Shown here: positions 1 through 64,000 of the stretch, in pieces
Layout: every line of letters starts with the position of its first letter
Position numbering within the stretch: the stretch's first letter is position 1
Origin: Macellibacteroides fermentans
Lineage (GTDB): Bacteria; Bacteroidota; Bacteroidia; Bacteroidales; Tannerellaceae
Direction of reading: 5' to 3'
NCBI RefSeq assembly: GCF_013409575.1
Contig: NZ_JACCCY010000003.1
Span: 581,001 to 645,000, forward strand
DNA: 64,000 nucleotides
Notes under the pieces: generated by a model
The model's input: the letters and a program-made list of their open reading frames with translations, nothing else
What the model was told of the DNA's origin: nothing
The model's database searches: none
Made by a program: the position numbers and the translations under genes

Positions 1-243
1 CCTCTGACCAGGGTTCTGGGAACCATACGTAACCGGAGGAAGCACCATACACCGTACTCCCGATTCACTAAATGCCTTTTCGGCTGCATCCACAGAAGTA
101 CGATGAGACAAGATACAGTCGGTAAGATAAGGCAAATGATAATTATGCGGCTCGGTAGCTCCCCAGGGAAGAATAGCCACATCATAAGAAAGATCTTTTA
201 CGCTACCGTAACAGGAAACAGACAAATCAATTTCTTTATTCAT
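1..243 (-). CDS. creatininase family protein (partial, N-terminal 81 residues)
   Basis: The reverse strand reads from an ATG at 243 to the window edge without a stop. The segment LPWGATEPHNYHLPYLTD matches the N-terminal signature of the creatininase/creatinine amidohydrolase family, where the Glu, His and Asp bind metal. The family hydrolyses cyclic or linear amides; the substrate here is unknown. It lies 17 bp downstream of the YhcH-like gene on the same strand and is probably the last gene of an operon with that gene and the MFS transporter. The C-terminal two thirds are outside the window, so catalytic completeness cannot be judged. Confidence 0.82.
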   Translation of the reverse strand, partial: MNKEIDLSVSCYGSVKDLSYDVAILPWGATEPHNYHLPYLTDCILSHRTSVDAAEKAFSESGVRCMVLPPVTYGSQNPGQR

Positions 244-259
244 AATCAGCAAGTTTATT

Positions 260-706
260 TCATAGCTTCACCTTGGCGATGAGCTTCCGGATTTTTCCCT
301 CTCCAATTAGGGGAGCATGCGGATCTTCCGGGTACACAATCATAAATTCACCAGGTTGAAGATGTACAAATGTACTTGGTTTATCTGAATAAAGCGCACA
401 ATCGCCCTCTTTTTCGTATGGTTTTATTTCCTGTTTTAAATCTTCAATTACCTTCCAGCCAATAGTTTCGGCTCCTTCAAGCAGGATATGCACATCGATG
501 TAGTCGCGGTGCAGCTCTAGTACCTGTTTCTCTGCCGGCACACATTCTGGATTCACATTGTTGATAAACAGGTTGTCGCCATCAATCACAATACGTCCCA
601 GTTCGGCATGCAGAAGGTCGTTGTTCTTTACGTAATCAAAAAGCGTTTTGAATAGCGGATGAAGTGCCTCCACCCGGCTACTATTCGATAAATTGGATAC
701 AATCAT
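260..706 (-). CDS. YhcH/YjgK/YiaL (NanQ-like) family protein
   Basis: This 148-residue protein has the length and motifs of the DUF386 cupin family: a central ELHRDYIDVHILLEGAE stretch and a C-terminal YPEDPHAP segment that together supply metal-binding His and Glu residues. Family members act on sugar anomers; E. coli NanQ (YhcH) is reported as an N-acetylneuraminate anomerase, and others accompany sialic acid or uronate uptake genes. The gene lies 32 bp downstream of an MFS transporter and just upstream of the creatininase-like gene, which suggests a small carbohydrate uptake operon. No sialic acid lyase or epimerase is visible in the window, so the substrate stays open. Confidence 0.85.
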   Translation of the reverse strand: MIVSNLSNSSRVEALHPLFKTLFDYVKNNDLLHAELGRIVIDGDNLFINNVNPECVPAEKQVLELHRDYIDVHILLEGAETIGWKVIEDLKQEIKPYEKEGDCALYSDKPSTFVHLQPGEFMIVYPEDPHAPLIGEGKIRKLIAKVKL

Positions 707-738
707 TTTGTTGCTATTATAAAATGTTACGTATTATA

Positions 739-1980
739 CTATTCCAGCATATTGTCTGTTTTGGGTCGTAAAAAGAACAGCTGAGCTGCCAGGGCAATAA
801 AAACGATACCGGCCAGCATCGCAAATCCGGCACCCAAATTGCCTCCATCAGCCCACCGGCCAAGCAGGTCGGTTATAAATGCTCCGGCAAACACCCCCAC
901 CATATTCATCACCCCATAGGCTGTAGCACGATTTTTGGATGATACAAACTGGCAGAGAATAGGCATATTATTTGCATCAAACAAACCATATCCGATACCG
1001 AAACAAAGGGCTGCCCCCACTACGCTGATTAATCCACTTCCATATCCCAGCAGAAGCAGTGAAGGGATTGTCATGCCTAATCCGATGGCTCCGGTGTAAA
1101 CCCTGCCACGTATATTTTTCTGTACCCATTTATCCGACAAGATTCCTCCGGCAATAACCCCTATAAAAGAGGATACGGCGATGGTAATAGTCGCAATGGG
1201 TCCAGCCTGCGACATGGGGATATTCAAACTGTCGGCAAAGAGTGTAGGCAACCAGTTCTTGGTAGCCCATCCCGGCAGACTTGGAGCTGCAAAGTAAAGC
1301 AGGATAATCCAGAAAGAAAGGTTTGAAAACAACATTCCCAGTCCTTTAAATAATGACTTCTTTTCTTTAGGCGAAGCAGAAGATTCTGTTTTAGTCTCTG
1401 CAAAAGAACTTTTTTTATCCTTCAGAAAAATCATTAACAGGAGAGCATATACAATTCCAATAATCCCAAACCAATGAAAGGTGGTGTTCCATGAGAATGC
1501 AGCTGCTACGGTTGCCCCGAATCCTCCGATAGCCTGCCCGGTATACAAACCGGTCATATGTATCCCAACGGCCAGCGACCGTGATTTACCAGTATGATAG
1601 TCGGCAATCAACGATAATCCGGCTGGAATATAAAGAGCTTCACTAACTCCCATCAGTGCCCTGAGCCAATAAATCTGCTGAAACGTTTCCGCCTCACCCA
1701 TGAGGGATGTAACAACCGACCAGACAAATAAACTTCCAACAATTAACCATTTTCGGTTCATACGGTCAGCAATGATTCCTGAAATCGGACTCATCAATCC
1801 GTAAATCCAGAGAAATACAGCCATTAACCGGCCAAAATTAGTAGCCGATTGTAATTCTATAATATCAACCTGCATGGCAGATTTCATTGTAGATAACATT
1901 TGTCTATCCATGTAATTTAGTAATGCAACCCCCCAAAGCATCGCAACTACAAGCCATGGATAAATGTTTTTGTTTTTCAT
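739..1980 (-). CDS. MFS transporter (anion:cation symporter-like)
   Basis: The protein has 413 residues with about 12 hydrophobic segments and the cytoplasmic loop signature GIIADRMNRKWL after the second helix, typical of the major facilitator superfamily. The N-terminal segment LLNYMDRQMLST resembles the NYxDR motif of the hexuronate/anion:cation symporter and NanT-like branch. It probably imports a sugar acid or acylated sugar together with a proton or sodium ion. It is the first gene of a three-gene minus-strand operon (transporter, YhcH-like, creatininase-like), and a TAAATTTG -7 element lies 28 bp upstream. The substrate is an inference from the YhcH neighbour and is not shown by the sequence. 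Confidence 0.85.
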   Translation of the reverse strand: MKNKNIYPWLVVAMLWGVALLNYMDRQMLSTMKSAMQVDIIELQSATNFGRLMAVFLWIYGLMSPISGIIADRMNRKWLIVGSLFVWSVVTSLMGEAETFQQIYWLRALMGVSEALYIPAGLSLIADYHTGKSRSLAVGIHMTGLYTGQAIGGFGATVAAAFSWNTTFHWFGIIGIVYALLLMIFLKDKKSSFAETKTESSASPKEKKSLFKGLGMLFSNLSFWIILLYFAAPSLPGWATKNWLPTLFADSLNIPMSQAGPIATITIAVSSFIGVIAGGILSDKWVQKNIRGRVYTGAIGLGMTIPSLLLLGYGSGLISVVGAALCFGIGYGLFDANNMPILCQFVSSKNRATAYGVMNMVGVFAGAFITDLLGRWADGGNLGAGFAMLAGIVFIALAAQLFFLRPKTDNMLE

Positions 1981-2007
1981 AATACCGTGTTTTATAATTA
2001 GAAGTCA

Positions 2008-2015
2008 CAAATTTA
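2008..2015 (-). promoter_or_regulatory. -7 promoter element of the MFS operon
   Basis: The minus strand reads TAAATTTG, a full match to the Bacteroidota -7 consensus TAnnTTTG, 28 bp upstream of the transporter start. No clear -33 TTTG was found at the ideal distance. Confidence 0.5.
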
Positions 2016-2175
2016 TAAATGTTTTTCTATAAACAACCAATAATAAATAAATATTTTTATTATATTAACCCATATTTATAACAATACTATCGTAATGCAA
2101 GCTAAATGGGCATCTATTGGTTAATGTTGAGCAACCCCATTATATGTCTCAACTTTTCTTATATCTTTCGCGGAG

Positions 2176-2211
2176 AAAAGTATATACTTTTTGGTGAATA
2201 AGTATATACTT
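2176..2211. repeat. pair of TATATA-centred palindromes
   Basis: A perfect 16-bp palindrome, AAAAGTATATACTTTT, occupies 2176-2191. A second copy of its core, AAGTATATACTT, follows at 2200-2211. The same core recurs upstream of ychF (17211) and rsgA (57303), and a variant lies at 57775. It may be a protein-binding site; the function is unknown. Confidence 0.6.
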
Positions 2212-2392
2212 TTTATTCAAAAAGTACTAACAAATTTTACAACAAGGGATACATGTGACTCGCATGGAATAAGGCTTACACTGCCCAAATAATGGGTAAT
2301 GAAATTAAGATACCCGGTTGCATCAGATTTCGGAACAGGGATACAAAACAGTTGCTGTCCTGCTCAATTCCGACAATTAATTTGCAATAATA

Positions 2393-2546
2393 TCCTTCAC
2401 TTCCTTCACTTTTCAATCTAAACAACTATATGTAAGTCACATAGGTGTCGAACGGATTTAATTATCCTTCACTTTTTCATGAATATCCTTCACTTTTCAG
2501 CTATTTTCCTTCACTTTATGTTTCATTTTACCCTTTATCCTTCATC
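2393..2546 (+). repeat. six copies of a TCCTTCACTTT-type motif
   Basis: Copies start at 2393, 2402, 2465, 2486, 2507 and 2538. Five share TCCTTCACTT and the last is shortened to TCCTTCATC. Several continue into TTTTCA. Spacing between starts is 9, 63, 21, 21 and 31 bp, so this is not a simple tandem repeat and not a CRISPR array. The cluster sits immediately downstream of the AlkD-like gene. Confidence 0.75.
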
Positions 2547-2571
2547 CGGGAGGCGTCGGCTGACAAGAACA

Positions 2572-3288
2572 TCACTTGTTTTTGATCTGCTTAACAGATA
2601 AAAACGCTTTTCTTTCTGTTTCCGGATAGTGCTCAATGGCATATCTTAACGAAGTGCGGGGCATCAGACTTGCATTACGCTCAAGAAAATCGGTAAGCGC
2701 AGACCGGTCTTTTTTTCCTACTTCTCGCAACATCCATCCAATAGCTTTGTGCATAAGATCGTGTTCGTGATTCAGTAACTTCCCGGAAAGAGCGAACGTA
2801 TCCAGAAACTCGCCTTTACGTATAAATGCGATGGTCGAAACAACAGCGATACGTTGTGACCATAAGTGCTTACTCTCTGCCAGCTCATACAAGCGGGAGC
2901 GGTCTTTGTCCAAAAGGTAATTACCTACAATGTATGGACAGCTGATATCTACCAGGTCCCAGTTGTTAATATAATCGATATGATTCAGATAGAAGTCGTA
3001 TAATACACCTCTTTGGAGCTCGTTGGCTTTTTTAAATTGTTCCACCAGAATAAGTAAAGCACAAAGACGGGCTTCGTGGTATTTACTTTGTATCAGCAGT
3101 TCGATTTCCGAAAGGGGTGTATTTTTGTTTGCCTTCGCGATGCTTCGTGTAAGCGGAACCACCAAGCCCAGAAAGAGATCTCCTTCTGCATACTGCCCTT
3201 CTCCGGTCTTGAAGAATCGCTGCAGGAACGACGCTTTTTCCGGATTTGCAACAGACAGCAGCTCTTGCAATATGAAAGTGGCTGTCAT
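2572..3288 (-). CDS. AlkD-like DNA alkylation repair protein
   Basis: This 238-residue soluble protein has the helical HEAT-like layout of the AlkD family. Recognisable family segments are NWDLVDISCPYIVGNYL, LWSQRIAVVSTIAFIRKGE and HKAIGWMLREVGKKD; the Trp and Asp residues in these helices line the DNA-lesion pocket in characterised AlkD proteins. It probably removes positively charged alkylated bases such as N3- or N7-alkylpurines. Its ATG overlaps the stop of the upstream dehydrogenase by ATGA, which suggests translational coupling, though no functional link between the two is obvious. Confidence 0.9.
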   Translation of the reverse strand: MTATFILQELLSVANPEKASFLQRFFKTGEGQYAEGDLFLGLVVPLTRSIAKANKNTPLSEIELLIQSKYHEARLCALLILVEQFKKANELQRGVLYDFYLNHIDYINNWDLVDISCPYIVGNYLLDKDRSRLYELAESKHLWSQRIAVVSTIAFIRKGEFLDTFALSGKLLNHEHDLMHKAIGWMLREVGKKDRSALTDFLERNASLMPRTSLRYAIEHYPETERKAFLSVKQIKNK

Positions 3289-4247
3289 GGGCGTAATACG
3301 CGCGATACGGCACGGTCGCCTTCAAGAAAGCCAATTACATTATTGGCCACTGCACGGGCCATGGCAATGCGGGCATCCATGGTTTGGGTTCCGATATGAG
3401 GTGTAAGAACCACGTTGTCCATTTCCAGCAATTCGGGAAGCGGATAATCTCCGAACTCAAATACATCCAGTCCGGCTCCACGTATGATTCCTTCTTGCAG
3501 AGCCTTCACCAAAGCATGCTCGTCAACCAGCGGGCCTCTGCCTGTATTGATTAGGATGGCCGAAGGTTTCATCTGCTTCAATTCCGGTTCGCCTATAATG
3601 TGATACGTATCCTGGTTGTACGGAACATTTAACGATACGAAATCGGATTGAGCCAGCAACTCTTCCATTGACACAAAAGAAGCTCCCAGCTTTGTTTCTT
3701 CTTCGATATACAGCGGACGACGGTTGTTATATATCACATTCATTCCACAAGCACGGGCTCTTTTACAAAGGGCTTTGCCAATACGTCCAAGGCCAATAAT
3801 TCCTAAAGTTTGTCCGGTTATCGAAACCCCGAGATTCTCAAGGACTCCCACTTTCATAGCCTTTCCCAACGCACGGAGTTTCCTGTCACATTCTGTAATC
3901 CGGCGGGCCGTATCCAGCATCAATCCCAAGGCAAGATTCGCGGTAGGAGCTGTAACCGGGTCGGGGGTGTTGGCTACTGTAAGACCCTTGGACAGGGCAT
4001 AGGCAACATCAATATTGTTATATCCAACAGCATAATTGGCAATCAGTTTCAAGTTGACTCCCCGATCAATCAAAGCCTTGTCCACCGGAAAGTCAAACAT
4101 GGAACAAAGTACATCGTATTGGGGTATCATTTCCGAAATTTCATCGTAAGAAAAATCCCGGCCATTGGGGAATGTCACCTCATATTTGTTTTCCAATTCG
4201 GTAAAACCCTCTCTGAACATATCGAATGTAACAAGTATCTTCTTCAT
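3285..4247 (-). CDS. D-isomer-specific 2-hydroxyacid dehydrogenase
   Basis: The 320-residue protein has the NAD-binding signature LGIIGLGRIGKALCKRA in its middle and the family catalytic segments INTGRGPLVDE (Arg) and LTPHIGTQT (His), with a Glu between them. It probably reduces a 2-keto acid or oxidises a D-2-hydroxyacid with NAD(P); the GRHPR/glyoxylate-reductase branch is a reasonable guess but the substrate is unproven. The frame is open 14 codons further upstream. MKKILVTFDM was chosen because the family starts there and because the longer form would reach almost to the promoter. The end overlaps the AlkD-like gene by 4 bp. Confidence 0.92.
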   Translation of the reverse strand: MKKILVTFDMFREGFTELENKYEVTFPNGRDFSYDEISEMIPQYDVLCSMFDFPVDKALIDRGVNLKLIANYAVGYNNIDVAYALSKGLTVANTPDPVTAPTANLALGLMLDTARRITECDRKLRALGKAMKVGVLENLGVSITGQTLGIIGLGRIGKALCKRARACGMNVIYNNRRPLYIEEETKLGASFVSMEELLAQSDFVSLNVPYNQDTYHIIGEPELKQMKPSAILINTGRGPLVDEHALVKALQEGIIRGAGLDVFEFGDYPLPELLEMDNVVLTPHIGTQTMDARIAMARAVANNVIGFLEGDRAVSRVLRP

Positions 4248-4276
4248 ATCGTTCGTTATAAATTCTTTACAGGCGC

Positions 4277-4308
4277 CAAATTTAAACAAAACAAATCCTT
4301 AATACAAA
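4277..4308 (-). promoter_or_regulatory. promoter of the dehydrogenase/AlkD operon
   Basis: On the minus strand a TTTG lies 20 nt before TAAATTTG (4277-4284), matching the Bacteroidota -33/-7 arrangement. It lies 30 bp upstream of the dehydrogenase start and back to back with the promoter of the SpmAB gene. Confidence 0.6.
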
Positions 4309-4318
4309 GAAGAATTAC

Positions 4319-4326
4319 TACTTTTG
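4319..4326 (+). promoter_or_regulatory. -7 element for the SpmAB-ybeY unit
   Basis: TACTTTTG matches TAnnTTTG and lies 20 bp before the SpmAB start codon, in the divergent intergenic region. Confidence 0.5.
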
Positions 4327-4345
4327 TAGGTTAAAAGAGATTACT

Positions 4346-5584
4346 ATGGTATTGAACTACATCTGGATCGCCTTTTTTCTTGTTGCCTTTATGGTGGCAA
4401 TGGGCAAATTAATATTTGGCGGCGACGTAGCTGTATTTACAGATATAATTAACGCGTCTTTCGATTCAGCCAAAACCGGGTTTGAGATATCTTTAGGACT
4501 AACCGGTATCCTTTCGCTTTGGCTGGGGATTATGAAAGTTGGAGAGAAAGGCGGGGTTATCCAGCGCTTTGCAAAATTGGCTGCGCCGGTGTTCAGTAAA
4601 CTTTTCCCGGGGATTCCTGCCGGACATCCGGCTACAGGGGCCATATTCATGAACTTTTCGGCCAATTTGCTGGGATTGGATAATGCCGCCACCCCCATGG
4701 GACTAAAAGCGATGCAGGAGATGCAGTCTTTCAATAAATCGAAAGATACGGCCAGCGATGCCATGATCATGTTTTTATGCATAAATGCTTCGGGGCTTAC
4801 AATCATTCCCATAACCATCATGATGTACCGGGCGCAATTAGGAGCCGCCAATCCTTCGGATGTATTTCTGCCCATCCTGTTGGCAACATTTATCTCCACC
4901 CTTGTGGCAATCGTTACGGTGTGTTTGAAACAACGGATCAATATGTTGCAAAAGGAGCTGGTTCTCTTTTTCGGGGGACTTGCTCTTTTTATAGGAGGTA
5001 TCATCTGGTACTTCAGTACGCTCCAGCAGGAACAGATATCGCTTTATTCGACGGTGTTCGCCAATACACTTTTATTTACTATTATCTGCGGGTTCCTGAT
5101 AAGTGGAGTGCGCAAAAAAATAAATGTCTACGATGCGTTTATCGAAGGGGCAAAGGAGGGTTTTAAAACAGCGATAACCATTATTCCGTATCTTATAGCG
5201 ATACTGGTAGGTATCGGTGTATTCCGTGCCTCCGGAGCGATGGACTTCATAATAGAAGGTGTTAAATTCGGGATAGGATCTATGGGTATCGATACCGAAT
5301 TTGTTGGAGCACTGCCTACCATATTGATGAAACCGCTAAGCGGAAGCGGTGCCCGTGGGATGATGCTGGATGCAATGAATACCTATGGAGCCGATTCGTT
5401 TGTAGGCCGTTTGGCCTGCACTGCGCAGGGAGCCTGCGACACGACATTTTATGTGGTTGCCCTATACTACGGAAGCGTAGGTATCCGGCATACACGTTAC
5501 ACCGTACAGTGTGCTTTATTGGCAGATCTGGCAGGAGCCATTGCAGCCATCGTACTTGCTTATTTATTCTTTTCACACACTTAA
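4346..5584 (+). CDS. SpmA-SpmB fusion (nucleoside recognition/Gate domain membrane protein)
   Basis: The 412-residue integral membrane protein carries two Gate-type domains. The N-terminal half resembles spore maturation protein SpmA (GHPATGAIFMNFSANLLGLD, a well conserved stretch) and the C-terminal half resembles SpmB (LPTILMKPLSGSGARGMM followed by a GACDTTFYV segment). In Firmicutes these are separate genes needed for spore core dehydration. Bacteroidota do not sporulate, so this fused form must serve another, unknown membrane or transport role. It is followed 5 bp later by ybeY and appears cotranscribed with it. Confidence 0.88.
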   Translation: MVLNYIWIAFFLVAFMVAMGKLIFGGDVAVFTDIINASFDSAKTGFEISLGLTGILSLWLGIMKVGEKGGVIQRFAKLAAPVFSKLFPGIPAGHPATGAIFMNFSANLLGLDNAATPMGLKAMQEMQSFNKSKDTASDAMIMFLCINASGLTIIPITIMMYRAQLGAANPSDVFLPILLATFISTLVAIVTVCLKQRINMLQKELVLFFGGLALFIGGIIWYFSTLQQEQISLYSTVFANTLLFTIICGFLISGVRKKINVYDAFIEGAKEGFKTAITIIPYLIAILVGIGVFRASGAMDFIIEGVKFGIGSMGIDTEFVGALPTILMKPLSGSGARGMMLDAMNTYGADSFVGRLACTAQGACDTTFYVVALYYGSVGIRHTRYTVQCALLADLAGAIAAIVLAYLFFSHT

Positions 5585-5589
5585 CAAAA

Positions 5590-6024
5590 ATGGCAATAGC
5601 TTATTACGCGGAAGAGGTAAAACTTCCCGCTATAAAAAAGAAAGCGGTTGGCGACTGGATCAGAAAAGTGGCCTCGCTTTATGGCAAAAGAACAGGCGAT
5701 ATCAGTTACATCTTCTGTTCGGACGAGAAGATTCTGGAGGTTAACAAACAGTATCTTCAACACGATTATTATACAGATATAATCTCCTTCGACTATACTG
5801 AGGGAACTAAAATATCCGGTGACTTGTTTATTAGTTTAGATACAGTAAAAAGCAATTCCGAAAATTTCGGGACAGATTACACTGAAGAGTTGCATCGTAT
5901 TATTATTCACGGCATATTACATCTTTGCGGCATAAACGACAAAGGGCCGGGTGAAAGGGAAATAATGACTCAAAAAGAAAATGAGGCACTGGCACTTCTC
6001 CCTGGGGAAGATAGGAAATCATAG
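5590..6024 (+). CDS. ybeY: endoribonuclease YbeY, rRNA maturation factor
   Basis: This 144-residue protein belongs to the UPF0054/YbeY family of metal-dependent RNases that act in 16S rRNA 3'-end maturation and ribosome quality control. The conserved C-terminal motif appears as HGILHLCGIND. The first two metal-binding His are present, but the third (position +10 in HxxxHxxxxxH) is Asp. I recall similar Asp variants in Bacteroidota homologues. The start is the ATG at 5590, where the family begins; an open frame upstream overlaps the SpmAB gene and is not needed. mnmG follows 74 bp downstream. Confidence 0.93.
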   Translation: MAIAYYAEEVKLPAIKKKAVGDWIRKVASLYGKRTGDISYIFCSDEKILEVNKQYLQHDYYTDIISFDYTEGTKISGDLFISLDTVKSNSENFGTDYTEELHRIIIHGILHLCGINDKGPGEREIMTQKENEALALLPGEDRKS

Positions 6025-6098
6025 CCTATAACTCTGTATTACAGATATTTACATGCATCAAACAGCAATCGCTTACTGATACAATAAAAGTTTATACA

Positions 6099-7976
6099 AT
6101 GAATTTTAAATATGACGTAATTGTTGTGGGAGCAGGTCATGCCGGCTGTGAAGCCGCCGCTGCTGCTGCTAATATGGGATCCAGGACACTCCTCATCACA
6201 ATGGATATGAACAAAGTCGCACAGATGAGTTGCAATCCGGCTGTGGGTGGTATTGCCAAGGGGCAGATTGTTCGCGAAATAGATGCCCTGGGCGGATATA
6301 TGGGTATTGTTACAGACAATACGGCTATCCAATTCCGAATGCTTAACAGATCGAAAGGTCCGGCCATGTGGAGTCCTCGTGCCCAAAGTGACCGTGCCAA
6401 ATTTATACAGGAATGGCGGGGAATTCTCGAAAACCTCCCCAACCTTTACATGTGGCAGGATACTGTGCGTGAGCTAATCGTAGAAGATGGCAGGGTATGC
6501 GGGGTAAAAACATATATGAATGTAGAGTTCAGGGCAGGTGCGGTAGTGCTTACCAATGGGACTTTTCTCAATGGACTGATCCATATCGGTCGCACACAAT
6601 TAGGAGGAGGACGAATGTCGGAACCTGCTGCATTCGGATTAACCGAACAGCTGGTTAGCTTAGGTATGGAGGCCGGACGAATGAAAACCGGAACACCTGT
6701 ACGAATTGACGGACGCAGTGTTCATTTTGAAGAAACAGTAGAACAAAAAGGAGAAAATGATTTCCATAAATTTTCGTACCTCGACTATAAACCCCGAAAG
6801 TTAAAACAGCTTAGTTGCTGGACGCTTTATACAAACGAATCTGTTCATGATGTACTGAGGAGCGGACTGGCTGATTCACCGATGTACAACGGACAAATCC
6901 AGAGTATAGGTCCGCGTTACTGTCCAAGTATTGAAACAAAGATTGTAACGTTTGCCGACAAAACGCAACACCAGCTTTTCCTCGAGCCTGAAGGGGAGAC
7001 TACTCAGGAATACTACCTGAACGGATTCTCTTCTTCGCTGCCTCTCGACATACAATTACGTGCACTCAGAGAAATTCCGGCATTTAGGGATGTTCACATC
7101 TACCGCCCGGGCTATGCCATCGAATATGACTTCTTTATGCCTACCCAGCTGCATCATTCGCTGGAGACCAAACTCATCAAGAATCTTTTCTTTGCGGGTC
7201 AGATTAATGGCACAACAGGATACGAAGAAGCAGGGGGACAGGGTATCATTGCGGGGATCAATGCCCACATCGGATGCCATGGCGGGGATCCGTTTATCCT
7301 TGGCAGAGACGAGGCATACATTGGGGTTTTAATAGATGATTTGGTAACCAAGGGTGTCGACGAGCCTTATCGTATGTTCACATCACGGGCCGAATACAGA
7401 ATCCTGCTTCGACAAGACGATGCCGATGTGCGGCTTACTCAAAAAGCAGCCGAAATCGGACTTGCCAAACAGGATAGGCTGGATCTGCTGAAAGATAAAG
7501 AGGCCCTGTGTGATATGATAATAAGTTTTGCAAACAACTACTCTATAAAGCCTCAATACATAAATCCTGGATTAGAAGCTTTAGAGGCTACACCCTTGAA
7601 ACAAGGATGTAAACTTATCGACCTTATTACACGTCCTCAATTAAACATTAACAATCTGTCCGAGCTGGTTCCTTCATTCAGACAAGTTCTGGACAAGCTT
7701 CCGGAATCACGTAAGGAAGAAATTATTGAAGCAGCCGAAATACGGATTAAATACGATGGCTACATTCGAAGAGAACAACTGATTGCCGATAAAATAAACA
7801 GACTGGAACATATTAAGATTAAAGGGAAGTTTGTTTACAACGACATTCAATCGCTCTCGACAGAAGCCAGACAGAAGCTTACAAAGATCGATCCGGACAC
7901 CATTGCTCAGGCAAGTCGGATTCCTGGCATTTCTCCAAGCGACATCAACATATTACTGGTTCTTTTAGGAAGATAA
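6099..7976 (+). CDS. mnmG: tRNA uridine-5-carboxymethylaminomethyl modification enzyme MnmG (GidA)
   Basis: At 625 residues it has normal family length. The FAD-binding Rossmann motif VVGAGHAGCEAA is at the N terminus, and the GidA signatures GPRYCPSIETK and GQINGTTGYEEAGGQG are intact. With MnmE it installs the cmnm5 group on U34 of several tRNAs. It begins the long plus-strand housekeeping run (mnmG, ade, uvrC, dtd, MazG-like, deoC). gidA lies near the replication origin in many bacteria, which fits the parS-like site just downstream. Confidence 0.98.
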   Translation: MNFKYDVIVVGAGHAGCEAAAAAANMGSRTLLITMDMNKVAQMSCNPAVGGIAKGQIVREIDALGGYMGIVTDNTAIQFRMLNRSKGPAMWSPRAQSDRAKFIQEWRGILENLPNLYMWQDTVRELIVEDGRVCGVKTYMNVEFRAGAVVLTNGTFLNGLIHIGRTQLGGGRMSEPAAFGLTEQLVSLGMEAGRMKTGTPVRIDGRSVHFEETVEQKGENDFHKFSYLDYKPRKLKQLSCWTLYTNESVHDVLRSGLADSPMYNGQIQSIGPRYCPSIETKIVTFADKTQHQLFLEPEGETTQEYYLNGFSSSLPLDIQLRALREIPAFRDVHIYRPGYAIEYDFFMPTQLHHSLETKLIKNLFFAGQINGTTGYEEAGGQGIIAGINAHIGCHGGDPFILGRDEAYIGVLIDDLVTKGVDEPYRMFTSRAEYRILLRQDDADVRLTQKAAEIGLAKQDRLDLLKDKEALCDMIISFANNYSIKPQYINPGLEALEATPLKQGCKLIDLITRPQLNINNLSELVPSFRQVLDKLPESRKEEIIEAAEIRIKYDGYIRREQLIADKINRLEHIKIKGKFVYNDIQSLSTEARQKLTKIDPDTIAQASRIPGISPSDINILLVLLGR

Positions 7977-7984
7977 TGCCGTTT

Positions 7985-8000
7985 TGTTCCACGTGAAACA
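7985..8000. promoter_or_regulatory. parS-like ParB-binding site
   Basis: The 16-bp sequence TGTTCCACGTGAAACA fits the bacterial parS consensus TGTTNCACGTGAAACA exactly and is a near-perfect palindrome with one asymmetric base. It lies in the 45-bp gap between mnmG and ade, 9 bp after the mnmG stop. parS sites are loaded by ParB and usually cluster around the origin. No ParA or ParB gene is in the window. Confidence 0.8.
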
Positions 8001-8021
8001 CATTGCAAAAAAAAGAAAAAG

Positions 8022-9659
8022 ATGAATAAAACAGACACAAAGTTAGTAAGAGGGAATCTGGTTGATATTATTAGCAGGGAAATCTATGGGGCCGTTGTTA
8101 CCATAAGCGATGGGAAAATATCAAAAACAGAAAGGACTGGGATAGTGGAATCTAACTATATTTTACCTGGATTTATTGATGCGCACGTACACATTGAAAG
8201 CAGTATGTGCACACCTCTTAATTTTGGAGCGGCTGCATGCAAGCACGGAACAATAGGGATCGTTGCAGACCCTCACGAAATTGCGAATGTATTAGGAGTT
8301 GAAGGAATCGATTTTATGGTAAACAATGCAAAAGAGGCTCCGTTTTATTATTGGATCGGAGTTCCTTCTTGTGTACCGGCAACCCCTTTCGAATCTGCAG
8401 GCGCGGTTATCGATGCTGCAACAACAGAAAAATTACTGAAACGCGAGGACCTTCATTTTCTTGCAGAAATGATGAACTATCCCGGCGTATTAAATAAGGA
8501 CCCAGAAGTAATAGGAAAACTAAATGCCGCCAAAAGGGCAAACAAGCCAGTGGACGGACATTTTCCTACCGGAAACGGGAAGGCTTTGGAAGACTATATA
8601 GCCAATGGCATTAGTACAGATCACGAATGTGCCACCCTTGAAGAAGGTCGGGACAGATGCCGTAATGGTATGTTTGTACAGATCAGGGAAGGTAGTGCCG
8701 CAAAGAATTTCAATGCACTTCATCCATTACTGAAGGAATTTCCGGGGAAGGTAATGTTTTGCAGCGACGACATACACCCAAACACACTAATGGAACGACA
8801 CATAAACGGCCTTGTAAAAAGAGCTGTCGGACTTGGGTATGATGTTTTCGACGTATTGCGCGCAGCGTCTTACAATCAGGCAAAGCATTATAGTATTCCG
8901 GCCGGGTTCCTGCAGGTTGGCGACAATGCCGATTTTATCATCACAGAAGATCTTTACAGCTTTACTGTAAAATCGACTTTCGTGAAGGGTGTTTGTATTT
9001 ATGATGGCTCTAATGTATCATTTCCTGCAAAAGAAACCAGTCGCCCCAACCGTTTTGCTATAGATCCCATCACTGTATCCGATTTGGGAATTAAGGCAAT
9101 ATCAGATAAAATGCGGGTAATTGTTTGCAGTGACGGAAACCTGGATACTTTTGAAGAGATTATGGAGCCTACTACAAATGAGGGATATGCCGTATCTGAT
9201 ACTACCAAAGATGTTATTAAAATGGTTGTATTGAACCGATATCAGAAGGCAGCACCGGCTATTGGCTTCATAAAAGGAACTGGGATTAAACGTGGGGCTA
9301 TGGCTCAAAGCATCACTCACGACAGTCATAATATCATTGCAATTGGAACTACAGATCGGGAGTTAGCCGATGCAATTAATGAAGTTATTATAAATAAAGG
9401 GGGTATAAGTGTTGTGAACGGAGAAGAGAAAGAAACTCTTTCGTTGCCTGTAGCAGGGTTGATAAGTCCCCTCCCACTCGATCAAATCGACATTCAATAT
9501 AAAAAACTGGAATCAAAGATGGTGGAGCTGGAAACCACCCTTTCGTCTCTGCAGATGACTTTATCTTTTATGAGCTTGCTAGTAATTCCAGCAATAAAAT
9601 TAGGAGATAAAGGTCTGTTTGATGGTAAAAATTTCCGTTTTACAAACCTGTTTGTATGA
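8022..9659 (+). CDS. ade: adenine deaminase
   Basis: The 545-residue amidohydrolase-superfamily protein has the N-terminal metal-binding motif GFIDAHVHIESSMC characteristic of adenine deaminase, the segment DPHEIANVLG after it, and the C-terminal adenine deaminase domain with a THDSHNIIAIG stretch. It converts adenine to hypoxanthine and ammonia in purine salvage. Its last codons overlap the uvrC start (ATGA), so the two are probably translationally coupled. No purine riboswitch was recognised upstream; the only feature in the leader is the parS-like site. Confidence 0.96.
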   Translation: MNKTDTKLVRGNLVDIISREIYGAVVTISDGKISKTERTGIVESNYILPGFIDAHVHIESSMCTPLNFGAAACKHGTIGIVADPHEIANVLGVEGIDFMVNNAKEAPFYYWIGVPSCVPATPFESAGAVIDAATTEKLLKREDLHFLAEMMNYPGVLNKDPEVIGKLNAAKRANKPVDGHFPTGNGKALEDYIANGISTDHECATLEEGRDRCRNGMFVQIREGSAAKNFNALHPLLKEFPGKVMFCSDDIHPNTLMERHINGLVKRAVGLGYDVFDVLRAASYNQAKHYSIPAGFLQVGDNADFIITEDLYSFTVKSTFVKGVCIYDGSNVSFPAKETSRPNRFAIDPITVSDLGIKAISDKMRVIVCSDGNLDTFEEIMEPTTNEGYAVSDTTKDVIKMVVLNRYQKAAPAIGFIKGTGIKRGAMAQSITHDSHNIIAIGTTDRELADAINEVIINKGGISVVNGEEKETLSLPVAGLISPLPLDQIDIQYKKLESKMVELETTLSSLQMTLSFMSLLVIPAIKLGDKGLFDGKNFRFTNLFV

Positions 9660-11473
9660 CGAAGGAAAAGGAAAATAGGTTCTCTGCCTTGCTGGCTATA
9701 CTTCCGGAGAAGCCAGGATGTTACCAATACTTCGATGAAAAGGGAACAATTATATACGTTGGTAAGGCTAAGAATTTAAAAAAGAGGGTTGGTTCTTACT
9801 TTAACAAAGAACATGATAATAATAAAACCCGGGTGCTGGTTAAACACATTGCAGACATAAAATATGTTGTAGTAGACACGGAGGAAGATGCACTTTTATT
9901 GGAAAACAACCTTATAAAGCAATTCAGACCCAGATACAATGTTCTGCTTAAAGACGACAAAACCTACCCTTCCATCGTAATAAAGAACGAGTATTTCCCT
10001 CGCGTGTTCCAAACAAGAAACATTGTGCGCGACGGATCCATATACTTTGGACCTTACCCATCTGTTTTTACAGCCAAGGTAATGCTTCAACTTCTTAAGG
10101 AATTGTATCCCATACGCACCTGCAAATACCCTTTAACACCCGAATCCATCGCACAGGGTAGATACAAAATATGTTTGGAGTATCATATCAAACGTTGTCT
10201 GGGACCTTGCGAAGGACTCCAATCCACCGAAAACTATAACAGAAACATTGCAGAAATTAAAGAAATTCTGAAGGGAAATATCGCTACAGTAAGTAAAATA
10301 CTGTACGATGAAATGCAACAACTGGCCTCCGAATTAAAATTTGAAGAGGCACAAAAGATGAAGGAGCGCTACCTCGCCATTGAGAATTATCGATCCAAAT
10401 CGACTGTTGTTACCCCCTCTTTACATAATATTGATGTTTTTTCCTTCGATGAAAACGAACGTTCTGCGTTCATCAACTATCTTCATATAGGTAATGGAGC
10501 TATTGTGCAAGCCTATACATTCGAATATAAAAAGCGTTTGGATGAATCGAAAGAGGAACTTCTGGGACTTGGTATCATCGAAATGCGTATGCGGTTTAAA
10601 AGTTCTGCCAGGGAGATTATCGTACCTTTCCTCCCGGACACAGAGCTGATGGAACAATATGCGTTTACAATACCTCAAAAGGGCGATAAGAGAAAGCTGC
10701 TGGATCTTTCCTTACAAAACGTTCGTCAGTTTAAGGTAGATCGTCTTAAACAAGCCGAAAAACTGAACCCGGAACAACGTACCACACGTATATTGAGTAC
10801 CATTCAGAAAGATCTTCATATGCATGAATTACCCATGCATATTGAATGCTTCGATAACTCCAATATACAAGGGACAAATCCTGTTGCAGCTTGTGTAGTA
10901 TTTAAGAAGGCAAAACCATCTAAGAAGGATTACCGCCATTTTCATATCAAGACTGTGGAAGGGCCTGATGATTTTGCATCCATGATTGAAGTTGTTACAC
11001 GCAGATACACGCGTCTTGTAGAAGAAAACGAGCCTCTGCCTCAGCTAATCATCATTGATGGGGGTAAAGGTCAGTTAAATGCAGCTACTGAAGTGCTTCG
11101 AAGCCTGAACCTTCTCGGAAAAATCACCATTGTGGGACTAGCCAAACGATTGGAAGAGATATTCTTTCCCGGCGATTCAATTCCGTTGGTTCTGGATAAG
11201 AATTCGGAAACGCTGAAGGTTATCCAGCAATTAAGAGACGAGGCACACCGTTTCGGTATAACATTCCACCGGTCGCTTCGCAGCAAAAAACAAACGGTCT
11301 CCGAATTAGATGCTATAAAAGGAATCGGGGATAAGACAAAAGTATTACTTTTGAAGCAATATAAAAGTGTAAAACGGATACGTGAAGCCTCTCTGGGAGA
11401 GCTTGAAAAGCTGATAGGAAGCGCTAAAGCAAGAATTCTGACAGAGGGTTTAGGTAGCAAAGAAAGAAATTAA
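9656..11473 (+). CDS. uvrC: excinuclease ABC subunit C
   Basis: The 605-residue protein shows the full UvrC domain order. An N-terminal GIY-YIG nuclease (PGCYQYFDEKG, IIYVGKAKNLKKRV) is followed by a UVR helical motif near residues 215-240 (EMQQLASELKFEEAQKMK), then the RNase H-like C-terminal nuclease (IECFDNSNIQG, IIIDGGKGQLNAA) and terminal helix-hairpin-helix motifs (LDAIKGIGDKTKVLLL). It makes both incisions in nucleotide excision repair. The start overlaps the ade stop by 4 bp and dtd follows 8 bp later. Confidence 0.98.
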   Translation: MTKEKENRFSALLAILPEKPGCYQYFDEKGTIIYVGKAKNLKKRVGSYFNKEHDNNKTRVLVKHIADIKYVVVDTEEDALLLENNLIKQFRPRYNVLLKDDKTYPSIVIKNEYFPRVFQTRNIVRDGSIYFGPYPSVFTAKVMLQLLKELYPIRTCKYPLTPESIAQGRYKICLEYHIKRCLGPCEGLQSTENYNRNIAEIKEILKGNIATVSKILYDEMQQLASELKFEEAQKMKERYLAIENYRSKSTVVTPSLHNIDVFSFDENERSAFINYLHIGNGAIVQAYTFEYKKRLDESKEELLGLGIIEMRMRFKSSAREIIVPFLPDTELMEQYAFTIPQKGDKRKLLDLSLQNVRQFKVDRLKQAEKLNPEQRTTRILSTIQKDLHMHELPMHIECFDNSNIQGTNPVAACVVFKKAKPSKKDYRHFHIKTVEGPDDFASMIEVVTRRYTRLVEENEPLPQLIIIDGGKGQLNAATEVLRSLNLLGKITIVGLAKRLEEIFFPGDSIPLVLDKNSETLKVIQQLRDEAHRFGITFHRSLRSKKQTVSELDAIKGIGDKTKVLLLKQYKSVKRIREASLGELEKLIGSAKARILTEGLGSKERN

Positions 11474-11481
11474 AAGACAAC

Positions 11482-11934
11482 ATGAGAACTGTGATTCAGC
11501 GGGTACAATCAGCCTCGGTGACTATCGACGGCGAAATAAAATCTGCTATTGGAAAAGGGTTATTAATCTTTTTGGGAATTGAAGATAAAGACAGTGAAGC
11601 AGACATCGAGTGGCTCGTAAAGAAGATCGTCAACTTACGGATATTTGATGATGAAAACGGAGTAATGAATCGTTCAATTATCGAGGTTAATGGAGAAGCA
11701 TTAGTTGTAAGTCAGTTTACATTACACGCTTCTACTAAGAAAGGGAACAGACCCTCCTACATAAAAGCATCGAAGCCCGAGAAGGCTATCCCCTTGTACA
11801 ACGAGTTCTGCGATGAAATGAGCCTTGCACTGGGTAAAACAATCGGCACAGGTCAGTTTGGAGCAGATATGAAGGTAGGAATCCTGAACGACGGTCCAGT
11901 TACAATACTAATTGATTCTCAAAACAAGGAATAA
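11482..11934 (+). CDS. dtd: D-aminoacyl-tRNA deacylase
   Basis: The 150-residue protein is of standard DTD length, with the two active-site signatures SQFTL (residues around 75) and NDGPVTI (near residue 138) that form the chiral proofreading pocket. It hydrolyses D-amino acids and glycine mischarged on tRNA. It is tightly packed between uvrC and the MazG-like gene (2-bp gap), consistent with one transcript. Confidence 0.97.
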   Translation: MRTVIQRVQSASVTIDGEIKSAIGKGLLIFLGIEDKDSEADIEWLVKKIVNLRIFDDENGVMNRSIIEVNGEALVVSQFTLHASTKKGNRPSYIKASKPEKAIPLYNEFCDEMSLALGKTIGTGQFGADMKVGILNDGPVTILIDSQNKE

Positions 11935-11936
11935 AT

Positions 11937-12269
11937 ATGGATGCACTAAGTATTAGCGAAGCGCAGCAGCAGGTAGATCAATGGATAAAAACCTATGGAG
12001 TGAGGTATTTCAACGAACTTACCAACATGACCATTCTTACGGAAGAGGTAGGTGAGTTGGCACGAATCATTGCCAGAACCTACGGAGAACAATCGTTTAA
12101 GGAAAGTGATAAAAACAGAGATTTGGGCGATGAAATGGCAGATGTACTATGGGTATTACTTTGTTTGGCAAACCAAACCGGCGTAGATCTTACGGATGCC
12201 TTCCGCAAAAATCTTGAAAAGAAAACAAACAGGGATAAAGAAAGACATCAAAACAATTTAAAATTATAA
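11937..12269 (+). CDS. MazG-like nucleotide pyrophosphohydrolase
   Basis: This single-domain 110-residue all-alpha NTP-PPase has the paired metal-binding motifs EEVGELARI and GDEMADVLW of the MazG/dUTPase-2 superfamily. It probably hydrolyses a nucleoside triphosphate to the monophosphate and pyrophosphate, a house-cleaning role. It is much shorter than two-domain E. coli MazG, so assignment is to the superfamily only. It is 2 bp after dtd and 2 bp before deoC, in a nucleotide and repair themed run. Confidence 0.9.
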   Translation: MDALSISEAQQQVDQWIKTYGVRYFNELTNMTILTEEVGELARIIARTYGEQSFKESDKNRDLGDEMADVLWVLLCLANQTGVDLTDAFRKNLEKKTNRDKERHQNNLKL

Positions 12270-12271
12270 GC

Positions 12272-13135
12272 ATGGACAAATATCAGGAAGTATTCAATAA
12301 ATACGCAACTCCCCTACCCGATGCTAAAATAGCAGAACAGGTAAACGCATTGCTGGAAAAGAAATACCAGGCTAATTTTACACCTGAAGTGCTGAAAAAC
12401 ATTCATGGCTGCATCGATTTAACATCGCTGACCAGCCTGGACAGCAAAGAAAGTATCTGGAAGCTGGTGGATTCGGTAAACGACTTTGAAGGAACCCGTC
12501 CGGATGTCCCTAATGTAGCAGCCATTTGTACATTTCCTTTATTTGTGGATACTGTAAAACAGGCACTCACGGCACAAGATGTATCAATTGCATCGGTGGC
12601 TGGTGGATTTCCGGCCTCACAGACATTTACAGAAATTAAAATTGCTGAGACGGCATTAGCTGTTGCCGATGGAGCCGATGAGATCGATGTGGTGATGAAT
12701 CTAGGGTATCTGTTGGAAGAAAACTACGAGGAACTTACGGAGGAACTATCCGAGATTAAAGAAGCCTGCAGAAATGCCAAACTCAAAGTTATCATTGAAA
12801 CTGGAGCATTGGCTACGGCTACCAATATACAAAGAGCCACCTTGGTTGCCATGTATTGCGGAGCAGATTTTGTTAAAACATCTACAGGAAAAGGATACCC
12901 CGGAGCTACACCAGAAGCAGTGTATACCATCTGCGAAACGATACGCGCCTATCACCTGCTTACAGGAAACAAAGTCGGCATCAAGATTTCCGGAGGAGTA
13001 CGTACAGCTGAAGAGGCTGTTAAATACTACACTATCGTGAAAGAAAAGCTTGGAGACGAATGGCTGACAAAAGATTATTTCAGAATCGGAGCCAGCAGTC
13101 TGGTAAAAGATATCGAAAATCGTTTAGGTAAATAA
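12272..13135 (+). CDS. deoC: deoxyribose-phosphate aldolase
   Basis: The 287-residue TIM-barrel protein is of the DeoC family. The Schiff-base lysine lies in ADFVKTSTGKGYPGATPE and a second conserved lysine in GNKVGIKISGGVRT. It splits 2-deoxyribose 5-phosphate to glyceraldehyde 3-phosphate and acetaldehyde in deoxynucleoside catabolism. It is the last gene of the mnmG-ade-uvrC-dtd-MazG-deoC run and is followed at once by a strong terminator hairpin. Confidence 0.97.
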   Translation: MDKYQEVFNKYATPLPDAKIAEQVNALLEKKYQANFTPEVLKNIHGCIDLTSLTSLDSKESIWKLVDSVNDFEGTRPDVPNVAAICTFPLFVDTVKQALTAQDVSIASVAGGFPASQTFTEIKIAETALAVADGADEIDVVMNLGYLLEENYEELTEELSEIKEACRNAKLKVIIETGALATATNIQRATLVAMYCGADFVKTSTGKGYPGATPEAVYTICETIRAYHLLTGNKVGIKISGGVRTAEEAVKYYTIVKEKLGDEWLTKDYFRIGASSLVKDIENRLGK

Positions 13136-13136
13136 T

Positions 13137-13180
13137 AAAGAAAGCGGGAAGTTCAATAGCCAGAACTTCCCGCTTTCTTT
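13137..13180 (+). terminator. terminator after deoC
   Basis: A long perfect inverted repeat pairs AAAGCGGGAAGTTC (13141-13154) with GAACTTCCCGCTTT (13163-13176) around an 8-nt loop. Flanking AAAG/CTTT extends the stem, and T-rich sequence follows. Confidence 0.88.
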
Positions 13181-13313
13181 TATTATCAATGCTACTATTT
13201 TGTACTGTTTAGTGCTGCGCTTCCTTTAAATCATTCTTACGCATTAGTAGACTTTTTTGTCAGATTCTTAACTGGACACAAGTCAAAAAACACCCCTTTT
13301 GTCGTTTCCAGCC

Positions 13314-14288
13314 TTACTTTTTCCGTTCGATAATATAGTTAGCCAAAAGAATCAATGCCTCTTTTGCATCCGAATCGGGGTATGAATCTACCAGTTCAAT
13401 AGCTTTGGAGTGATAATGGCGCATGCGATTTTCTGCATACTCTATCCCACCCTTCCGAATTGCAAAATCAATCAACTGATCTACCTGAACAGGAGTAAAC
13501 ACTTTTGAGCGTAACAACGTCATATAGGTTTCTAGTTCGGCAGGGCCGGCATGCTGAAGGGCGTAAAGCAAAGGAAGGGTAACTTTGCCTTCGCGAATAT
13601 CGTTTCCGGTAGGTTTACCCAGGTCTTCGTTCTTATAGTAATCGAATATATCGTCTTTTATCTGGAAAGCATAGCCAAGATACTCTCCCAGCAACTTGCT
13701 TTTCTCTACGATATCGGCCGGTGCATCGGCACAGATGGCTCCTATTTCGGTGCAAGCCGACAATAACGTAGCTGTTTTCTTTTTAATAACCTGCATATAG
13801 GCCTCTTCATCCACGATGGACTCTTCTGCCGTTTCAAGCTGTTTAATCTCGCCTTCGGACAGGTCGCGCCCCAAGTTGGACACGATGGATATAATCTGAA
13901 GATTGCGTGTTTGAATGGCTCGGATCAAAGCAGAAGACAAAATATAGTCTCCAACCAGCACCGATACGCGGTTATCAAATATAGCATTCAGGGAAGGCAA
14001 CCCCCTGCGCTCTTTGGTCTCATCAATTACATCATCATGAATTAACGTTGCCGTATGAAGCAGTTCGAGTAACACGGCCGCATTTATCGTATGCTCTGTA
14101 ATCTTACCGCATGCTTTTGCTGTTAAAAGCACCAATAAAGGACGCACATGCTTACCGACAGCATGCTGTATCTGAATGATAGCCGACTGTAGCCTGCGCG
14201 TTTCGCTCTTAAGGGAGTTGGCAAATTCATCATTGAACTGTTGAAACTCTTTAGCAACCGGCTCTTCTATTTTACTTCGTGTATTCAT
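13314..14288 (-). CDS. polyprenyl (all-trans) diphosphate synthase
   Basis: The 324-residue trans-isoprenyl synthase carries both aspartate-rich motifs: first LIHDDVIDETKERRG and second KDDIFDYYKNEDLGKPTGND. It condenses isopentenyl diphosphate units into a long-chain polyprenyl diphosphate, probably the menaquinone side chain; chain length cannot be read safely. The start MNTRSKIEEP was chosen because the 21 upstream codons would overlap the promoter on this strand. The gene is divergent from polA. Confidence 0.93.
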   Translation of the reverse strand: MNTRSKIEEPVAKEFQQFNDEFANSLKSETRRLQSAIIQIQHAVGKHVRPLLVLLTAKACGKITEHTINAAVLLELLHTATLIHDDVIDETKERRGLPSLNAIFDNRVSVLVGDYILSSALIRAIQTRNLQIISIVSNLGRDLSEGEIKQLETAEESIVDEEAYMQVIKKKTATLLSACTEIGAICADAPADIVEKSKLLGEYLGYAFQIKDDIFDYYKNEDLGKPTGNDIREGKVTLPLLYALQHAGPAELETYMTLLRSKVFTPVQVDQLIDFAIRKGGIEYAENRMRHYHSKAIELVDSYPDSDAKEALILLANYIIERKK

Positions 14289-14307
14289 ACTTACCTTCAA
14301 AGATATG

Positions 14308-14315
14308 CAAAAGTA
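14308..14315 (-). promoter_or_regulatory. -7 element of the polyprenyl synthase gene
   Basis: The minus strand reads TACTTTTG, matching TAnnTTTG, 20 bp upstream of the chosen start. Confidence 0.5.
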
Positions 14316-14386
14316 GCAAAATCTTACAAGTAAGCGATAAATTTCGTACATTTACCGAAGTTTATGTCTCAAAAACTTGTAAAAAA

Positions 14387-17152
14387 ATGAAGCTTTTCCT
14401 CATAGATGCCTATGCGCTGATCTACAGATCCTATTACGCCTTTATTAAAGCACCCCGCATAAATTCCAAAGGAGTAAACACATCCGCCATATTTGGCTTT
14501 GTAAATACCCTCGAAGATATATTAAAACGGGAAAGCCCAACCCATATCGCCGTAGGATTCGATCCGTCGGGCCCCACATTCCGTCACGAAGCATTCGAAC
14601 AATACAAGGCCCAGCGTGAAGAATCTCCCGAAGTAATCCGGGCATCCGTTCCTGTTATCAAGCAGATTATTCAGGCGTACAATATACCCATATTGGAAGT
14701 ACCACGCTACGAAGCCGACGATGTGATAGGTACTATTGCCAAGCAAGCCGAAAAAGAGGGTTTCGATGTGTACATGATGACGCCTGATAAAGACTATGGT
14801 CAGCTGGTTAGCGAGCATATCTTTATGTATCGTCCTAAATTCGGCGGCGATTACGAGATATTGGGTGTTCCGGAAGTATTACAAAAATACGAACTCACTT
14901 CCACCGAGCAGGTGATCGATCTGCTGGGTCTTATGGGAGATTCATCCGACAACATTCCAGGTTGCCCGGGTGTAGGTGAAAAAACGGCACAGAAGCTACT
15001 GGCCGAATTTGGTAGTATCGACAATCTGCTGGCAAATACGGATCACTTAAAGGGAGCCTTGAAAAAAAAGGTGGAAGAAAACAAAGAACAGATTATCTTC
15101 TCCCGTTTTCTGGCAACCATTAAAACGGATGTCCCCATACAGTTCAGTGCAGAAAGCTGTTTGCGTGAAAAAGCGGATATAGATAAATTAAGAGAAATTT
15201 ACACAGATTTAGAATTCAGAGCATTTATTAACAAATTAGAAGCAGAGCCCGTAAAAGTCCAAAATCAGGGTCCGGTTCAAGGCGATCTCTTTGCGATATT
15301 TCCGACCGAGGATGCAGCTGAAGAAAAATATTCAAATCTCAGAGACATAAAAAACACGCAACACACCTACCATCTTACTGATAATCAGGATAAAATAAAA
15401 GAATTAAGCTCCTTTTTAGCAACACAGGAATTTTTTGCTTTTGACACCGAGACAGACGGTATAGATCCCCTTACAGCAAAACTGGTTGGTATGTCCTTCG
15501 CCGTAAAGGAAAAGGAGGCCTGGTATGTACCGATTCCCGAAAATTTCGATGAAGCCAAGAAAATTGTATCTCAATTTGCAGAGGCGTTGGAAAACGAGAA
15601 GATCGAGAAGATCGGTCAGAATATTAAATTCGACACGGTGGTCTTACGCAAATACCAAATCAAGGTACAGGGTCCCCTATTCGATACCATGATCGCCCAT
15701 TACCTGCTGAATCCGGAATTAAGGCATAACATGGATTATTTGTCGGAGACCTACCTAAAGTACAAACCGGTTTCCATAGAGGAGCTGATTGGTGCAAAAG
15801 GGAAAAATCAATTAACGATGCGTCAGGTTCCGGTAGCTCAGGTTGCGGAATATGCAGCCGAAGATGCAGACATCACCCTGCAGCTCAAAAATTTCTTTGC
15901 TCCGGAACTGAAGAAAGCAGGACTGGAATCGCTATTCTACGATATGGAGATGCCTCTGATACATGTGTTGGAAGAAATGGAGGTTACGGGTATTGCCCTG
16001 GATACCGAAGCATTGAAGCAATCGTCGCAGGAACTTACCCAAACCTTGATCCGTCTGGAAGAGGAAATCTACGAATTGGCAGGTACAACTTTCAATATCA
16101 ATTCGACCAAACAGGTAGGTGAAATTCTTTTCGATCGCCTGCAAATTATGGAAAAGGCGAAGAAGACTAAAACAGGCAACTATACCACCAACGAGGAAAC
16201 GCTGGAAAAACTCCGGTCTAAGCATCCCATAATAGGGAAACTGCTCGAATACCGCGGAATAAAGAAGCTGTTAAGTACATACATCGATTCGCTACCCGAA
16301 CTGATTAATCCGCAAACAGGAAAGATACATACCTCCTTCAATCAGACGGTGGCAGCAACGGGACGATTATCGTCGAGTAACCCCAACTTGCAGAATATTC
16401 CTATCCGAGACGAAATGGGTAAAGAGATCCGAAGGGCCTTTACAGCCGATAACGACCAATGCGTCTTCTTTTCGGCCGACTACTCGCAGATCGAGTTACG
16501 TATCATGGCGCATCTTAGCGAAGACCCAAACATGATCGAAGCCTTTAACAGTGGTGCGGATATTCATTCAGCAACGGCAGCCAAGATATACAATGTACCA
16601 CTCGAGATGGTTACCGGCGATATGCGCAGAAAGGCGAAAACAGCCAACTTCGGCATCATTTACGGAATTTCGGTATTTGGATTGTCGGAGCGACTCAACA
16701 TTCCACGCGGGGAGGCCAAAGAACTGATAGACGGTTATTTCAAAACCTATTCACGCATCAAGGCTTACATGGACGAATGCATCCATCTGGCAAAAGAGAA
16801 GGGATACGTAGAGACCATTTTCAAACGGAAACGTTACCTTCCGGATATCAATTCCGGAAATGCCATCGTAAGGGGTTATGCCGAGCGCAACGCCATCAAC
16901 GCACCCATCCAGGGAAGTGCGGCCGACATAATCAAGATTGCCATGATACGGATCTACAAACGGTTTGAAGAAGAAAAGCTACGTAGTAAAATGATATTGC
17001 AGGTACATGACGAACTTAACTTCAATGTGTACAAAGAAGAGAAAGAACAGGTAAAAAAGATTGTACTGGAGGAGATGGAGGGTGCCTGCAAACTGCGGGT
17101 TCCATTAATAGCAGATTGCGGCGAAGGATACAGCTGGCTTGAAGCACATTAA
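14387..17152 (+). CDS. polA: DNA polymerase I
   Basis: The 921-residue protein has all three PolA modules. The 5'-3' nuclease is at residues 1-290 (FLIDAYALIYRSYYAF, YEADDVIGTIAKQ, LMGDSSDNIPGCPGVGEKTA). The 3'-5' exonuclease follows with its DTETDG motif intact, so proofreading is likely retained. The polymerase domain has motif A near residue 697 (ADYSQIELRIMAHL), motif B (RRKAKTANFGIIYG) and motif C near residue 870 (QVHDEL). It works in Okazaki fragment processing and repair synthesis. The start is ATG 14387; the open frame upstream runs into the divergent gene and is not used. Confidence 0.98.
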   Translation: MKLFLIDAYALIYRSYYAFIKAPRINSKGVNTSAIFGFVNTLEDILKRESPTHIAVGFDPSGPTFRHEAFEQYKAQREESPEVIRASVPVIKQIIQAYNIPILEVPRYEADDVIGTIAKQAEKEGFDVYMMTPDKDYGQLVSEHIFMYRPKFGGDYEILGVPEVLQKYELTSTEQVIDLLGLMGDSSDNIPGCPGVGEKTAQKLLAEFGSIDNLLANTDHLKGALKKKVEENKEQIIFSRFLATIKTDVPIQFSAESCLREKADIDKLREIYTDLEFRAFINKLEAEPVKVQNQGPVQGDLFAIFPTEDAAEEKYSNLRDIKNTQHTYHLTDNQDKIKELSSFLATQEFFAFDTETDGIDPLTAKLVGMSFAVKEKEAWYVPIPENFDEAKKIVSQFAEALENEKIEKIGQNIKFDTVVLRKYQIKVQGPLFDTMIAHYLLNPELRHNMDYLSETYLKYKPVSIEELIGAKGKNQLTMRQVPVAQVAEYAAEDADITLQLKNFFAPELKKAGLESLFYDMEMPLIHVLEEMEVTGIALDTEALKQSSQELTQTLIRLEEEIYELAGTTFNINSTKQVGEILFDRLQIMEKAKKTKTGNYTTNEETLEKLRSKHPIIGKLLEYRGIKKLLSTYIDSLPELINPQTGKIHTSFNQTVAATGRLSSSNPNLQNIPIRDEMGKEIRRAFTADNDQCVFFSADYSQIELRIMAHLSEDPNMIEAFNSGADIHSATAAKIYNVPLEMVTGDMRRKAKTANFGIIYGISVFGLSERLNIPRGEAKELIDGYFKTYSRIKAYMDECIHLAKEKGYVETIFKRKRYLPDINSGNAIVRGYAERNAINAPIQGSAADIIKIAMIRIYKRFEEEKLRSKMILQVHDELNFNVYKEEKEQVKKIVLEEMEGACKLRVPLIADCGEGYSWLEAH

Positions 17153-17187
17153 GGTGCACCCGGTGTGGCATGAAAAAGAATATTTCG

Positions 17188-17195
17188 TATCTTTG
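17188..17195 (+). promoter_or_regulatory. -7 element of ychF
   Basis: TATCTTTG matches TAnnTTTG and lies 42 bp upstream of the ychF start, just after polA ends. Confidence 0.55.
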
Positions 17196-17210
17196 CACCC
17201 TCAAACAGAG

Positions 17211-17221
17211 AAGTATATACT
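17211..17221. repeat. TATATA-centred motif in the ychF leader
   Basis: AAGTATATACT shares its core with the palindromes at 2176-2211 and with the sequence at 57303. It lies 16 bp before the ychF start and after the -7 element, so it would be in the 5' leader. Confidence 0.4.
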
Positions 17222-17237
17222 AAAAATCGACTAATAA

Positions 17238-18341
17238 ATGGCATTACAATGTGGCATTGTAGGCTTACCAAACGTTGGCAAGTCTACATTATTCAACTGT
17301 TTATCGAATGCAAAAGCGCAATCGGCTAACTTTCCCTTTTGTACCATCGAGCCCAATGTGGGTGTGATTACCGTTCCGGACGAACGTCTTACCATACTTG
17401 CCGATCTGGTACATCCCCAGCGGATTGTTCCTACCACGGTGGAAATTGTAGACATAGCCGGACTGGTTAAAGGAGCCAGCAAAGGAGAGGGATTGGGAAA
17501 CAAGTTTCTTGCAAACATTCGCGAAACCGACGCCATTCTGCATGTGCTGCGCTGTTTTGACGACGACAATATAACACACGTGGACGGTTCTGTAAATCCG
17601 GTACGCGATAAAGAGATTATCGACTACGAACTACAGTTGAAAGACCTAGAAACCATCGAGTCGCGCATCGCCAAGGTTCAGAAACAGGCGCAGACAGGCG
17701 GCGACAAGCAAGCCAAAATGATGTACGAAGTGCTTATAAAGTTTAAGGAAGCTTTGGAGCAGGGAAAGAGTGCACGTACGGTGACTTTCGATACAAAAGA
17801 CGAACAAAAGCTGGCTAAAGAACTGTTTCTGCTTACAAGCAAACCGGTTATGTACGTCTGCAACGTAGACGAAGCAAGTGCGGTAAGCGGCAATAAGTAT
17901 GTAGAACAGGTACGGGAAGCTGTGAAAGATGAGGATGCCGAAATCCTGGTGGTGGCAGCTAAAATAGAATCGGAGATTGCCGAATTTGAAACATACGACG
18001 AACGCTCCATGTTTCTGGCCGAGATCGGTCTGGAAGAATCCGGAGTAGCACGTCTGATCAAGTCGGCCTACAAATTGCTGAACCTGGAAACTTACTTTAC
18101 AGTAGGTGTACAGGAAGTACGCGCCTGGACATTCTTAAAGGGCAGTAAAGCTCCGCAATGTGCCGGTGTAATTCATACAGATTTTGAAAAAGGCTTTATC
18201 CGGGCCGAAGTGATTAAATACAACGACTTTATTGCACTTAAATCGGAGGCGGCAGTGAAAGAGGCCGGCAAGATGAGTGTGGAAGGTAAGGAATATGTGG
18301 TTGCAGATGGCGACATCATGCACTTCCGTTTCAACGTATAA
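17238..18341 (+). CDS. ychF: redox-regulated ATPase YchF
   Basis: This 367-residue Obg-family P-loop protein has GLPNVGKSTLFNCL (P-loop) near its N terminus and DIAGLVKGASKGEGLG (switch II). The position of the guanine-specificity NKxD motif reads CNVDEAS, which explains the family's preference for ATP. A coiled-coil insert lies around residues 130-175 and a C-terminal TGS domain ends in VADGDIMHFRFNV. YchF binds ribosomes and is implicated in translation and oxidative stress control. Confidence 0.97.
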   Translation: MALQCGIVGLPNVGKSTLFNCLSNAKAQSANFPFCTIEPNVGVITVPDERLTILADLVHPQRIVPTTVEIVDIAGLVKGASKGEGLGNKFLANIRETDAILHVLRCFDDDNITHVDGSVNPVRDKEIIDYELQLKDLETIESRIAKVQKQAQTGGDKQAKMMYEVLIKFKEALEQGKSARTVTFDTKDEQKLAKELFLLTSKPVMYVCNVDEASAVSGNKYVEQVREAVKDEDAEILVVAAKIESEIAEFETYDERSMFLAEIGLEESGVARLIKSAYKLLNLETYFTVGVQEVRAWTFLKGSKAPQCAGVIHTDFEKGFIRAEVIKYNDFIALKSEAAVKEAGKMSVEGKEYVVADGDIMHFRFNV

Positions 18342-18347
18342 ATAATT

Positions 18348-18380
18348 AAAAGCTGCTGGCAACCTCGTGCCGGCAGCTTT
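18348..18380 (+). terminator. terminator after ychF
   Basis: The stem AAAAGCTGCTGGCA/TGCCGGCAGCTTTT closes around a short loop and is followed by a run of T residues, a typical rho-independent terminator. Confidence 0.88.
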
Positions 18381-18468
18381 TTTTTTATTCCTGTTTAACT
18401 ACTGGCAGAGCTTCTTTTTTATGGTTAGAAAAAGAAAGACTCAATAGCAAAATATTTAAGAATTATTC

Positions 18469-18476
18469 TACATTTG
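18469..18476 (+). promoter_or_regulatory. -7 element of the DUF47-Pit operon
   Basis: TACATTTG matches TAnnTTTG and lies 26 bp upstream of the DUF47 gene. Confidence 0.5.
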
Positions 18477-18502
18477 CATAATTAAAAATTAATTTACTAC
18501 AG

Positions 18503-19153
18503 ATGAAAATTAATACTCTGTTGAGCGTATTCGCTCCGAAAGATGTTAAATTTTTTCCTTTGCTCGACGAAGCAACATCCATCCTTGTACAATCATCCGT
18601 TTTGCTGAAAGAGCTCTTCTCTACAGAAAACCCGGAACGCAGAAATGAATTATGTCGCCTGATCAAAGCTGAAGAAGTGAAGGGTGATAAGATCACGAAA
18701 CAGACTTTCAAGGCGCTAAATGATACTTTCCTTACGCCATTCGACAGGGAAGATATTCATGAGCTGGCAGATATTCTGGACGATGTAATTGATGTTATTA
18801 ACCGATGCGGACAGAAGGTTCTTCTTTATTCACCACAAAAGTTAAATAAGAATTCGGCTTTGCTGGTAGATATCATCTATAAGGGATGTATCGAAGTTCA
18901 ACATGCCGTAACCGAACTGCAAAACCTCAAGAAAACAGATACACAGCTACGCAGCCACTGCCGCGAGATCAAGCGGTTGGAGGAAGAAGCCGATGGTATC
19001 TACGAAACAGCCATCATGAGTCTTTTCAAGGAAGAGACAAGTTCGGTGGAACTCATTAAAATGAAAGAAATTACGCAAGAGCTTGAAAAGGCTGTGAATA
19101 AAATAAACAGTACCGGAAAGGTAATCAAGTCCATCTTAGTAAAATACGCCTGA
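18503..19153 (+). CDS. DUF47 (PhoU-like) phosphate transport accessory protein
   Basis: The 216-residue all-helical cytoplasmic protein has the PhoU-like DUF47 pattern: KGDKITKQTFKALNDTFLTPFDREDIHELADILDDVIDVI is spread over residues 55-95, with acidic and basic motifs that bind metal in PhoU folds. Genes of this family almost always sit beside a Pit transporter and are thought to modulate it. Here the Pit gene follows 15 bp later on the same strand, which supports that role. Confidence 0.93.
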   Translation: MKINTLLSVFAPKDVKFFPLLDEATSILVQSSVLLKELFSTENPERRNELCRLIKAEEVKGDKITKQTFKALNDTFLTPFDREDIHELADILDDVIDVINRCGQKVLLYSPQKLNKNSALLVDIIYKGCIEVQHAVTELQNLKKTDTQLRSHCREIKRLEEEADGIYETAIMSLFKEETSSVELIKMKEITQELEKAVNKINSTGKVIKSILVKYA

Positions 19154-19168
19154 TAAATCAAAATACAT

Positions 19169-20173
19169 ATGACGCTACTCATTATTGTAATAGTTCTGGG
19201 AATTATATTTGATTTTATCAACGGTTTTCACGATGCAGCCAACTCCATTGCCACCATTGTTACTACCCGCGTGCTTACCCCTTTTCAGGCAGTGCTCTGG
19301 GCGGCAGCGTTTAACTTTCTTGCCTTCTTTGTAGCCAAGTATATCATTGGCGAATTTGGAATTGCAGATACTGTGGCGAAGACGGTTATACGGGAATATA
19401 TTACGCTTCCCATCATCCTTTCCGGCCTTATAGCTGCTATCAGCTGGAATTTACTTACCTGGAGACTGGGTATCCCCTCCTCTTCTTCCCATACACTGAT
19501 CGGTGGATTTGCGGGTGCAGCCATCGCCGGTGCCGGATTTCAGGCTATCCACGGAGCAACCATCATCAAAATTGCCTCTTTCATCGTATTGGCACCGCTG
19601 ATTGGTATGGTTATCTCTTCAATAATAACCATCGGTGTTCTCTGGTTATTTAAAAACGTGAACAACCGCAAGGCCGAAACGACCTTTAAGCGTCTGCAAT
19701 TGGTATCCTCCGGGCTGTTTAGCCTCGGACACGGGATGAACGATTCGCAGAAAGTGATGGGTATCATTGCCACGGCTATGATTGCCGCAGGACATATCGA
19801 CTCGGTAAACACCATGCCCGACTGGGTTCCATTAACCTGTTTCGCCGCCATCGGTATCGGAACCATGGCTGGGGGCTGGCGTATTGTTAAGACAATGGGG
19901 ACCAAGATTACGAAAGTAACCTCGCTGGAAGGTGTTTGTGCCGAAACAGCCGGTGCCACCACCCTGTTTATCACCGAGATTCTTAAGATACCGGTAAGTA
20001 CCACCCATACCATTACCGGAGCAATCATGGGGGTTGGAGCCGTAAAGAGACTATCGGCGGTACGTTGGGGAGTTACCATCAACCTGCTATGGGCCTGGAT
20101 TCTTACCATCCCCGTTAGTGCGGCTCTTGCGGCAGTAATCTATTTACTGATCACTCTTCTGGGAATAAAGTAA
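19169..20173 (+). CDS. pit: inorganic phosphate transporter, Pit family
   Basis: The 334-residue membrane protein carries the Pit/PHO4 duplicated signature: GFHDAANSIATIVTTRVLTP near the N terminus and GHGMNDSQKVMGII in the second half. About ten hydrophobic helices are visible. It is a low-affinity, proton- or sodium-coupled phosphate (metal-phosphate) importer in the inner membrane. It is cotranscribed with the DUF47 accessory gene. Confidence 0.95.
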   Translation: MTLLIIVIVLGIIFDFINGFHDAANSIATIVTTRVLTPFQAVLWAAAFNFLAFFVAKYIIGEFGIADTVAKTVIREYITLPIILSGLIAAISWNLLTWRLGIPSSSSHTLIGGFAGAAIAGAGFQAIHGATIIKIASFIVLAPLIGMVISSIITIGVLWLFKNVNNRKAETTFKRLQLVSSGLFSLGHGMNDSQKVMGIIATAMIAAGHIDSVNTMPDWVPLTCFAAIGIGTMAGGWRIVKTMGTKITKVTSLEGVCAETAGATTLFITEILKIPVSTTHTITGAIMGVGAVKRLSAVRWGVTINLLWAWILTIPVSAALAAVIYLLITLLGIK

Positions 20174-20212
20174 CCCCGGTAACCGGACAACCTTCATGCA
20201 ACTAATCTATAG

Positions 20213-20248
20213 GCGGAGATACACCCTGATGGTCGTATCTCCGCTTTT
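20213..20248 (+). terminator. terminator after pit
   Basis: GCGGAGATAC (20213-20222) pairs with GTATCTCCGC (20235-20244) across a 12-nt loop and is followed by TTTT. Confidence 0.85.
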
Positions 20249-20313
20249 CAATTTAAATTAATCCGGAGCCGAAAGTTGACATATCACTGAAAATAAAGTA
20301 ATATTGCAGTACG

Positions 20314-21462
20314 ATGGAATACATTTACCTGATAGCTGCGTTCAACGCATTCTTCTTTACCGTATTGATCTGGCAAAAGAAACCGAGGGCTTTTCGCGAT
20401 AAGATACTGGTATGCTGGCTCCTGTACCTGGGGGCCTATACAGGATGCTATGCCTTCTTTTCATCCACACTCTTTACGCTTCATCCTATTTTAGCTGCGG
20501 CATTCATTTCTCTGTTTCTGCTGCATGGGCCTTTTATGTATTTGTATGCCTCGGCCCTGGTTACAGAAAAGAGCCGGCTTACCAGAAAAGAATTGCTTCA
20601 TTTCGTTCCATTTCTGATTTTCAATACCTACCTGGCAATTGCATCCCAGATTCCATCCCTGGTTAAGGGGGTGAATATGATGTATGTAGATAATCAGACC
20701 GACCCATCGGCATTCCTTCTGTTTTTCCTCACCATTACGGCTCTGTCGGGTCCCGTATACTTTCTGCAGACCATTATGCTGCTACGCAAGCACAACGTCA
20801 ATATATTCAATAACTTCTCCAACACCGAAGAGATAGACCTCTATTGGCTTAGAAAACTTGTGTTGATATTCGGTATTGTCTGGTCGGCTTTGCTTGTCGT
20901 AGTAATAATTCATCATGGGTTCTATCTGTTTTCATCTACGTTTTGCACCAACGGACTCTTTCTGTTGTTATCCATATTCATTATTCTGATCGGTTACTTC
21001 GGATTAAAGCAGCGAACCATCTTTGCACAGACGATGCCGCCCACGCTACCGGAAACAGCAGAGCAGACAGTTAAATATGCCGGTTCATCCCTTAAACAGG
21101 AGGAGGCCGAAGCTTTTGCCGAAAAAATCAGATTATTTATGCAGTCGGATAAGCCCTTCTTAAATCCGGATCTCACGCTGGGAGAGCTTTCGGATGCATT
21201 GGCGATACCGGCCCATCACCTTTCGCAGGTCATTAATGAGGTATTCGGACTAAATTTCTTCAACTTCGTAAACAGATACAGGGTGGACGAGGTAAAACAA
21301 AAGATCCTCAATCCCAAATACGACAATTACTCGGTACTGGGCATTGCTCTGGAATGCGGATTCAACTCGAAGACTGCCTTCAATCGTATATTCAAGCATA
21401 TGACGGGCTTAACACCTACCGAATATAAAAAAACACATAATTCACAACGTATCAGTCTGTAA
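20314..21462 (+). CDS. membrane-bound AraC-family transcriptional regulator
   Basis: The 382-residue protein has about seven hydrophobic helices in its first 230 residues and an AraC/HTH_18 domain at the C terminus (roughly 280-378), including LSQVINEVFGLNFFNFVNRY and GFNSKTAFNRIFKHMTGLTPTEYK. This layout is common in Bacteroidota, where the membrane part probably senses a signal and the HTH binds DNA from the membrane. The target is unknown. The downstream DUF6448 gene has its own promoter and could be a target. Confidence 0.9.
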   Translation: MEYIYLIAAFNAFFFTVLIWQKKPRAFRDKILVCWLLYLGAYTGCYAFFSSTLFTLHPILAAAFISLFLLHGPFMYLYASALVTEKSRLTRKELLHFVPFLIFNTYLAIASQIPSLVKGVNMMYVDNQTDPSAFLLFFLTITALSGPVYFLQTIMLLRKHNVNIFNNFSNTEEIDLYWLRKLVLIFGIVWSALLVVVIIHHGFYLFSSTFCTNGLFLLLSIFIILIGYFGLKQRTIFAQTMPPTLPETAEQTVKYAGSSLKQEEAEAFAEKIRLFMQSDKPFLNPDLTLGELSDALAIPAHHLSQVINEVFGLNFFNFVNRYRVDEVKQKILNPKYDNYSVLGIALECGFNSKTAFNRIFKHMTGLTPTEYKKTHNSQRISL

Positions 21463-21490
21463 ACCGGCACCAATAAGGCAGCCCAAACAG

Positions 21491-21520
21491 GTCCCACTTT
21501 AGCAAGTGGGGCGATGGGGA
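21491..21520. repeat. nested inverted repeats after the AraC-type gene
   Basis: CCCACTT (21493-21499) and AAGTGGG (21504-21510) form a tight hairpin, and GTCCC/GGGAC brackets it. There is no T-run, so it is a weak terminator candidate or a protein site. Confidence 0.45.
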
Positions 21521-21533
21521 CATGCCGTTCTAC

Positions 21534-21541
21534 TACTTTTG
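21534..21541 (+). promoter_or_regulatory. -7 element of the DUF6448 gene
   Basis: TACTTTTG matches TAnnTTTG and lies 29 bp upstream of the start codon. Confidence 0.55.
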
Positions 21542-21570
21542 TCTCATATACATTTTAAAACGATACAAGT

Positions 21571-22221
21571 ATGAGAACAAAAAGAAAATCCTCCGTTTTA
21601 GAGAATCAAACCAAAAGATTCATTCAATTAATGCCTTCCAGAGTAAGAACGTTCCTTGTAACGGCTGTGCTATCCATGCTCGTGATATCCCCTGCCTTTG
21701 CCCATTGCGATTCGTACGACGGTCCGGTTGTTAAAGACGCACTGCAGGCCCTCGAAACAAACAACGTAGCGTTGGTTTATAAATGGATCAGCACGGAACA
21801 GGAAGCCGAAATATCCGCCTTGTTCACTAAAACCTATAACCTGAAAAAGGGAGATAAGGAGATCTACAGTCTGGTTGAGAAGCATTTTCTTGAAACCTTG
21901 ATCCGACTGCACCGGCAGACTGAAGGTTTTGGTTTCGACGGAATCAAAGCGGCCGGTACTACGAAACCCATCGTTCAGCTGAGCGACAAAGCCATTGAAA
22001 CCGGAAATATAGAAAACCTGATCAACCAATTGAACGGTCACATCGCAAAGGTTGTAGAAGATAAATACAACTCAGTGAAAGAGCTGGAAAAGGTAAAAAA
22101 TGAATCTCCGGAAAAGGGGCGCGACTATGTAAAAGCCTACGTGATGTATACCCACTCGCTGGAAGCGATCCACGACATAGTCGAAAAGGTGGCTTCCGGT
22201 CATGCCGAACACGGACACTGA
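21571..22221 (+). CDS. exported DUF6448-type protein
   Basis: The 216-residue protein has an extended N-terminal region followed by a hydrophobic signal segment (residues about 27-45: TFLVTAVLSMLVISPAFA) and a mature start AHCDSYDGPVVKDA, which I recognise as the hallmark of the DUF6448 family. The C terminus is His-rich (GHAEHGH). The mature part is mostly helical. The HCDxxDGP segment and terminal His could bind metal, but no function is known. It is probably monocistronic, with its own promoter and terminator. Confidence 0.8.
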   Translation: MRTKRKSSVLENQTKRFIQLMPSRVRTFLVTAVLSMLVISPAFAHCDSYDGPVVKDALQALETNNVALVYKWISTEQEAEISALFTKTYNLKKGDKEIYSLVEKHFLETLIRLHRQTEGFGFDGIKAAGTTKPIVQLSDKAIETGNIENLINQLNGHIAKVVEDKYNSVKELEKVKNESPEKGRDYVKAYVMYTHSLEAIHDIVEKVASGHAEHGH

Positions 22222-22251
22222 TCTTCCCGGGTATGACTGTTTTGCACAGAA

Positions 22252-22285
22252 AAGGGATAACTTGAAAATAGGCAGGTTATCCCTT
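22252..22285 (+). terminator. terminator after the DUF6448 gene
   Basis: AAGGGATAAC (22252-22261) pairs with GTTATCCCTT (22276-22285) and a T-rich stretch follows. Confidence 0.75.
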
Positions 22286-22304
22286 ATTTATATTTCTTTT
22301 TTTG

Positions 22305-22312
22305 TATGTTTG
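22305..22312 (+). promoter_or_regulatory. -7 element of the TolB-like gene
   Basis: TATGTTTG matches TAnnTTTG and lies 26 bp upstream of the start codon. Confidence 0.5.
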
Positions 22313-22338
22313 TGTAAATTCTTAAATTCTTGTGCTTT

Positions 22339-23247
22339 ATGAAACAAATGCTTTGTGCCATGGCTTGTTCGCTTGTTATAGGGACTGTAAGTGCCCAGCA
22401 AAAGGTTACCAGCATCCTCGAAATACTGGATGTTCAAAGCGGCAACCGTACGGTAGTGAAGGAATTTCCCTATCTGATCGAGGCGCCCAACTGGACGGTA
22501 GACGGGGCATGGCTTATTTACAACAGCGGCGGTAAACTGTACCGCCTGTCTCCCCAGAACCCCGGCGAGCCCGAAGTTATCCCCACCGGATTTGCCACAC
22601 GTTGCAATAACGACCATGTATTGTCGGCCGACGGCAAAGGAATTGCAATCAGTCACGGAACCAGAGAAGACGGCAGATCCCGCATCTATACCTTGCCGAT
22701 CGAAGGAGGAACACCCCGTCTTGTCACCCCGATGGGACCGAGCTACCTCCACGGCTGGTCGCCCGACGGGAAACAGCTTGCCTATTGTGCCGAGCGGAAT
22801 GGTAATTACGATGTGTATGTAATACCGGCCGAAGGAGGCGAAGAGGTACGGCTTACAACAGCCGAGGGACTGGACGACGGGCCCGAATATTCGCCTTGCG
22901 GAAACTACATCTGGTTTAATTCGGTACGAAGCGGACTCATGCAGGTGTGGCGTATGAAAGCCGACGGAAGCGAGCAGACACAGCTTACGTTCGATGATAC
23001 GCGCAACGCCTGGTTCCCTCATATATCGCCCGATGGCAAGCAGGTGGTTTATATAGCCTACTATAAAGGCGACCTGAAACCGAATGAGCACCTGGCCAAT
23101 AAGAATGTTGAACTCCGGATCATGCCTGTCGGGGGTGGCGAAACCCGTATGCTGGCAAAGCTTTTTGGCGGACAAGGAACCATCAATGTCAATTCATGGT
23201 CGCCGGACAGTAAGAAGATTGCCTTTGTAAGCTATAGATTGAAGTAG
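22339..23247 (+). CDS. exported TolB-like beta-propeller protein
   Basis: The 302-residue protein begins with a signal peptide ([20 protein letters not shown]) and contains several WD40-like PD40 repeats ([50 protein letters not shown]). It folds as a periplasmic beta-propeller. Unlike TolB proper it lacks the N-terminal TolB domain and no Tol-Pal genes are nearby, so a general binding or scaffold role is more likely. The end is convergent with the HU-like gene, and both stop codons lie in one shared hairpin. Confidence 0.85.
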
Positions 23248-23263
23248 GGGACTCCCCTACTTC
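23241..23263. terminator. bidirectional terminator spanning two stop codons
   Basis: GAAGTAGGGG (23241-23250) pairs with CCCCTACTTC (23254-23263) across 3 nt. The plus strand continues GTTTTTCTTT. The TAG stops of the TolB-like gene (23245-23247) and of the HU-like gene (23257-23259, minus) are both inside the stem. Confidence 0.8.
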
Positions 23264-23646
23264 GTTTTTCTTTCAAACCGGGCGGTCTCCATCCGCTTCA
23301 TCAACCTGGGCGAAGGGATAAAGTTTACGTTTTTCACATAAATGGATGCCGACCGTATCTCATCGGGATTGGTCACCGCCTTATCGGTGGCTGCGGATAC
23401 GGAAAAGGTACCGAACTCGTCTAATGTTACGCTGTTTCCATCCAGCAGCTCCAATATAATCTGCTCTCTTACCAGCTCGATTGCCAGCTTAAGCTCTGTT
23501 TTACGGATGTGTGAGCCTCCTGCCAGTCGGGAGACCAGCTTGCCTATTGTGATGTTCATTTTCCTGTATACTCTGGGTATTAATCCTTTACGTGTAGATG
23601 TTGCAAGATTTCGGGAACACTCCTCCATAAGATAGTTGATAGCCAT
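23257..23646 (-). CDS. HU family DNA-binding protein
   Basis: The 129-residue basic protein has an HU/IHF-like fold: helical N-terminal half, then the LDEFGTFSVSAATDKA segment that matches the HU signature before the DNA-binding arm, and a basic tail (RMETARFERKTK). It is longer than classical HU (about 90 residues), as in the Bacteroidota HU-like branch. It probably acts as a nucleoid or site-specific architectural protein. It is monocistronic and convergent with the TolB-like gene. Confidence 0.85.
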   Translation of the reverse strand: MAINYLMEECSRNLATSTRKGLIPRVYRKMNITIGKLVSRLAGGSHIRKTELKLAIELVREQIILELLDGNSVTLDEFGTFSVSAATDKAVTNPDEIRSASIYVKNVNFIPSPRLMKRMETARFERKTK

Positions 23647-23837
23647 AGATTTAATAGTTAATTATATATTACTTTACCTGCCGTTAAGGTTACCTCAAAC
23701 AGGCATTTATTTGTAAAGATAAGGCAAATATTTAACATTCTGAAATAGAAAATTCATGCAGCATCTGCGATAAAAACTGCATCTTAGTTTGTATATTTAA
23801 GTCGGATTTCGTAGAAAACCATATAAACCAATGCCAT

Positions 23838-24296
23838 ATGAATACAATAAAGCTATTGATTAAATTGGCCTCCTTCTTCCCGGTACAGGGATATGTGAGA
23901 ACGGCCAATCTGCAGAGAGAGCCGGAGGCATGCATCGTACAGGAACTACCCCTAATGCATGTGAAAGGAGACCTGAATGCCGGCGAGAAAAAGGTGATAC
24001 GTTCAAGAAAGGAGCTGGAGTGGCTGTTTACCGCCGAAGAGCTTGAATCGCTCTCCCAACTAAAAGACATCGACTTTTCCAAATACAGCCTCCTTATCGG
24101 AGTCGATACCTATTTTAGTCAGGTCAAGGAGATTCAGCACCGCTTTGTACGTACAGCCAAAAAGACCTATGCCTACATCGTGGAAGTGGCCGGAGGTATG
24201 ATCCGTCCGGATACCTTCATGTACGGTTCCATTGTAAAGAAACTCCCCAAAGGGGCAAAGGTTACCTTCCGGATGGACGAGATGAACACCCTCTGA
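23838..24296 (+). CDS. hypothetical protein
   Basis: I do not recognise this 152-residue protein with confidence. The N-terminal 18 residues are mildly hydrophobic (IKLLIKLASFFPVQGY) but not a clear signal peptide. The body has the segment IDFSKYSLLIGVDTYFSQV followed by repeated beta-strands (RFVRTAKKTYAYIVEVAGG). That is vaguely like PrcB/protease-complex proteins, which have a similar DFSKY element and an Ig-like sheet. It stands alone between divergent and convergent neighbours and is followed by a hairpin at 24329. Confidence 0.65.
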   Translation: MNTIKLLIKLASFFPVQGYVRTANLQREPEACIVQELPLMHVKGDLNAGEKKVIRSRKELEWLFTAEELESLSQLKDIDFSKYSLLIGVDTYFSQVKEIQHRFVRTAKKTYAYIVEVAGGMIRPDTFMYGSIVKKLPKGAKVTFRMDEMNTL

Positions 24297-24328
24297 CCTA
24301 TCCGTATCATCCCTCCCGAAAGTATGTA

Positions 24329-24373
24329 TATCCTTCCTGCGGTTTATGTTATAAGTAAGCCGAAGGAAGGATA
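24329..24373. terminator. hairpin terminator between convergent genes
   Basis: TATCCTTCCT-CGG pairs with CCG-AGGAAGGATA (one mismatch, 14 bp in all) across a 17-nt AT-rich loop. It lies between the convergent ends of the 23838 gene and the 24544 gene and may stop transcription from both sides. Confidence 0.6.
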
Positions 24374-24428
24374 TGTTTTAACCCCGTTTCCGCTTGTTTT
24401 AAGCATAAAAGTTATCACATTGCACCAA

Positions 24429-24488
24429 CGGGCCCATGGGGACAAATAAACGGGCCCATGGGCGCGATTTAACGTCTCCATGGGCCCG
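24429..24488. repeat. three copies of CGGGCCCATGG
   Basis: Two direct copies (24429-24440 and 24451-24462) and one inverted copy (24478-24488) of CGGGCCCATGG are packed into 60 bp. The direct copy at 24451 and the inverted copy can form a hairpin. The GC-rich words stand out in AT-rich surroundings. The function is unknown. Confidence 0.75.
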
Positions 24489-24543
24489 CTGGGGTATTAT
24501 GCCTTATCTGGAACTTAGTTCCTGCTTATCCGTGCCTTACGGT

Positions 24544-25380
24544 TCATTTCTTTCCCAATAAGAATCCTATCTTTATTCCGGCAGTAAGCGAAAGCGGCGT
24601 ATCGTTATCAGCTCCTAAAAATCCGTAATGCCAGGATTCATTCTGTGGATTATGACCGAACCCGTAGCCTACACCGGCAAACAGATCCACCAGAAACAGA
24701 TCATTGAAGACCCATTGCTTGCCACCTACCAGCATCACAGAGAACATGGTGGTTGCGGTCTTATCCTTAACCATTCTATAGGTATCAGTGCTTCCGATAT
24801 AATCGACACGATAGAATTCGGATGTATAATGCAAGAAGGTTACTTCGGGCTTGATATACGATCCTTTCAGGATATGGGCGTACCGCTGACGGCGGTCGTA
24901 CCAGTCGGGAGAGGTTATAAACTTATATCCGAACTTGGCAACGGCTCCAAAAGGATTCACATCATCAACATCTCTGCCGGCACCGATAATTCCCAGACCG
25001 AACTCCATGGACTGTCCCGGCTTCACGCTGTGTTCGTACGAAAGAAGAGTAGCTCCCATCAAGGGAGACATCAAGCTTAGTTTGATGGCATTCTTACGCT
25101 GTGTCTCGTAATTCTCTTTGCCAAACATGGAATCGGCAAAGGTCATCTCCTTGCCATTGCCAAATACAATACGGGTAATCTTATTTTTGTCGACTGTAAA
25201 GGTGAGATCCTGCGAATAGGTATCGGCCTTATACTTGACAAGCTCCTCTCCTATCTCGACAATTTTGCAAGGGATGGTGTCCGACGGGTTAATTCTGTAA
25301 ATCACATCTTGAGCCAAAAGAGCTCCTGAGCCTGCAAGGGCAAGTAAAGCCGATGCCATGAATCGGGCAATTGTCTTCAT
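24544..25380 (-). CDS. exported hypothetical protein, probable outer-membrane beta-barrel
   Basis: The 278-residue protein has a signal peptide (MKTIARFMASALLALAGSGA, cleaved near LLAQD). An N-terminal module follows, DVIYRINPSDTIPCKIVEIG and ITRIVFGNGKEMTF, resembling a small domain common in Bacteroidota exported proteins (D-x-I-x-x-K/N-x-G/D...EIG...KYK). The remainder has alternating aromatic strands such as ATMFSVMLVGGKQWVF and FLVDLFAGVGYGFGHN, suggesting a beta-barrel of moderate size. No function can be assigned. The start at 25380 was chosen because it gives a clean signal peptide; an upstream ATG at 25407 adds nine polar residues. Confidence 0.78.
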   Translation of the reverse strand: MKTIARFMASALLALAGSGALLAQDVIYRINPSDTIPCKIVEIGEELVKYKADTYSQDLTFTVDKNKITRIVFGNGKEMTFADSMFGKENYETQRKNAIKLSLMSPLMGATLLSYEHSVKPGQSMEFGLGIIGAGRDVDDVNPFGAVAKFGYKFITSPDWYDRRQRYAHILKGSYIKPEVTFLHYTSEFYRVDYIGSTDTYRMVKDKTATTMFSVMLVGGKQWVFNDLFLVDLFAGVGYGFGHNPQNESWHYGFLGADNDTPLSLTAGIKIGFLLGKK

Positions 25381-25533
25381 TTTTCCTGGTTTTTTAGAAC
25401 AGGACACATTCGTGCATGTCCACTGTTAATTAAGAAGGGGCAAAGTAAGCACATTCATTTAATTATACCTACAGGAAAAGTGTTAAATACTAATAAATAT
25501 CGCATGAACACCCCCTGACGCAGGCAATTCCGG

Positions 25534-28149
25534 TTATTTCCCTTTAATGATTCGCTTGATCTCGCTCAGTTTATTGAGGGCCTCCAGCGGAGTGAGGTTG
25601 TTTACATCGATATTCTGTATCTCGTCGCGCACCTGCGAAAGCACGGGATCGTCCAGCTGGAAGAAACTTAGCTGATAACCTTCGGCCTTGGCCGCAATTC
25701 CTTTAACCGGCTTGGAAACAACGCCTCCCTGACGGTTTTCGGTCTCCAGTTGTTTCAGAATCTCTCCGGAACGTTTCACGATACTTTTGGGCATACCGGC
25801 CATCTTCGCCACATGGATACCGAAGCTGTGTTCGCTGCCTCCGGGCACCAGCTTACGCAGGAAAATCACCTTGTTTCCCAGCTCCTTCACAGACACGTTG
25901 TAGTTTTTAATGCGGTGGAAGGTACGCTCCATCTCATTCAGCTCGTGATAATGGGTGGCAAAGAGGGTCTTGGCCCTGGCATTGGGGTGCTCGTGGATGT
26001 ACTCCACAATCGCCCAGGCGATGGAGATACCGTCGTAGGTGCTGGTTCCCCTTCCTAGCTCGTCGAACAGTACCAGACTCTTGGGCGATAGGTTGTTCAG
26101 GATATCGGCCGCCTCATTCATTTCCACCATGAAGGTAGATTCGCCCACGGAGATATTATCCGAAGCTCCTACACGGGTGAAGATCTTATCCACCAGTCCG
26201 ATGCGGGCGCTCTCGGCCGGAACGAATGATCCGATCTGAGCCATCAGGGTGATGAGGGCGGTCTGACGGAGCAAAGCCGACTTACCCGCCATATTGGGAC
26301 CGGTAATCATGATCACCTGCTGGTGCTCGTCGTCCAGATACACATCGTTTGCAATGTAGGTCTCACCCAGCGGAAGCTGTTTTTCGATTACAGGGTGCCG
26401 GCCCGCCTTTATGTCTATCACATCCGTATCATTCACCTCCGGACGCATGTACCGGTTGCTCTCGGCAGCCTTGGCAAAAGAGAGGAGGCAGTCTATCCGG
26501 CCAATCAGGTTGGCGTTGCTCTGGATAGGCGGAATGTACTCCATCAGGCAAAGTACCAGTTCATTGAAGAGGCGGGTTTCCAGGGAAAGGATCTTTTCCT
26601 CGGCTCCCAATATCTTTTCTTCGTACTCTTTCAGCTCCTGGGTGATGTACCGTTCGGCGTTGACCAGGGTCTGTTTACGGATCCATCCGGCCGGGACTTT
26701 GTCTTTATGCGTATTGCGCACCTCGATGTAGTACCCAAACACGTTATTAAATGCTATTTTAAGGCTTGTTATGCCTGTATTTTCTATTTCGCGCTGCTGA
26801 ACCCGCAGCAGGTAATCTTTCCCCGAAAATGCCAGGTTTCTCAGCTCATCCAGCTCTTCGTTCACGCCGGTGCGTATCACTCCGCCGCGGTTGATCTGTG
26901 AAGGGGCATCGGGGTTGATCTCCTTTTCGATCCGTTCGCTTATGATGGTACAGGCGTTGAGCTGTTCGCCGATGCGTCGCAGACTGGCATCCTCGCTTTC
27001 CATGCAGGCCTTCTTGATGGGCTCGATGGCTTTAAGGGCTACCTTGAGCTGTATCACCTCGCGGGGCGATACCCGTCCCACGGCAACTTTGGAGATAATA
27101 CGCTCCAGGTCTCCTATCAGGTTGAGCTGCTCGTCGAACAACAGCTTGATATCCGGATGTCTGAAAAAGTATTCCACCACATTCTGGCGTTCCTCGATGG
27201 GCTTAACATCCTTCAGCGGAAACACAATCCATCGTCTTAGCATACGCGATCCCATGGGCGATACCGTTTTGTCCAGTACCTGAAGCAGGCTGCATCCTTC
27301 GTCGTTCATGGTTCCCACCAGTTCGAGACTGCGTACCGTAAACTTATCCAGACGTACGTAGCGGTCTTCTTCAATACGCGCCAGCGATGTGATATGCGAC
27401 AGTTGGGTATGCTGCGTAATATCCAGGTATTGAAAAATGGCTCCGGCGGCTATCACCCCCAGCTTGAGGTGTTGTACTCCGAAGCCTTTCAGGTTGTTGG
27501 TCTCGAAATGTTTCGTGAGCCGGTCGTTGGCCGCATCGGAGGTGAATACCCAGTCTTCGAGTTCGAATACAAAGTAACGGGGACCAAAACACTCTTCAAA
27601 CCGTTTGCGGTTGGTGCGTTCGATCAGCACCTCCTTGGGTGAAAAGTTGTTGAGCAGCTTATCGATATAGTCGACCGTCCCTTCCGCCGTAAGGAATTCG
27701 CCGGTGGATATATCCAGGAAAGAGATACCACAGGCCTCTTTGGCAAAATGGACCGAGGCCAGGAAGTTATTCTCTTTATGATTCAGTATATTGTCGTTGA
27801 TGGATACACCCGGCGTAACCAGTTCGGTTATCCCTCTTTTAACCAGCTTCTTGGTTAGTTTGGGATCTTCCAGCTGGTCGCAGATGGCCACCCGCTTACC
27901 GGCTCTTACCAGTTTGGGCAGGTAGGTGTCCAGGGCATGGTGAGGGAATCCGGCCAGTTCTACAAACTGAGCGGCTCCGTTGGCCCGGCGTGTCAGGGTA
28001 ATCCCGAGAATCTCTGCCGCAGCAATGGCATCATCCGAAAAGGTTTCATAAAAGTCGCCCACCCGGAACAACAGAATTGCATCCGGATGTTTTGCCTTAA
28101 TCTCAAAATATTGTTTCATCAGAGGGGTTTCAACCACTTGCTTTGCCAC
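25534..28149 (-). CDS. mutS: DNA mismatch repair protein MutS
   Basis: The 871-residue protein is of normal MutS length. The N-terminal mismatch-recognition domain contains the [10 protein letters not shown] segment with the Phe-x-Glu wedge. The ATPase domain has the Walker [16 protein letters not shown] near residue 615, Walker B/signature [18 protein letters not shown] and the THYHEL switch. A C-terminal HhH region ends in [18 protein letters not shown]. It recognises mispairs and, as a MutS1 clade member, would work with MutL. It is monocistronic with its own -7 element. Confidence 0.98.
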
Positions 28150-28183
28150 GGGATATCTCTTTTAAATGTTCTTATGTAAATGA

Positions 28184-28191
28184 CAAAGATA
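28184..28191 (-). promoter_or_regulatory. -7 element of mutS
   Basis: The minus strand reads TATCTTTG, matching TAnnTTTG, 35 bp upstream of the mutS start. Confidence 0.5.
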
Positions 28192-28230
28192 GGGTTTCTT
28201 ACCGAAAATGGATACAACCTCTTTTAAAAA

Positions 28231-28264
28231 AGGATGCACCCTTTGGCTAAAAAAGGTGCATCCT
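28231..28264 (-). terminator. terminator after the transaldolase-like gene
   Basis: On the minus strand AGGATGCACCTTT pairs with AAAGGGTGCATCCT and is followed by TTTTTAAAAG. It lies 72 bp downstream of the aldolase stop and before the mutS promoter. Confidence 0.82.
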
Positions 28265-28335
28265 GTATGATATGTACTTCCCGCATGCCGGTTCTACCGT
28301 CTCAATATGCGTGGTCCGGTATAGGGTCCTGCAGG

Positions 28336-28992
28336 TTATTCCATGTACTTCTTCGAATCCGCCAGGAAGGTAGCCAGTCCGCTGTCGGTCAACGGATGCT
28401 TCAGCAATCCCACGATGGCACTCAACGGACAGGTCGCCACATGGGCACCCACCTCTATGCACTGTATAATATGCTGGGTGTGGCGGATGGAAGCGGCCAG
28501 CACCTGGGTGTCGAAGCCGTAAATGGAGTACATCTCCACAATTTTACGTACCAGGTCTATTCCATCACTGGATATATCGTCCAACCGGCCTACAAAGGGA
28601 GATACATAGGTTGCACCGGCTTTGGCGGCCAGCAAAGCCTGACCGGGCGAGAATACAAGTGTGCAGTTGGTACGGATGCCCTTGCCATACAGGTAACGGA
28701 TGGCTTTAATGCCTTCGGCAATACAGGGTATCTTTACCACAATATTGGGATGCAGTGAAGCCAGCTCCTTTCCTTCCTTCACCATGCCTTCAAAATCAGT
28801 TGCAAGTACCTCGGCACTCACATCGCCGTTCACGATTTCGCAAATCTCCAGGTAGTGTTGTTTACACCCTTCAGCACCTTTTATACCCTCTTTGGCCATT
28901 AACGAGGGGTTGGTGGTTACGCCATCCAGTACGCCTAAAGCATTAGCCTCGCGTATCTGGGCTAAGTTAGCTGTGTCAAGAAAGAACTTCAT
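28336..28992 (-). CDS. fsa: transaldolase-like fructose-6-phosphate aldolase (FSA/TalC)
   Basis: The 218-residue TIM-barrel protein is of the short transaldolase/FSA class. The N terminus is MKFFLDTANLAQIREA, the Schiff-base lysine lies in NIVVKIPC, and the phosphate-binding and signature region is SPGQALLAAKAGATYVSPFVGRLDD. It is either a transaldolase linking the pentose phosphate pathway with glycolysis or a fructose-6-phosphate aldolase; sequence alone does not settle this. It is monocistronic, with a TATCTTTG -7 element upstream and a hairpin terminator. Confidence 0.93.
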   Translation of the reverse strand: MKFFLDTANLAQIREANALGVLDGVTTNPSLMAKEGIKGAEGCKQHYLEICEIVNGDVSAEVLATDFEGMVKEGKELASLHPNIVVKIPCIAEGIKAIRYLYGKGIRTNCTLVFSPGQALLAAKAGATYVSPFVGRLDDISSDGIDLVRKIVEMYSIYGFDTQVLAASIRHTQHIIQCIEVGAHVATCPLSAIVGLLKHPLTDSGLATFLADSKKYME

Positions 28993-29017
28993 AGCATATA
29001 ATTTAAAGTGATTGAAA

Positions 29018-29025
29018 CAAAGATA
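29018..29025 (-). promoter_or_regulatory. -7 element of the transaldolase-like gene
   Basis: The minus strand reads TATCTTTG, matching TAnnTTTG, 26 bp upstream of the start codon. Confidence 0.5.
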
Positions 29026-29064
29026 GATAAGTTTTGAAAGATTGATAGTTAAAAATGAAAAAAA

Positions 29065-29091
29065 GCCGGTAAGGTTGAATCCCTTACCGGC
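29065..29091 (-). terminator. terminator of the downstream glucan PUL
   Basis: On the minus strand GCCGGTAAGG and CCTTACCGGC flank a 7-nt loop and are followed by TTTTTTTC. It lies 64 bp after the stop of the first GH3 gene and ends the PUL transcript. Confidence 0.88.
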
Positions 29092-29154
29092 CTACACACA
29101 CACTTACATTAGTCCTGGTTAATCAGATAAATCTAAATTCAGAATAAAAATTTC

Positions 29155-31350
29155 TTATTCCACAACGAAAGAACCTTTCAATGCCGCACGGCTGTCGCCT
29201 CCTACCCACAGGTTGAAATCACCGGCCTCAACAACCTTCTTCATATCAATGTTCCAGAAGGCGAGCTCCTCTATCGGCAGACTGAAGCTTACACTACGGC
29301 TTTCGCCCGACTTCAAACCGATGCGTTCGAAGCGCTTCAGCTCCTTTACCGGACGCGTTACTGAACCGAAACGGTCCTGAACATACAGCTGCGCTACCTC
29401 CGTTGCATCGTATTTGCCCGTATTGGTCAGATCGAAGCTTACCGTAAGTACGTCTCCCTCCTTCAGTTTCTCTGAAGAAAGCTTCAGGTTGTCGTATTTG
29501 AATGTGCTGTAAGACAAGCCGTAACCAAAGGGATAGAGCGGATCGTTACCCGCATCCAGATAGAACGAGGTATTACCCAGCGAGGTCTGTCCCGCTTCCG
29601 CAGGGATATCCTGCAACATCGTCTCCGTACCCTGGAAAGGACGGCCCGTGCTGTTGTGACTGTAATACAAGGGAATCTGACCTACCTCTTTCGGGAAGGT
29701 CACTGGCAGTTTGCCGCTGGGCACTGACTTGCCGAAGAGCAGGTCCGCCAGGGCCGGGCCGCCCATCGTGCCCGGATGGAAGCTGTAAAGCAAGGCATCG
29801 GACAAGGCTGCCTCTTTGCCGATAGTTAGCGGTCGGCCCGCCATTACGATCGTAACCAGAGGTTTGCCCGTATTGGCTACCGCCTCGATCAAAGCGCTCT
29901 GCGCGCCCTGCAGGTTCAGATTGGCCAGACAGTGGGCCTCGCCGGACAGGATGGATTCCTCTCCTACAAAAGCCAACACCACATCTGCCGATGATGCGGC
30001 ACGTACCGCTGCGGCGATACCGCCCGTATTCGTATCCCGGCTGTAGCTTACGCCAGGGGCATACACGATCTTGATCTTATCGCCATAGGCTGATTCCAAT
30101 GCCTTCAGGGGCGTTTGGGTATAGTTCTTGTCCCCGTCGAACACCCACGTACCCATCTGGTCGTGCGGTGCATCCGCCATCGGTCCGATTACGGCGATGG
30201 TCTTTACGGATTCTCCCAGAGGTAATACCGAGCCTTCGTTCTTTAGAAGTACGGCCGACTCGATGGCGGCCTCCTTTGCGGCTTCCAGGTGTGAAGCTGC
30301 GTAAAGCACCTCTCCCTTGCTCTCATCCACATACGGATTCTCAAACAACCCGAGACGGAACTTCACACGCAGGATGTTACGTACTGCGTTGTCGATCGTC
30401 TCCTCCTTCACCTTGCCTTCCGAGATCAGCTCCTTCAGGTGATTCACATAATGGTAGCTTACCATCTCCATGTCGACGCCCGCATTCACAGCCTTCAGCG
30501 CCGCTTCCTTACCGTCGGCACAGAAGCCGTGGGCGATCATCTCCCCTACCGAAGCCCAGTCGGATACCACAAAGCCGTCGAAACCCCACTCCTTGCGCAG
30601 TACATCCTTCAGGATATAACCGTTGCCCGAGGCAGGGATGCCGTCGTTGTCGTTAAAGGAGGTCATATAGGTAGCTGCTCCGGCTTTGGCTGCCGCCTCG
30701 AAAGAGGGCAGGTACACATTGCGAAGCAACCGTTCCGGAATATGGGTGGAGTTATAGTCGCGGCCACCTTCTGCTGCCCCGTAGCCCACAAAGTGCTTCG
30801 GACAAGCGGCGATGGAGGAGGGATTATTCAGCGAATCTCCCTGGAATCCCTTCACCATGGCGGCACCCAATACCGAGGTCAGGTAGGTATCTTCACCCAG
30901 ACTCTCCGCAATGCGGCCCCAGCGGGGATCGCGGGAGATATCCACCATCGGTGCGAAAGTCCACCGCACCCCTACCGAAGAGGCTTCGATGGCGGCGATG
31001 CGCGCTCCCTTCTCAATCAAATCCGGATTGAACGAAGCCGCCTGTCCCAGCGGAATAGGGAAAATCGTCTTGAATCCATGGATCACATCACGGCCCACAA
31101 TCAGCGGAATGCCCAGGCGCGACTGCTCCACTGCCGTACGTTGGTAGGCATTGATGGTCTGCGGATCGGCCACATTAAGGATCGAACCCACTTCACCCTT
31201 CTTGATCAGCTCGGCGATTGCTTTAGGATCATCCCAGGGGCTGATCTGATTCATCTGGCCGATCTTCTCTTCCAGCGTCATCTGGGAAAGCAAGGCCTCC
31301 ACCCTCTTCTCCACATCGTTGCTTTTTACCGAAGTGGAGCTTTGGCATGA
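29155..31350 (-). repeat. 2.2-kb direct repeat, copy A (GH3 gene)
   Basis: This segment aligns to 41818-44013 at a constant offset of 12,663 bp with no indel that I could find. The stretches compared by eye differ at only a few percent of bases. The homology stops sharply at the signal peptide and shortly after the stop codon. Confidence 0.9.
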
Positions 31351-31410
31351 AACCAATATGGCCGATGATATGGCAATCAGTACGTTCAATTTCATACTTG
31401 CTCGTTTCAT
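29155..31410 (-). CDS. bglX: GH3 beta-glucosidase, lipoprotein (copy A)
   Basis: The 751-residue protein is a GH3 of the BglX type. The order is a lipoprotein signal with lipobox LVSC, the (alpha/beta)8 barrel, the alpha/beta sandwich and a C-terminal fibronectin-III-like domain. The catalytic nucleophile is Asp284 in GFVVSDWASVGE and the KHF motif is at 205-207. It releases glucose from beta-gluco-oligosaccharides; the lack of acidic residues after the lipid Cys (CQSSTSVKSN) suggests it faces the periplasm. It is the last gene of the GH16-containing PUL. ATG 31395 is an alternative start. It is almost identical to the GH3 at 41818-44061. Confidence 0.95.
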   Translation of the reverse strand: MKRASMKLNVLIAISSAILVSCQSSTSVKSNDVEKRVEALLSQMTLEEKIGQMNQISPWDDPKAIAELIKKGEVGSILNVADPQTINAYQRTAVEQSRLGIPLIVGRDVIHGFKTIFPIPLGQAASFNPDLIEKGARIAAIEASSVGVRWTFAPMVDISRDPRWGRIAESLGEDTYLTSVLGAAMVKGFQGDSLNNPSSIAACPKHFVGYGAAEGGRDYNSTHIPERLLRNVYLPSFEAAAKAGAATYMTSFNDNDGIPASGNGYILKDVLRKEWGFDGFVVSDWASVGEMIAHGFCADGKEAALKAVNAGVDMEMVSYHYVNHLKELISEGKVKEETIDNAVRNILRVKFRLGLFENPYVDESKGEVLYAASHLEAAKEAAIESAVLLKNEGSVLPLGESVKTIAVIGPMADAPHDQMGTWVFDGDKNYTQTPLKALESAYGDKIKIVYAPGVSYSRDTNTGGIAAAVRAASSADVVLAFVGEESILSGEAHCLANLNLQGAQSALIEAVANTGKPLVTIVMAGRPLTIGKEAALSDALLYSFHPGTMGGPALADLLFGKSVPSGKLPVTFPKEVGQIPLYYSHNSTGRPFQGTETMLQDIPAEAGQTSLGNTSFYLDAGNDPLYPFGYGLSYSTFKYDNLKLSSEKLKEGDVLTVSFDLTNTGKYDATEVAQLYVQDRFGSVTRPVKELKRFERIGLKSGESRSVSFSLPIEELAFWNIDMKKVVEAGDFNLWVGGDSRAALKGSFVVE

Positions 31411-31426
31411 CTGTACATTCTTTATT

Positions 31427-32497
31427 TTAATTCTTTATTACTTTGTCCGAATGACTGTTTACACCGTTGGTTGCTGTAAACACATACAATCCTTTGGCCC
31501 ATCCGGAACAATCAATGATGGTATCTTCCATGCAATTGGTCAGCTTTTCAATGAGTCTGCCCTGTAAATCGGTTACGCTTACAGTATATTTCCTCGAATT
31601 GTCCGACGACACCACTACCCTGTCCCGTGCCAGCGTAGGCGTAATGGTGAAGGGCGAATCCGCCTGCGCGTCAAGAGCAGGACGGTCGGTTTTGACCGAT
31701 TGATAGACACGTACGTAATCAATTTCGTAGGTAGCAGGACAAACATTCTCGTCTATGCCCATCAGTCCCCCCCAGTTTCCTCCGATAGCCAGGTTCAGCT
31801 TCAGGTAAAAAGGAGCATCGAAAGGCCAGGTGTTTTTATCTCCCAACTTATCGTTGGCAAAGGTGAAATAGGGAATCCCATCTACATATCCTGTTATCTT
31901 ATCTTCCGTCCACTCCAGTCCGTACACGTGAAATTCCGTTTCGGCATTGGCAATGTTTTTAGTCGCCGTTTTTTCCGTATGCGCCACGTGATTGTAACTT
32001 TGAGTATGTACGGACGACTGGGTGACATTTGGCCTGTATCCCACATATTCCATGATATCGATCTCTCCGTCCAACGGCCATGCGGTAAAATTCTGAGGCA
32101 TCATCCAGAAGGCAGCCCACGAACCTCGTTTGCCCGGCACTTTGGCTTTCATTTCGAAGTATCCGTACTTCCAGTTTTCTTTTGTATTCATCCGGATGGA
32201 AACGTAATCCATACTGAAATAACGCTTCTTGAGCGCTCTGATCTTCAGCGTTCCATCCGAAATAAGGGCCAACGTGTCTTCCCGTGCCACACCGGCCACA
32301 TAATACTGCAGCTCATTGTTACCCCATCCGCTTCCGCCGGTTTCGTACCACCACTTGTTGGTGTCTGGCAACGAAGGTGTGGAAGCCGAAAACTCGTCGG
32401 ACCAAACCAACGAGTAGCCCTCGGGGGCCTGCGCCCGACCAAGCAGGCAGCAGCACCCCAGAAGGATAATCTGTACTAAAACACTTCTATAACACAT
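31427..32497 (-). CDS. GH16 endo-beta-glucanase with T9SS C-terminal sorting domain
   Basis: The 356-residue protein has a Cys-rich signal segment ending near GRAQA, then a GH16 jelly-roll domain at about 28-270. The catalytic motif DGEIDIME places Glu145 (nucleophile) and Glu150 (acid/base). The form E-I-D-I-M-E fits laminarinase/beta-1,3- or mixed-linkage endoglucanases. Residues about 285-356 (TITPTLARDRVVVSS, YTVSVTDLQGRLIEKL, GWAKGLYVFTATNG) form a type A sorting tail, so export through the type IX system to the cell surface is likely. It is 3 bp from the PKD protein gene and 16 bp from GH3, in one operon. Confidence 0.93.
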   Translation of the reverse strand: MCYRSVLVQIILLGCCCLLGRAQAPEGYSLVWSDEFSASTPSLPDTNKWWYETGGSGWGNNELQYYVAGVAREDTLALISDGTLKIRALKKRYFSMDYVSIRMNTKENWKYGYFEMKAKVPGKRGSWAAFWMMPQNFTAWPLDGEIDIMEYVGYRPNVTQSSVHTQSYNHVAHTEKTATKNIANAETEFHVYGLEWTEDKITGYVDGIPYFTFANDKLGDKNTWPFDAPFYLKLNLAIGGNWGGLMGIDENVCPATYEIDYVRVYQSVKTDRPALDAQADSPFTITPTLARDRVVVSSDNSRKYTVSVTDLQGRLIEKLTNCMEDTIIDCSGWAKGLYVFTATNGVNSHSDKVIKN

Positions 32498-32500
32498 TAT

Positions 32501-33955
32501 TTACTTTTTAAAACGAAAGTCATCAAAGAAGAAAATACCCGGACCTGCATGTCCTTCGGCTCCGAACTGAATTACAATCTTATCGTAATCCTGGCGGGTG
32601 CTTACGCCGCTGAAATCGAAGGTAAGTTCAATCCATTTGTCGGTTTCCAGATCGGCTTTCACAATTTCGGTCTGCGTCTGCCATGCGTTACCGCCCTTGC
32701 TTGAATCCTGTAGCTTAACTGCAACCTGACGTTTCAGCTTGGCATTGGTAATCCAGTCGCCCGCAACAGGGAAGTCGGTTACATAGTCGTTGTAAGAAGG
32801 AAGGTAAACCTTGATGGAAACCTTGTTCTGTTCGGTAAGGTCAAACTTATATCCGCTAGCGGTAAAGAAGATATTGGAATAGAAAGCATCCGATTTCTCG
32901 TAAAGGAATACTTTTCCCGAACGATTTATACCCAGAGGAGCCGGATTTGAATAATAAGGATCGAATAAAGAGCCCATATCCTCTTGTCCGAATACAACTT
33001 TAGGAACAGACGATTCGAAATCGTCGGAAAGAGGAAGTGCCTTCAATGGAATAACAACCACCGGTTTGATATTCTTTTCCTTAGGAATCAAACGATACCA
33101 CCATCCGTTTCCGTTCTCGGTCGTACTTGCACATTTAAGGTACATCTCGTCTGCCGTAAGTTTCAAGATCTCGTAAGTAGAGGTTCCGGCATAATGTCCT
33201 AAGAAAGCACCGTCACTCAAGGTGATTGTCTTACCAGCTTCATTCAAGGCAAAGGTATAGGCAGGCTTCGGAGCATAAGTTACATCGAAATCGCCCGCAC
33301 CCGGAACAACCGATGTTGAAAAACCTAATGCAGCCAGAGCGGCACGACCGTTTTCGTTGGTATATACTTTACCGTTGTTTTTCCATTCCAACTTTACTCC
33401 CACCTGCGTGAAGGTAAACTCCTGGGTATACAAAGAGCTCTCTGTCTTGCCTTCGGCCGGACAGCTCCACCAGCTCGGACCACTGTCGGCAACCGGACCT
33501 ACCCCGAAGTGACCGTCGTGGTATTGGTCGAATACCCATGTCTTACCATTCAGGTTGGCTGCACCACCCGTAAGTGCATTGTACATCGGTGTGTCAAGCA
33601 ATGACATGTCGTCGTTGGCCACACTGATCGTTTTAGAGATACTTACCGAACCCCCTGTGGTATAGAGCGTCATTACAATTGTATAATCGCCCTTGAACGG
33701 GAAGCTTGCCTGGGCAGTTTCTCCTTTGGCTTTTGTTCCATCACCTAAATCCCAAGTGGCGACACCTTTGATTTTGGATGTATTCTTGAAATCAATCACA
33801 TTGGCTTTAGACGCCGTCGGGGTCACATCAAAATCCAATTGGTCGGCTGTAGGCTTCGCGCCCAATGAATAATCCGAACTATCCTGAGGCTCGCACGCAA
33901 TCATCAATAAGATGGACAAAAATGCAAATACCCCTAATTTTATGCTATTTTTCAT
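32501..33955 (-). CDS. surface glycan-binding lipoprotein with PKD domain
   Basis: The 484-residue lipoprotein (lipobox MIAC, followed by acidic EPQD, a pattern linked to surface export) has a PKD module at about 45-115 with the signature ATWDLGDGT. The middle region is beta-rich and Trp-rich (GPSWWSCPAEG, GNGWWYRLIPKEKN). The C-terminal domain (310-484) resembles carbohydrate-binding jelly rolls and ends in GPGIFFFDDFRFKK. Position after SusD and before GH16 matches the surface glycan-binding protein of beta-1,3-glucan PULs. It probably holds the polysaccharide on the cell surface. Confidence 0.85.
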   Translation of the reverse strand: MKNSIKLGVFAFLSILLMIACEPQDSSDYSLGAKPTADQLDFDVTPTASKANVIDFKNTSKIKGVATWDLGDGTKAKGETAQASFPFKGDYTIVMTLYTTGGSVSISKTISVANDDMSLLDTPMYNALTGGAANLNGKTWVFDQYHDGHFGVGPVADSGPSWWSCPAEGKTESSLYTQEFTFTQVGVKLEWKNNGKVYTNENGRAALAALGFSTSVVPGAGDFDVTYAPKPAYTFALNEAGKTITLSDGAFLGHYAGTSTYEILKLTADEMYLKCASTTENGNGWWYRLIPKEKNIKPVVVIPLKALPLSDDFESSVPKVVFGQEDMGSLFDPYYSNPAPLGINRSGKVFLYEKSDAFYSNIFFTASGYKFDLTEQNKVSIKVYLPSYNDYVTDFPVAGDWITNAKLKRQVAVKLQDSSKGGNAWQTQTEIVKADLETDKWIELTFDFSGVSTRQDYDKIVIQFGAEGHAGPGIFFFDDFRFKK

Positions 33956-33982
33956 ATGATATGCTTATTAGATTTCTTAAAA

Positions 33983-35485
33983 TTAATAACCGGTATTCTG
34001 CTTAAGCAAGAATTCGCCGTCTGTTTTCTCAATTTCAGATTGAGGAATAGGAAGGTACTTGCAATAGTCTTTCCATGTTCTGTTGGAAGAATACGCCGGA
34101 AGGTTCTCGCTCAGAATTGAAGTATCTCCCCAACGAACCAAATCCCAGAAACGAAGTCCCTCGCCTAAGAATTCGCGGCGACGCTCAAGCTTAACATTTG
34201 CGGCTGTTGCCGGAATGGAAGGAAGGCCGGCACGGAAGCGGATCTGGTCCAAACATTCCTGTGCAGTGATGCCACTGGGTGCAACACCCTGGATAGCCAT
34301 CAGGTCGGCAGCATTCAGTAATACCTCGGCATAGCGGAAAATACGGAAATTATTTTCAAAGTTAAGATCGATGTCTCCGGGAGGAGGGTTATATCCTTTA
34401 CGGGCAGCATATTTAGCCATAAAGTAACCGGTGTTCTGGAAGCGTACGGTATAGGTTCCGTCTTCAAAATGGTTGATTGAACCTTCTCTGCGTTCGTCGC
34501 CTTCCTCAAACATATTCCACGCAGCAGCACGAACAGGAGCAAATCCCCATCCTCCGATAAAAGTATCAGATCCGCTCAATCCGTTGGGAGATATGAAGGC
34601 AGGAAGATTCGTTCCGTAACCCTGCCAGCTGGCGCCCCATGTCTTTCCTTCGGGAAGCTGGTTCGATTCAAAGATGGATTCGTCGCAGAATTCACCCTCT
34701 TTCACCCAGATACTGGCAAAGTCATCCATCAGACGGTATTTACCGCTGCTGATAATCTCATTCATATCACTCAACACCTGAGCATATCTGGTCTGATCCT
34801 TCTGGTACATAACCACACGGGCTCTCAACATCATGGCAGCCGCTTTGTTAACGCGACCATCGTTTACAGCCGTGGTACGCATCGGAAGCTTGTCGCCTTC
34901 AATGGCAAAGTCTACATCCTCTAAAATTTCCTTGTATATTTCGTCGGCTGTATACTGTTTAGCCATATACGGAGCAGGCAGATCTTGTTCAAAATAGGGA
35001 ATATTACCCCAGAATTTCCACAACCAATGTACATAGTAGGCACGTAAGAAATGAGCCTCTGCCTTGTATTGGTTCAGTTTGGCTTCGGGAACATCCACGG
35101 CGTTTTCGCATGCCAGGATTACATTGTTACAACGGCTTAATCCGCTGTAATAAATTTGCCACAAACCCATGGGCAACTCTGTTGATGTTGCATCCAACTG
35201 CGACAAGCGGTACAGTTGTCCCTGGTCGCCGGCATCGCCGCCACCCTTGAAGATATCATCCGAACGAAGGTCGGACAACAACGGGATACTGTTGTAATTG
35301 CCGTTGGCGTAGCTGTCGAAAAGCAATATCTGGTAACAAGCTCCCAAGTTGGAAAGAATGGCTCCCTCCGTAGCTGCACCACCCGCCTCCTGCGATTCGG
35401 TAGGGTGATTGGTAAGGAAATCGTCGCCGCAGGAACTGAATCCGATTACGGCCGCTAGTAACAAAATGAATTTATACTTTTTCAT
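33983..35485 (-). CDS. susD: SusD/RagB family glycan-binding lipoprotein
   Basis: This 500-residue surface lipoprotein has lipobox FSSC followed by GDDF, whose acidic residues suit surface export. It has SusD TPR-like helices (AEAHFLRAYYVHWLWKFWG) and the C-terminal RagB signature LERRREFLGEGLRFWDLVRW with the LPIPQSEIEKT ending. It forms the lid of the SusC transporter and binds oligosaccharide. It lies 18 bp downstream of SusC in the same operon. A start two codons upstream (35491) is equally possible. Confidence 0.95.
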   Translation of the reverse strand: MKKYKFILLLAAVIGFSSCGDDFLTNHPTESQEAGGAATEGAILSNLGACYQILLFDSYANGNYNSIPLLSDLRSDDIFKGGGDAGDQGQLYRLSQLDATSTELPMGLWQIYYSGLSRCNNVILACENAVDVPEAKLNQYKAEAHFLRAYYVHWLWKFWGNIPYFEQDLPAPYMAKQYTADEIYKEILEDVDFAIEGDKLPMRTTAVNDGRVNKAAAMMLRARVVMYQKDQTRYAQVLSDMNEIISSGKYRLMDDFASIWVKEGEFCDESIFESNQLPEGKTWGASWQGYGTNLPAFISPNGLSGSDTFIGGWGFAPVRAAAWNMFEEGDERREGSINHFEDGTYTVRFQNTGYFMAKYAARKGYNPPPGDIDLNFENNFRIFRYAEVLLNAADLMAIQGVAPSGITAQECLDQIRFRAGLPSIPATAANVKLERRREFLGEGLRFWDLVRWGDTSILSENLPAYSSNRTWKDYCKYLPIPQSEIEKTDGEFLLKQNTGY

Positions 35486-35503
35486 ATACATACTTTTTTA
35501 AGA

Positions 35504-38500
35504 TTAGAAAGTAAGGTTTGCACCTACTGAAATTGTTCTCGACTGAGGATAGATACCTTTGTCTACTCCGATATTAAAGTAATCTCCCGCTGCAATTTCC
35601 GGATCAAATCCATCATATGAGGTGAATGTGAAGAGGTTTTCGGCTGTTACAAACAAGCGTAAACGTTGTAATGAAGCCTTTTCAAGCAAGGAGGTTGGCA
35701 ACGAATAACCCAACTGAATGGTTTTAAGACGTACATAGGAACCATCTTTGATGTATAGGTCGGACGAACGCCAGTTACGGTTAGGATTGACAGCGGTCAT
35801 ACGCGGAATCTTATTGGATGTTCCTTCACCGATCCAGCGGTCAAGCATCCAGGACGGACGGTTCATTGCCTGGATATCTCCACGTTGTGAGAAATCGAAG
35901 ACATCATTACCGGCTGTTCCCTGGAAGAACAGATTCAAATCGAATCCTTTCCAATCGGCACCCAGGCTCAGACCGAAGGTCCAATCGGGCATTCCCTTAC
36001 CAATCTTAGTCTTATCGGCATCTGTAATCTTACCATCAGGCGTGTTGGATTTCTCGCCGGCTATATCCAGGAAGATAACATCTCCCGGCTGTGCCTTTTC
36101 GCCATATTTGCTGTTATACTCGTCGGCCTGTTGCTGGTTCTGCAGAATTCCGCCGGTTTTGTAACCATAGAAGTAGGGGTATACTTCACCGTTTCTACCT
36201 TTTACATAACTTCCCACACCCGATGCTCCGGCATCAGCATAGATAGCTTCGCCCGATGCATTACCCAGTTTGATGAGCTTATTGTTAAGGTAAGATGCAT
36301 TGGCTCCTACGTTGAACGAGAAATCGTTGATCTTAAGTTTGTATGTTGATTCAAATTCGAGACCCCAGTTCTGCATATCACCCGCATTGGCAATAGGAGC
36401 ACCCTTTCCTACATAGGCAGGAATAGGTTGATCCATCAACATACCGTTGGTATTCTTCTTGAAATAGTCGAAGCCGAAAGTAAGCGAATTATTAAAGAAG
36501 CGAGATTCAAAACCTAAGTCAAGCTGTTCAGACTCTTCCCATTTAACATCCGGATTGGCAATTTTAGAGGGACTGCTACCGTATTGCATCGTTGCATGAT
36601 CGCCCGAACCGAAGTAATAATTCTGTCCGCCGTCCATCAAACTGGTATAACGGAACTGACCGATACGCTCGTTACCGTTCTTACCCCAGCTGGCACGAAG
36701 CTTCAGGTTGCTGAACCAATCGGGACGGCTATCCATAAAGGCCTCGTTTGTAACGTTCCATCCTAAAGATACTGAAGGGAAAACAGCCCATTTATGATTG
36801 GGTCCGAAATTGGACGAACCATCACGACGTACTGTAGCCTGAATCATATAACGTTCGTCGAAGTTGTAGTCGATACGACCGAAATAAGATGCCAGCGTCT
36901 GGTTGGAGAATCCTCCTGTTCCACCTGCCACGCGCTCTTCATCACGATCTGCAATGGCCGAATTGATATTAGCCTTGTCGGGATTGGTTTCCAGCAGGTC
37001 AAAATCGTCGCCATACAATTCACGCAGGGTGTATTCCTTGGCCGACTGACCCAACAAAACGGTCAGGTTGTGCTTGTCGTCGAATGTTTTGGTATAGGTA
37101 AGTGTATTTTCAACCTGCCAGGTAAAACCACGGTGCATGTTTGAGAATACAGAGCTCTGGGTGATATTCTTACCCTGCGTAGCCAGGAAGTAAGGGAATG
37201 TATAGCCGTCGTTACCCCAGAAAGCCAGGTCGGCGCCGTAGCTTGATTTGAACTTCAAACCTTCATAAAGATCCAGTTCGCCCCAGAAGCTGGCAACAAA
37301 CTTGTCTTCATTCAATGTGGAGGAAGTAGGTGCATTAAGCATCCCGACCGGATTGGCGATTTCCTGGAAGCCTCCGGCAGGAATGGTGTAGACCTTTCCG
37401 TCTTTATCTTTAACAGCATGTGGATAAGAAGCCAGCACCGATTCGGGATTGGTTGCATATACAGGTACTGTTGGGTCGAAAGCCAATGCACTACCAAGTA
37501 TTGATCCATATTCAGAGTTGGTCTCGATACCCGATGATTTAGCTCTTGCATAGCTGATATTCACTCCAACCCTCATTTTATTCAGGAAGGAACGATCTTT
37601 AGTCTCAAATACGTTGTATGTGCTGTTGGTTCTTAATGACCAGCGGTTGTAGTTGGACTTTCCATAATTACCACCCACAATACCTTCCTGATCAAAATAA
37701 CCTAGTGATAGAAAATAAACAATCTTGTCTGATCCGCCGTTAACGCTTACCTGGTGACTCTGCACCGGTGCGTCGTAATTAAATGTTTCATCCTGCCAAT
37801 CTGTACCTTTTCCTGCTGATGCGATTTGTTCGGGCAGGTATTTAGGCGCATTGCCATCATTTACCGCCACTTCATTCATCAGCGTCATGTACTCGGTTGC
37901 ATTCAGAACAGATCTTTTCTTCCATGGATTCTGCAATCCATAGGTAAAGTCGTACGTAATATTTGTCTTTCCGGATACACCCGACTTGGTGGTTACCAGA
38001 ATAACCCCGTTGGCTGCACGTGCACCGTAAATGGCTGCCGATGCAGCATCCTTCAATATTTCCACAGACTGGATATCTGTAGGATTCAGGTAGTTGATAC
38101 CTCCGTCAACCGGCATACCATCCACAATGTAAAGAGGTTCACTGTTGTTTACCGTACCTACACCACGGATACGCACCTTCGAATCGGCTCCCGGCTGACC
38201 CGAGCTTTGGGTGATCTGCACACCGGATACCTTTCCTTTCAAGGCATCTTCAATGCGAGAAGGGGTTGTATTATTCAGATCTTCGGCAGTCACACGGCTG
38301 ATTGCTGCCGTAACCACACTCTTCTTCTGCACACCATAACCAACTACAACCACCTCATCAAGGGTTTCTGTATCTTCCTGAAGGGTGATATTCATAAGTT
38401 TGGATCCATCGGCTGCAACCTCTAAAGGTTTATAACCGATATAGGTTATGGAAAGCATACTTTTTGCCGGAACGGCAAAGGAGAACTGACCATCCAGGTC

Positions 38501-38659
38501 AGTGATCGTACCTATAGAGGTACCTTTAACTACTACATTTACTCCTGGAAGCGGTAAATTATCCCCTCCCGACACCACTACTCCTTTAATCTGTATATCT
38601 TGGGCGAACACAGAAAAGGCAGTGCACCATAGAAACACAATGACTAATAAATTTCTCAT
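35504..38659 (-). CDS. susC: SusC/RagA TonB-dependent outer-membrane transporter
   Basis: The 1051-residue protein has a signal peptide ending in FAQD, a carboxypeptidase-regulatory-like domain (residues 22-100) and a TonB-box/plug start EVVVVGYGVQKKSVVTAA. A plug with VRIRGVGTVNNSEPLYIVDGM follows, then a 22-strand barrel ending in TISVGANLTF. There is no N-terminal STN domain, so control by a sigma/anti-sigma pair is unlikely, consistent with the HTH regulator upstream. With SusD it imports glucan oligosaccharides, probably beta-1,3-linked. A TATGTTTG -7 element lies 36 bp upstream. Confidence 0.96.
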   Translation of the reverse strand: MRNLLVIVFLWCTAFSVFAQDIQIKGVVVSGGDNLPLPGVNVVVKGTSIGTITDLDGQFSFAVPAKSMLSITYIGYKPLEVAADGSKLMNITLQEDTETLDEVVVVGYGVQKKSVVTAAISRVTAEDLNNTTPSRIEDALKGKVSGVQITQSSGQPGADSKVRIRGVGTVNNSEPLYIVDGMPVDGGINYLNPTDIQSVEILKDAASAAIYGARAANGVILVTTKSGVSGKTNITYDFTYGLQNPWKKRSVLNATEYMTLMNEVAVNDGNAPKYLPEQIASAGKGTDWQDETFNYDAPVQSHQVSVNGGSDKIVYFLSLGYFDQEGIVGGNYGKSNYNRWSLRTNSTYNVFETKDRSFLNKMRVGVNISYARAKSSGIETNSEYGSILGSALAFDPTVPVYATNPESVLASYPHAVKDKDGKVYTIPAGGFQEIANPVGMLNAPTSSTLNEDKFVASFWGELDLYEGLKFKSSYGADLAFWGNDGYTFPYFLATQGKNITQSSVFSNMHRGFTWQVENTLTYTKTFDDKHNLTVLLGQSAKEYTLRELYGDDFDLLETNPDKANINSAIADRDEERVAGGTGGFSNQTLASYFGRIDYNFDERYMIQATVRRDGSSNFGPNHKWAVFPSVSLGWNVTNEAFMDSRPDWFSNLKLRASWGKNGNERIGQFRYTSLMDGGQNYYFGSGDHATMQYGSSPSKIANPDVKWEESEQLDLGFESRFFNNSLTFGFDYFKKNTNGMLMDQPIPAYVGKGAPIANAGDMQNWGLEFESTYKLKINDFSFNVGANASYLNNKLIKLGNASGEAIYADAGASGVGSYVKGRNGEVYPYFYGYKTGGILQNQQQADEYNSKYGEKAQPGDVIFLDIAGEKSNTPDGKITDADKTKIGKGMPDWTFGLSLGADWKGFDLNLFFQGTAGNDVFDFSQRGDIQAMNRPSWMLDRWIGEGTSNKIPRMTAVNPNRNWRSSDLYIKDGSYVRLKTIQLGYSLPTSLLEKASLQRLRLFVTAENLFTFTSYDGFDPEIAAGDYFNIGVDKGIYPQSRTISVGANLTF

Positions 38660-38694
38660 AAATTATTAAATTAAGATTGACTGTTGAAACAGTG

Positions 38695-38702
38695 CAAACA
38701 TA
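38695..38702 (-). promoter_or_regulatory. -7 element of the beta-1,3-glucan-type PUL
   Basis: The minus strand reads TATGTTTG 36 bp before the SusC start. The same octamer in a similar AT-rich leader precedes the other SusC (53014-53021). Confidence 0.6.
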
Positions 38703-38803
38703 AGTTAATAAGAAATGATAAATTTAAAAATGTCCTACACGCGAATACGGCAAAGCACTAAAATTAATACGACAACAATTCGATTCAAAAAGTTAACAGC
38801 CTG

Positions 38804-41677
38804 TTATTCAATTGAGTTTAAATACTCAAGTAAATTTATTTCACGTTCAAGACCAATTCGTTTGCGTAATCTGTATCGCATGGCTTCTACTCCTCTTACG
38901 GATATATTTAGAAGCGGAGCCATCTCTTTAGATGATAAATCCATCTTAAGGAAGGCACACATCTTACGTTCGCTAAGGGTAAGATCGGGATGTCTTTCGC
39001 TCAGCTTGGTCATAAAATTATTATGAACCAGGTCGAATTGCTCCTCGAACCGTTTGAGCAGATCGTCGGACTGCATATTGGAATCGATTCGGCTGTTAAC
39101 GTTGACAAGCATACGTTTCACCTTTACAAAAGGTTCTCCCCGCATCTCCTCCATCACCTTGAAAAGATCTTCCTTTATGTCGGTCAGAATCTCATTCTTC
39201 CTTACAAAGTTTATGGTAAGATTGGCCATCTCCTGACTCTTATGCTTCAACTCGTATTGGAGTTTCTCGTTGTTCAGGCGCATGATCTCGTTTTCCTGAA
39301 GGGTGGTCGTCTTAATAAACTGCTCTTCTTTCAGACGCATAGCTTTTTCTTTTTCGGCCAGTTCGAAAAGCTTCTTACGGCGGATTCGCCATTCATCCAA
39401 ACGATAGACAAAATAGGCAATAACAACCAAAAACATAAAATACACAAAATAGGCCCACATGGAACGATACCACGGAGGTAGAATAACAAAGGAAAAGGAG
39501 GTCTGCGATACCGAACCATCCGAATCGATGGACTCAAGTTCGAAGGTATAACTGCCTTCCCTTAAATTACTGAATTCCTTTGATTCGGAAGCCGAAGGCT
39601 CAGACCATGAGCCATTAGGACTCAGTCTGTAGCGGTACATCACACTTTTCTCCCTGTCGAAGGCATGAAGCGTATATTCAAAGCGAAGGGAGTTGTTCCT
39701 ATATTCAATTTCCGGAACAGCCTCCATTCCCATAAAATTGGCGCTGTAAAGGAGGATATCCTTGGGGAAAGAGGTGTAAACCTTTTTAATAAACAGTTCG
39801 TTGTTATCCTCTTTCGGTTTGTTGTACGTCAGATCCAGCAGAGAAAAGCCATATTCATTGGGAATGATCACCGTCGAATCGTTTATCAGCTGAAAGGTTT
39901 CATAGTAGCGGATAAAATCCATCTGCTTGTGGTTAATAGGGAACATCATCGATGAAAGCACCCTTCCCTCTTTGTTGAACTTAAGCACCCCGATGCCGTT
40001 GCGATCCAGCCCGATGACCGAATCGCCGTATTGCTTCAATATCGAATGAGGAAAAGACTGGGGAATAGCAGAACTGAGTTCCATTTTATCTTTTCCGGCA
40101 TTGTAAGTGTATAGCCCAGAATCGGTTGAGAAATAGAGAGTCTTCCCCAGCTTGCTGATATAAAGATTGCGGGTGGACATCAATCCATCCCTCAGGGTAT
40201 AAAACCGGCTCCGGGTCACCTTACAGGCAACCGTATCAATCTCAATACGCAGGGGGCCTTCAGAAGTATTACGGATCCAGGCTACTTCGGGCGACTCAAA
40301 CTCAAAGTTCTTAAACCAGTCGTTCACCCCCTCCAGCTTTGCTTTAACACGCCACTTATCAGCAACTTTTTCCAATACATACATCCCTTCATAACCTCCT
40401 GCCCACAACTTGGACGGATTGCCCGGCGACTTTGTACAGGTCCACATCCCCCTTAACCCGGGAACGGATTCAATGGTTTTACCATCCAGAATGTAGAGGC
40501 CCTTGTCATGCATGCAAAATAGTTTTCCGTCTATCTCCTTTAAGTCCCAGACCTGTCCGCTAAACTGAGGGATAAACTCTATCTCGGCCGATAATTCTCC
40601 AAAACGGACAGGCCAGGAGGTACGATAAACGCCGCTATTGGTACCCAGATAGAGAAAACCTTTGTAAATAACGGAGGCATAGCCTGCACCGGACGAATAC
40701 GGATAGGTATACAGCGTGGTGAAAGGGGTATCCAACGAAATATAATCAATGCCATTATCAAGACCCAGCCAAAGATTGTTTCGTTTATCAAAGGCGATAT
40801 ACAAAACCGTATTGTTCTGCAAACCGTTCCTTTCATTGTAAAATTTTATCTTATGATTCTGCAGGTTCACGAGTACAAGTCCCCGGCGCACCGTACCGAT
40901 GGCCAGCATATTTCCCGAAACAGCCATGGAAAAGACCTCATTGGATCGGAGAAAAGCCTCTGCACCTGTTACAAGAGGAGTCACCGTCGTCCCTTCCACG
41001 TAATAAAGTCCATCCAGCGCTGTAGCCACCAACATACCGGATTGATAAGGGGCTATGCTACGGATATGCTTCCCTATCAGTTTATCACCTCCCGAAAGAG
41101 GAAAGAATTTATTTCCCACCAATACAAAAACTCCTTTTGTGGTACCGATATACAGCGTGCTGTTTATAACTGCCGAGCAATCGATCTTTCCAACCGAAGG
41201 CACCAGGCTGAACTCGTCGCCGTACTGCTTAACGACCACCCAGTCGGCCACATAATAAAATAGATTCTCAACATGGTACACACCCCAGTAGGCCCCGTTG
41301 AACCGCTGGGTAGGAGGAAGTGAATCCGAAAGGTTCACATACTGCAGATTGCCGCTCGCGTTGGGTGTAAAATATCCGAATTCACTATCGCCACCCACAT
41401 AAATACGGTTCAGCTTTTCGGAAACAAATACAGATCTTACATCCGTTTCGTTGTGGATGGGGAAACGGTTCCATTCGCTCCCATCGTATTGAAGCAGTCC
41501 GTTCTTATTACCAAAATAGATCCAGTTTTCGTTGAATGCCTTTATCTGCCATGTCTGAGAACCTTTGCCAAAAAGCTCTTTCTTGTAATTTGTGACAAAA
41601 TGGTTCCATTCCGCAAGCAAATCGGAAGAGAGTAATAATAGCAAGCTCAGGGTATATATGATTCGGTTCTTATACAT
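38804..41677 (-). CDS. membrane-tethered LuxR-type PUL regulator with propeller sensor (copy 1)
   Basis: The 957-residue protein has a signal sequence and a long periplasmic region of beta-propeller repeats (YIGTTKGVFVLVGN, LWLGLDNGIDYISLDTPF). A Y_Y_Y-type Ig domain (NLREGSYTFELESIDSDG) leads to a single membrane helix near residues 735-757, then a coiled coil (about 765-820) and a C-terminal LuxR-type helix-turn-helix (LSERKMCAFLKMDLSSKEMAPLLN, residues about 895-940). It has no histidine kinase or receiver domain, so it is a one-component sensor. It likely detects a glucan fragment in the periplasm and activates the SusC operon just downstream. The start is at 41677; 39 upstream codons of open frame contain the promoter. 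Confidence 0.9.
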   Translation of the reverse strand: MYKNRIIYTLSLLLLLSSDLLAEWNHFVTNYKKELFGKGSQTWQIKAFNENWIYFGNKNGLLQYDGSEWNRFPIHNETDVRSVFVSEKLNRIYVGGDSEFGYFTPNASGNLQYVNLSDSLPPTQRFNGAYWGVYHVENLFYYVADWVVVKQYGDEFSLVPSVGKIDCSAVINSTLYIGTTKGVFVLVGNKFFPLSGGDKLIGKHIRSIAPYQSGMLVATALDGLYYVEGTTVTPLVTGAEAFLRSNEVFSMAVSGNMLAIGTVRRGLVLVNLQNHKIKFYNERNGLQNNTVLYIAFDKRNNLWLGLDNGIDYISLDTPFTTLYTYPYSSGAGYASVIYKGFLYLGTNSGVYRTSWPVRFGELSAEIEFIPQFSGQVWDLKEIDGKLFCMHDKGLYILDGKTIESVPGLRGMWTCTKSPGNPSKLWAGGYEGMYVLEKVADKWRVKAKLEGVNDWFKNFEFESPEVAWIRNTSEGPLRIEIDTVACKVTRSRFYTLRDGLMSTRNLYISKLGKTLYFSTDSGLYTYNAGKDKMELSSAIPQSFPHSILKQYGDSVIGLDRNGIGVLKFNKEGRVLSSMMFPINHKQMDFIRYYETFQLINDSTVIIPNEYGFSLLDLTYNKPKEDNNELFIKKVYTSFPKDILLYSANFMGMEAVPEIEYRNNSLRFEYTLHAFDREKSVMYRYRLSPNGSWSEPSASESKEFSNLREGSYTFELESIDSDGSVSQTSFSFVILPPWYRSMWAYFVYFMFLVVIAYFVYRLDEWRIRRKKLFELAEKEKAMRLKEEQFIKTTTLQENEIMRLNNEKLQYELKHKSQEMANLTINFVRKNEILTDIKEDLFKVMEEMRGEPFVKVKRMLVNVNSRIDSNMQSDDLLKRFEEQFDLVHNNFMTKLSERHPDLTLSERKMCAFLKMDLSSKEMAPLLNISVRGVEAMRYRLRKRIGLEREINLLEYLNSIE

Positions 41678-41708
41678 GGTTCGATAGTATTGAAATTCAT
41701 TAACAGCA

Positions 41709-41716
41709 CAAATGTA
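41709..41716 (-). promoter_or_regulatory. -7 element of regulator copy 1
   Basis: The minus strand reads TACATTTG 31 bp upstream of the start. The same octamer lies upstream of the second regulator (56029-56036). Confidence 0.6.
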
Positions 41717-41752
41717 CAAAAACAAACGATACAAATCCGTTAATAAAACAAA

Positions 41753-41780
41753 ACCGGCCGGAGGTGATCCCCCGGCCGGT
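41753..41780 (-). terminator. terminator of the upstream (GH30) PUL
   Basis: ACCGGCCGG (41753-41761) pairs with CCGGCCGGT (41772-41780). On the minus strand the stem is followed by TTTGTTTTATTAA. It separates the second GH3 from the regulator of the next PUL. Confidence 0.85.
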
Positions 41781-41817
41781 ACATAATCAATCAACTGTCT
41801 CAGTTACTGTTTTATTC

Positions 41818-44013
41818 TTATTCAACAACGAAAGAACCTTTCAAAGCCGCACGGCTGTCGCCTCCTACCCACAGGTTGAAATCACCGGCCTCAACAACCT
41901 TCTTCATATCGATGTTCCAGAAGGCGAGCTCCTGTATCGGCAGACTGAAGCTTACACTGCGGCTTTCGCCCGACTTCAACGCGATGCGTTCGAAGCGCTT
42001 CAGCTCCTTTACCGGACGCGTTACTGAACCGAAACGGTCCTGAACATACAGCTGCGCTACCTCCGTTGCATCGTATTTACCCGTATTGGTCAGATCGAAG
42101 CTTACCGTAAGTACGTCGCCCTCCTTCAGTTTCTCTGAAGATAGCTTCAGGTTGTCGTATTTGAATGTGCTGTAAGACAAGCCGTAACCAAAGGGATACA
42201 GCGGATCGTTACCCGCATCCAGATAGAACGAGGTGTTACCCAGCGAGGTCTGTCCAGCTTCCGCAGGGATATCCTGCAGCATCGTCTCCGTGCCCTGGAA
42301 AGGACGGCCCGTGCTGTTGTGACTGTAATAAAGCGGAATCTGACCTACCTCTTTCGGGAAGGTCACTGGCAGTTTGCCGCTGGGTACTGACTTGCCGAAG
42401 AGCAGATCCGCCAGGGCCGGGCCGCCCATCGTGCCCGGATGGAAGCTGTAAAGCAAGGCATCGGACAAGGCTGCCTCTTTACCGATAGTTAGCGGTCTAC
42501 CCGCCATTACGATCGTAACCAGAGGTTTACCCGTATTGGCTACCGCCTCGATCAAAGCGCTCTGCGCGCCCTGCAGGTTCAGGTTGGCCAGACAGTGGGC
42601 CTCGCCGGACAGGATGGATTCCTCTCCTACAAAAGCCAACACCACATCTGCCGATGATGCGGCACGTACCGCTGCGGCGATACCGCCCGTATTCGTATCC
42701 CGGCTGTAGCTTACGCCCGGGGCATACACGATCTTGATCTTATCGCCATAAGCTGATTCCAATGCCTTCAGGGGCGTTTGGGTATAGTTCTTGTCCCCGT
42801 CGAACACCCACGTACCCATCTGGTCGTGCGGTGCATCCGCCATCGGACCGATTACGGCGATGGTCTTTACGGATTCTCCCAGAGGTAACACCGAACCTTC
42901 GTTCTTTAGAAGTACGGCCGACTCGATGGCTGCCTCCTTGGCTGCCTCCAGGTGTGAAGCTGCGTAAAGCACCTCTCCCTTGCTCTCATCCACATACGGA
43001 TTCTCAAACAACCCGAGACGGAACTTCACACGCAGGATGTTACGTACTGCATTGTCGATCGTCTCCTCCTTCACCTTACCTTCCGAGATCAGTTCCTTCA
43101 GGTGGTTCACGTAATGGTAGCTTACCATCTCCATGTCGACACCCGCATTCACAGCCTTAAGCGCCGCTTCCTTCCCGTCGGCACAAAAGCCGTGGGCGAT
43201 CATCTCCCCTACCGAAGCCCAGTCGGATACCACAAAACCGTCGAAGCCCCACTCCTTGCGCAGTACATCCTTCAGGATATAACCGTTGCCCGAGGCAGGG
43301 ATGCCGTCGTTGTCGTTAAAGGAGGTCATATAGGTAGCTGCTCCGGCTTTGGCTGCCGCCTCGAAAGAGGGCAGGTACACATTGCGAAGCAACCGTTCCG
43401 GAATATGGGTGGAGTTATAGTCGCGGCCACCTTCTGCTGCCCCGTAGCCCACAAAGTGCTTCGGACAAGCTGCGATGGAGGTGGGATTGTTCAAAGAATC
43501 TCCCTGGAATCCCTTCACCATGGCGGCACCCAATACCGAGGTCAGGTAGGTATCTTCACCCAGACTCTCCGCAATGCGGCCCCAGCGGGGATCGCGGGAG
43601 ATATCCACCATCGGTGCGAAAGTCCACCGCACCCCTACCGAAGAGGCTTCGATGGCGGCAATGCGCGCACCCTTCTCGATCAGATCCGGATTGAACGAAG
43701 CCGCCTGTCCCAGCGGAATAGGGAAAATCGTCTTGAATCCATGGATCACATCACGGCCCACAATCAGCGGAATGCCCAGGCGCGACTGCTCCACTGCCGT
43801 ACGTTGGTAGGCATTGATGGTTTTGGCATCGGCCACATTGAGGATAGAGCCCACTTCACCCTTCTTGATCAGCTCGGCGGTTGTATTTACATCACCCGAC
43901 GGACTGATCTGATTCATCTGGCCGATCTTCTCTTCCAGCGTCATCTGGGAAAGCAAGGCCTCCACCCTCTTCTCCACATCGTTGCTTTTTACCGAAGTGG
44001 AGCTTTGGCATGA
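41818..44013 (-). repeat. 2.2-kb direct repeat, copy B (GH3 gene)
   Basis: This is the partner of 29155-31350, in the same orientation and collinear without visible indels. Recombination between the two would delete or duplicate one complete PUL unit of 12,663 bp. Confidence 0.9.
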
Positions 44014-44061
44014 AACCAATGCTGCCAAAAGCAAGCAACCTGTGATAATTCTCTTGTTCAT
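41818..44061 (-). CDS. bglX: GH3 beta-glucosidase, lipoprotein (copy B)
   Basis: The 747-residue protein matches copy A almost residue for residue after the signal peptide. The by-eye differences are a short patch near residue 55 (SPSGDVNTTAEL against SPWDDPKAIAEL), ADAKT for ADPQT, and three single changes (Ser to Thr, Gly to Ala, Glu to Gln). The nucleophile segment GFVVSDWASVGE and the KHF motif are unchanged. The signal peptide is a different sequence (MNKRIITGCLLLAALVSC) but keeps the LVSC lipobox. It closes the GH30 PUL and probably converts beta-1,6- and beta-1,3-gluco-oligosaccharides to glucose in the periplasm. Confidence 0.95.
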   Translation of the reverse strand: MNKRIITGCLLLAALVSCQSSTSVKSNDVEKRVEALLSQMTLEEKIGQMNQISPSGDVNTTAELIKKGEVGSILNVADAKTINAYQRTAVEQSRLGIPLIVGRDVIHGFKTIFPIPLGQAASFNPDLIEKGARIAAIEASSVGVRWTFAPMVDISRDPRWGRIAESLGEDTYLTSVLGAAMVKGFQGDSLNNPTSIAACPKHFVGYGAAEGGRDYNSTHIPERLLRNVYLPSFEAAAKAGAATYMTSFNDNDGIPASGNGYILKDVLRKEWGFDGFVVSDWASVGEMIAHGFCADGKEAALKAVNAGVDMEMVSYHYVNHLKELISEGKVKEETIDNAVRNILRVKFRLGLFENPYVDESKGEVLYAASHLEAAKEAAIESAVLLKNEGSVLPLGESVKTIAVIGPMADAPHDQMGTWVFDGDKNYTQTPLKALESAYGDKIKIVYAPGVSYSRDTNTGGIAAAVRAASSADVVLAFVGEESILSGEAHCLANLNLQGAQSALIEAVANTGKPLVTIVMAGRPLTIGKEAALSDALLYSFHPGTMGGPALADLLFGKSVPSGKLPVTFPKEVGQIPLYYSHNSTGRPFQGTETMLQDIPAEAGQTSLGNTSFYLDAGNDPLYPFGYGLSYSTFKYDNLKLSSEKLKEGDVLTVSFDLTNTGKYDATEVAQLYVQDRFGSVTRPVKELKRFERIALKSGESRSVSFSLPIQELAFWNIDMKKVVEAGDFNLWVGGDSRAALKGSFVVE

Positions 44062-44154
44062 ATATACTAATTTATTTATACATTTAGTTCAACATATTCC
44101 AACCATATCCCGACCCACCGAAAGAATAACCCTCTACAGGATAGTTGATGTTCC

Positions 44155-45621
44155 TTACCAAATAAAAGAGCTTACACTCCTGGAAGGCACCTTACAGTTA
44201 AATGTCTGCTCATCTGCCGAAACCCGGATGTCCACTTCGGCATCCGTATCGTTCTGCAATACCAACCCATAGGTACCGTCGGGATTCAAAACAGCGGTAT
44301 AATATACCCCATCCTGTTGCATACCCTTGGTCTCTATACGGTAAGCACCCGGCTTGATTACCTTTGAAAGATGGCCCATTGCATAATAATGGCTGTTTTT
44401 AACCATCGTCTTGTAATCTTTTGAACTGATATCGATGGCACCCAGACACATGTTGCAACCATGAGGTCTGTAGGGAGCATGATTTTCATCCAGCATCAGG
44501 TTCCATACCATAACCGCTTTACAGAAGTTATTGATAGTACCGATACCTACCTCCCTCATATTCCACATCAAATCATTGGCAAACGAATAGCCGTCGCCCC
44601 ATTCGCCAATAGATATTTCCGTAAAATAGAGATTCTTGTCCGGACGAACCGTATGAATGCGGAGCATCTCAGACTTGTCGCCTCCATAGGCATGGAAAGC
44701 AGCTCCGTCGATATACTGTGCTGCATCCGCATCTGCATAGATATGCTCCGGATAGCCTACCTGATCGGCACACTCTTCCTTGTCAGGATAATCGTAATTG
44801 TAGTTGTGATCGTAAGCAACAATCTTGGTCTTGATACCCGCAGCCTTGAAGGCCGGTCCCAATGCCGTTTTAATAAAATCACGTTGTTCCTGCCATGTCA
44901 TGAACAAAGAAGCCGAATTCCCTCTGTTTAGAGGCTCATTCTGAATGGTGGTCGACTCAATCATGAATCCCTCCTTCTCCATCGCCTGGATAAACTTCAC
45001 AAAATAAGTAGCATAATCCTGGTAGTATGCAGGATTAAGCTGTCCGTCTACCCAGGAAGGGAACGGTTTTAAATCCTTCAGGTTGTTCACCTTCATCCAG
45101 ATTGGAGGAGTCCACGGCGAACTCATAATCTTTACCTTGGGATTAATCGCCAGAATCTCTTTCAGAATAGGAAACAGGTCCCGTTTATCCAATTCGTGGA
45201 TGGCAAAGTTTTCGATACCTACCGAATCGCAATGCGTATACTCGTCCATCGAAAAGTCGGAACAGCCCATGGAGATACGGATGTAGCTATACCCCAATCC
45301 ATCTACCGGATCAAATGTCTCTTTAAGCAATGCCGTACGGTCTTCGGGTTTCATCTTCAACAAATTGTAGCAAGTTGAACCTGTGATTGCCGCACCAAAG
45401 CCATCCATCTCCTGAAATTTTACCGCCGGATTCAGAACAATTGTATTCGCATCCGCAGATGAACCATTATCCAATGGAATGGATAATGGTTTGAAGACCA
45501 TAGACTGGTCTGCGGTGGTAACAAACGCATTCACATTCTTCTGCGCAGTACAAGCAGAAAACAGAATGGACGTTGCCAGCCCCAGACCGGCCATATGGGT
45601 TGTTAATTTACTAATTCGCAT
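44155..45621 (-). CDS. GH30 glucanase, lipoprotein (copy A)
   Basis: The 488-residue protein has lipobox FSAC and a GH30 (beta/alpha)8 barrel with beta-side domain. Segments MDGFGAAITGSTCYNLLKM and YSYIRISMGCSDFSMDEY are typical. The acid/base is Glu229 (TIQNEPLNRGNS) and the nucleophile Glu335 (LYFTEISIGEWG). It resembles the GH30_3 endo-beta-1,6-glucanase group found in Bacteroides beta-1,6-glucan loci, although glucosylceramidase-type activity cannot be excluded. Residues after the lipid Cys (TAQKNVN) are not acidic, so it may stay periplasmic. It is 6 bp from the binding-protein gene in the operon. Confidence 0.92.
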   Translation of the reverse strand: MRISKLTTHMAGLGLATSILFSACTAQKNVNAFVTTADQSMVFKPLSIPLDNGSSADANTIVLNPAVKFQEMDGFGAAITGSTCYNLLKMKPEDRTALLKETFDPVDGLGYSYIRISMGCSDFSMDEYTHCDSVGIENFAIHELDKRDLFPILKEILAINPKVKIMSSPWTPPIWMKVNNLKDLKPFPSWVDGQLNPAYYQDYATYFVKFIQAMEKEGFMIESTTIQNEPLNRGNSASLFMTWQEQRDFIKTALGPAFKAAGIKTKIVAYDHNYNYDYPDKEECADQVGYPEHIYADADAAQYIDGAAFHAYGGDKSEMLRIHTVRPDKNLYFTEISIGEWGDGYSFANDLMWNMREVGIGTINNFCKAVMVWNLMLDENHAPYRPHGCNMCLGAIDISSKDYKTMVKNSHYYAMGHLSKVIKPGAYRIETKGMQQDGVYYTAVLNPDGTYGLVLQNDTDAEVDIRVSADEQTFNCKVPSRSVSSFIW

Positions 45622-45627
45622 AAAATC

Positions 45628-46953
45628 TTATTTTTTTTCTGTAAGCGTCATCACCGCCTTTTTATTGCCCTGTGAAACATCCAGCGTAATAACATACCAC
45701 TTGTTGGGATCCAGAATCAGATCGGCAGCAGCCTGGAAGTTACCTGAGTCAGTCACATAAATCATATCCGTTTGTGTAGAAACGTAATCGGCACCTACGA
45801 ATTCGCCGCCCCAACCCTTCTGATAGAAGAACTTAAAGTCGTATTTATTGGCAATTGTACCGTCTTCGTTGAAGGTAACCGGATAAGGCTTAAAGGTAAG
45901 CTGGAACTTTTTATCTCCGATCTTAGCCATACAAAGCGCCTTGTCGGGATTCCAGTTTACATTGTTTTCGTGGGTAGGCTTACCGATACCCCAGCCAATT
46001 ACCCAGATTGCATTTCCATCCTTGTCAAGGGCAGAAAGATCATTGCCGTTCATATGTTCGACACTAAAATATTTACGTTCAAAATTGGCAGTAACCCTGT
46101 ATTTACCGCTAACCGGCAAGAAGGTAAGCTTACCGTCCGCACCTTTGGTGAAGTAATCGGAATCAATCCACCACTCATCATAATCAGCTATACCCGACAC
46201 CTCGATAATCTGTCCCTTTGTAAACTCCTTTTCAATCTTGTAATTATTGTCGTCCACCATGGCCATTTCACTTCCGGCAAACATCAACTTGATAAAAGGT
46301 GCAGCTGCATAGGTAAGCGTATTGAATTCGATATCGTAGGTTCCGGCCGTAGAGTTTGAAAACGAGATACCGTTGGTAGTCCCCTCAACAATGGCACCAT
46401 TTGCAAAACCGAATACTATTTCATTTCCGGCAGGAGTAACGGTGGGAGTCTTGATATACCCTTTAATCTTCTGTGGAAATTCCGAAGTAGCCTTGTATTG
46501 ATATAAACCTGCACGCTCCATACGATACTCACCTCCTGCCGTTACAAATGTAAGGTACGGATAATCCGGACGGGTAAGAGGAACATTGAATTCCTGTTCG
46601 GTGATGGTAAAGTTGATGTTCTGCAGTACAAGTTTCAGAGTAGCCGTTGCGTTGGGCACATTGGCGTAGAAAGGAACAAATATCTTTCCTTTGTAGTCGC
46701 CTTTGGTCTTTGTACGGATTACGGTTTCAGACACCTTCTCGTCGCCATAAAAGAGCTGGGCCTTCAGTGTTGAAAGAGGCACATCGTTATCCGCCACTTC
46801 GGCACTGAATGCAAGACTGTCGCCAAACATAGCCGCCCCAATCTGTGTTGTGGGGTTGATAACCGGATTACCCGGAACCAGATCGTCGTCTTCGCAAGCC
46901 GCTAAACTTAACAAACCTGCAAGAGCAAAAACTAATGATTTATATTTTTTCAT
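45628..46953 (-). CDS. surface glycan-binding lipoprotein of the GH30 PUL
   Basis: This 441-residue protein has lipobox LAAC followed by EDDD, a strong surface-export pattern. The rest is beta-rich, with probably three or four Ig-like or SusE/F-like domains and aromatic segments (YDEWWIDSDYF, FFYQKGWGGEF). It sits between the two GH30 genes, the position of the surface glycan-binding protein in beta-1,6-glucan PULs. No catalytic motif is seen. The start MKKYKSLVFAL at 46953 gives a proper lipoprotein signal; the frame is open 53 codons further upstream into the previous gene, but that part looks like noise. Confidence 0.82.
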   Translation of the reverse strand: MKKYKSLVFALAGLLSLAACEDDDLVPGNPVINPTTQIGAAMFGDSLAFSAEVADNDVPLSTLKAQLFYGDEKVSETVIRTKTKGDYKGKIFVPFYANVPNATATLKLVLQNINFTITEQEFNVPLTRPDYPYLTFVTAGGEYRMERAGLYQYKATSEFPQKIKGYIKTPTVTPAGNEIVFGFANGAIVEGTTNGISFSNSTAGTYDIEFNTLTYAAAPFIKLMFAGSEMAMVDDNNYKIEKEFTKGQIIEVSGIADYDEWWIDSDYFTKGADGKLTFLPVSGKYRVTANFERKYFSVEHMNGNDLSALDKDGNAIWVIGWGIGKPTHENNVNWNPDKALCMAKIGDKKFQLTFKPYPVTFNEDGTIANKYDFKFFYQKGWGGEFVGADYVSTQTDMIYVTDSGNFQAAADLILDPNKWYVITLDVSQGNKKAVMTLTEKK

Positions 46954-46984
46954 GATTCTGTTATTTTTAAAAGTAAAAGATTTA

Positions 46985-48490
46985 TTATTTCCACTTGACG
47001 GAGACCACCGATTTGGCGGAGACTTCGAAAGTGAATGTATGTGATCCGTCTGCCAGGGTAATATTGAGCGGTTTATCCGTATCGTTTTGCATAACGGCCG
47101 CATAAGAGGCATCCGGGTTCACAAAAGCGGCATAATACAATCCGGTTGCCTTGTAACCGGTAGTAGCTATACGCTTTGCTCCGGGAGCAACAACCTTGGC
47201 AAGGTGACCGATGGTATAGTAATGCGAATTGCGGGTCATCGTTTTATAATCAGACTGAATATCGATAGCTCCGTAGCAGGTTGTACATCCTCCGGGACGA
47301 TTCGGTCCGTGATTTGCATCCAGCATAAAGTTCCACACAATCACCGCCTTTGCCCAGTTATTGATCGTACCCAGACAAACTTCGTTCATATTCCACATCA
47401 GGTCGTCTGCAAAACTATAGCCCCAGCTGCCGATGGATATCTCCGTAAAATATAAATTCTTGGAGGTATTCCTTGCATGCACATCCGCCAGCTCCGACTT
47501 GTCGCCGCCATACGCATGGTATGCCGCCCCGTCGATATACTGAGCCGCCTCGGGATCACTGTAAATGTGAAGCGGGTAATCGATCTGATCCTTGTTTTCG
47601 GCCCTATCGGCATCATAGTTGTAGTTATGATCGTACACGATGATTTTAGACTGTATACCCGCACTTCTGAAAGCCGGTCCGAGTGCAGTCTTGATAAAGT
47701 CGCGTTGCTCCTGCCAGGTCATATACAACGAAGCCGAGTTGTAACGGTTTAAAGGCTCATTCTGGATCGTTACCGAAGTAATATTGATCCCTTCAGACTT
47801 CATTGCCTCGATATACTTCACAAAGTAGGTGGCGTATTCCTGGTAATAAGCGGGATTCAGTTGTCCGCTTGTCCACGAATCGAAAGGTTTCTTCTCTGTA
47901 AGGTTGTTCACCTTCATCCACTTCGGACAGGTCCACGGCGATGCCATGATGCGGATATCCGGCCGGATGGCCAGAATCTCTTTCAGCACAGGAATCACAT
48001 AGGTTTTATCCTCTGTATGCAGGGCAAAGTTTTCAATCCCTTTGGTATCGCAATGGGTATATTCGCTCAGTGAAAAATCAGAGCAACCCATGGAAATCCT
48101 TATATAACTGTAACCCATCCCCGAAACCGGATCGAATGTTTCCTTAAGCAGTCTGGCACGGTCGCCGGCCGACATCTTAAGTAAATTATAACAGGTAGAA
48201 CCCGTGATCGCCGCACCGAAGCCCTCCATCACCTGATAACTTTCCGCCGGATTGAGCGTAATGGTATATGGCGACATATTCGGCTTGCTATTGAAGGCGA
48301 TTGAGTCGTGGAAAAACTTTCTGCTGCCGTTGGCCGTGGTGATAAACAGATCCACGTCGGAAGCTACCGTTCCGGGTTGATCCGGATCCGGTACACCTCC
48401 ATTGTCTTTAGGATCACTGCCACAAGCTGTGAAGAGCAAAAGAGCGGTAAAAAATACGATCGGTAATTTTGCAAACATGCTGATGCTCAT
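46985..48490 (-). CDS. GH30 endo-beta-1,6-glucanase-like lipoprotein (copy B)
   Basis: The 501-residue paralogue of the GH30 at 44155 has lipobox FTAC followed by GSDPKDN. The barrel has GFGAAITGSTCYNLLKMS, acid/base Glu245 (TIQNEPLNRYNS) and nucleophile Glu350 (NLYFTEISIGSWG). A Gly/Pro/Asp-rich linker (residues 24-43) separates the anchor from the enzyme, as expected for a surface enzyme that must reach a polymer. It probably makes the first cuts in beta-1,6-glucan. The ATG shares one base with the SusD stop (TAATG). Confidence 0.93.
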   Translation of the reverse strand: MSISMFAKLPIVFFTALLLFTACGSDPKDNGGVPDPDQPGTVASDVDLFITTANGSRKFFHDSIAFNSKPNMSPYTITLNPAESYQVMEGFGAAITGSTCYNLLKMSAGDRARLLKETFDPVSGMGYSYIRISMGCSDFSLSEYTHCDTKGIENFALHTEDKTYVIPVLKEILAIRPDIRIMASPWTCPKWMKVNNLTEKKPFDSWTSGQLNPAYYQEYATYFVKYIEAMKSEGINITSVTIQNEPLNRYNSASLYMTWQEQRDFIKTALGPAFRSAGIQSKIIVYDHNYNYDADRAENKDQIDYPLHIYSDPEAAQYIDGAAYHAYGGDKSELADVHARNTSKNLYFTEISIGSWGYSFADDLMWNMNEVCLGTINNWAKAVIVWNFMLDANHGPNRPGGCTTCYGAIDIQSDYKTMTRNSHYYTIGHLAKVVAPGAKRIATTGYKATGLYYAAFVNPDASYAAVMQNDTDKPLNITLADGSHTFTFEVSAKSVVSVKWK

Positions 48491-50007
48491 TAATAACCCT
48501 TGTTTTGAGTCAAATTAGGATTCTTGTCGATCTGAGTCTGCGGTACAGGCAACAGAACAGTCTCTTCGGTAACGGGAGTCATCGGTAATCGGCCCGAATC
48601 GCGTGTATTCAGACTATTGAGTATGCTGAACACCTTACCGGTACGTACAAGGTCGAACCAACGTTGTCCTTCATAAGCCAGTTCAAGTCTGCGTTCATTC
48701 AATACGGCATCCGCCATCTTCTCTTTCGAACTTACAGTAGTTGCAGGTAAATCAGCTAATTTGGCCCGGTTGCGAACTGTATTAACAAGTGCGGCTGCAG
48801 CCTGCAGGTTTCCGGTTTCCACATACGCTTCGGCCTTCAACAATAAAATATCTGCCAAACGGATCTTGATAATGCTGTTGTACTTGGAACGGGTCTTATA
48901 CATGAAAGGATAATGATCCGAAGGATAGTGGTTACTCCAGGAAGGTTGTCCCCATACAATGGCCTGGTTCATACGAACATTGTCGCCTTCATTTTCGTAA
49001 GCCTGAATCAGATCCCTCGAAGGAGTGATCCATTTAGCCCAGTTGTATGTACTGTTCGGGTCCACATGGTCGATACCAAACATCCAGGTTACCCAATTGC
49101 CGCTACCTACAGGGTAGGTAACTTCAAAGATCGATTCGGATGTATTACGGAAATTCACATCGGTTTTTGCATCATTAACAGAAAACAGATCGGAGAAATC
49201 GGGAACCAATTTGAAACCATCGTTCTGTACAGCCTCTGCATATTGAATTACCTTAGCGTAATCGCGTACCGGTTTTTCTGCATAAACACGGGCCAGCAAC
49301 GCATTGGCGACTGACTTGGTAAGCAGGAATTTATTACCGGCATTCACAGCAGGTGCACCACCGGGTTCCAGAGCTGCGTTCAGGTCGCTGATAATCTGTG
49401 CATACACTTCGGCAACCGGTTTACGTGACGGATACAACAGAGGATACACCTCTTCCACATTTTCGGCAGTAATATCCGGAGCCTCTTCGGTTACAACCGG
49501 TACATCGCCCCATAATCTTACCATATCGAATAAGATCCAGGCTCTCCAAATCTTGGCTTCCGCCTTCCACTGCTTGCGTTCTGCCTGGGTAAGAGACTGG
49601 TCGGGAACCAGATCCACGTTATTAATCACACGGTTGGCCGTGTTGATATACCCTAAAAATGCATTCCAGTCACGTTCAATATTCTTGTTGGTTCCATCCT
49701 GAGTCTGTTGCTCGAGGGAGGTGAGCTCGGCGCCCGAAGAGCCGCAATAAGCATTATCGGAATGAGTCTCATTCAGTACAAGCATATCCGCATACCAAGC
49801 CTCCTGTGCATTCTGAATAGCTTTATAGATACCATCGTACTGCGTTTTCATCTCTTCTTTTGTCTTGAACTTGACAGAAGTATCTGTCGTATCCTTACCG
49901 CCTACCGTTATTTCGCTGAAGTCGGAGATAGGATCCTGATCAAGGGAACAAGATGTTGCAAAAAGCACCGCTCCCATGAATAAACCTAGTTTTATTCTAT
50001 TTTTCAT
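48490..50007 (-). CDS. susD: SusD/RagB family glycan-binding lipoprotein (GH30 PUL)
   Basis: The 505-residue lipoprotein (lipobox ATSC, then SLDQDP) has SusD helices (AEAKIWRAWILFDMVRLWGD) and the RagB C-terminal signature LNERRLELAYEGQRWFDLVR, ending in LPVPQTQIDKNPNLTQN. It pairs with the SusC 12 bp upstream to take up glucan oligosaccharides. It belongs to a different SusD subgroup from the one at 33983 and shares little with it outside the family signatures. Confidence 0.95.
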   Translation of the reverse strand: MKNRIKLGLFMGAVLFATSCSLDQDPISDFSEITVGGKDTTDTSVKFKTKEEMKTQYDGIYKAIQNAQEAWYADMLVLNETHSDNAYCGSSGAELTSLEQQTQDGTNKNIERDWNAFLGYINTANRVINNVDLVPDQSLTQAERKQWKAEAKIWRAWILFDMVRLWGDVPVVTEEAPDITAENVEEVYPLLYPSRKPVAEVYAQIISDLNAALEPGGAPAVNAGNKFLLTKSVANALLARVYAEKPVRDYAKVIQYAEAVQNDGFKLVPDFSDLFSVNDAKTDVNFRNTSESIFEVTYPVGSGNWVTWMFGIDHVDPNSTYNWAKWITPSRDLIQAYENEGDNVRMNQAIVWGQPSWSNHYPSDHYPFMYKTRSKYNSIIKIRLADILLLKAEAYVETGNLQAAAALVNTVRNRAKLADLPATTVSSKEKMADAVLNERRLELAYEGQRWFDLVRTGKVFSILNSLNTRDSGRLPMTPVTEETVLLPVPQTQIDKNPNLTQNKGY

Positions 50008-50019
50008 AATACGATTCTA

Positions 50020-52974
50020 TTAAAATTCAACATTAACACCAAAAACATACGATCTAACCTGAGGATAGGTACCCCAATCTATACCCTGAACAGTAGCACT
50101 GCCACCCCATTGGTTCACTTCGGGGTCGAAACCGGAATAGCCGGTAATTGTGAACAGGTTCTGGGCTGTTACATAAGGTTGTAATCTGCTTACACCCCAT
50201 TTCTTAAGTAATCCGCCAGCAAAATTGTATGATAAAGTTACCGTTTTCAGGCGTACAAAGCTACCATCTTCAATAAAACGGGTGGAAGCCTTCAGGTTAT
50301 CCGTAGTGGCAACCGCACGCGGCATATCCGTAATCTGTCCGGGTATTCTCCAGCGGTTAAGTACTTCCGTAGATTGATTCTTGGCATCATACATTCCTTC
50401 TGTTTCCATACGTGATGCGTTGTAGATATCATTTCCAACGGCACCCTGGAAGAATATATTCAGGTTAAAACCTTTGTAAGAAAGGTTGTTTGTAAGACCA
50501 AAGGTGAAATCGGGATTTGGATTTCCGATGTATGTTTTATCACTGGAGGTAATCTTTCCATTTCCATCCAGGTCGCGGTACATAAGGTCGCCTGTTTCAG
50601 GATCAACTCCGTCGCTGATGTAACCCCAGAACATACCTAAAGGCTGACCGGGTGTCATACGTACTACATTCTCGCTGGTAGCTTCGGATGTCTGTGCATA
50701 ATAGTACACATTCTGCAAAGTAAACTTCTTTACCTCGTTGCGGTTCAGAGAGATATTGAAATCGGTATCCCACTTGAAAGCCTTTACAAAATTCTTCGAA
50801 CTTACGGCAAACTCGATACCCTTGTTCACCATTTCGCCTTCGTTACGGGTAATTGAACCCACATCGGAAGTAGAAGGCAATGGAACATCCATCAACAAAT
50901 CTGTGGTATACTTGTAGTAAGCGTCCGCATTAAACACCAAACGGCTGTTGAAAATAGACAGGTCCACCCCAATATTGGTTTGTGTAGTAGTTTCCCAGGT
51001 AAGGTCCTTGTTCTTCATGTTAGCAGGCGAAAGGATCACCATGGCGTTTTCCTTTCCTGTTTCCCACCAGTTCTGACGGGTGATGTTGTATCTCTGAAGA
51101 TAGGCATAGTCACTGATACCCGACTGGTTACCGGTCTGTCCCCATCCACCGCGAAGTTTTAAATCATCAATCCAGGTGATATCCTTCATAAATTCTTCGG
51201 AAGAGATACGCCATGCAGCCGAGAAAGAGGGGAAATAGCCCCAACGTTTGGCCGGAGAAAGCTTGGAAGAACCGTCTGAACGGAAGTTGGCGGTAAACAG
51301 ATACTTGCTGTCGTAGTTATAGGCAACACGGCCCAGGTAAGACATGATGCTCCAGTCGGCGGCACGTGTACCGTTACCCTGTGAAACTTTATTTCCGGCA
51401 TTCAGTGTCTTGATTTCAGAATTCATAAAGTGACTTACAGTCTGGTAGCTTTCCGACCATTTGGAAGTGGTACCGGAAGTACCCGCCATTACATTGAAGC
51501 TGTGCTTTCCAAAAGCTTTGTCGTACGTCAGGATGTTATCAAATACCATCACCGTACTTAAAGAGCGATCGTCTGTAGCATTTCCGTACTGAGAACGGCC
51601 GTATTCTGTCTTTTTAGGATCCAGGAAACTGGTTTTATGGAAGTAAACACGGTCGATGGAGGTGGTAGACTTAAGCTTCAACTCCGGAAGGAAGGTAATT
51701 TCGCCGCTCACGCTACCGATAAGGCGGTTGTTGTTTGTCTGGTTGTCGGCCGTACGCGACATATTTTCCACCGGATGGGTGATATTTGCTCCGTAGAAGT
51801 TATTGTTATACTGTCCCGGATTCTGCGCGTCCCAGATGGTTGCGTAGGTAGGTGTGTTGATTACAGAAAGAACAACACCGGCACGGTTGGAACCCTGACC
51901 GGAAACGATACCGTTGCTTGAATAATCAGAATAAGCCACATTGGTGTTGAATTTCAACCAAGGACGGATCTGGTTCTCCAGATTGGCTCTCATGTTATAA
52001 CGTTCGTAGAAGGCTACTTTGATAACCCCGTCTTCTTTGGTATAACCTCCTGAAACATAATACCTCATCTTATCGTTACCGTTAGAGAACGACAACTGAT
52101 AGTTTTGTGTAACACCCGTACGATACGTTTCGTCGAACCAGTTTGTCTGATCTGTAAGTCCGGAAGGCAGATTAACACGTCCGATTTCCTTCATTAAATC
52201 GGCATACTGCGCTACATTCAGAGATTCAACTCTTTTGGCCACATCGGTGATACCAACATGTGCAGTAAAGGCAATCTTGGCATCGCCTCTTGCGCCTGCC
52301 TTTGTAGTAATCAATACAACCCCGTTGGATGCACGCGAACCATAAATAGCTGCCGAAGAGGCATCTTTCAGGATTTGCATACTTTCGATGTCGTTGGGAC
52401 TAAGGAAATTGATTTCACTCATGGGCACTCCGTCCACTACATACAACGGATCATTGCTGGCATTGATGGATGAATTACCACGTACACGCACCACCATGCC
52501 TGCACCCGGTTCGCCGTTGGGCTGAATAACATTTACCCCTGCGGCCTTACCCTGAATAGCCGAAGCAGCCGAAATAAGGGGACGCTGATCCAGGTCTTCA
52601 GTAGAAACAGTAGCTACCGAAGTGGTAACATCTTTTCTCTTTACAGTACCGTAACCAACCACTACAACCTCTTCCAGCACTTCCGAGTCTTCTCTCAGAA
52701 CAATGCGCATGGATTTTGTTGCATCGGCAACCAATTCCTGAGGTTTGTAACCAATATAAGAAACCACTAAGAGACTTTTTGCCGGTGCGGCAAAGGAAAA
52801 CTGACCGTCGAAATCGGTCGTAGTACCGATGGTAGTACCTTTCACTACCACATTAACGCCGGGTAAAGGAAGGTTATCCTCTCCGGAAATAACAACACCC
52901 TTAATCTGCACGTCTTGCGCATAAGCAGAAAGGATCGTGCACCACAGGAGCACAAATGTTAACAAATTTCTCAT
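50020..52974 (-). CDS. susC: SusC/RagA TonB-dependent outer-membrane transporter (GH30 PUL)
   Basis: The 984-residue protein has a signal peptide ending AYAQD and a carboxypeptidase-regulatory-like domain. Its plug start is EVVVVGYGTVKRKDVTTSVA, followed by VRVRGNSSINASNDPLYVVDG, and the barrel ends in YVFGVNVEF. Its first 90 residues are strikingly close to those of the other SusC, while the barrels diverge, as expected for transporters of different glycans. No STN domain is present. The likely cargo is beta-1,6-gluco-oligosaccharide. It is the first structural gene of the GH30 PUL. Confidence 0.96.
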   Translation of the reverse strand: MRNLLTFVLLWCTILSAYAQDVQIKGVVISGEDNLPLPGVNVVVKGTTIGTTTDFDGQFSFAAPAKSLLVVSYIGYKPQELVADATKSMRIVLREDSEVLEEVVVVGYGTVKRKDVTTSVATVSTEDLDQRPLISAASAIQGKAAGVNVIQPNGEPGAGMVVRVRGNSSINASNDPLYVVDGVPMSEINFLSPNDIESMQILKDASSAAIYGSRASNGVVLITTKAGARGDAKIAFTAHVGITDVAKRVESLNVAQYADLMKEIGRVNLPSGLTDQTNWFDETYRTGVTQNYQLSFSNGNDKMRYYVSGGYTKEDGVIKVAFYERYNMRANLENQIRPWLKFNTNVAYSDYSSNGIVSGQGSNRAGVVLSVINTPTYATIWDAQNPGQYNNNFYGANITHPVENMSRTADNQTNNNRLIGSVSGEITFLPELKLKSTTSIDRVYFHKTSFLDPKKTEYGRSQYGNATDDRSLSTVMVFDNILTYDKAFGKHSFNVMAGTSGTTSKWSESYQTVSHFMNSEIKTLNAGNKVSQGNGTRAADWSIMSYLGRVAYNYDSKYLFTANFRSDGSSKLSPAKRWGYFPSFSAAWRISSEEFMKDITWIDDLKLRGGWGQTGNQSGISDYAYLQRYNITRQNWWETGKENAMVILSPANMKNKDLTWETTTQTNIGVDLSIFNSRLVFNADAYYKYTTDLLMDVPLPSTSDVGSITRNEGEMVNKGIEFAVSSKNFVKAFKWDTDFNISLNRNEVKKFTLQNVYYYAQTSEATSENVVRMTPGQPLGMFWGYISDGVDPETGDLMYRDLDGNGKITSSDKTYIGNPNPDFTFGLTNNLSYKGFNLNIFFQGAVGNDIYNASRMETEGMYDAKNQSTEVLNRWRIPGQITDMPRAVATTDNLKASTRFIEDGSFVRLKTVTLSYNFAGGLLKKWGVSRLQPYVTAQNLFTITGYSGFDPEVNQWGGSATVQGIDWGTYPQVRSYVFGVNVEF

Positions 52975-53013
52975 AAAATAATTAAATTAAAGATTTCTTA
53001 GTCTGAAACGATG

Positions 53014-53021
53014 CAAACATA
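53014..53021 (-). promoter_or_regulatory. -7 element of the GH30 PUL
   Basis: The minus strand reads TATGTTTG 40 bp before the SusC start, the same octamer and a similar leader as for the other PUL. Confidence 0.6.
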
Positions 53022-53119
53022 GGGCAATAAGAGGTGCGGAAGTTACATTTTGGTTACCTTCAAATACGTCACAGACAAAATAAGAATACGTCAAATACTC
53101 GTTATAAAATTGTAAGTAT

Positions 53120-55996
53120 TTAAATATCAATAGCATTTAAATACTCCAATAAATTTTCTTCACGCTCCAAACCAATTTTTTTACGCAAACGATAGCGGAG
53201 CGTCTCTACCCCGCGTACGGAAAGATTTAATAAGGGAGCAATCTCCTTAGACGACAAATTCATCTTCAAAAAGGCACACATCTTACGCTCATTAACGGAT
53301 AAGTCGGGATGTTTTTCACTTAATTTTGCCATAAAATTGTTATGAACCAGATCGAACTGCTCTTCAAATCTTTTTAGCAGATCGTCGGATTGCATATTGG
53401 TATCGATGCTATTGTTAAGCGTTACCAGCATGCGTTTGGCCCTCACGTCGGAATCCGACTTCAATTCGGCCATTATTTTGTAGAGCTCGCTCTTTATATC
53501 CATCAGAATCTCATTCTTGCGGACAAAGTTCATCATAAGGTTGGCCATTTCCTGACTCTTATGGCGCAGCTCATACTCCAGCCGCTCGTTCTTTAGAGAA
53601 ATGATTTCATTCTCCTGTCGTGCAGCAGCCTTGATAAAATCCTGTTCCTTCAACCACATCTCCTTCTCCTTTATGGCCACCTCCTGCTGTTTTTTACGTT
53701 TGATGCGCCATTCGTCCCATTGATACAGAAAATACAAGAATGCCATCAACAGCAGGAAATATACAAAGTAGGCCCACATGGAACGGTACCAAGGAGGCAG
53801 AATTACAAAAGAAAAAGTAGCCGACGAAACCTTGCCGTCGTTCATCAGCGCCTCTACCCTGAAGGTATAACTTCCCTCTTTCAGTCCACTGTATTCTTTC
53901 ACCTCGGAGGTGGTATATTCGGACCATTCGGTGGCGGGACTCAGCATAAAACGGTAACGTACCACCTTCTCCAGATCGAATGCATGCATGGTGTACTCGA
54001 ACCGAAGGGAGTTTTGGCTGTAAGGAATTTCCGGAACGTACGAATTTCCTGTAAAGTTAGCATTAAACAACAACGAATCCTTGGGATAGGTAGAATAGAC
54101 ACTCTTGATAAAAAGCTCGTTGCCGGTTTCCACCTTCTCTTTAAAGGCCAGATCGAGTAAAGAGAACCCATGTTCGTTGGGGATAATTACGACTGAATCT
54201 CCAATTATTTCAAAGTTCTCATAGTATTTAATGAAGTCTAGCTGCTTGTGATTGAAGGGATAGATAACAGAAAACATCTTGTCGCCGGTCCGGTTTTTCT
54301 TCAATATACCCAGACCATTCCTGCTTAATCCATACAGATCCGTTCGGCCTTTTTTAAGCACCGAATGCGGGAAAGCAACCGGAATGGTACGGTTAGGCAC
54401 CATACGATCGGCCGCCTTATCATATTCAAACAATCCGGAATCGGACGAGAAATAGAGTTTGTTCTCTAATTTAGAGATAAAAAGATTCCGAATAGATTTC
54501 AATCCATCCCTCGAAGTGTAGAATCGGCTACTCTTCACCTTATAGTTTACCGTATCCAGTACAACCCGCAAAGCCCCCTCGTTGGTGTTACGCACCCAAA
54601 GAACTTCGGGCGATTCGAACTCGAAATTCTTAAACCAGTCGGAAACCCCTTCCAATTCCTTTAATACCTGCCATTTTCCCTGCATGTGTTGTATCAGATA
54701 AAGCCCCTCATAGGTACCCACCCATAATTTATCCGGATCGGTATAATGCGGTACACAGCTCCACACACCACGTAATCCGCTTACCTGTTCGATGGATTTC
54801 CCGTCCAGGATAAATAGCCCTTTGTCGTGCATACAGAAAAGTTTCCCGTCAATTATACGCATATCCCACACCTGTCCGCTCAGTTGAGGGATAAAATCGA
54901 TGGCGGCAGAGGTTTCGGTAAACCGTACCGGCCAACTGGTATGGTAGACTCCGCTGTTGGTTCCAAGATACAATTTTCCCTGAAACAAGACCGAAGCATA
55001 ACCTGCACCCGACGAATAGGGATAGGTATAAAGATTGGTAAACGGAGTATCCAGCGAAATATAATCGATTCCATTGTCCAGCCCCAGCCATAGGTTATTC
55101 CGCTTATCAAAACTGATAGATAAAACCGTATTATTCTGCAAACCGTTCCGCTCGTTGAAATACTTGATCAACCGCGACCGGCGGTTTACAAGAACAAGGC
55201 CTCTTCGCACTGTACCTATGGCGATGTAATCACCCGAAACAGCCATCGTAAAAACCTCGTTCTCCCTCATAAACTGTTCGGCTCCGGTAATCAGGGGAGT
55301 CACCTTTCCGTTTTCTGCATAGAATAATCCATCCACCGCTGTGGCAATCAGCATCCCCGACTGATAAGGTTCAATACTTCGAATATGTTTTCCCTCCAGC
55401 AGTTCCCCTCCTGAAAGAGGGAAGAAACTATTTCCTACTAAAACGAACACCCCTTTATAGGTACCGATGTATAACGAGCCGTTCACCACATTGGAACGGT
55501 CTATTTTGTGCACGGACGGAATCAGCGTAAACTCATCGCCCAACTGTTTTACAATAAAGTTATCCGAAACAAAGTAGAATATATTATCCACTTCAAATAC
55601 CCCCCAGTACCCTACATTGAACTTACTTTGCGCCGGCAGGGAATCCGACAGATTCACATAGAGCAGTTTTCCGGAAGCATCTGCATGGAAATAACCGAAC
55701 TCTCCCTCACCTCCCACATAAATACGTTTCAATTTAGTCGATATATGCAGCGAACGCACATCTGCTTCGTTGTGGAGCGGATATAATTTCCAGCTGCTTC
55801 CCTCGTATTGAAGCAGTCCGTTTTTATTGGCAAAGTAAACCCAGTTTTCGTTGAATGCATTGATCTGCCAGGTTTGCGACCCTTTACCGAACAACTCTTT
55901 TTTATAATTTGTGACATAGTTGTTCCATTCCGCAAACAGGTTTGCAGTAAACAACATAAGCAGGCATAGCGTGTAAAGAATACGGATTTTAAACAT
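53120..55996 (-). CDS. membrane-tethered LuxR-type PUL regulator with propeller sensor (copy 2)
   Basis: The 958-residue paralogue of the 38804 regulator has the same layout: signal sequence, periplasmic propeller repeats (LWLGLDNGIDYISLDTPF is identical), Y_Y_Y-type domain (GLKEGSYTFRVEALMNDG), one membrane helix (SMWAYFVYFLLLMAFLYFL), coiled coil and C-terminal LuxR HTH (VNERKMCAFLKMNLSSKEIAPLL). By eye about two thirds of residues are shared with copy 1. There is no kinase. It lies directly upstream of its SusC gene and probably activates the GH30 PUL on sensing a glucan fragment. Confidence 0.9.
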   Translation of the reverse strand: MFKIRILYTLCLLMLFTANLFAEWNNYVTNYKKELFGKGSQTWQINAFNENWVYFANKNGLLQYEGSSWKLYPLHNEADVRSLHISTKLKRIYVGGEGEFGYFHADASGKLLYVNLSDSLPAQSKFNVGYWGVFEVDNIFYFVSDNFIVKQLGDEFTLIPSVHKIDRSNVVNGSLYIGTYKGVFVLVGNSFFPLSGGELLEGKHIRSIEPYQSGMLIATAVDGLFYAENGKVTPLITGAEQFMRENEVFTMAVSGDYIAIGTVRRGLVLVNRRSRLIKYFNERNGLQNNTVLSISFDKRNNLWLGLDNGIDYISLDTPFTNLYTYPYSSGAGYASVLFQGKLYLGTNSGVYHTSWPVRFTETSAAIDFIPQLSGQVWDMRIIDGKLFCMHDKGLFILDGKSIEQVSGLRGVWSCVPHYTDPDKLWVGTYEGLYLIQHMQGKWQVLKELEGVSDWFKNFEFESPEVLWVRNTNEGALRVVLDTVNYKVKSSRFYTSRDGLKSIRNLFISKLENKLYFSSDSGLFEYDKAADRMVPNRTIPVAFPHSVLKKGRTDLYGLSRNGLGILKKNRTGDKMFSVIYPFNHKQLDFIKYYENFEIIGDSVVIIPNEHGFSLLDLAFKEKVETGNELFIKSVYSTYPKDSLLFNANFTGNSYVPEIPYSQNSLRFEYTMHAFDLEKVVRYRFMLSPATEWSEYTTSEVKEYSGLKEGSYTFRVEALMNDGKVSSATFSFVILPPWYRSMWAYFVYFLLLMAFLYFLYQWDEWRIKRKKQQEVAIKEKEMWLKEQDFIKAAARQENEIISLKNERLEYELRHKSQEMANLMMNFVRKNEILMDIKSELYKIMAELKSDSDVRAKRMLVTLNNSIDTNMQSDDLLKRFEEQFDLVHNNFMAKLSEKHPDLSVNERKMCAFLKMNLSSKEIAPLLNLSVRGVETLRYRLRKKIGLEREENLLEYLNAIDI

Positions 55997-56028
55997 GTAT
56001 CAGCACTATTCTGGTTTATTCACCTCGC

Positions 56029-56036
56029 AAATGTAC
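56029..56036 (-). promoter_or_regulatory. -7 element of regulator copy 2
   Basis: The minus strand reads TACATTTG 32 bp upstream of the start codon, the same octamer and spacing as for regulator copy 1. Confidence 0.6.
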
Positions 56037-56113
56037 ATAAACTTCGCGCAAAAGAAAACATCAAAGGCTGGTTTCGTCTATAATGTACGTTTGCAGTCTA
56101 TCCTATTTACCTG

Positions 56114-56144
56114 GTGCAGGTACTCTTTAACAGAATACCTGCAC
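56114..56144. terminator. weak hairpin after rsgA
   Basis: GTGCAGGTA pairs with TACCTGCAC across 13 nt, 14 bp beyond the rsgA stop. There is no T-run, so termination is uncertain. Confidence 0.45.
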
Positions 56145-56157
56145 TGATAGATAGAAC

Positions 56158-57213
56158 TTAGTAATTGCCTTTGCGTTTCTTTACCTCGTCTACGATTTTA
56201 GAAAACGATTTCTCCTGTTTTCTTTTCTCGTGGACAGAAGCCGTATAATGCCAGGCTTCCCTGCGGAGCTTAAGATAGCTTTCGTATACGCCACGGTCTA
56301 ATTCTCCGGTATTGACCGCTTCCAGTACGGCACAACCCTTTTCATTTACATGCTTACAATCTTTAAACCGGCACTTGCCCTCATAAGCTGAGATATCTAA
56401 TATTTCTGAGAGGTTATCCGTATTATCGTTTGTAACACCGAAAAGTTTTACCCCCGGAGTGTCGATCAGCACACCGGAACCCGGCAACAGTACCATTTCC
56501 CTCCGTGTAGAAGTGTGCTTTCCTTTACCTGTAGAATCACTGATTGTTCCTGTCTGCAGAAGTTCCCTGCCGCAAAGAGCATTGATCAGAGTACTTTTCC
56601 CCACGCCGGACATGCCCGTAAATACGACGGTTTCGCCTGTATGGATTGTTTCACGCAACATATCGATACTTTCAGGCAATTGCGTACTGGTATAGAAAAC
56701 CGGCATCTTATGGGAAAGATGTTTTATCGCTTTATTTATCTCATCGGCATCAAATCCTAAATCTGTTTTCGTCAGGATCAATATCGGCTGAATACTTTCG
56801 GATGAAAGTTGCAGCATGAAGCGCTCAATACGGCGTACATTGAAGCTGTTATCCAGACTTTGAACTATAAATGCTTTGTCAACATGGGATGCTATAGCCT
56901 GTCTTTCCGATACGGAACCGCTTTTAAGGCGATACAGGGTTTTCTTCCGAGGTAGCATAGCCAGAATGATTCCCTTGTCCGTGTCTGTTACCTGGAAAAT
57001 AACCCAGTCGCCTGTACAGGGATAATCGGATACATCCCTCCCGTAGAGCATATTCCCTGTCATTTCGCAGGAATAGTGCCCTGTTTCAGAAATTACCTCA
57101 TAACAGGTTTTATGAGTAACTGTTATCCTTCCGTGAATGAATTCTTTGTAACCGGAATTTTGTTTTTGTTGGAAAAGCTCGTCATTCCAACCATATAAAT
57201 GTAAATCGTGCAT
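56158..57213 (-). CDS. rsgA: ribosome small subunit-dependent GTPase A (RsgA/YloQ type)
   Basis: This circularly permuted GTPase has an N-terminal OB-fold, then the guanine-specificity motif ILTKTDLG before the P-loop FTGMSGVGKSTLINALCG and the switch DTPGVKLFG. A C-terminal zinc motif follows (CRFKDCKHVNEKGCAV: Cys, Cys, His, Cys). It helps late 30S subunit assembly. I placed the start at MHDLHLYGWND, where relatives begin; an ATG at 57282 would add 23 residues (374 in all). The variant N terminus is closer to the YloQ-like paralogues than to E. coli RsgA. Confidence 0.92.
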   Translation of the reverse strand: MHDLHLYGWNDELFQQKQNSGYKEFIHGRITVTHKTCYEVISETGHYSCEMTGNMLYGRDVSDYPCTGDWVIFQVTDTDKGIILAMLPRKKTLYRLKSGSVSERQAIASHVDKAFIVQSLDNSFNVRRIERFMLQLSSESIQPILILTKTDLGFDADEINKAIKHLSHKMPVFYTSTQLPESIDMLRETIHTGETVVFTGMSGVGKSTLINALCGRELLQTGTISDSTGKGKHTSTRREMVLLPGSGVLIDTPGVKLFGVTNDNTDNLSEILDISAYEGKCRFKDCKHVNEKGCAVLEAVNTGELDRGVYESYLKLRREAWHYTASVHEKRKQEKSFSKIVDEVKKRKGNY

Positions 57214-57302
57214 TGTTTTGATCTTTAAATAAGGAGACTCTATGGAGGCAATCTCCCTGATTGTTGTTAATTTTCTTCCCAAAAGTCATTTCTTGACAGT
57301 GT

Positions 57303-57312
57303 AAGTATATAC
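57303..57312. repeat. TATATA-centred motif upstream of rsgA
   Basis: AAGTATATAC is the same core as at 2176-2211 and 17211-17221. It lies 90 bp upstream of the chosen rsgA start. Confidence 0.4.
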
Positions 57313-57410
57313 AAAAGGGCATACCAATGCCTTAAATCATTGTATACAAATCAAATTATAATTGACATAGAAACGACTCCCGGAAAGAATATCCGAGAAC
57401 AAACAAAGGG

Positions 57411-57437
57411 ACAATCTGTATAAGAAACACAGATTGT
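57411..57437. repeat. inverted repeat, possible terminator or small RNA hairpin
   Basis: ACAATCTGT and ACAGATTGT flank a 9-nt loop, and the flanking AAACAAA and TTTGTT partly extend the pairing. No gene ends here on either strand. Confidence 0.5.
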
Positions 57438-57670
57438 TTGTTACACCAAATCCGATTTAAACATTGTAGTCATGCCACAAAAATACATAATCTTTTGTAT
57501 TTCAGAAAATTTGAGTCTGATAAGCGCGCTGAATTTTCAAAAGAAAGTTACAAATTAAAAGAGTCGTCCATCGGGTGTAAATTATTTTAGGCTGGATTTT
57601 GTGAAAGTGTCCAGACTATCAGTAGAATCATTTCTTATATGTCTGGTTTCCAACACCCCTTCTACGTAAA

Positions 57671-57731
57671 TTTTCCCTTAAGTGAAAAAAAAACTTTACT
57701 TAAGGAAAAAATAAATTATACTTAAGGAAAG
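57671..57731. repeat. three copies of an ACTTAAGGAAA motif, one inverted
   Basis: The first copy is inverted (TTTTCCCTTAAGTGAAA at 57671-57687). Two direct copies follow (57694-57710 and 57717-57731). All share the core ACTTAAGG followed by A residues. Confidence 0.7.
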
Positions 57732-57736
57732 TTTTG

Positions 57737-57770
57737 TCGGTACTTTTCTTCTCATTTATCGGTACTTTTT
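57737..57770 (+). repeat. two copies of TCGGTACTTTT
   Basis: Direct copies at 57737-57748 and 57759-57770 have starts 22 bp apart, the same period as the next array. Confidence 0.65.
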
Positions 57771-57774
57771 ATCT

Positions 57775-57792
57775 AAAATGTATATACATTTT
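57775..57792. repeat. 18-bp perfect palindrome
   Basis: AAAATGTATATACATTTT is a perfect palindrome and a variant of the TATATA-centred palindrome at 2176-2191. Confidence 0.65.
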
Positions 57793-57819
57793 GGATGATT
57801 TATTATGACTTTCGCTGTT

Positions 57820-57906
57820 CAAAGATATAGGAACTGTTTTCCAAAGATATATGAATTGTTTCTCAAAGATATAGGAACTGTTTTCCAATCATATAGGAAT
57901 GAAAAG
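57820..57906 (+). repeat. 22-bp tandem repeat, about 3.5 units
   Basis: Units begin at 57820, 57842, 57864 and 57886. Units 1 and 3 appear identical (CAAAGATATAGGAACTG...). Unit 2 differs at a few bases, and unit 4 keeps only the first half before diverging. The units are directly abutting, with no spacers. Confidence 0.85.
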
Positions 57907-57970
57907 CCAAACAGGTAAGGAAATAAAAACAAATTATACGCAGCCAATTGGCAGGACGCTTACCATCCGT

Positions 57971-58070
57971 ATGACAGATGACAGACGGCATGATAGATGA
58001 AAACGGGATCTGTCATGTTTTTTATATTTGAATATCAGTCTATTAAACTCAAAAAATGAGAGATGACAGA
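57971..58070. repeat. ATGACAGA-type repeats with terminator-like hairpin
   Basis: ATGACAGAT at 57971 is followed by a direct GACAGACG, a diverged ATGATAGATGA, an inverted ATCTGTCAT (58008-58016) with a T-run after it, and another GATGACAGATG near 58062. The first and inverted copies can form a stem with a long loop. Confidence 0.55.
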
Positions 58071-58172
58071 TGTTTTTGAAAAAAATCGGTTTTAATGGAG
58101 CGGAAAGGATAAAATTAAGCATCAATCTTGAAGCATTAGCCATGATTAGGGATAGTGAGTACTTTTTTTTCT

Positions 58173-58180
58173 TATTTTTG
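58173..58180 (+). promoter_or_regulatory. -7 element of leuS
   Basis: TATTTTTG matches TAnnTTTG and lies 71 bp upstream of the leuS start. Confidence 0.5.
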
Positions 58181-58251
58181 CACAGAAATTCAAGGATTTG
58201 ATTTTTAAACACATAGTTACCGTCGATAATAATAAAAAATTAGATACTGAC

Positions 58252-61041
58252 ATGGAATACAATTTCAGAGAGATTGAGAAGAAATGGCGCGAATATTGGA
58301 TTGCCAATAATGTTTACAAAGTGGTGGAAGACGAAAGTAAACCCAAATACTATGTATTGGATATGTTTCCTTATCCTTCGGGAGCAGGTTTACATGTAGG
58401 ACATCCGCTGGGATATATTGCTTCCGATATCTATTCACGCTACAAACGTCTGCAGGGTTTCAATGTATTGCATCCCATGGGATATGATGCCTACGGATTA
58501 CCGGCCGAACAATATGCCATTCAAACTGGTCAGCATCCCGAAGTAACTACTAAAAACAACATCGCCCGCTACCGCGAGCAGATGGACAAAATAGGTTTCA
58601 GCTATGACTGGAGCCGCGAAGTACGCACTTGCGAACCTATTTATTATAAATGGACGCAGTGGGCTTTTATTAAAATGTTTAACAGCTATTACGATAACGC
58701 TTTACAAAAAGCAATGCCTATCGCTACACTGGAAGCTGCTTTTGCTGCAAATGGTACCGAAGGTGTGCAGGCTGCCTGCGGCGAAGAACTTTCTTTTACA
58801 GCTGCCGAATGGAATGCCAAGCCGGAAAAGGAAAAACAGGCTATCCTGCTTAATTACCGTATTGCCTACCTGGGCGACACCATGGTTAACTGGTGTCCTA
58901 AATTGGGTACCGTGCTTGCCAACGATGAGGTGAGCGAAGGTCTTTCGGTTCGCGGAGGTTACCCGGTAGAACAAAAGGTGATGCGTCAATGGTGTTTACG
59001 TGTATCTGCCTATGCGCAGCGATTGCTGGATGGTCTGGACGAGATCGATTGGACCGAATCGCTGAAAGAGACTCAGAAAAACTGGATAGGTCGTTCCGAA
59101 GGTGCGGAGATGAACTTCAAGGTAAAAGATTCGGATCTTTCGTTTACCGTATTTACCACCCGTGCCGATACGATTTATGGTGTTACCTTTATGGTGCTGG
59201 CTCCGGAAAGTGAGCTTACCGATCTGCTTACTACAGATTCGCAGCGTGCGGAAGTTACCAATTATGTGCAGGCTACCAAGAAGAAAACGGAACGCGAACG
59301 TATTGCCGACCGTCGTGTAACGGGGGTATTTTCAGGTTCGTATGCCATCAATCCTATTACCGAAGAGGCTATTCCGGTATGGATAAGCGATTATGTACTT
59401 GCAGGTTACGGTACCGGTGCCATTATGGCTGTACCGGCGCACGACAGCCGCGACTATGCTTTTGCCAAACATTTCGATCTGCCTATCATTCCTTTGATTG
59501 AAGGTGCCGATGTTTCTGAAGAGAGTCTGGATGCCAAAGAGGGTATCATGATGAACTCTCCGCGTGCTGGTCACGAGATAGAAGGCGGACTGGTGCTGAA
59601 CGGCTTGCAGGTGAAAGAGGCTATTGCAAAGACAAAGGCTTATATCGCCGAAAAGGGAATTGGCCGGGTAAAGGTTAACTTCCGTTTGCGCGATGCTATT
59701 TTTAGCCGCCAGCGTTATTGGGGCGAGCCGTTCCCTGTTTACTATAAAGATGGCATGCCTTACATGCTGGATGAATCCAAACTTCCATTGGAATTGCCCG
59801 AAGTGGATAAGTTCTTACCTACCGAACAGGGTGAACCGCCTCTGGGACGTGCCAAAAACTGGGTGTCCGACGAAGGCTTCCCATTGGAATTGTGTACCAT
59901 GCCTGGTTTTGCCGGATCGTCTGCATACTATTTGCGTTACATGGATCCACAAAACACCGAAGCGCTGGTTTCCAAAAAAGCCAACGAGTACTGGCGTAAC
60001 GTGGACTTATATATAGGTGGTACGGAACATGCCACAGGTCACCTTATCTACAGCCGTTTCTGGAATAAATTCCTTTACGACCTGGGTGTTGCTTGCGAAA
60101 ACGAACCTTTCAAAAAGCTTATCAACCAGGGTATGATTCAGGGTCGTTCTAATTTCGTATATCGTATCAAGGAGACCAACACCTTTGTTTCGTTGAACCT
60201 AAAAGATCAGTACGAAGTTACTCCTATCCACGTGGATGTTAATATTGTGAGCAACGATGTGTTGGATATCGAAGCATTCAGAAACTGGAATCCGGAATAC
60301 AAGACGGCCGAATTCATTCTGGAAGATGGCAAGTATGTATGTGGATGGGCGGTTGAGAAGATGTCTAAATCCATGTTCAACGTGGTTAATCCGGATGTGA
60401 TTGTTGAAAAATTTGGTGCCGATACGCTTCGCTTATACGAAATGTTCCTCGGACCGCTTGAGCAGTCGAAGCCCTGGGATACCAACGGTATTGATGGTGT
60501 ACACAGATTCTTACGCAAGTTGTGGGGGCTGTTCTATACCAACGACGATCAGCTGCAGGTTACTAATGAAGAACCTTCTGCCGAAGAGTTGAAGTCTCTG
60601 CACAAACTTATCAAGAAGATCTCTTTCGATATAGAACATTTCTCGTTCAATACTTCGGTAAGTGCATTCATGATCTGTGTGAACGAACTGAGTGCTCTGA
60701 AGTGTCGTAAGCGTGCTATACTGGAAAAGCTTATTACTTTGCTTGCCCCCTTCGCACCGCATACCGCAGAAGAGCTATGGCATGTATTAGGTAACGAGTC
60801 GACGGTTTGCGATGCTCAATGGCCCGTTTGTAACGAAGCTTATCTGGTAGAAAATACGGCTACTTACGTGGTTTCATTTAACGGAAAAGCTCGTTTCAAC
60901 ATCGAACTGCCGGCTGATATGCCGGCCGGCGAAGTGGAAAAGATGGCTCTTGCCCATGAAAGCGCAGCCAAATGGGTGGAAGGTAAAACTCCCAAAAAAG
61001 TCATCGTGGTTCCGAAGAAGATTGTTAATATTGTAATCTGA
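58252..61041 (+). CDS. leuS: leucyl-tRNA synthetase
   Basis: The 929-residue class I synthetase begins [16 protein letters not shown]. The HIGH-type motif is [15 protein letters not shown] (His48 and His51) and the KMSKS motif is at residues 703-707. Between them lie the CP1 editing domain ([20 protein letters not shown], with the conserved Asp of the editing pocket) and the zinc/leucine-specific region. An anticodon-binding domain is at the C terminus. It charges tRNA-Leu. The frame is open 18 codons upstream, but the ATG at 58252 is where the family starts. It is monocistronic with a terminator. Confidence 0.98.
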
Positions 61042-61050
61042 TAATAAAAC

Positions 61051-61090
61051 AACCGTTTCAGGAGTATGATTCATAGTTCCTGAAACGGTT
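61051..61090 (+). terminator. terminator after leuS
   Basis: AACCGTTTCAGGA (61051-61063) pairs perfectly with TCCTGAAACGGTT (61078-61090) across a 14-nt loop. Confidence 0.85.
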
Positions 61091-61114
61091 TACTTAATTT
61101 GATATAAAATACAT

Positions 61115-61993
61115 ATGGGAAAGAAAAGAAAACAAATTACGCAATTATATTATTCCATTAACGATTACCTGCTGATTACACTGGGATTGGTTTTATATGC
61201 TTTTGGTTGGACCGCCTTTATATTGTCCAACGAAATTGTTACCGGCGGGGTGACGGGTATCTGCGCCCTTATCTTCTTCTCTACAGGATTGCCGGTTTCT
61301 GTATCTTATATTGCAATAAACATCGTTTTGCTGATTATAGCATTTAAGGTGCTGGGAGCCAAATACCTGATAAAGACTGTCTTTGGAGTTGTAGGTCTCT
61401 CGGTTCTGCTTACTTTGTTTCAATATGTATTTACCGAACCAATTCTGAAAGGCGAACCGGCCATGGCCATTGTTATTGGTGGTATTTTATGCGGTGCGGG
61501 TCTGGGTCTGATTTTTTCGGGTAACGGTAGTTCGGGTGGAACCGATATCATTGCATCCGTTGTAAACAAGTATAGAAATATATCCATAGGAAGAGCTATG
61601 ATTTTTTGCGATTTCATTATTATCGGTTCCTCCTATTTTCTGTTTCACAGTGTTGATAAGATTGTTTTTTCCTTTGTAGAAATGCTGGTGTGCAACTATG
61701 TGCTCGACATGGTGCTGAACGGGAACCGCCAATCTGTTCAGTTTTTCATCTTTTCGCCCAAGTACGACGAAATATGCGAACGGATTATATCGGATATAGG
61801 CCGTGGTTGTACCATTCTGGACGGTACCGGCGGCTATTCGCACAAATCGGTAAAGGTGGTGGTGGTACTTGCAAAGAAGTCGGAATCCGTGGCCATATTC
61901 CGACTCGTAAAGCAGATAGACAATAAGGCGTTTATCTCCCAAAGTACTGTCAGGGGAGTTTACGGAGAGGGTTTCGACCCAATCAAGACTTAA
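61115..61993 (+). CDS. YitT family membrane protein (DUF161/DUF2179)
   Basis: The 292-residue protein has five to six hydrophobic helices of the YitT type (ILSNEIVTGGVTGICALIFF, FSGNGSSGGTDIIASVVNKY). A soluble C-terminal DUF2179 domain (RGCTILDGTGGYSHKSVKVV, ending STVRGVYGEGFD) follows from about residue 220. A transport or regulatory role is assumed for the family but not established. The stop lies 14 bp from the stop of the convergent phosphoethanolamine-transferase-like gene. Confidence 0.92.
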   Translation: MGKKRKQITQLYYSINDYLLITLGLVLYAFGWTAFILSNEIVTGGVTGICALIFFSTGLPVSVSYIAINIVLLIIAFKVLGAKYLIKTVFGVVGLSVLLTLFQYVFTEPILKGEPAMAIVIGGILCGAGLGLIFSGNGSSGGTDIIASVVNKYRNISIGRAMIFCDFIIIGSSYFLFHSVDKIVFSFVEMLVCNYVLDMVLNGNRQSVQFFIFSPKYDEICERIISDIGRGCTILDGTGGYSHKSVKVVVVLAKKSESVAIFRLVKQIDNKAFISQSTVRGVYGEGFDPIKT

Positions 61994-62007
61994 ATGTTCC
62001 GGTTATC

Positions 62008-63555
62008 TTACCTGAAGATACTTAACGTATAATCTTTATATTGAGAATCGATTCCTCCAGCATCCAGCAAGCTGTGAAAAAGGAAATCGGTTCTCATTTT
62101 TTTATCACGTTTTTGCATAGCCTTCTCGTATTTTTGAGGGTAATCGGCTTTGTAGGATGCCGACATCCAGACCATGCCTGCCGTTTGCTGCGTGACGGGC
62201 GATTGAGATGCATGTAGCCAGATTCCGTCTTCACCCAAAGCTTCGCCGTGATCCGACAAGTACACGAGTATAGCTCTTTCATTTCTCAACTTTCCGATAA
62301 GGCTATGAATGAAATAATCGGTATACAAAACAGTATTGTCGTACGAATTTATCATTTCTTCTTTTGTGCAGGAGGAGATAATTTTGCTTTTGGTTACCGG
62401 TTGATAACCGGCAAATGAATCGGTGTAATGGGAATTATACCACCAATGGGATCCGATTGTGTGAAGAATAATCAGTTTTTTATCGGCGGCCGACTTCAAC
62501 GCTGAATCAAATAGGGGAAAAAGAGATTCGTCCACCCATTTATCGAACACATAGGAAGATTTCTCTATATTGGCATAAAACAAAGAATCGCATTCGTGCA
62601 TAAAGTATGCATAACTTTTGGCCGACTCCTGATTGGCCAGCCAGACTGTATAGTAGTTGCACGAATTAAACATACTTACGAAAGATTCTTCGGTAAAGGC
62701 TCTGTCCGGATTAAGACTGTCCGCCCTGGTGAGTATATGCGGCAGGCTTCGATTGGTGTAGGTATATTCCGTGTGTATGTTTTTAAAGGAGATAATATCT
62801 TCCTTGCTTAGCAAAGGGGTGGTATTTCGCTGGTATCCGTTCAGTCCCAAATGATCTGGACGCAAAGACTCACCCAATACGAACACCACCGTGAGGGGTT
62901 TATCGTCTGTGCATTTACTTTGCTCTGTTAAGCTGATCCGCTGTTGCTTTATGCTTTGTTTTTCTTCGTTGTATTTGCTTGCAGTATAATAAATATTGAA
63001 TGGTATACGTTCTGATATAGGTCTTTGAAAGGCGCTTACGTTTGTTAAGAAAAGCATGCCTGCCACTCCAGTAAGCAGGAGACCCGGTTTATATTGGACA
63101 ATGCCTAGTTTAAAACGCAGGTAAACAAGGCCTGCCGACAAAAGCAGGGCTGCCAATAGAAACAATATAAGTCCGCCGCTTACCAGTTGCGCAGAGGTTC
63201 CCAGGTCGTTATCCAGCGCCGCATCCAGCAACATGGGAGTCAAGGTAGCATTGATGGTGTACCTGAAATAGGCCAGCACTGCCGATACCAAGGTTAGCAA
63301 CGGCATAAGGAACAGGAAAATGTAACGGTTTACCGATAAAATAAGCATTACAAAAAAGAGACTGAGGGTTACAACAATCCATTGCATAAATAGTATGCAA
63401 ACGTCATTAAATGAATTTACAGGAATGGTAAGAAAGTCGGTCGACGTAAACATGAGTGCTATAAACAGGGTGCTGATACATACAAAAAGGTAGTATCTTT
63501 TATGGATGTTTAGTAAGCCGGAAAGTCTATTTAAAGGTATTTTTATGCTTTTCAT
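62008..63555 (-). CDS. phosphoethanolamine transferase-like sulfatase-fold membrane enzyme
   Basis: The 515-residue protein has about five N-terminal membrane helices (to about residue 165) and a periplasmic alkaline-phosphatase-fold domain of the EptA/LtaS superfamily. Visible metal and active-site segments are VLGESLRPDHLGLNGYQR (metal-binding Glu), TYTNRSLPHILTR (the first or second Thr is the likely nucleophile, matching the SCGT-x-T region of EptA) and YLSDHGEALGEDG (Asp-His). It probably adds phosphoethanolamine to lipid A or another envelope glycan, a change that lowers binding of cationic peptides. The start at 63555 avoids an extension into the promoter. Confidence 0.88.
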   Translation of the reverse strand: MKSIKIPLNRLSGLLNIHKRYYLFVCISTLFIALMFTSTDFLTIPVNSFNDVCILFMQWIVVTLSLFFVMLILSVNRYIFLFLMPLLTLVSAVLAYFRYTINATLTPMLLDAALDNDLGTSAQLVSGGLILFLLAALLLSAGLVYLRFKLGIVQYKPGLLLTGVAGMLFLTNVSAFQRPISERIPFNIYYTASKYNEEKQSIKQQRISLTEQSKCTDDKPLTVVFVLGESLRPDHLGLNGYQRNTTPLLSKEDIISFKNIHTEYTYTNRSLPHILTRADSLNPDRAFTEESFVSMFNSCNYYTVWLANQESAKSYAYFMHECDSLFYANIEKSSYVFDKWVDESLFPLFDSALKSAADKKLIILHTIGSHWWYNSHYTDSFAGYQPVTKSKIISSCTKEEMINSYDNTVLYTDYFIHSLIGKLRNERAILVYLSDHGEALGEDGIWLHASQSPVTQQTAGMVWMSASYKADYPQKYEKAMQKRDKKMRTDFLFHSLLDAGGIDSQYKDYTLSIFR

Positions 63556-63568
63556 TGTAGTATAGATG

Positions 63569-63588
63569 CTATTTTTGTACAAAAATAG
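63569..63588. promoter_or_regulatory. overlapping divergent promoters in a 20-bp palindrome
   Basis: CTATTTTTGTACAAAAATAG is a perfect palindrome carrying TATTTTTG (-7 type) on both strands: 63570-63577 for rdgB and 63580-63587 for the transferase gene. The two -7 elements are separated by 2 bp, so the promoters should compete. Confidence 0.6.
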
Positions 63589-63608
63589 AAATATAAGCTA
63601 AATAACGA

Positions 63609-64000
63609 ATGAAGAAAATTGTATTTGCAACAAATAATCAGCATAAGCTGGATGAAGTAAAAAAGATTACAGAAGGATTAATAGAGATTGTGAGTCTTTC
63701 TGACATCAATTGTACCGATGATATTGAGGAAACAGCCGACACTCTGGAGGGTAATGCTTTGCTGAAAGCAAGGTATATTAAAGAGAAGTTCGGTTTTGAT
63801 TGTTTTGCCGATGATACGGGCCTTGAAGTGGAGGTGCTGAACAATGCTCCGGGTGTTTATTCGGCTCGTTATGCCGGAGTGGCACACGATTCTGAAGCCA
63901 ACATGCAAAAGCTTCTTGATTATATGAAAGGTACCGATAACCGCCATGCCCGTTTCAGAACGGTTATCGCTCTTATATTGAATGGTAAGGAATATTTGTT
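63609..64000 (+). CDS. rdgB: non-canonical purine NTP pyrophosphatase (partial, 5' end)
   Basis: The frame opens at ATG 63609 and runs off the window after about 130 residues. The N terminus [19 protein letters not shown] and the segments [28 protein letters not shown] and [11 protein letters not shown] are classic RdgB/HAM1 signatures, including the SHR-like substrate loop to come. It hydrolyses ITP, dITP and XTP to monophosphates to keep damaged purines out of nucleic acids. About a third of the protein is missing at the edge. Confidence 0.95.

Follow-up and report, generated by a model that had tools for sequence, protein, structure and literature searches.

We analysed a 64,000-nucleotide window of the Macellibacteroides fermentans genome, concentrating on the gap between rsgA and leuS. 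An RsgA-type GTPase gene (ORF 56158-57282, minus strand) bounds this gap on one side, and leuS, encoding a leucyl-tRNA synthetase whose nearest named record is that of a Parabacteroides sp. MAG (93%), begins on the other with an ATG at 58252 on the plus strand. The sole mechanically called ORF inside the gap, 92 aa at 57934-58212 on the minus strand, is without a Pfam match. An earlier note on this DNA had described four short words following one another at 57671-58070, and we found all of them in place: CTTAAG starts at 57677, 57699 and 57721, TCGGTACTTTT at 57737 and 57759, four units of the CAAAGATATAGG type at 57820, 57842, 57864 and 57886, and ATGACAGA at 57971, 57978 and 58063, stepping 7 bp and then 85. 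Overlooked at that time was that the start-to-start step is exactly 22 bp for CTTAAG, TCGGTACTTTT and CAAAGATATAGG. Read by eye, word centres across the blocks of the gap step 22, 22, 18, 22, 20, 44, 22, 22 and 22 bp; since the steps from block to block are 18 and 20 bp, the 22-bp lattice is held inside blocks and slips between them.

We compared the gap with itself over periods 10-60, and the best self-match sum was 54.0, at period 22, against a maximum of 11.8 in first-order Markov shuffles, of which 0/500 reached 54.0. Three separate period-22 segments occur in the gap, and the same was seen in 0/1000 shuffles. The word-by-word construction is therefore far above what such shuffles give, and chance in AT-rich DNA is ruled out as its source. 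The view that this is no simple microsatellite was borne out, as was the exclusion of a CRISPR array, in which near-identical repeats alternate with unique spacers of similar length; here, cores of 6-12 bp occur in varied copies and there are several words per gap. At gathering score, Rfam had no match in the window, and across 14 further loci it matched just two tRNAs and one Bacteroidales-1 RNA, leading us to reject a known structured RNA. A phage or plasmid record as the source of the gap was likewise rejected, as a 551-bp gap query (blastn, E 0.01) matched none of 50,697 phage records and none of 72,556 plasmid records. The features of the window are collected in Table 1.

Table 1. Repeat features in the studied gap and elsewhere in the 64-kb window.
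Feature	Position	Strand	Basis
Leader piece, accompanies arrays at other loci (L044, L045, L049)	57568..57650	+	sequence matches
CTTAAG array, three units at 22 bp	57677..57730	+	word positions, genome-wide pair spacing
TCGGTACTTTT, two units at 22 bp	57737..57769	+	word positions
Single GTATATAC palindrome	57780..57787	no strand	sequence reading
CAAAGATATAGG array, four units at 22 bp, 44-bp superperiod	57820..57899	+	TRF
TGACAG unit, dispersed ~105-bp repeat with direct and inverted TGACAGATG words	57965..58086	+	pattern search
Second gap built in this way, with GTATATAC repeated at 22 bp	2176..2226	no strand	period scan
CCTTCACTTT sites in the second gap, three tandem at 21 bp	2393..2517	+	pattern search
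Third period-22 array, GGGCCCATGGG word, between convergent ORFs	24427..24488	no strand	period scan

TRF scored the CAAAGATATAGG array 118 at period 22 and 132 at period 44. The GGGCCCATGGG array has a folding z of -6.3, and the GTATATAC word also makes 22-bp arrays elsewhere in the host genome and in the congener G027. A search for other gaps built alike, which the earlier note had proposed, thus found them in the same window, at other sites of the host genome and in two congeneric genomes.

The array part of a 621-bp gap query recurs at three places in the host genome, with 96, 85 and 80% identity (L042, L043 and L044, respectively), and at all three the modules stand in the same order as in the gap. 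A query with the leader of L044 gave nine matches in the host genome, counting the query itself and the studied gap. These array-bearing elements are multi-copy and intergenic, with flanks unrelated between copies, and relatives of the gap's modules are present in the congeneric genomes G026 and G027. Since the composite turns up again at other genomic sites and in both congeners, the gap is put together, mosaic-like, from dispersed intergenic elements. The fourth word, ATGACAGA, belongs to a separate dispersed repeat of ~105 bp, the TGACAG unit, which had 26 pattern hits in the host genome (at most two mismatches) against 0 for a reversed control; similar DNA was seen in other genera of the family. 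The words of the gap are consequently not the unrelated families for which they had been taken, given that three of them have a common 22-bp step in dispersed elements and the fourth comes from another dispersed repeat. In the leuS gap of G027 the TGACAG unit is kept, and the side that carries the arrays in the host genome holds transposase-like coding DNA, putatively IS66-like (L046, 7330-8400), which immediately precedes the TGACAG unit on the upstream side of leuS. At L042 a candidate group II intron, at about 7173-9060, splits a TGACAG unit, the remainder of which resumes at 9060.

Between the gap and its copies, the cores are better conserved than the spacers. Identities were 62/62 in cores and 123/158 in spacers against L043, 61/62 and 112/158 against L044, and 55/56 and 93/142 against L045 (Fisher p 3e-6 to 9e-8), the cores having been chosen by eye from the studied gap and gene conversion being included in the counts. 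Against L042, the closest copy, the values were 55/56 and 139/153 (p 0.054). Gene conversion could contribute to the difference between core and spacer.

We then looked for period-22 arrays in the non-coding DNA of other places and other genomes. The host-genome sample comprised the non-coding DNA of 444 kb in 20 pieces, piece L067 being left out because it holds the L043 copy. Non-coding DNA was set with a crude ORF caller of at least 80 aa (90 aa for the counts of gap locations), so some counted gaps hold small genes. Period 22 accounted for 14 segments in the host genome, where other periods (12-80) averaged 0.55 and shuffles 0.25. There were 10 against 0.86 in G027 and 11 against 0.30 in G035, with weak signals in G069 (3 against 0.38) and G070 (1 against 0.25). 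A further sample consisted of 80 leuS loci from named records, grouped by record titles and match lengths. The 20 loci grouped as Bacteroides/Phocaeicola had 17 period-22 segments against 0.59, a figure to which five loci titled Bacteroidales, Bacteroidaceae or Bacteroidetes (L139, L140, L160, L161 and L163) give 4/17 hits. The 14 grouped as Tannerellaceae had 11 segments at period 21 and 6 at 22, against 1.14, and the remaining 46 loci, among which L154, L185 and L191 are titled Bacteroides, had 5 at period 22 against 1.3. In the leuS gap proper, a period-22 segment was present at 8/80 loci (at one of them just at the score threshold), with words that differ on inspection. The leuS gap of a Tannerellaceae MAG (L170, around 3793) carries a strong 21-bp array (AGGAATTCCTAGCTCGGAGCC).

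Controls outside the order (20 pieces, taken from nine genomes within the class or phylum, and 50 kb of E. coli) had no period-22 peak, with 4 segments at 22 (one strong) and 7 each at 24 and 33. One control genome of another order carries a strong period-22 direct array of a GGTTGAG word (G124, L222, 19509; score 33). Within the order, 20 pieces, each from a different genome, had 5 segments at period 22; three of these were in the single genome of the same family, and the other 19 pieces, from the order's other families, had no period-22 peak. The 22-bp rule thus seems to belong to the Tannerellaceae and Bacteroidaceae, a boundary drawn from these samples. Within the host-genome sample, a period-22 array was present in 9/62 gaps of at least 200 bp and in one shorter gap. 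All gap types were represented, with no clear promoter preference at these small counts, and the flanking genes were, by eye, ordinary and unrelated. One array in the collection, of the GGACCATGGTCC word at period 22, lies at 18023-18103 of L065, and an ORF about 440 bp from it begins, judging from a motif, like a putative Cas9.

The exactness of the step was examined word by word. Among CTTAAG pairs stepping 10-40 bp, 18/23 in the host genome (G000) do so at exactly 22 bp, as do 9/21 in G027 and 3/9 in G026. The pair totals in G000, G026 and G027 (23, 9 and 21) are not above those of a reversed-word control (18, 13 and 18), and it is the spacing alone that is unusual. Across 118 other genomes of the order, a draw outside which the congeners G027 (9) and G026 (3) lie, CTTAAG at 22 bp occurred at most once in each, against 18 in the host genome. 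A control pattern of GAATTC, 16 bases and GAATTC had 0-4 hits in the remaining genomes and 31 in G253, of the same order, which is possibly another 22-bp vocabulary. For CCTTCACTTT pairs with allowed gaps of 0-30 bp, 36/39 across three genomes step 21 bp (15/17 in the host genome alone) and 3/39 step 31 bp, with no other step within the allowed range. Steps of 21-22 bp and of 31 bp are near two and three helical turns, respectively, and suggest sites that share a single DNA face. Two papers describe a period close to 11 bp in the DNA of bacteria (PMC516772, PMC4132750).

The step is shared, and the words are mostly not. For 32/50 arrays, the consensus word matches that of no other array. The rest form seven small clusters, three of which cross lineages, and there were 14 matching pairs of array words where about three are expected by chance. 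Perfect-palindrome pairs of different words on a common lattice, outside the family described below, were in modest excess only, at 11 against a mean of 5.6 (sd 2.8), and a distance of 38 reached 15. A dyad score of at least 5/6 was reached by 58% of 50 period-22 arrays against 25% in shuffles, and a score of 6/6 by 20% against 1.5%; for 85 arrays of other periods, 38% scored at least 5/6 against 24%.

The clearest case of construction by whole units is family H, a dispersed element that we traced from the array L081 and that has the ends TATTCGTTTG...CAAACGAATA. With one mismatch allowed, the end pattern had 35 and 34 hits on the two strands of the host genome (controls 2 and 1), 12 and 11 in G026 (controls 3 and 4) and 26 and 27 in G027 (controls 5 and 3). 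Among the hits listed, all 52/52 pairs of ends within 1000 bp of each other in the three genomes face inward, 77 bp apart in 44 and 99 bp apart in 8, with no other distance between facing ends in that range. In the loci collected, the 36 non-nested elements (47 raw matches, minus 10 nested and one of 136 bp) measure 94 bp (30) or 116 bp (6). The length is thus always 4 or 5 whole 22-bp units, and the earlier expectation that words change as units holds for this family. It holds as well for an apparently orthologous pair, L322 in G027 and L345 in G026, which have homologous flanks on both sides and the same length but differ in words 2 and 3.

In four-unit H elements, the core CA..T is nearly invariant at every unit centre and the spacers vary; the search pattern requires CA..TG in the first and last unit, and units 2 and 3, which are free of the pattern, share this invariance. 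Perfect palindromes make up 107/150 centre words, with three interchangeable centres (CATATG 49, CAATTG 32, CAGCTG 26); a CG centre does not occur among them. The word of unit 1 returns in unit 3 in 18/30 elements (6.4 expected), and that of unit 2 returns in unit 4 in 13/30 (5.3 expected); sharing between the other unit pairs is at chance. In an axis scan the two best mirror axes coincided exactly with the centre of unit 3 and that of unit 2, followed by the element centre, and the best direct shift was 44, not 22. In 21/36 copies the left and right outer parts are alike in type. The outer word, 22 bp beyond the end core, is CTTAAG or a close variant in 9/36 copies, on both sides in 7, and by eye six copies have the exact word on at least one side. 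Since CTTAAG is the outer lattice word in some copies, it is a brick of the H system. A Bacteroidales-1 (6S-like) RNA lies a few hundred bases from an H element at L317 (1856-2031).

Several described systems resemble these arrays in part. REP and BIME sequences with their RAYT (Y1) transposases are clustered intergenic palindromic repeats, regularly spaced and of alternating orientation. The arrays here are likewise intergenic, palindromic and clustered, but their units are 22 bp with lineage-specific words. A Y1_Tnp transposase of the TnpA_REP type was found in 0/3 genus genomes by a search that matched in 5/14 control genomes, in agreement with the earlier view that no REP element is involved, and we rejected a helper of the REP/RAYT or IS200/IS605 type for the host and two congeners. 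The Correia, RUP and BOX elements of Neisseria and Streptococcus type are short, non-coding and dispersed, some of them modular, and they differ from the present elements, which have a 22-bp lattice and quantised lengths. R6K iterons and the ends of Tn7 and Mu are protein-binding repeats with steps of about 21-22 bp, each system with its own word; unlike these, many array words here are palindromes and there are many arrays per genome. Inspection by eye of the ORFs flanking the period-scan arrays revealed no rep or transposase gene.

The nearest described system is a MITE of Porphyromonas gingivalis, a species of the same order as the host. As described, this element, BrickBuilt, is dispersed, intergenic and multi-copy, with a tandem 23-nt minisatellite body of one unit sequence that gains and loses whole units, leader and tail parts flanking the body, and terminal inverted repeats like those of the IS5-family ISPg1/ISPg9 (PMC4596501). 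The elements here share with that description the dispersal, intergenic position, copy number, whole-unit changes, leader and tail, with 22 bp in place of 23 nt. They depart from it in having many words on one step and several word blocks per gap, and in having variable spacers between cores at a step of 22 bp (21 for CCTTCACTTT), where BrickBuilt has a 23-nt repeat without spacers. Searches of open-access literature, as distinct from subscription papers and preprints, turned up no account of arrays like these for Bacteroides or Parabacteroides.

We tentatively favor, at a little under an even chance, the reading of the gap as a patchwork of mobile, non-coding, MITE-like elements that are dispersed in the genome and have their 22-bp lattice set by dimeric proteins sitting side by side. 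It builds on the spacing, the dispersal, the whole-unit length steps of one family, the finding that cores are better conserved than spacers, and the mirror symmetry that many arrays show. The lattice would correspond to two turns of the DNA helix, and the cores would be recognition sites of dimeric, sequence-specific DNA-binding proteins, perhaps a transposase or proteins of nucleoid or regulator type. Neighboring proteins bound along a single face of the supercoiled DNA would fix the 22-bp step, leaving the word free to drift or be swapped while the step stays. Units may be duplicated, lost and inverted through copying, new ones arising where palindromes are miscopied, and whole elements may spread into new gaps. 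Binding of adjacent proteins is preferred because helical spacing is the one property common to folding and non-folding, palindromic and direct arrays. No trans-acting or binding protein for the arrays was identified, which speaks against this reading, as do the lack of a clear promoter preference at small counts, the slips between blocks, the modest excess of different words on one lattice outside H, CTTAAG pair totals no higher than those of the control, the weak signals in G069 and G070, the Tannerellaceae peak at 21 and the G124 array. In addition, 24/32 folded arrays form long hairpins, of which protein binding has no need, and the covariation in H is mirror-like across unit centres, spacers included, as hairpin copying would give.

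These last observations bear on an alternative that we consider less probable but a serious rival, in which the arrays would arise incidentally when templates switch at short palindromes, a strand copying its last ~22 bp in reverse to leave palindromic junctions and units of alternating orientation, as neutral or selfish DNA. The mirror axes of H at the centres of units 3 and 2, its best direct shift of 44 and its word sharing limited to units 1/3 and 2/4 are all as fold-back copying would have it. Distances between strong axes, moreover, are multiples of 11 bp in 32/34 cases, drawn from the 13/32 arrays with at least two strong axes, and in G027 the left end of a second dispersed element, P, has been reverse-copied over a repeat unit kept in the apparently orthologous G026 copy (L274 compared with L289). 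The mirror covariation of H and the reverse copying in P suggest that fold-back copying takes part. It leaves unexplained, however, the 22-bp step common to unrelated words and species, the direct arrays without mirror symmetry (57820-57899 and CCTTCACTTT) and the conservation of cores over spacers. The hairpins might instead act as folded RNA or single-stranded DNA, in transcript ends, RNA processing or single-strand recombination, also a serious rival although we regard it as unlikely. Of the 32 arrays folded, which were hand-picked from period-scan lists, 24 had z of -3.3 or below against dinucleotide shuffles, L081 has a 29-bp perfect stem (z -10.6), H covaries across two hairpin axes, and TGACAG units lie in convergent gaps in 10/26 cases against 15/62 for gaps of at least 200 bp in the host-genome sample. 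Yet any tandem array of palindromes will fold simply because of how it is built, the covarying axes of H are mutually exclusive within a molecule, and the two pieces of the studied gap fold poorly (z -1.92 and, for 57781-57905, +0.57); nor was there an Rfam family, or a Y1 transposase in the three genus genomes.

That the arrays are operators for regulators of neighboring genes, such as LytTR-type response regulators, is in our judgment very unlikely. LytTR sites are direct repeats about 21-22 bp apart, a spacing that fits; the host genome has 11 LytTR matches, and one CTTAAG pair stands just downstream of a LytTR ORF. That pair sits between two gene ends and not at a promoter, and nothing beyond it came of the LytTR idea, which had been drawn from the spacing. 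Many of the words are palindromes rather than direct repeats, and the ordinary, unrelated flanking genes and the spread over all gap types speak against operators. Promoter-linked operators as the general case were rejected on the lack of promoter preference, small as the counts are.

The scattered families obeying the 22-bp rule, which returns with other words between the genes of related gut-type bacteria, suggest an undescribed layout of protein-binding or self-copying DNA. A wider proposition, which we offer as speculative and hold to be less probable, is that Bacteroidaceae and Tannerellaceae have an unrecognised intergenic grammar of dyad words on an 11/22-bp lattice, kept by fast-diversifying cooperative DNA-binding proteins or by dedicated copying, with the spacing conserved and the vocabulary replaced in each lineage. 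Should the lattice reflect biology rather than an artefact of copying, a considerable part of the long intergenic gaps of common gut bacteria would carry unannotated, quickly changing sites or folds, and a lattice of changing words would explain why such gaps look like junk to annotation. The causes of an exact 22-bp step for unrelated words, and of a grammar kept while its words are replaced, become testable questions.

Element P is about 340 bp long and was aligned in eight copies from G026 and G027 (L270, L274, L276, L286, L271, L280, L282 and L288), with sharp ends, unrelated flanks and no clear inverted ends. Several copies start at, or a few bases from, the apparent stop codon of the upstream gene, and the element contains a terminator-like hairpin and two lattice word families.
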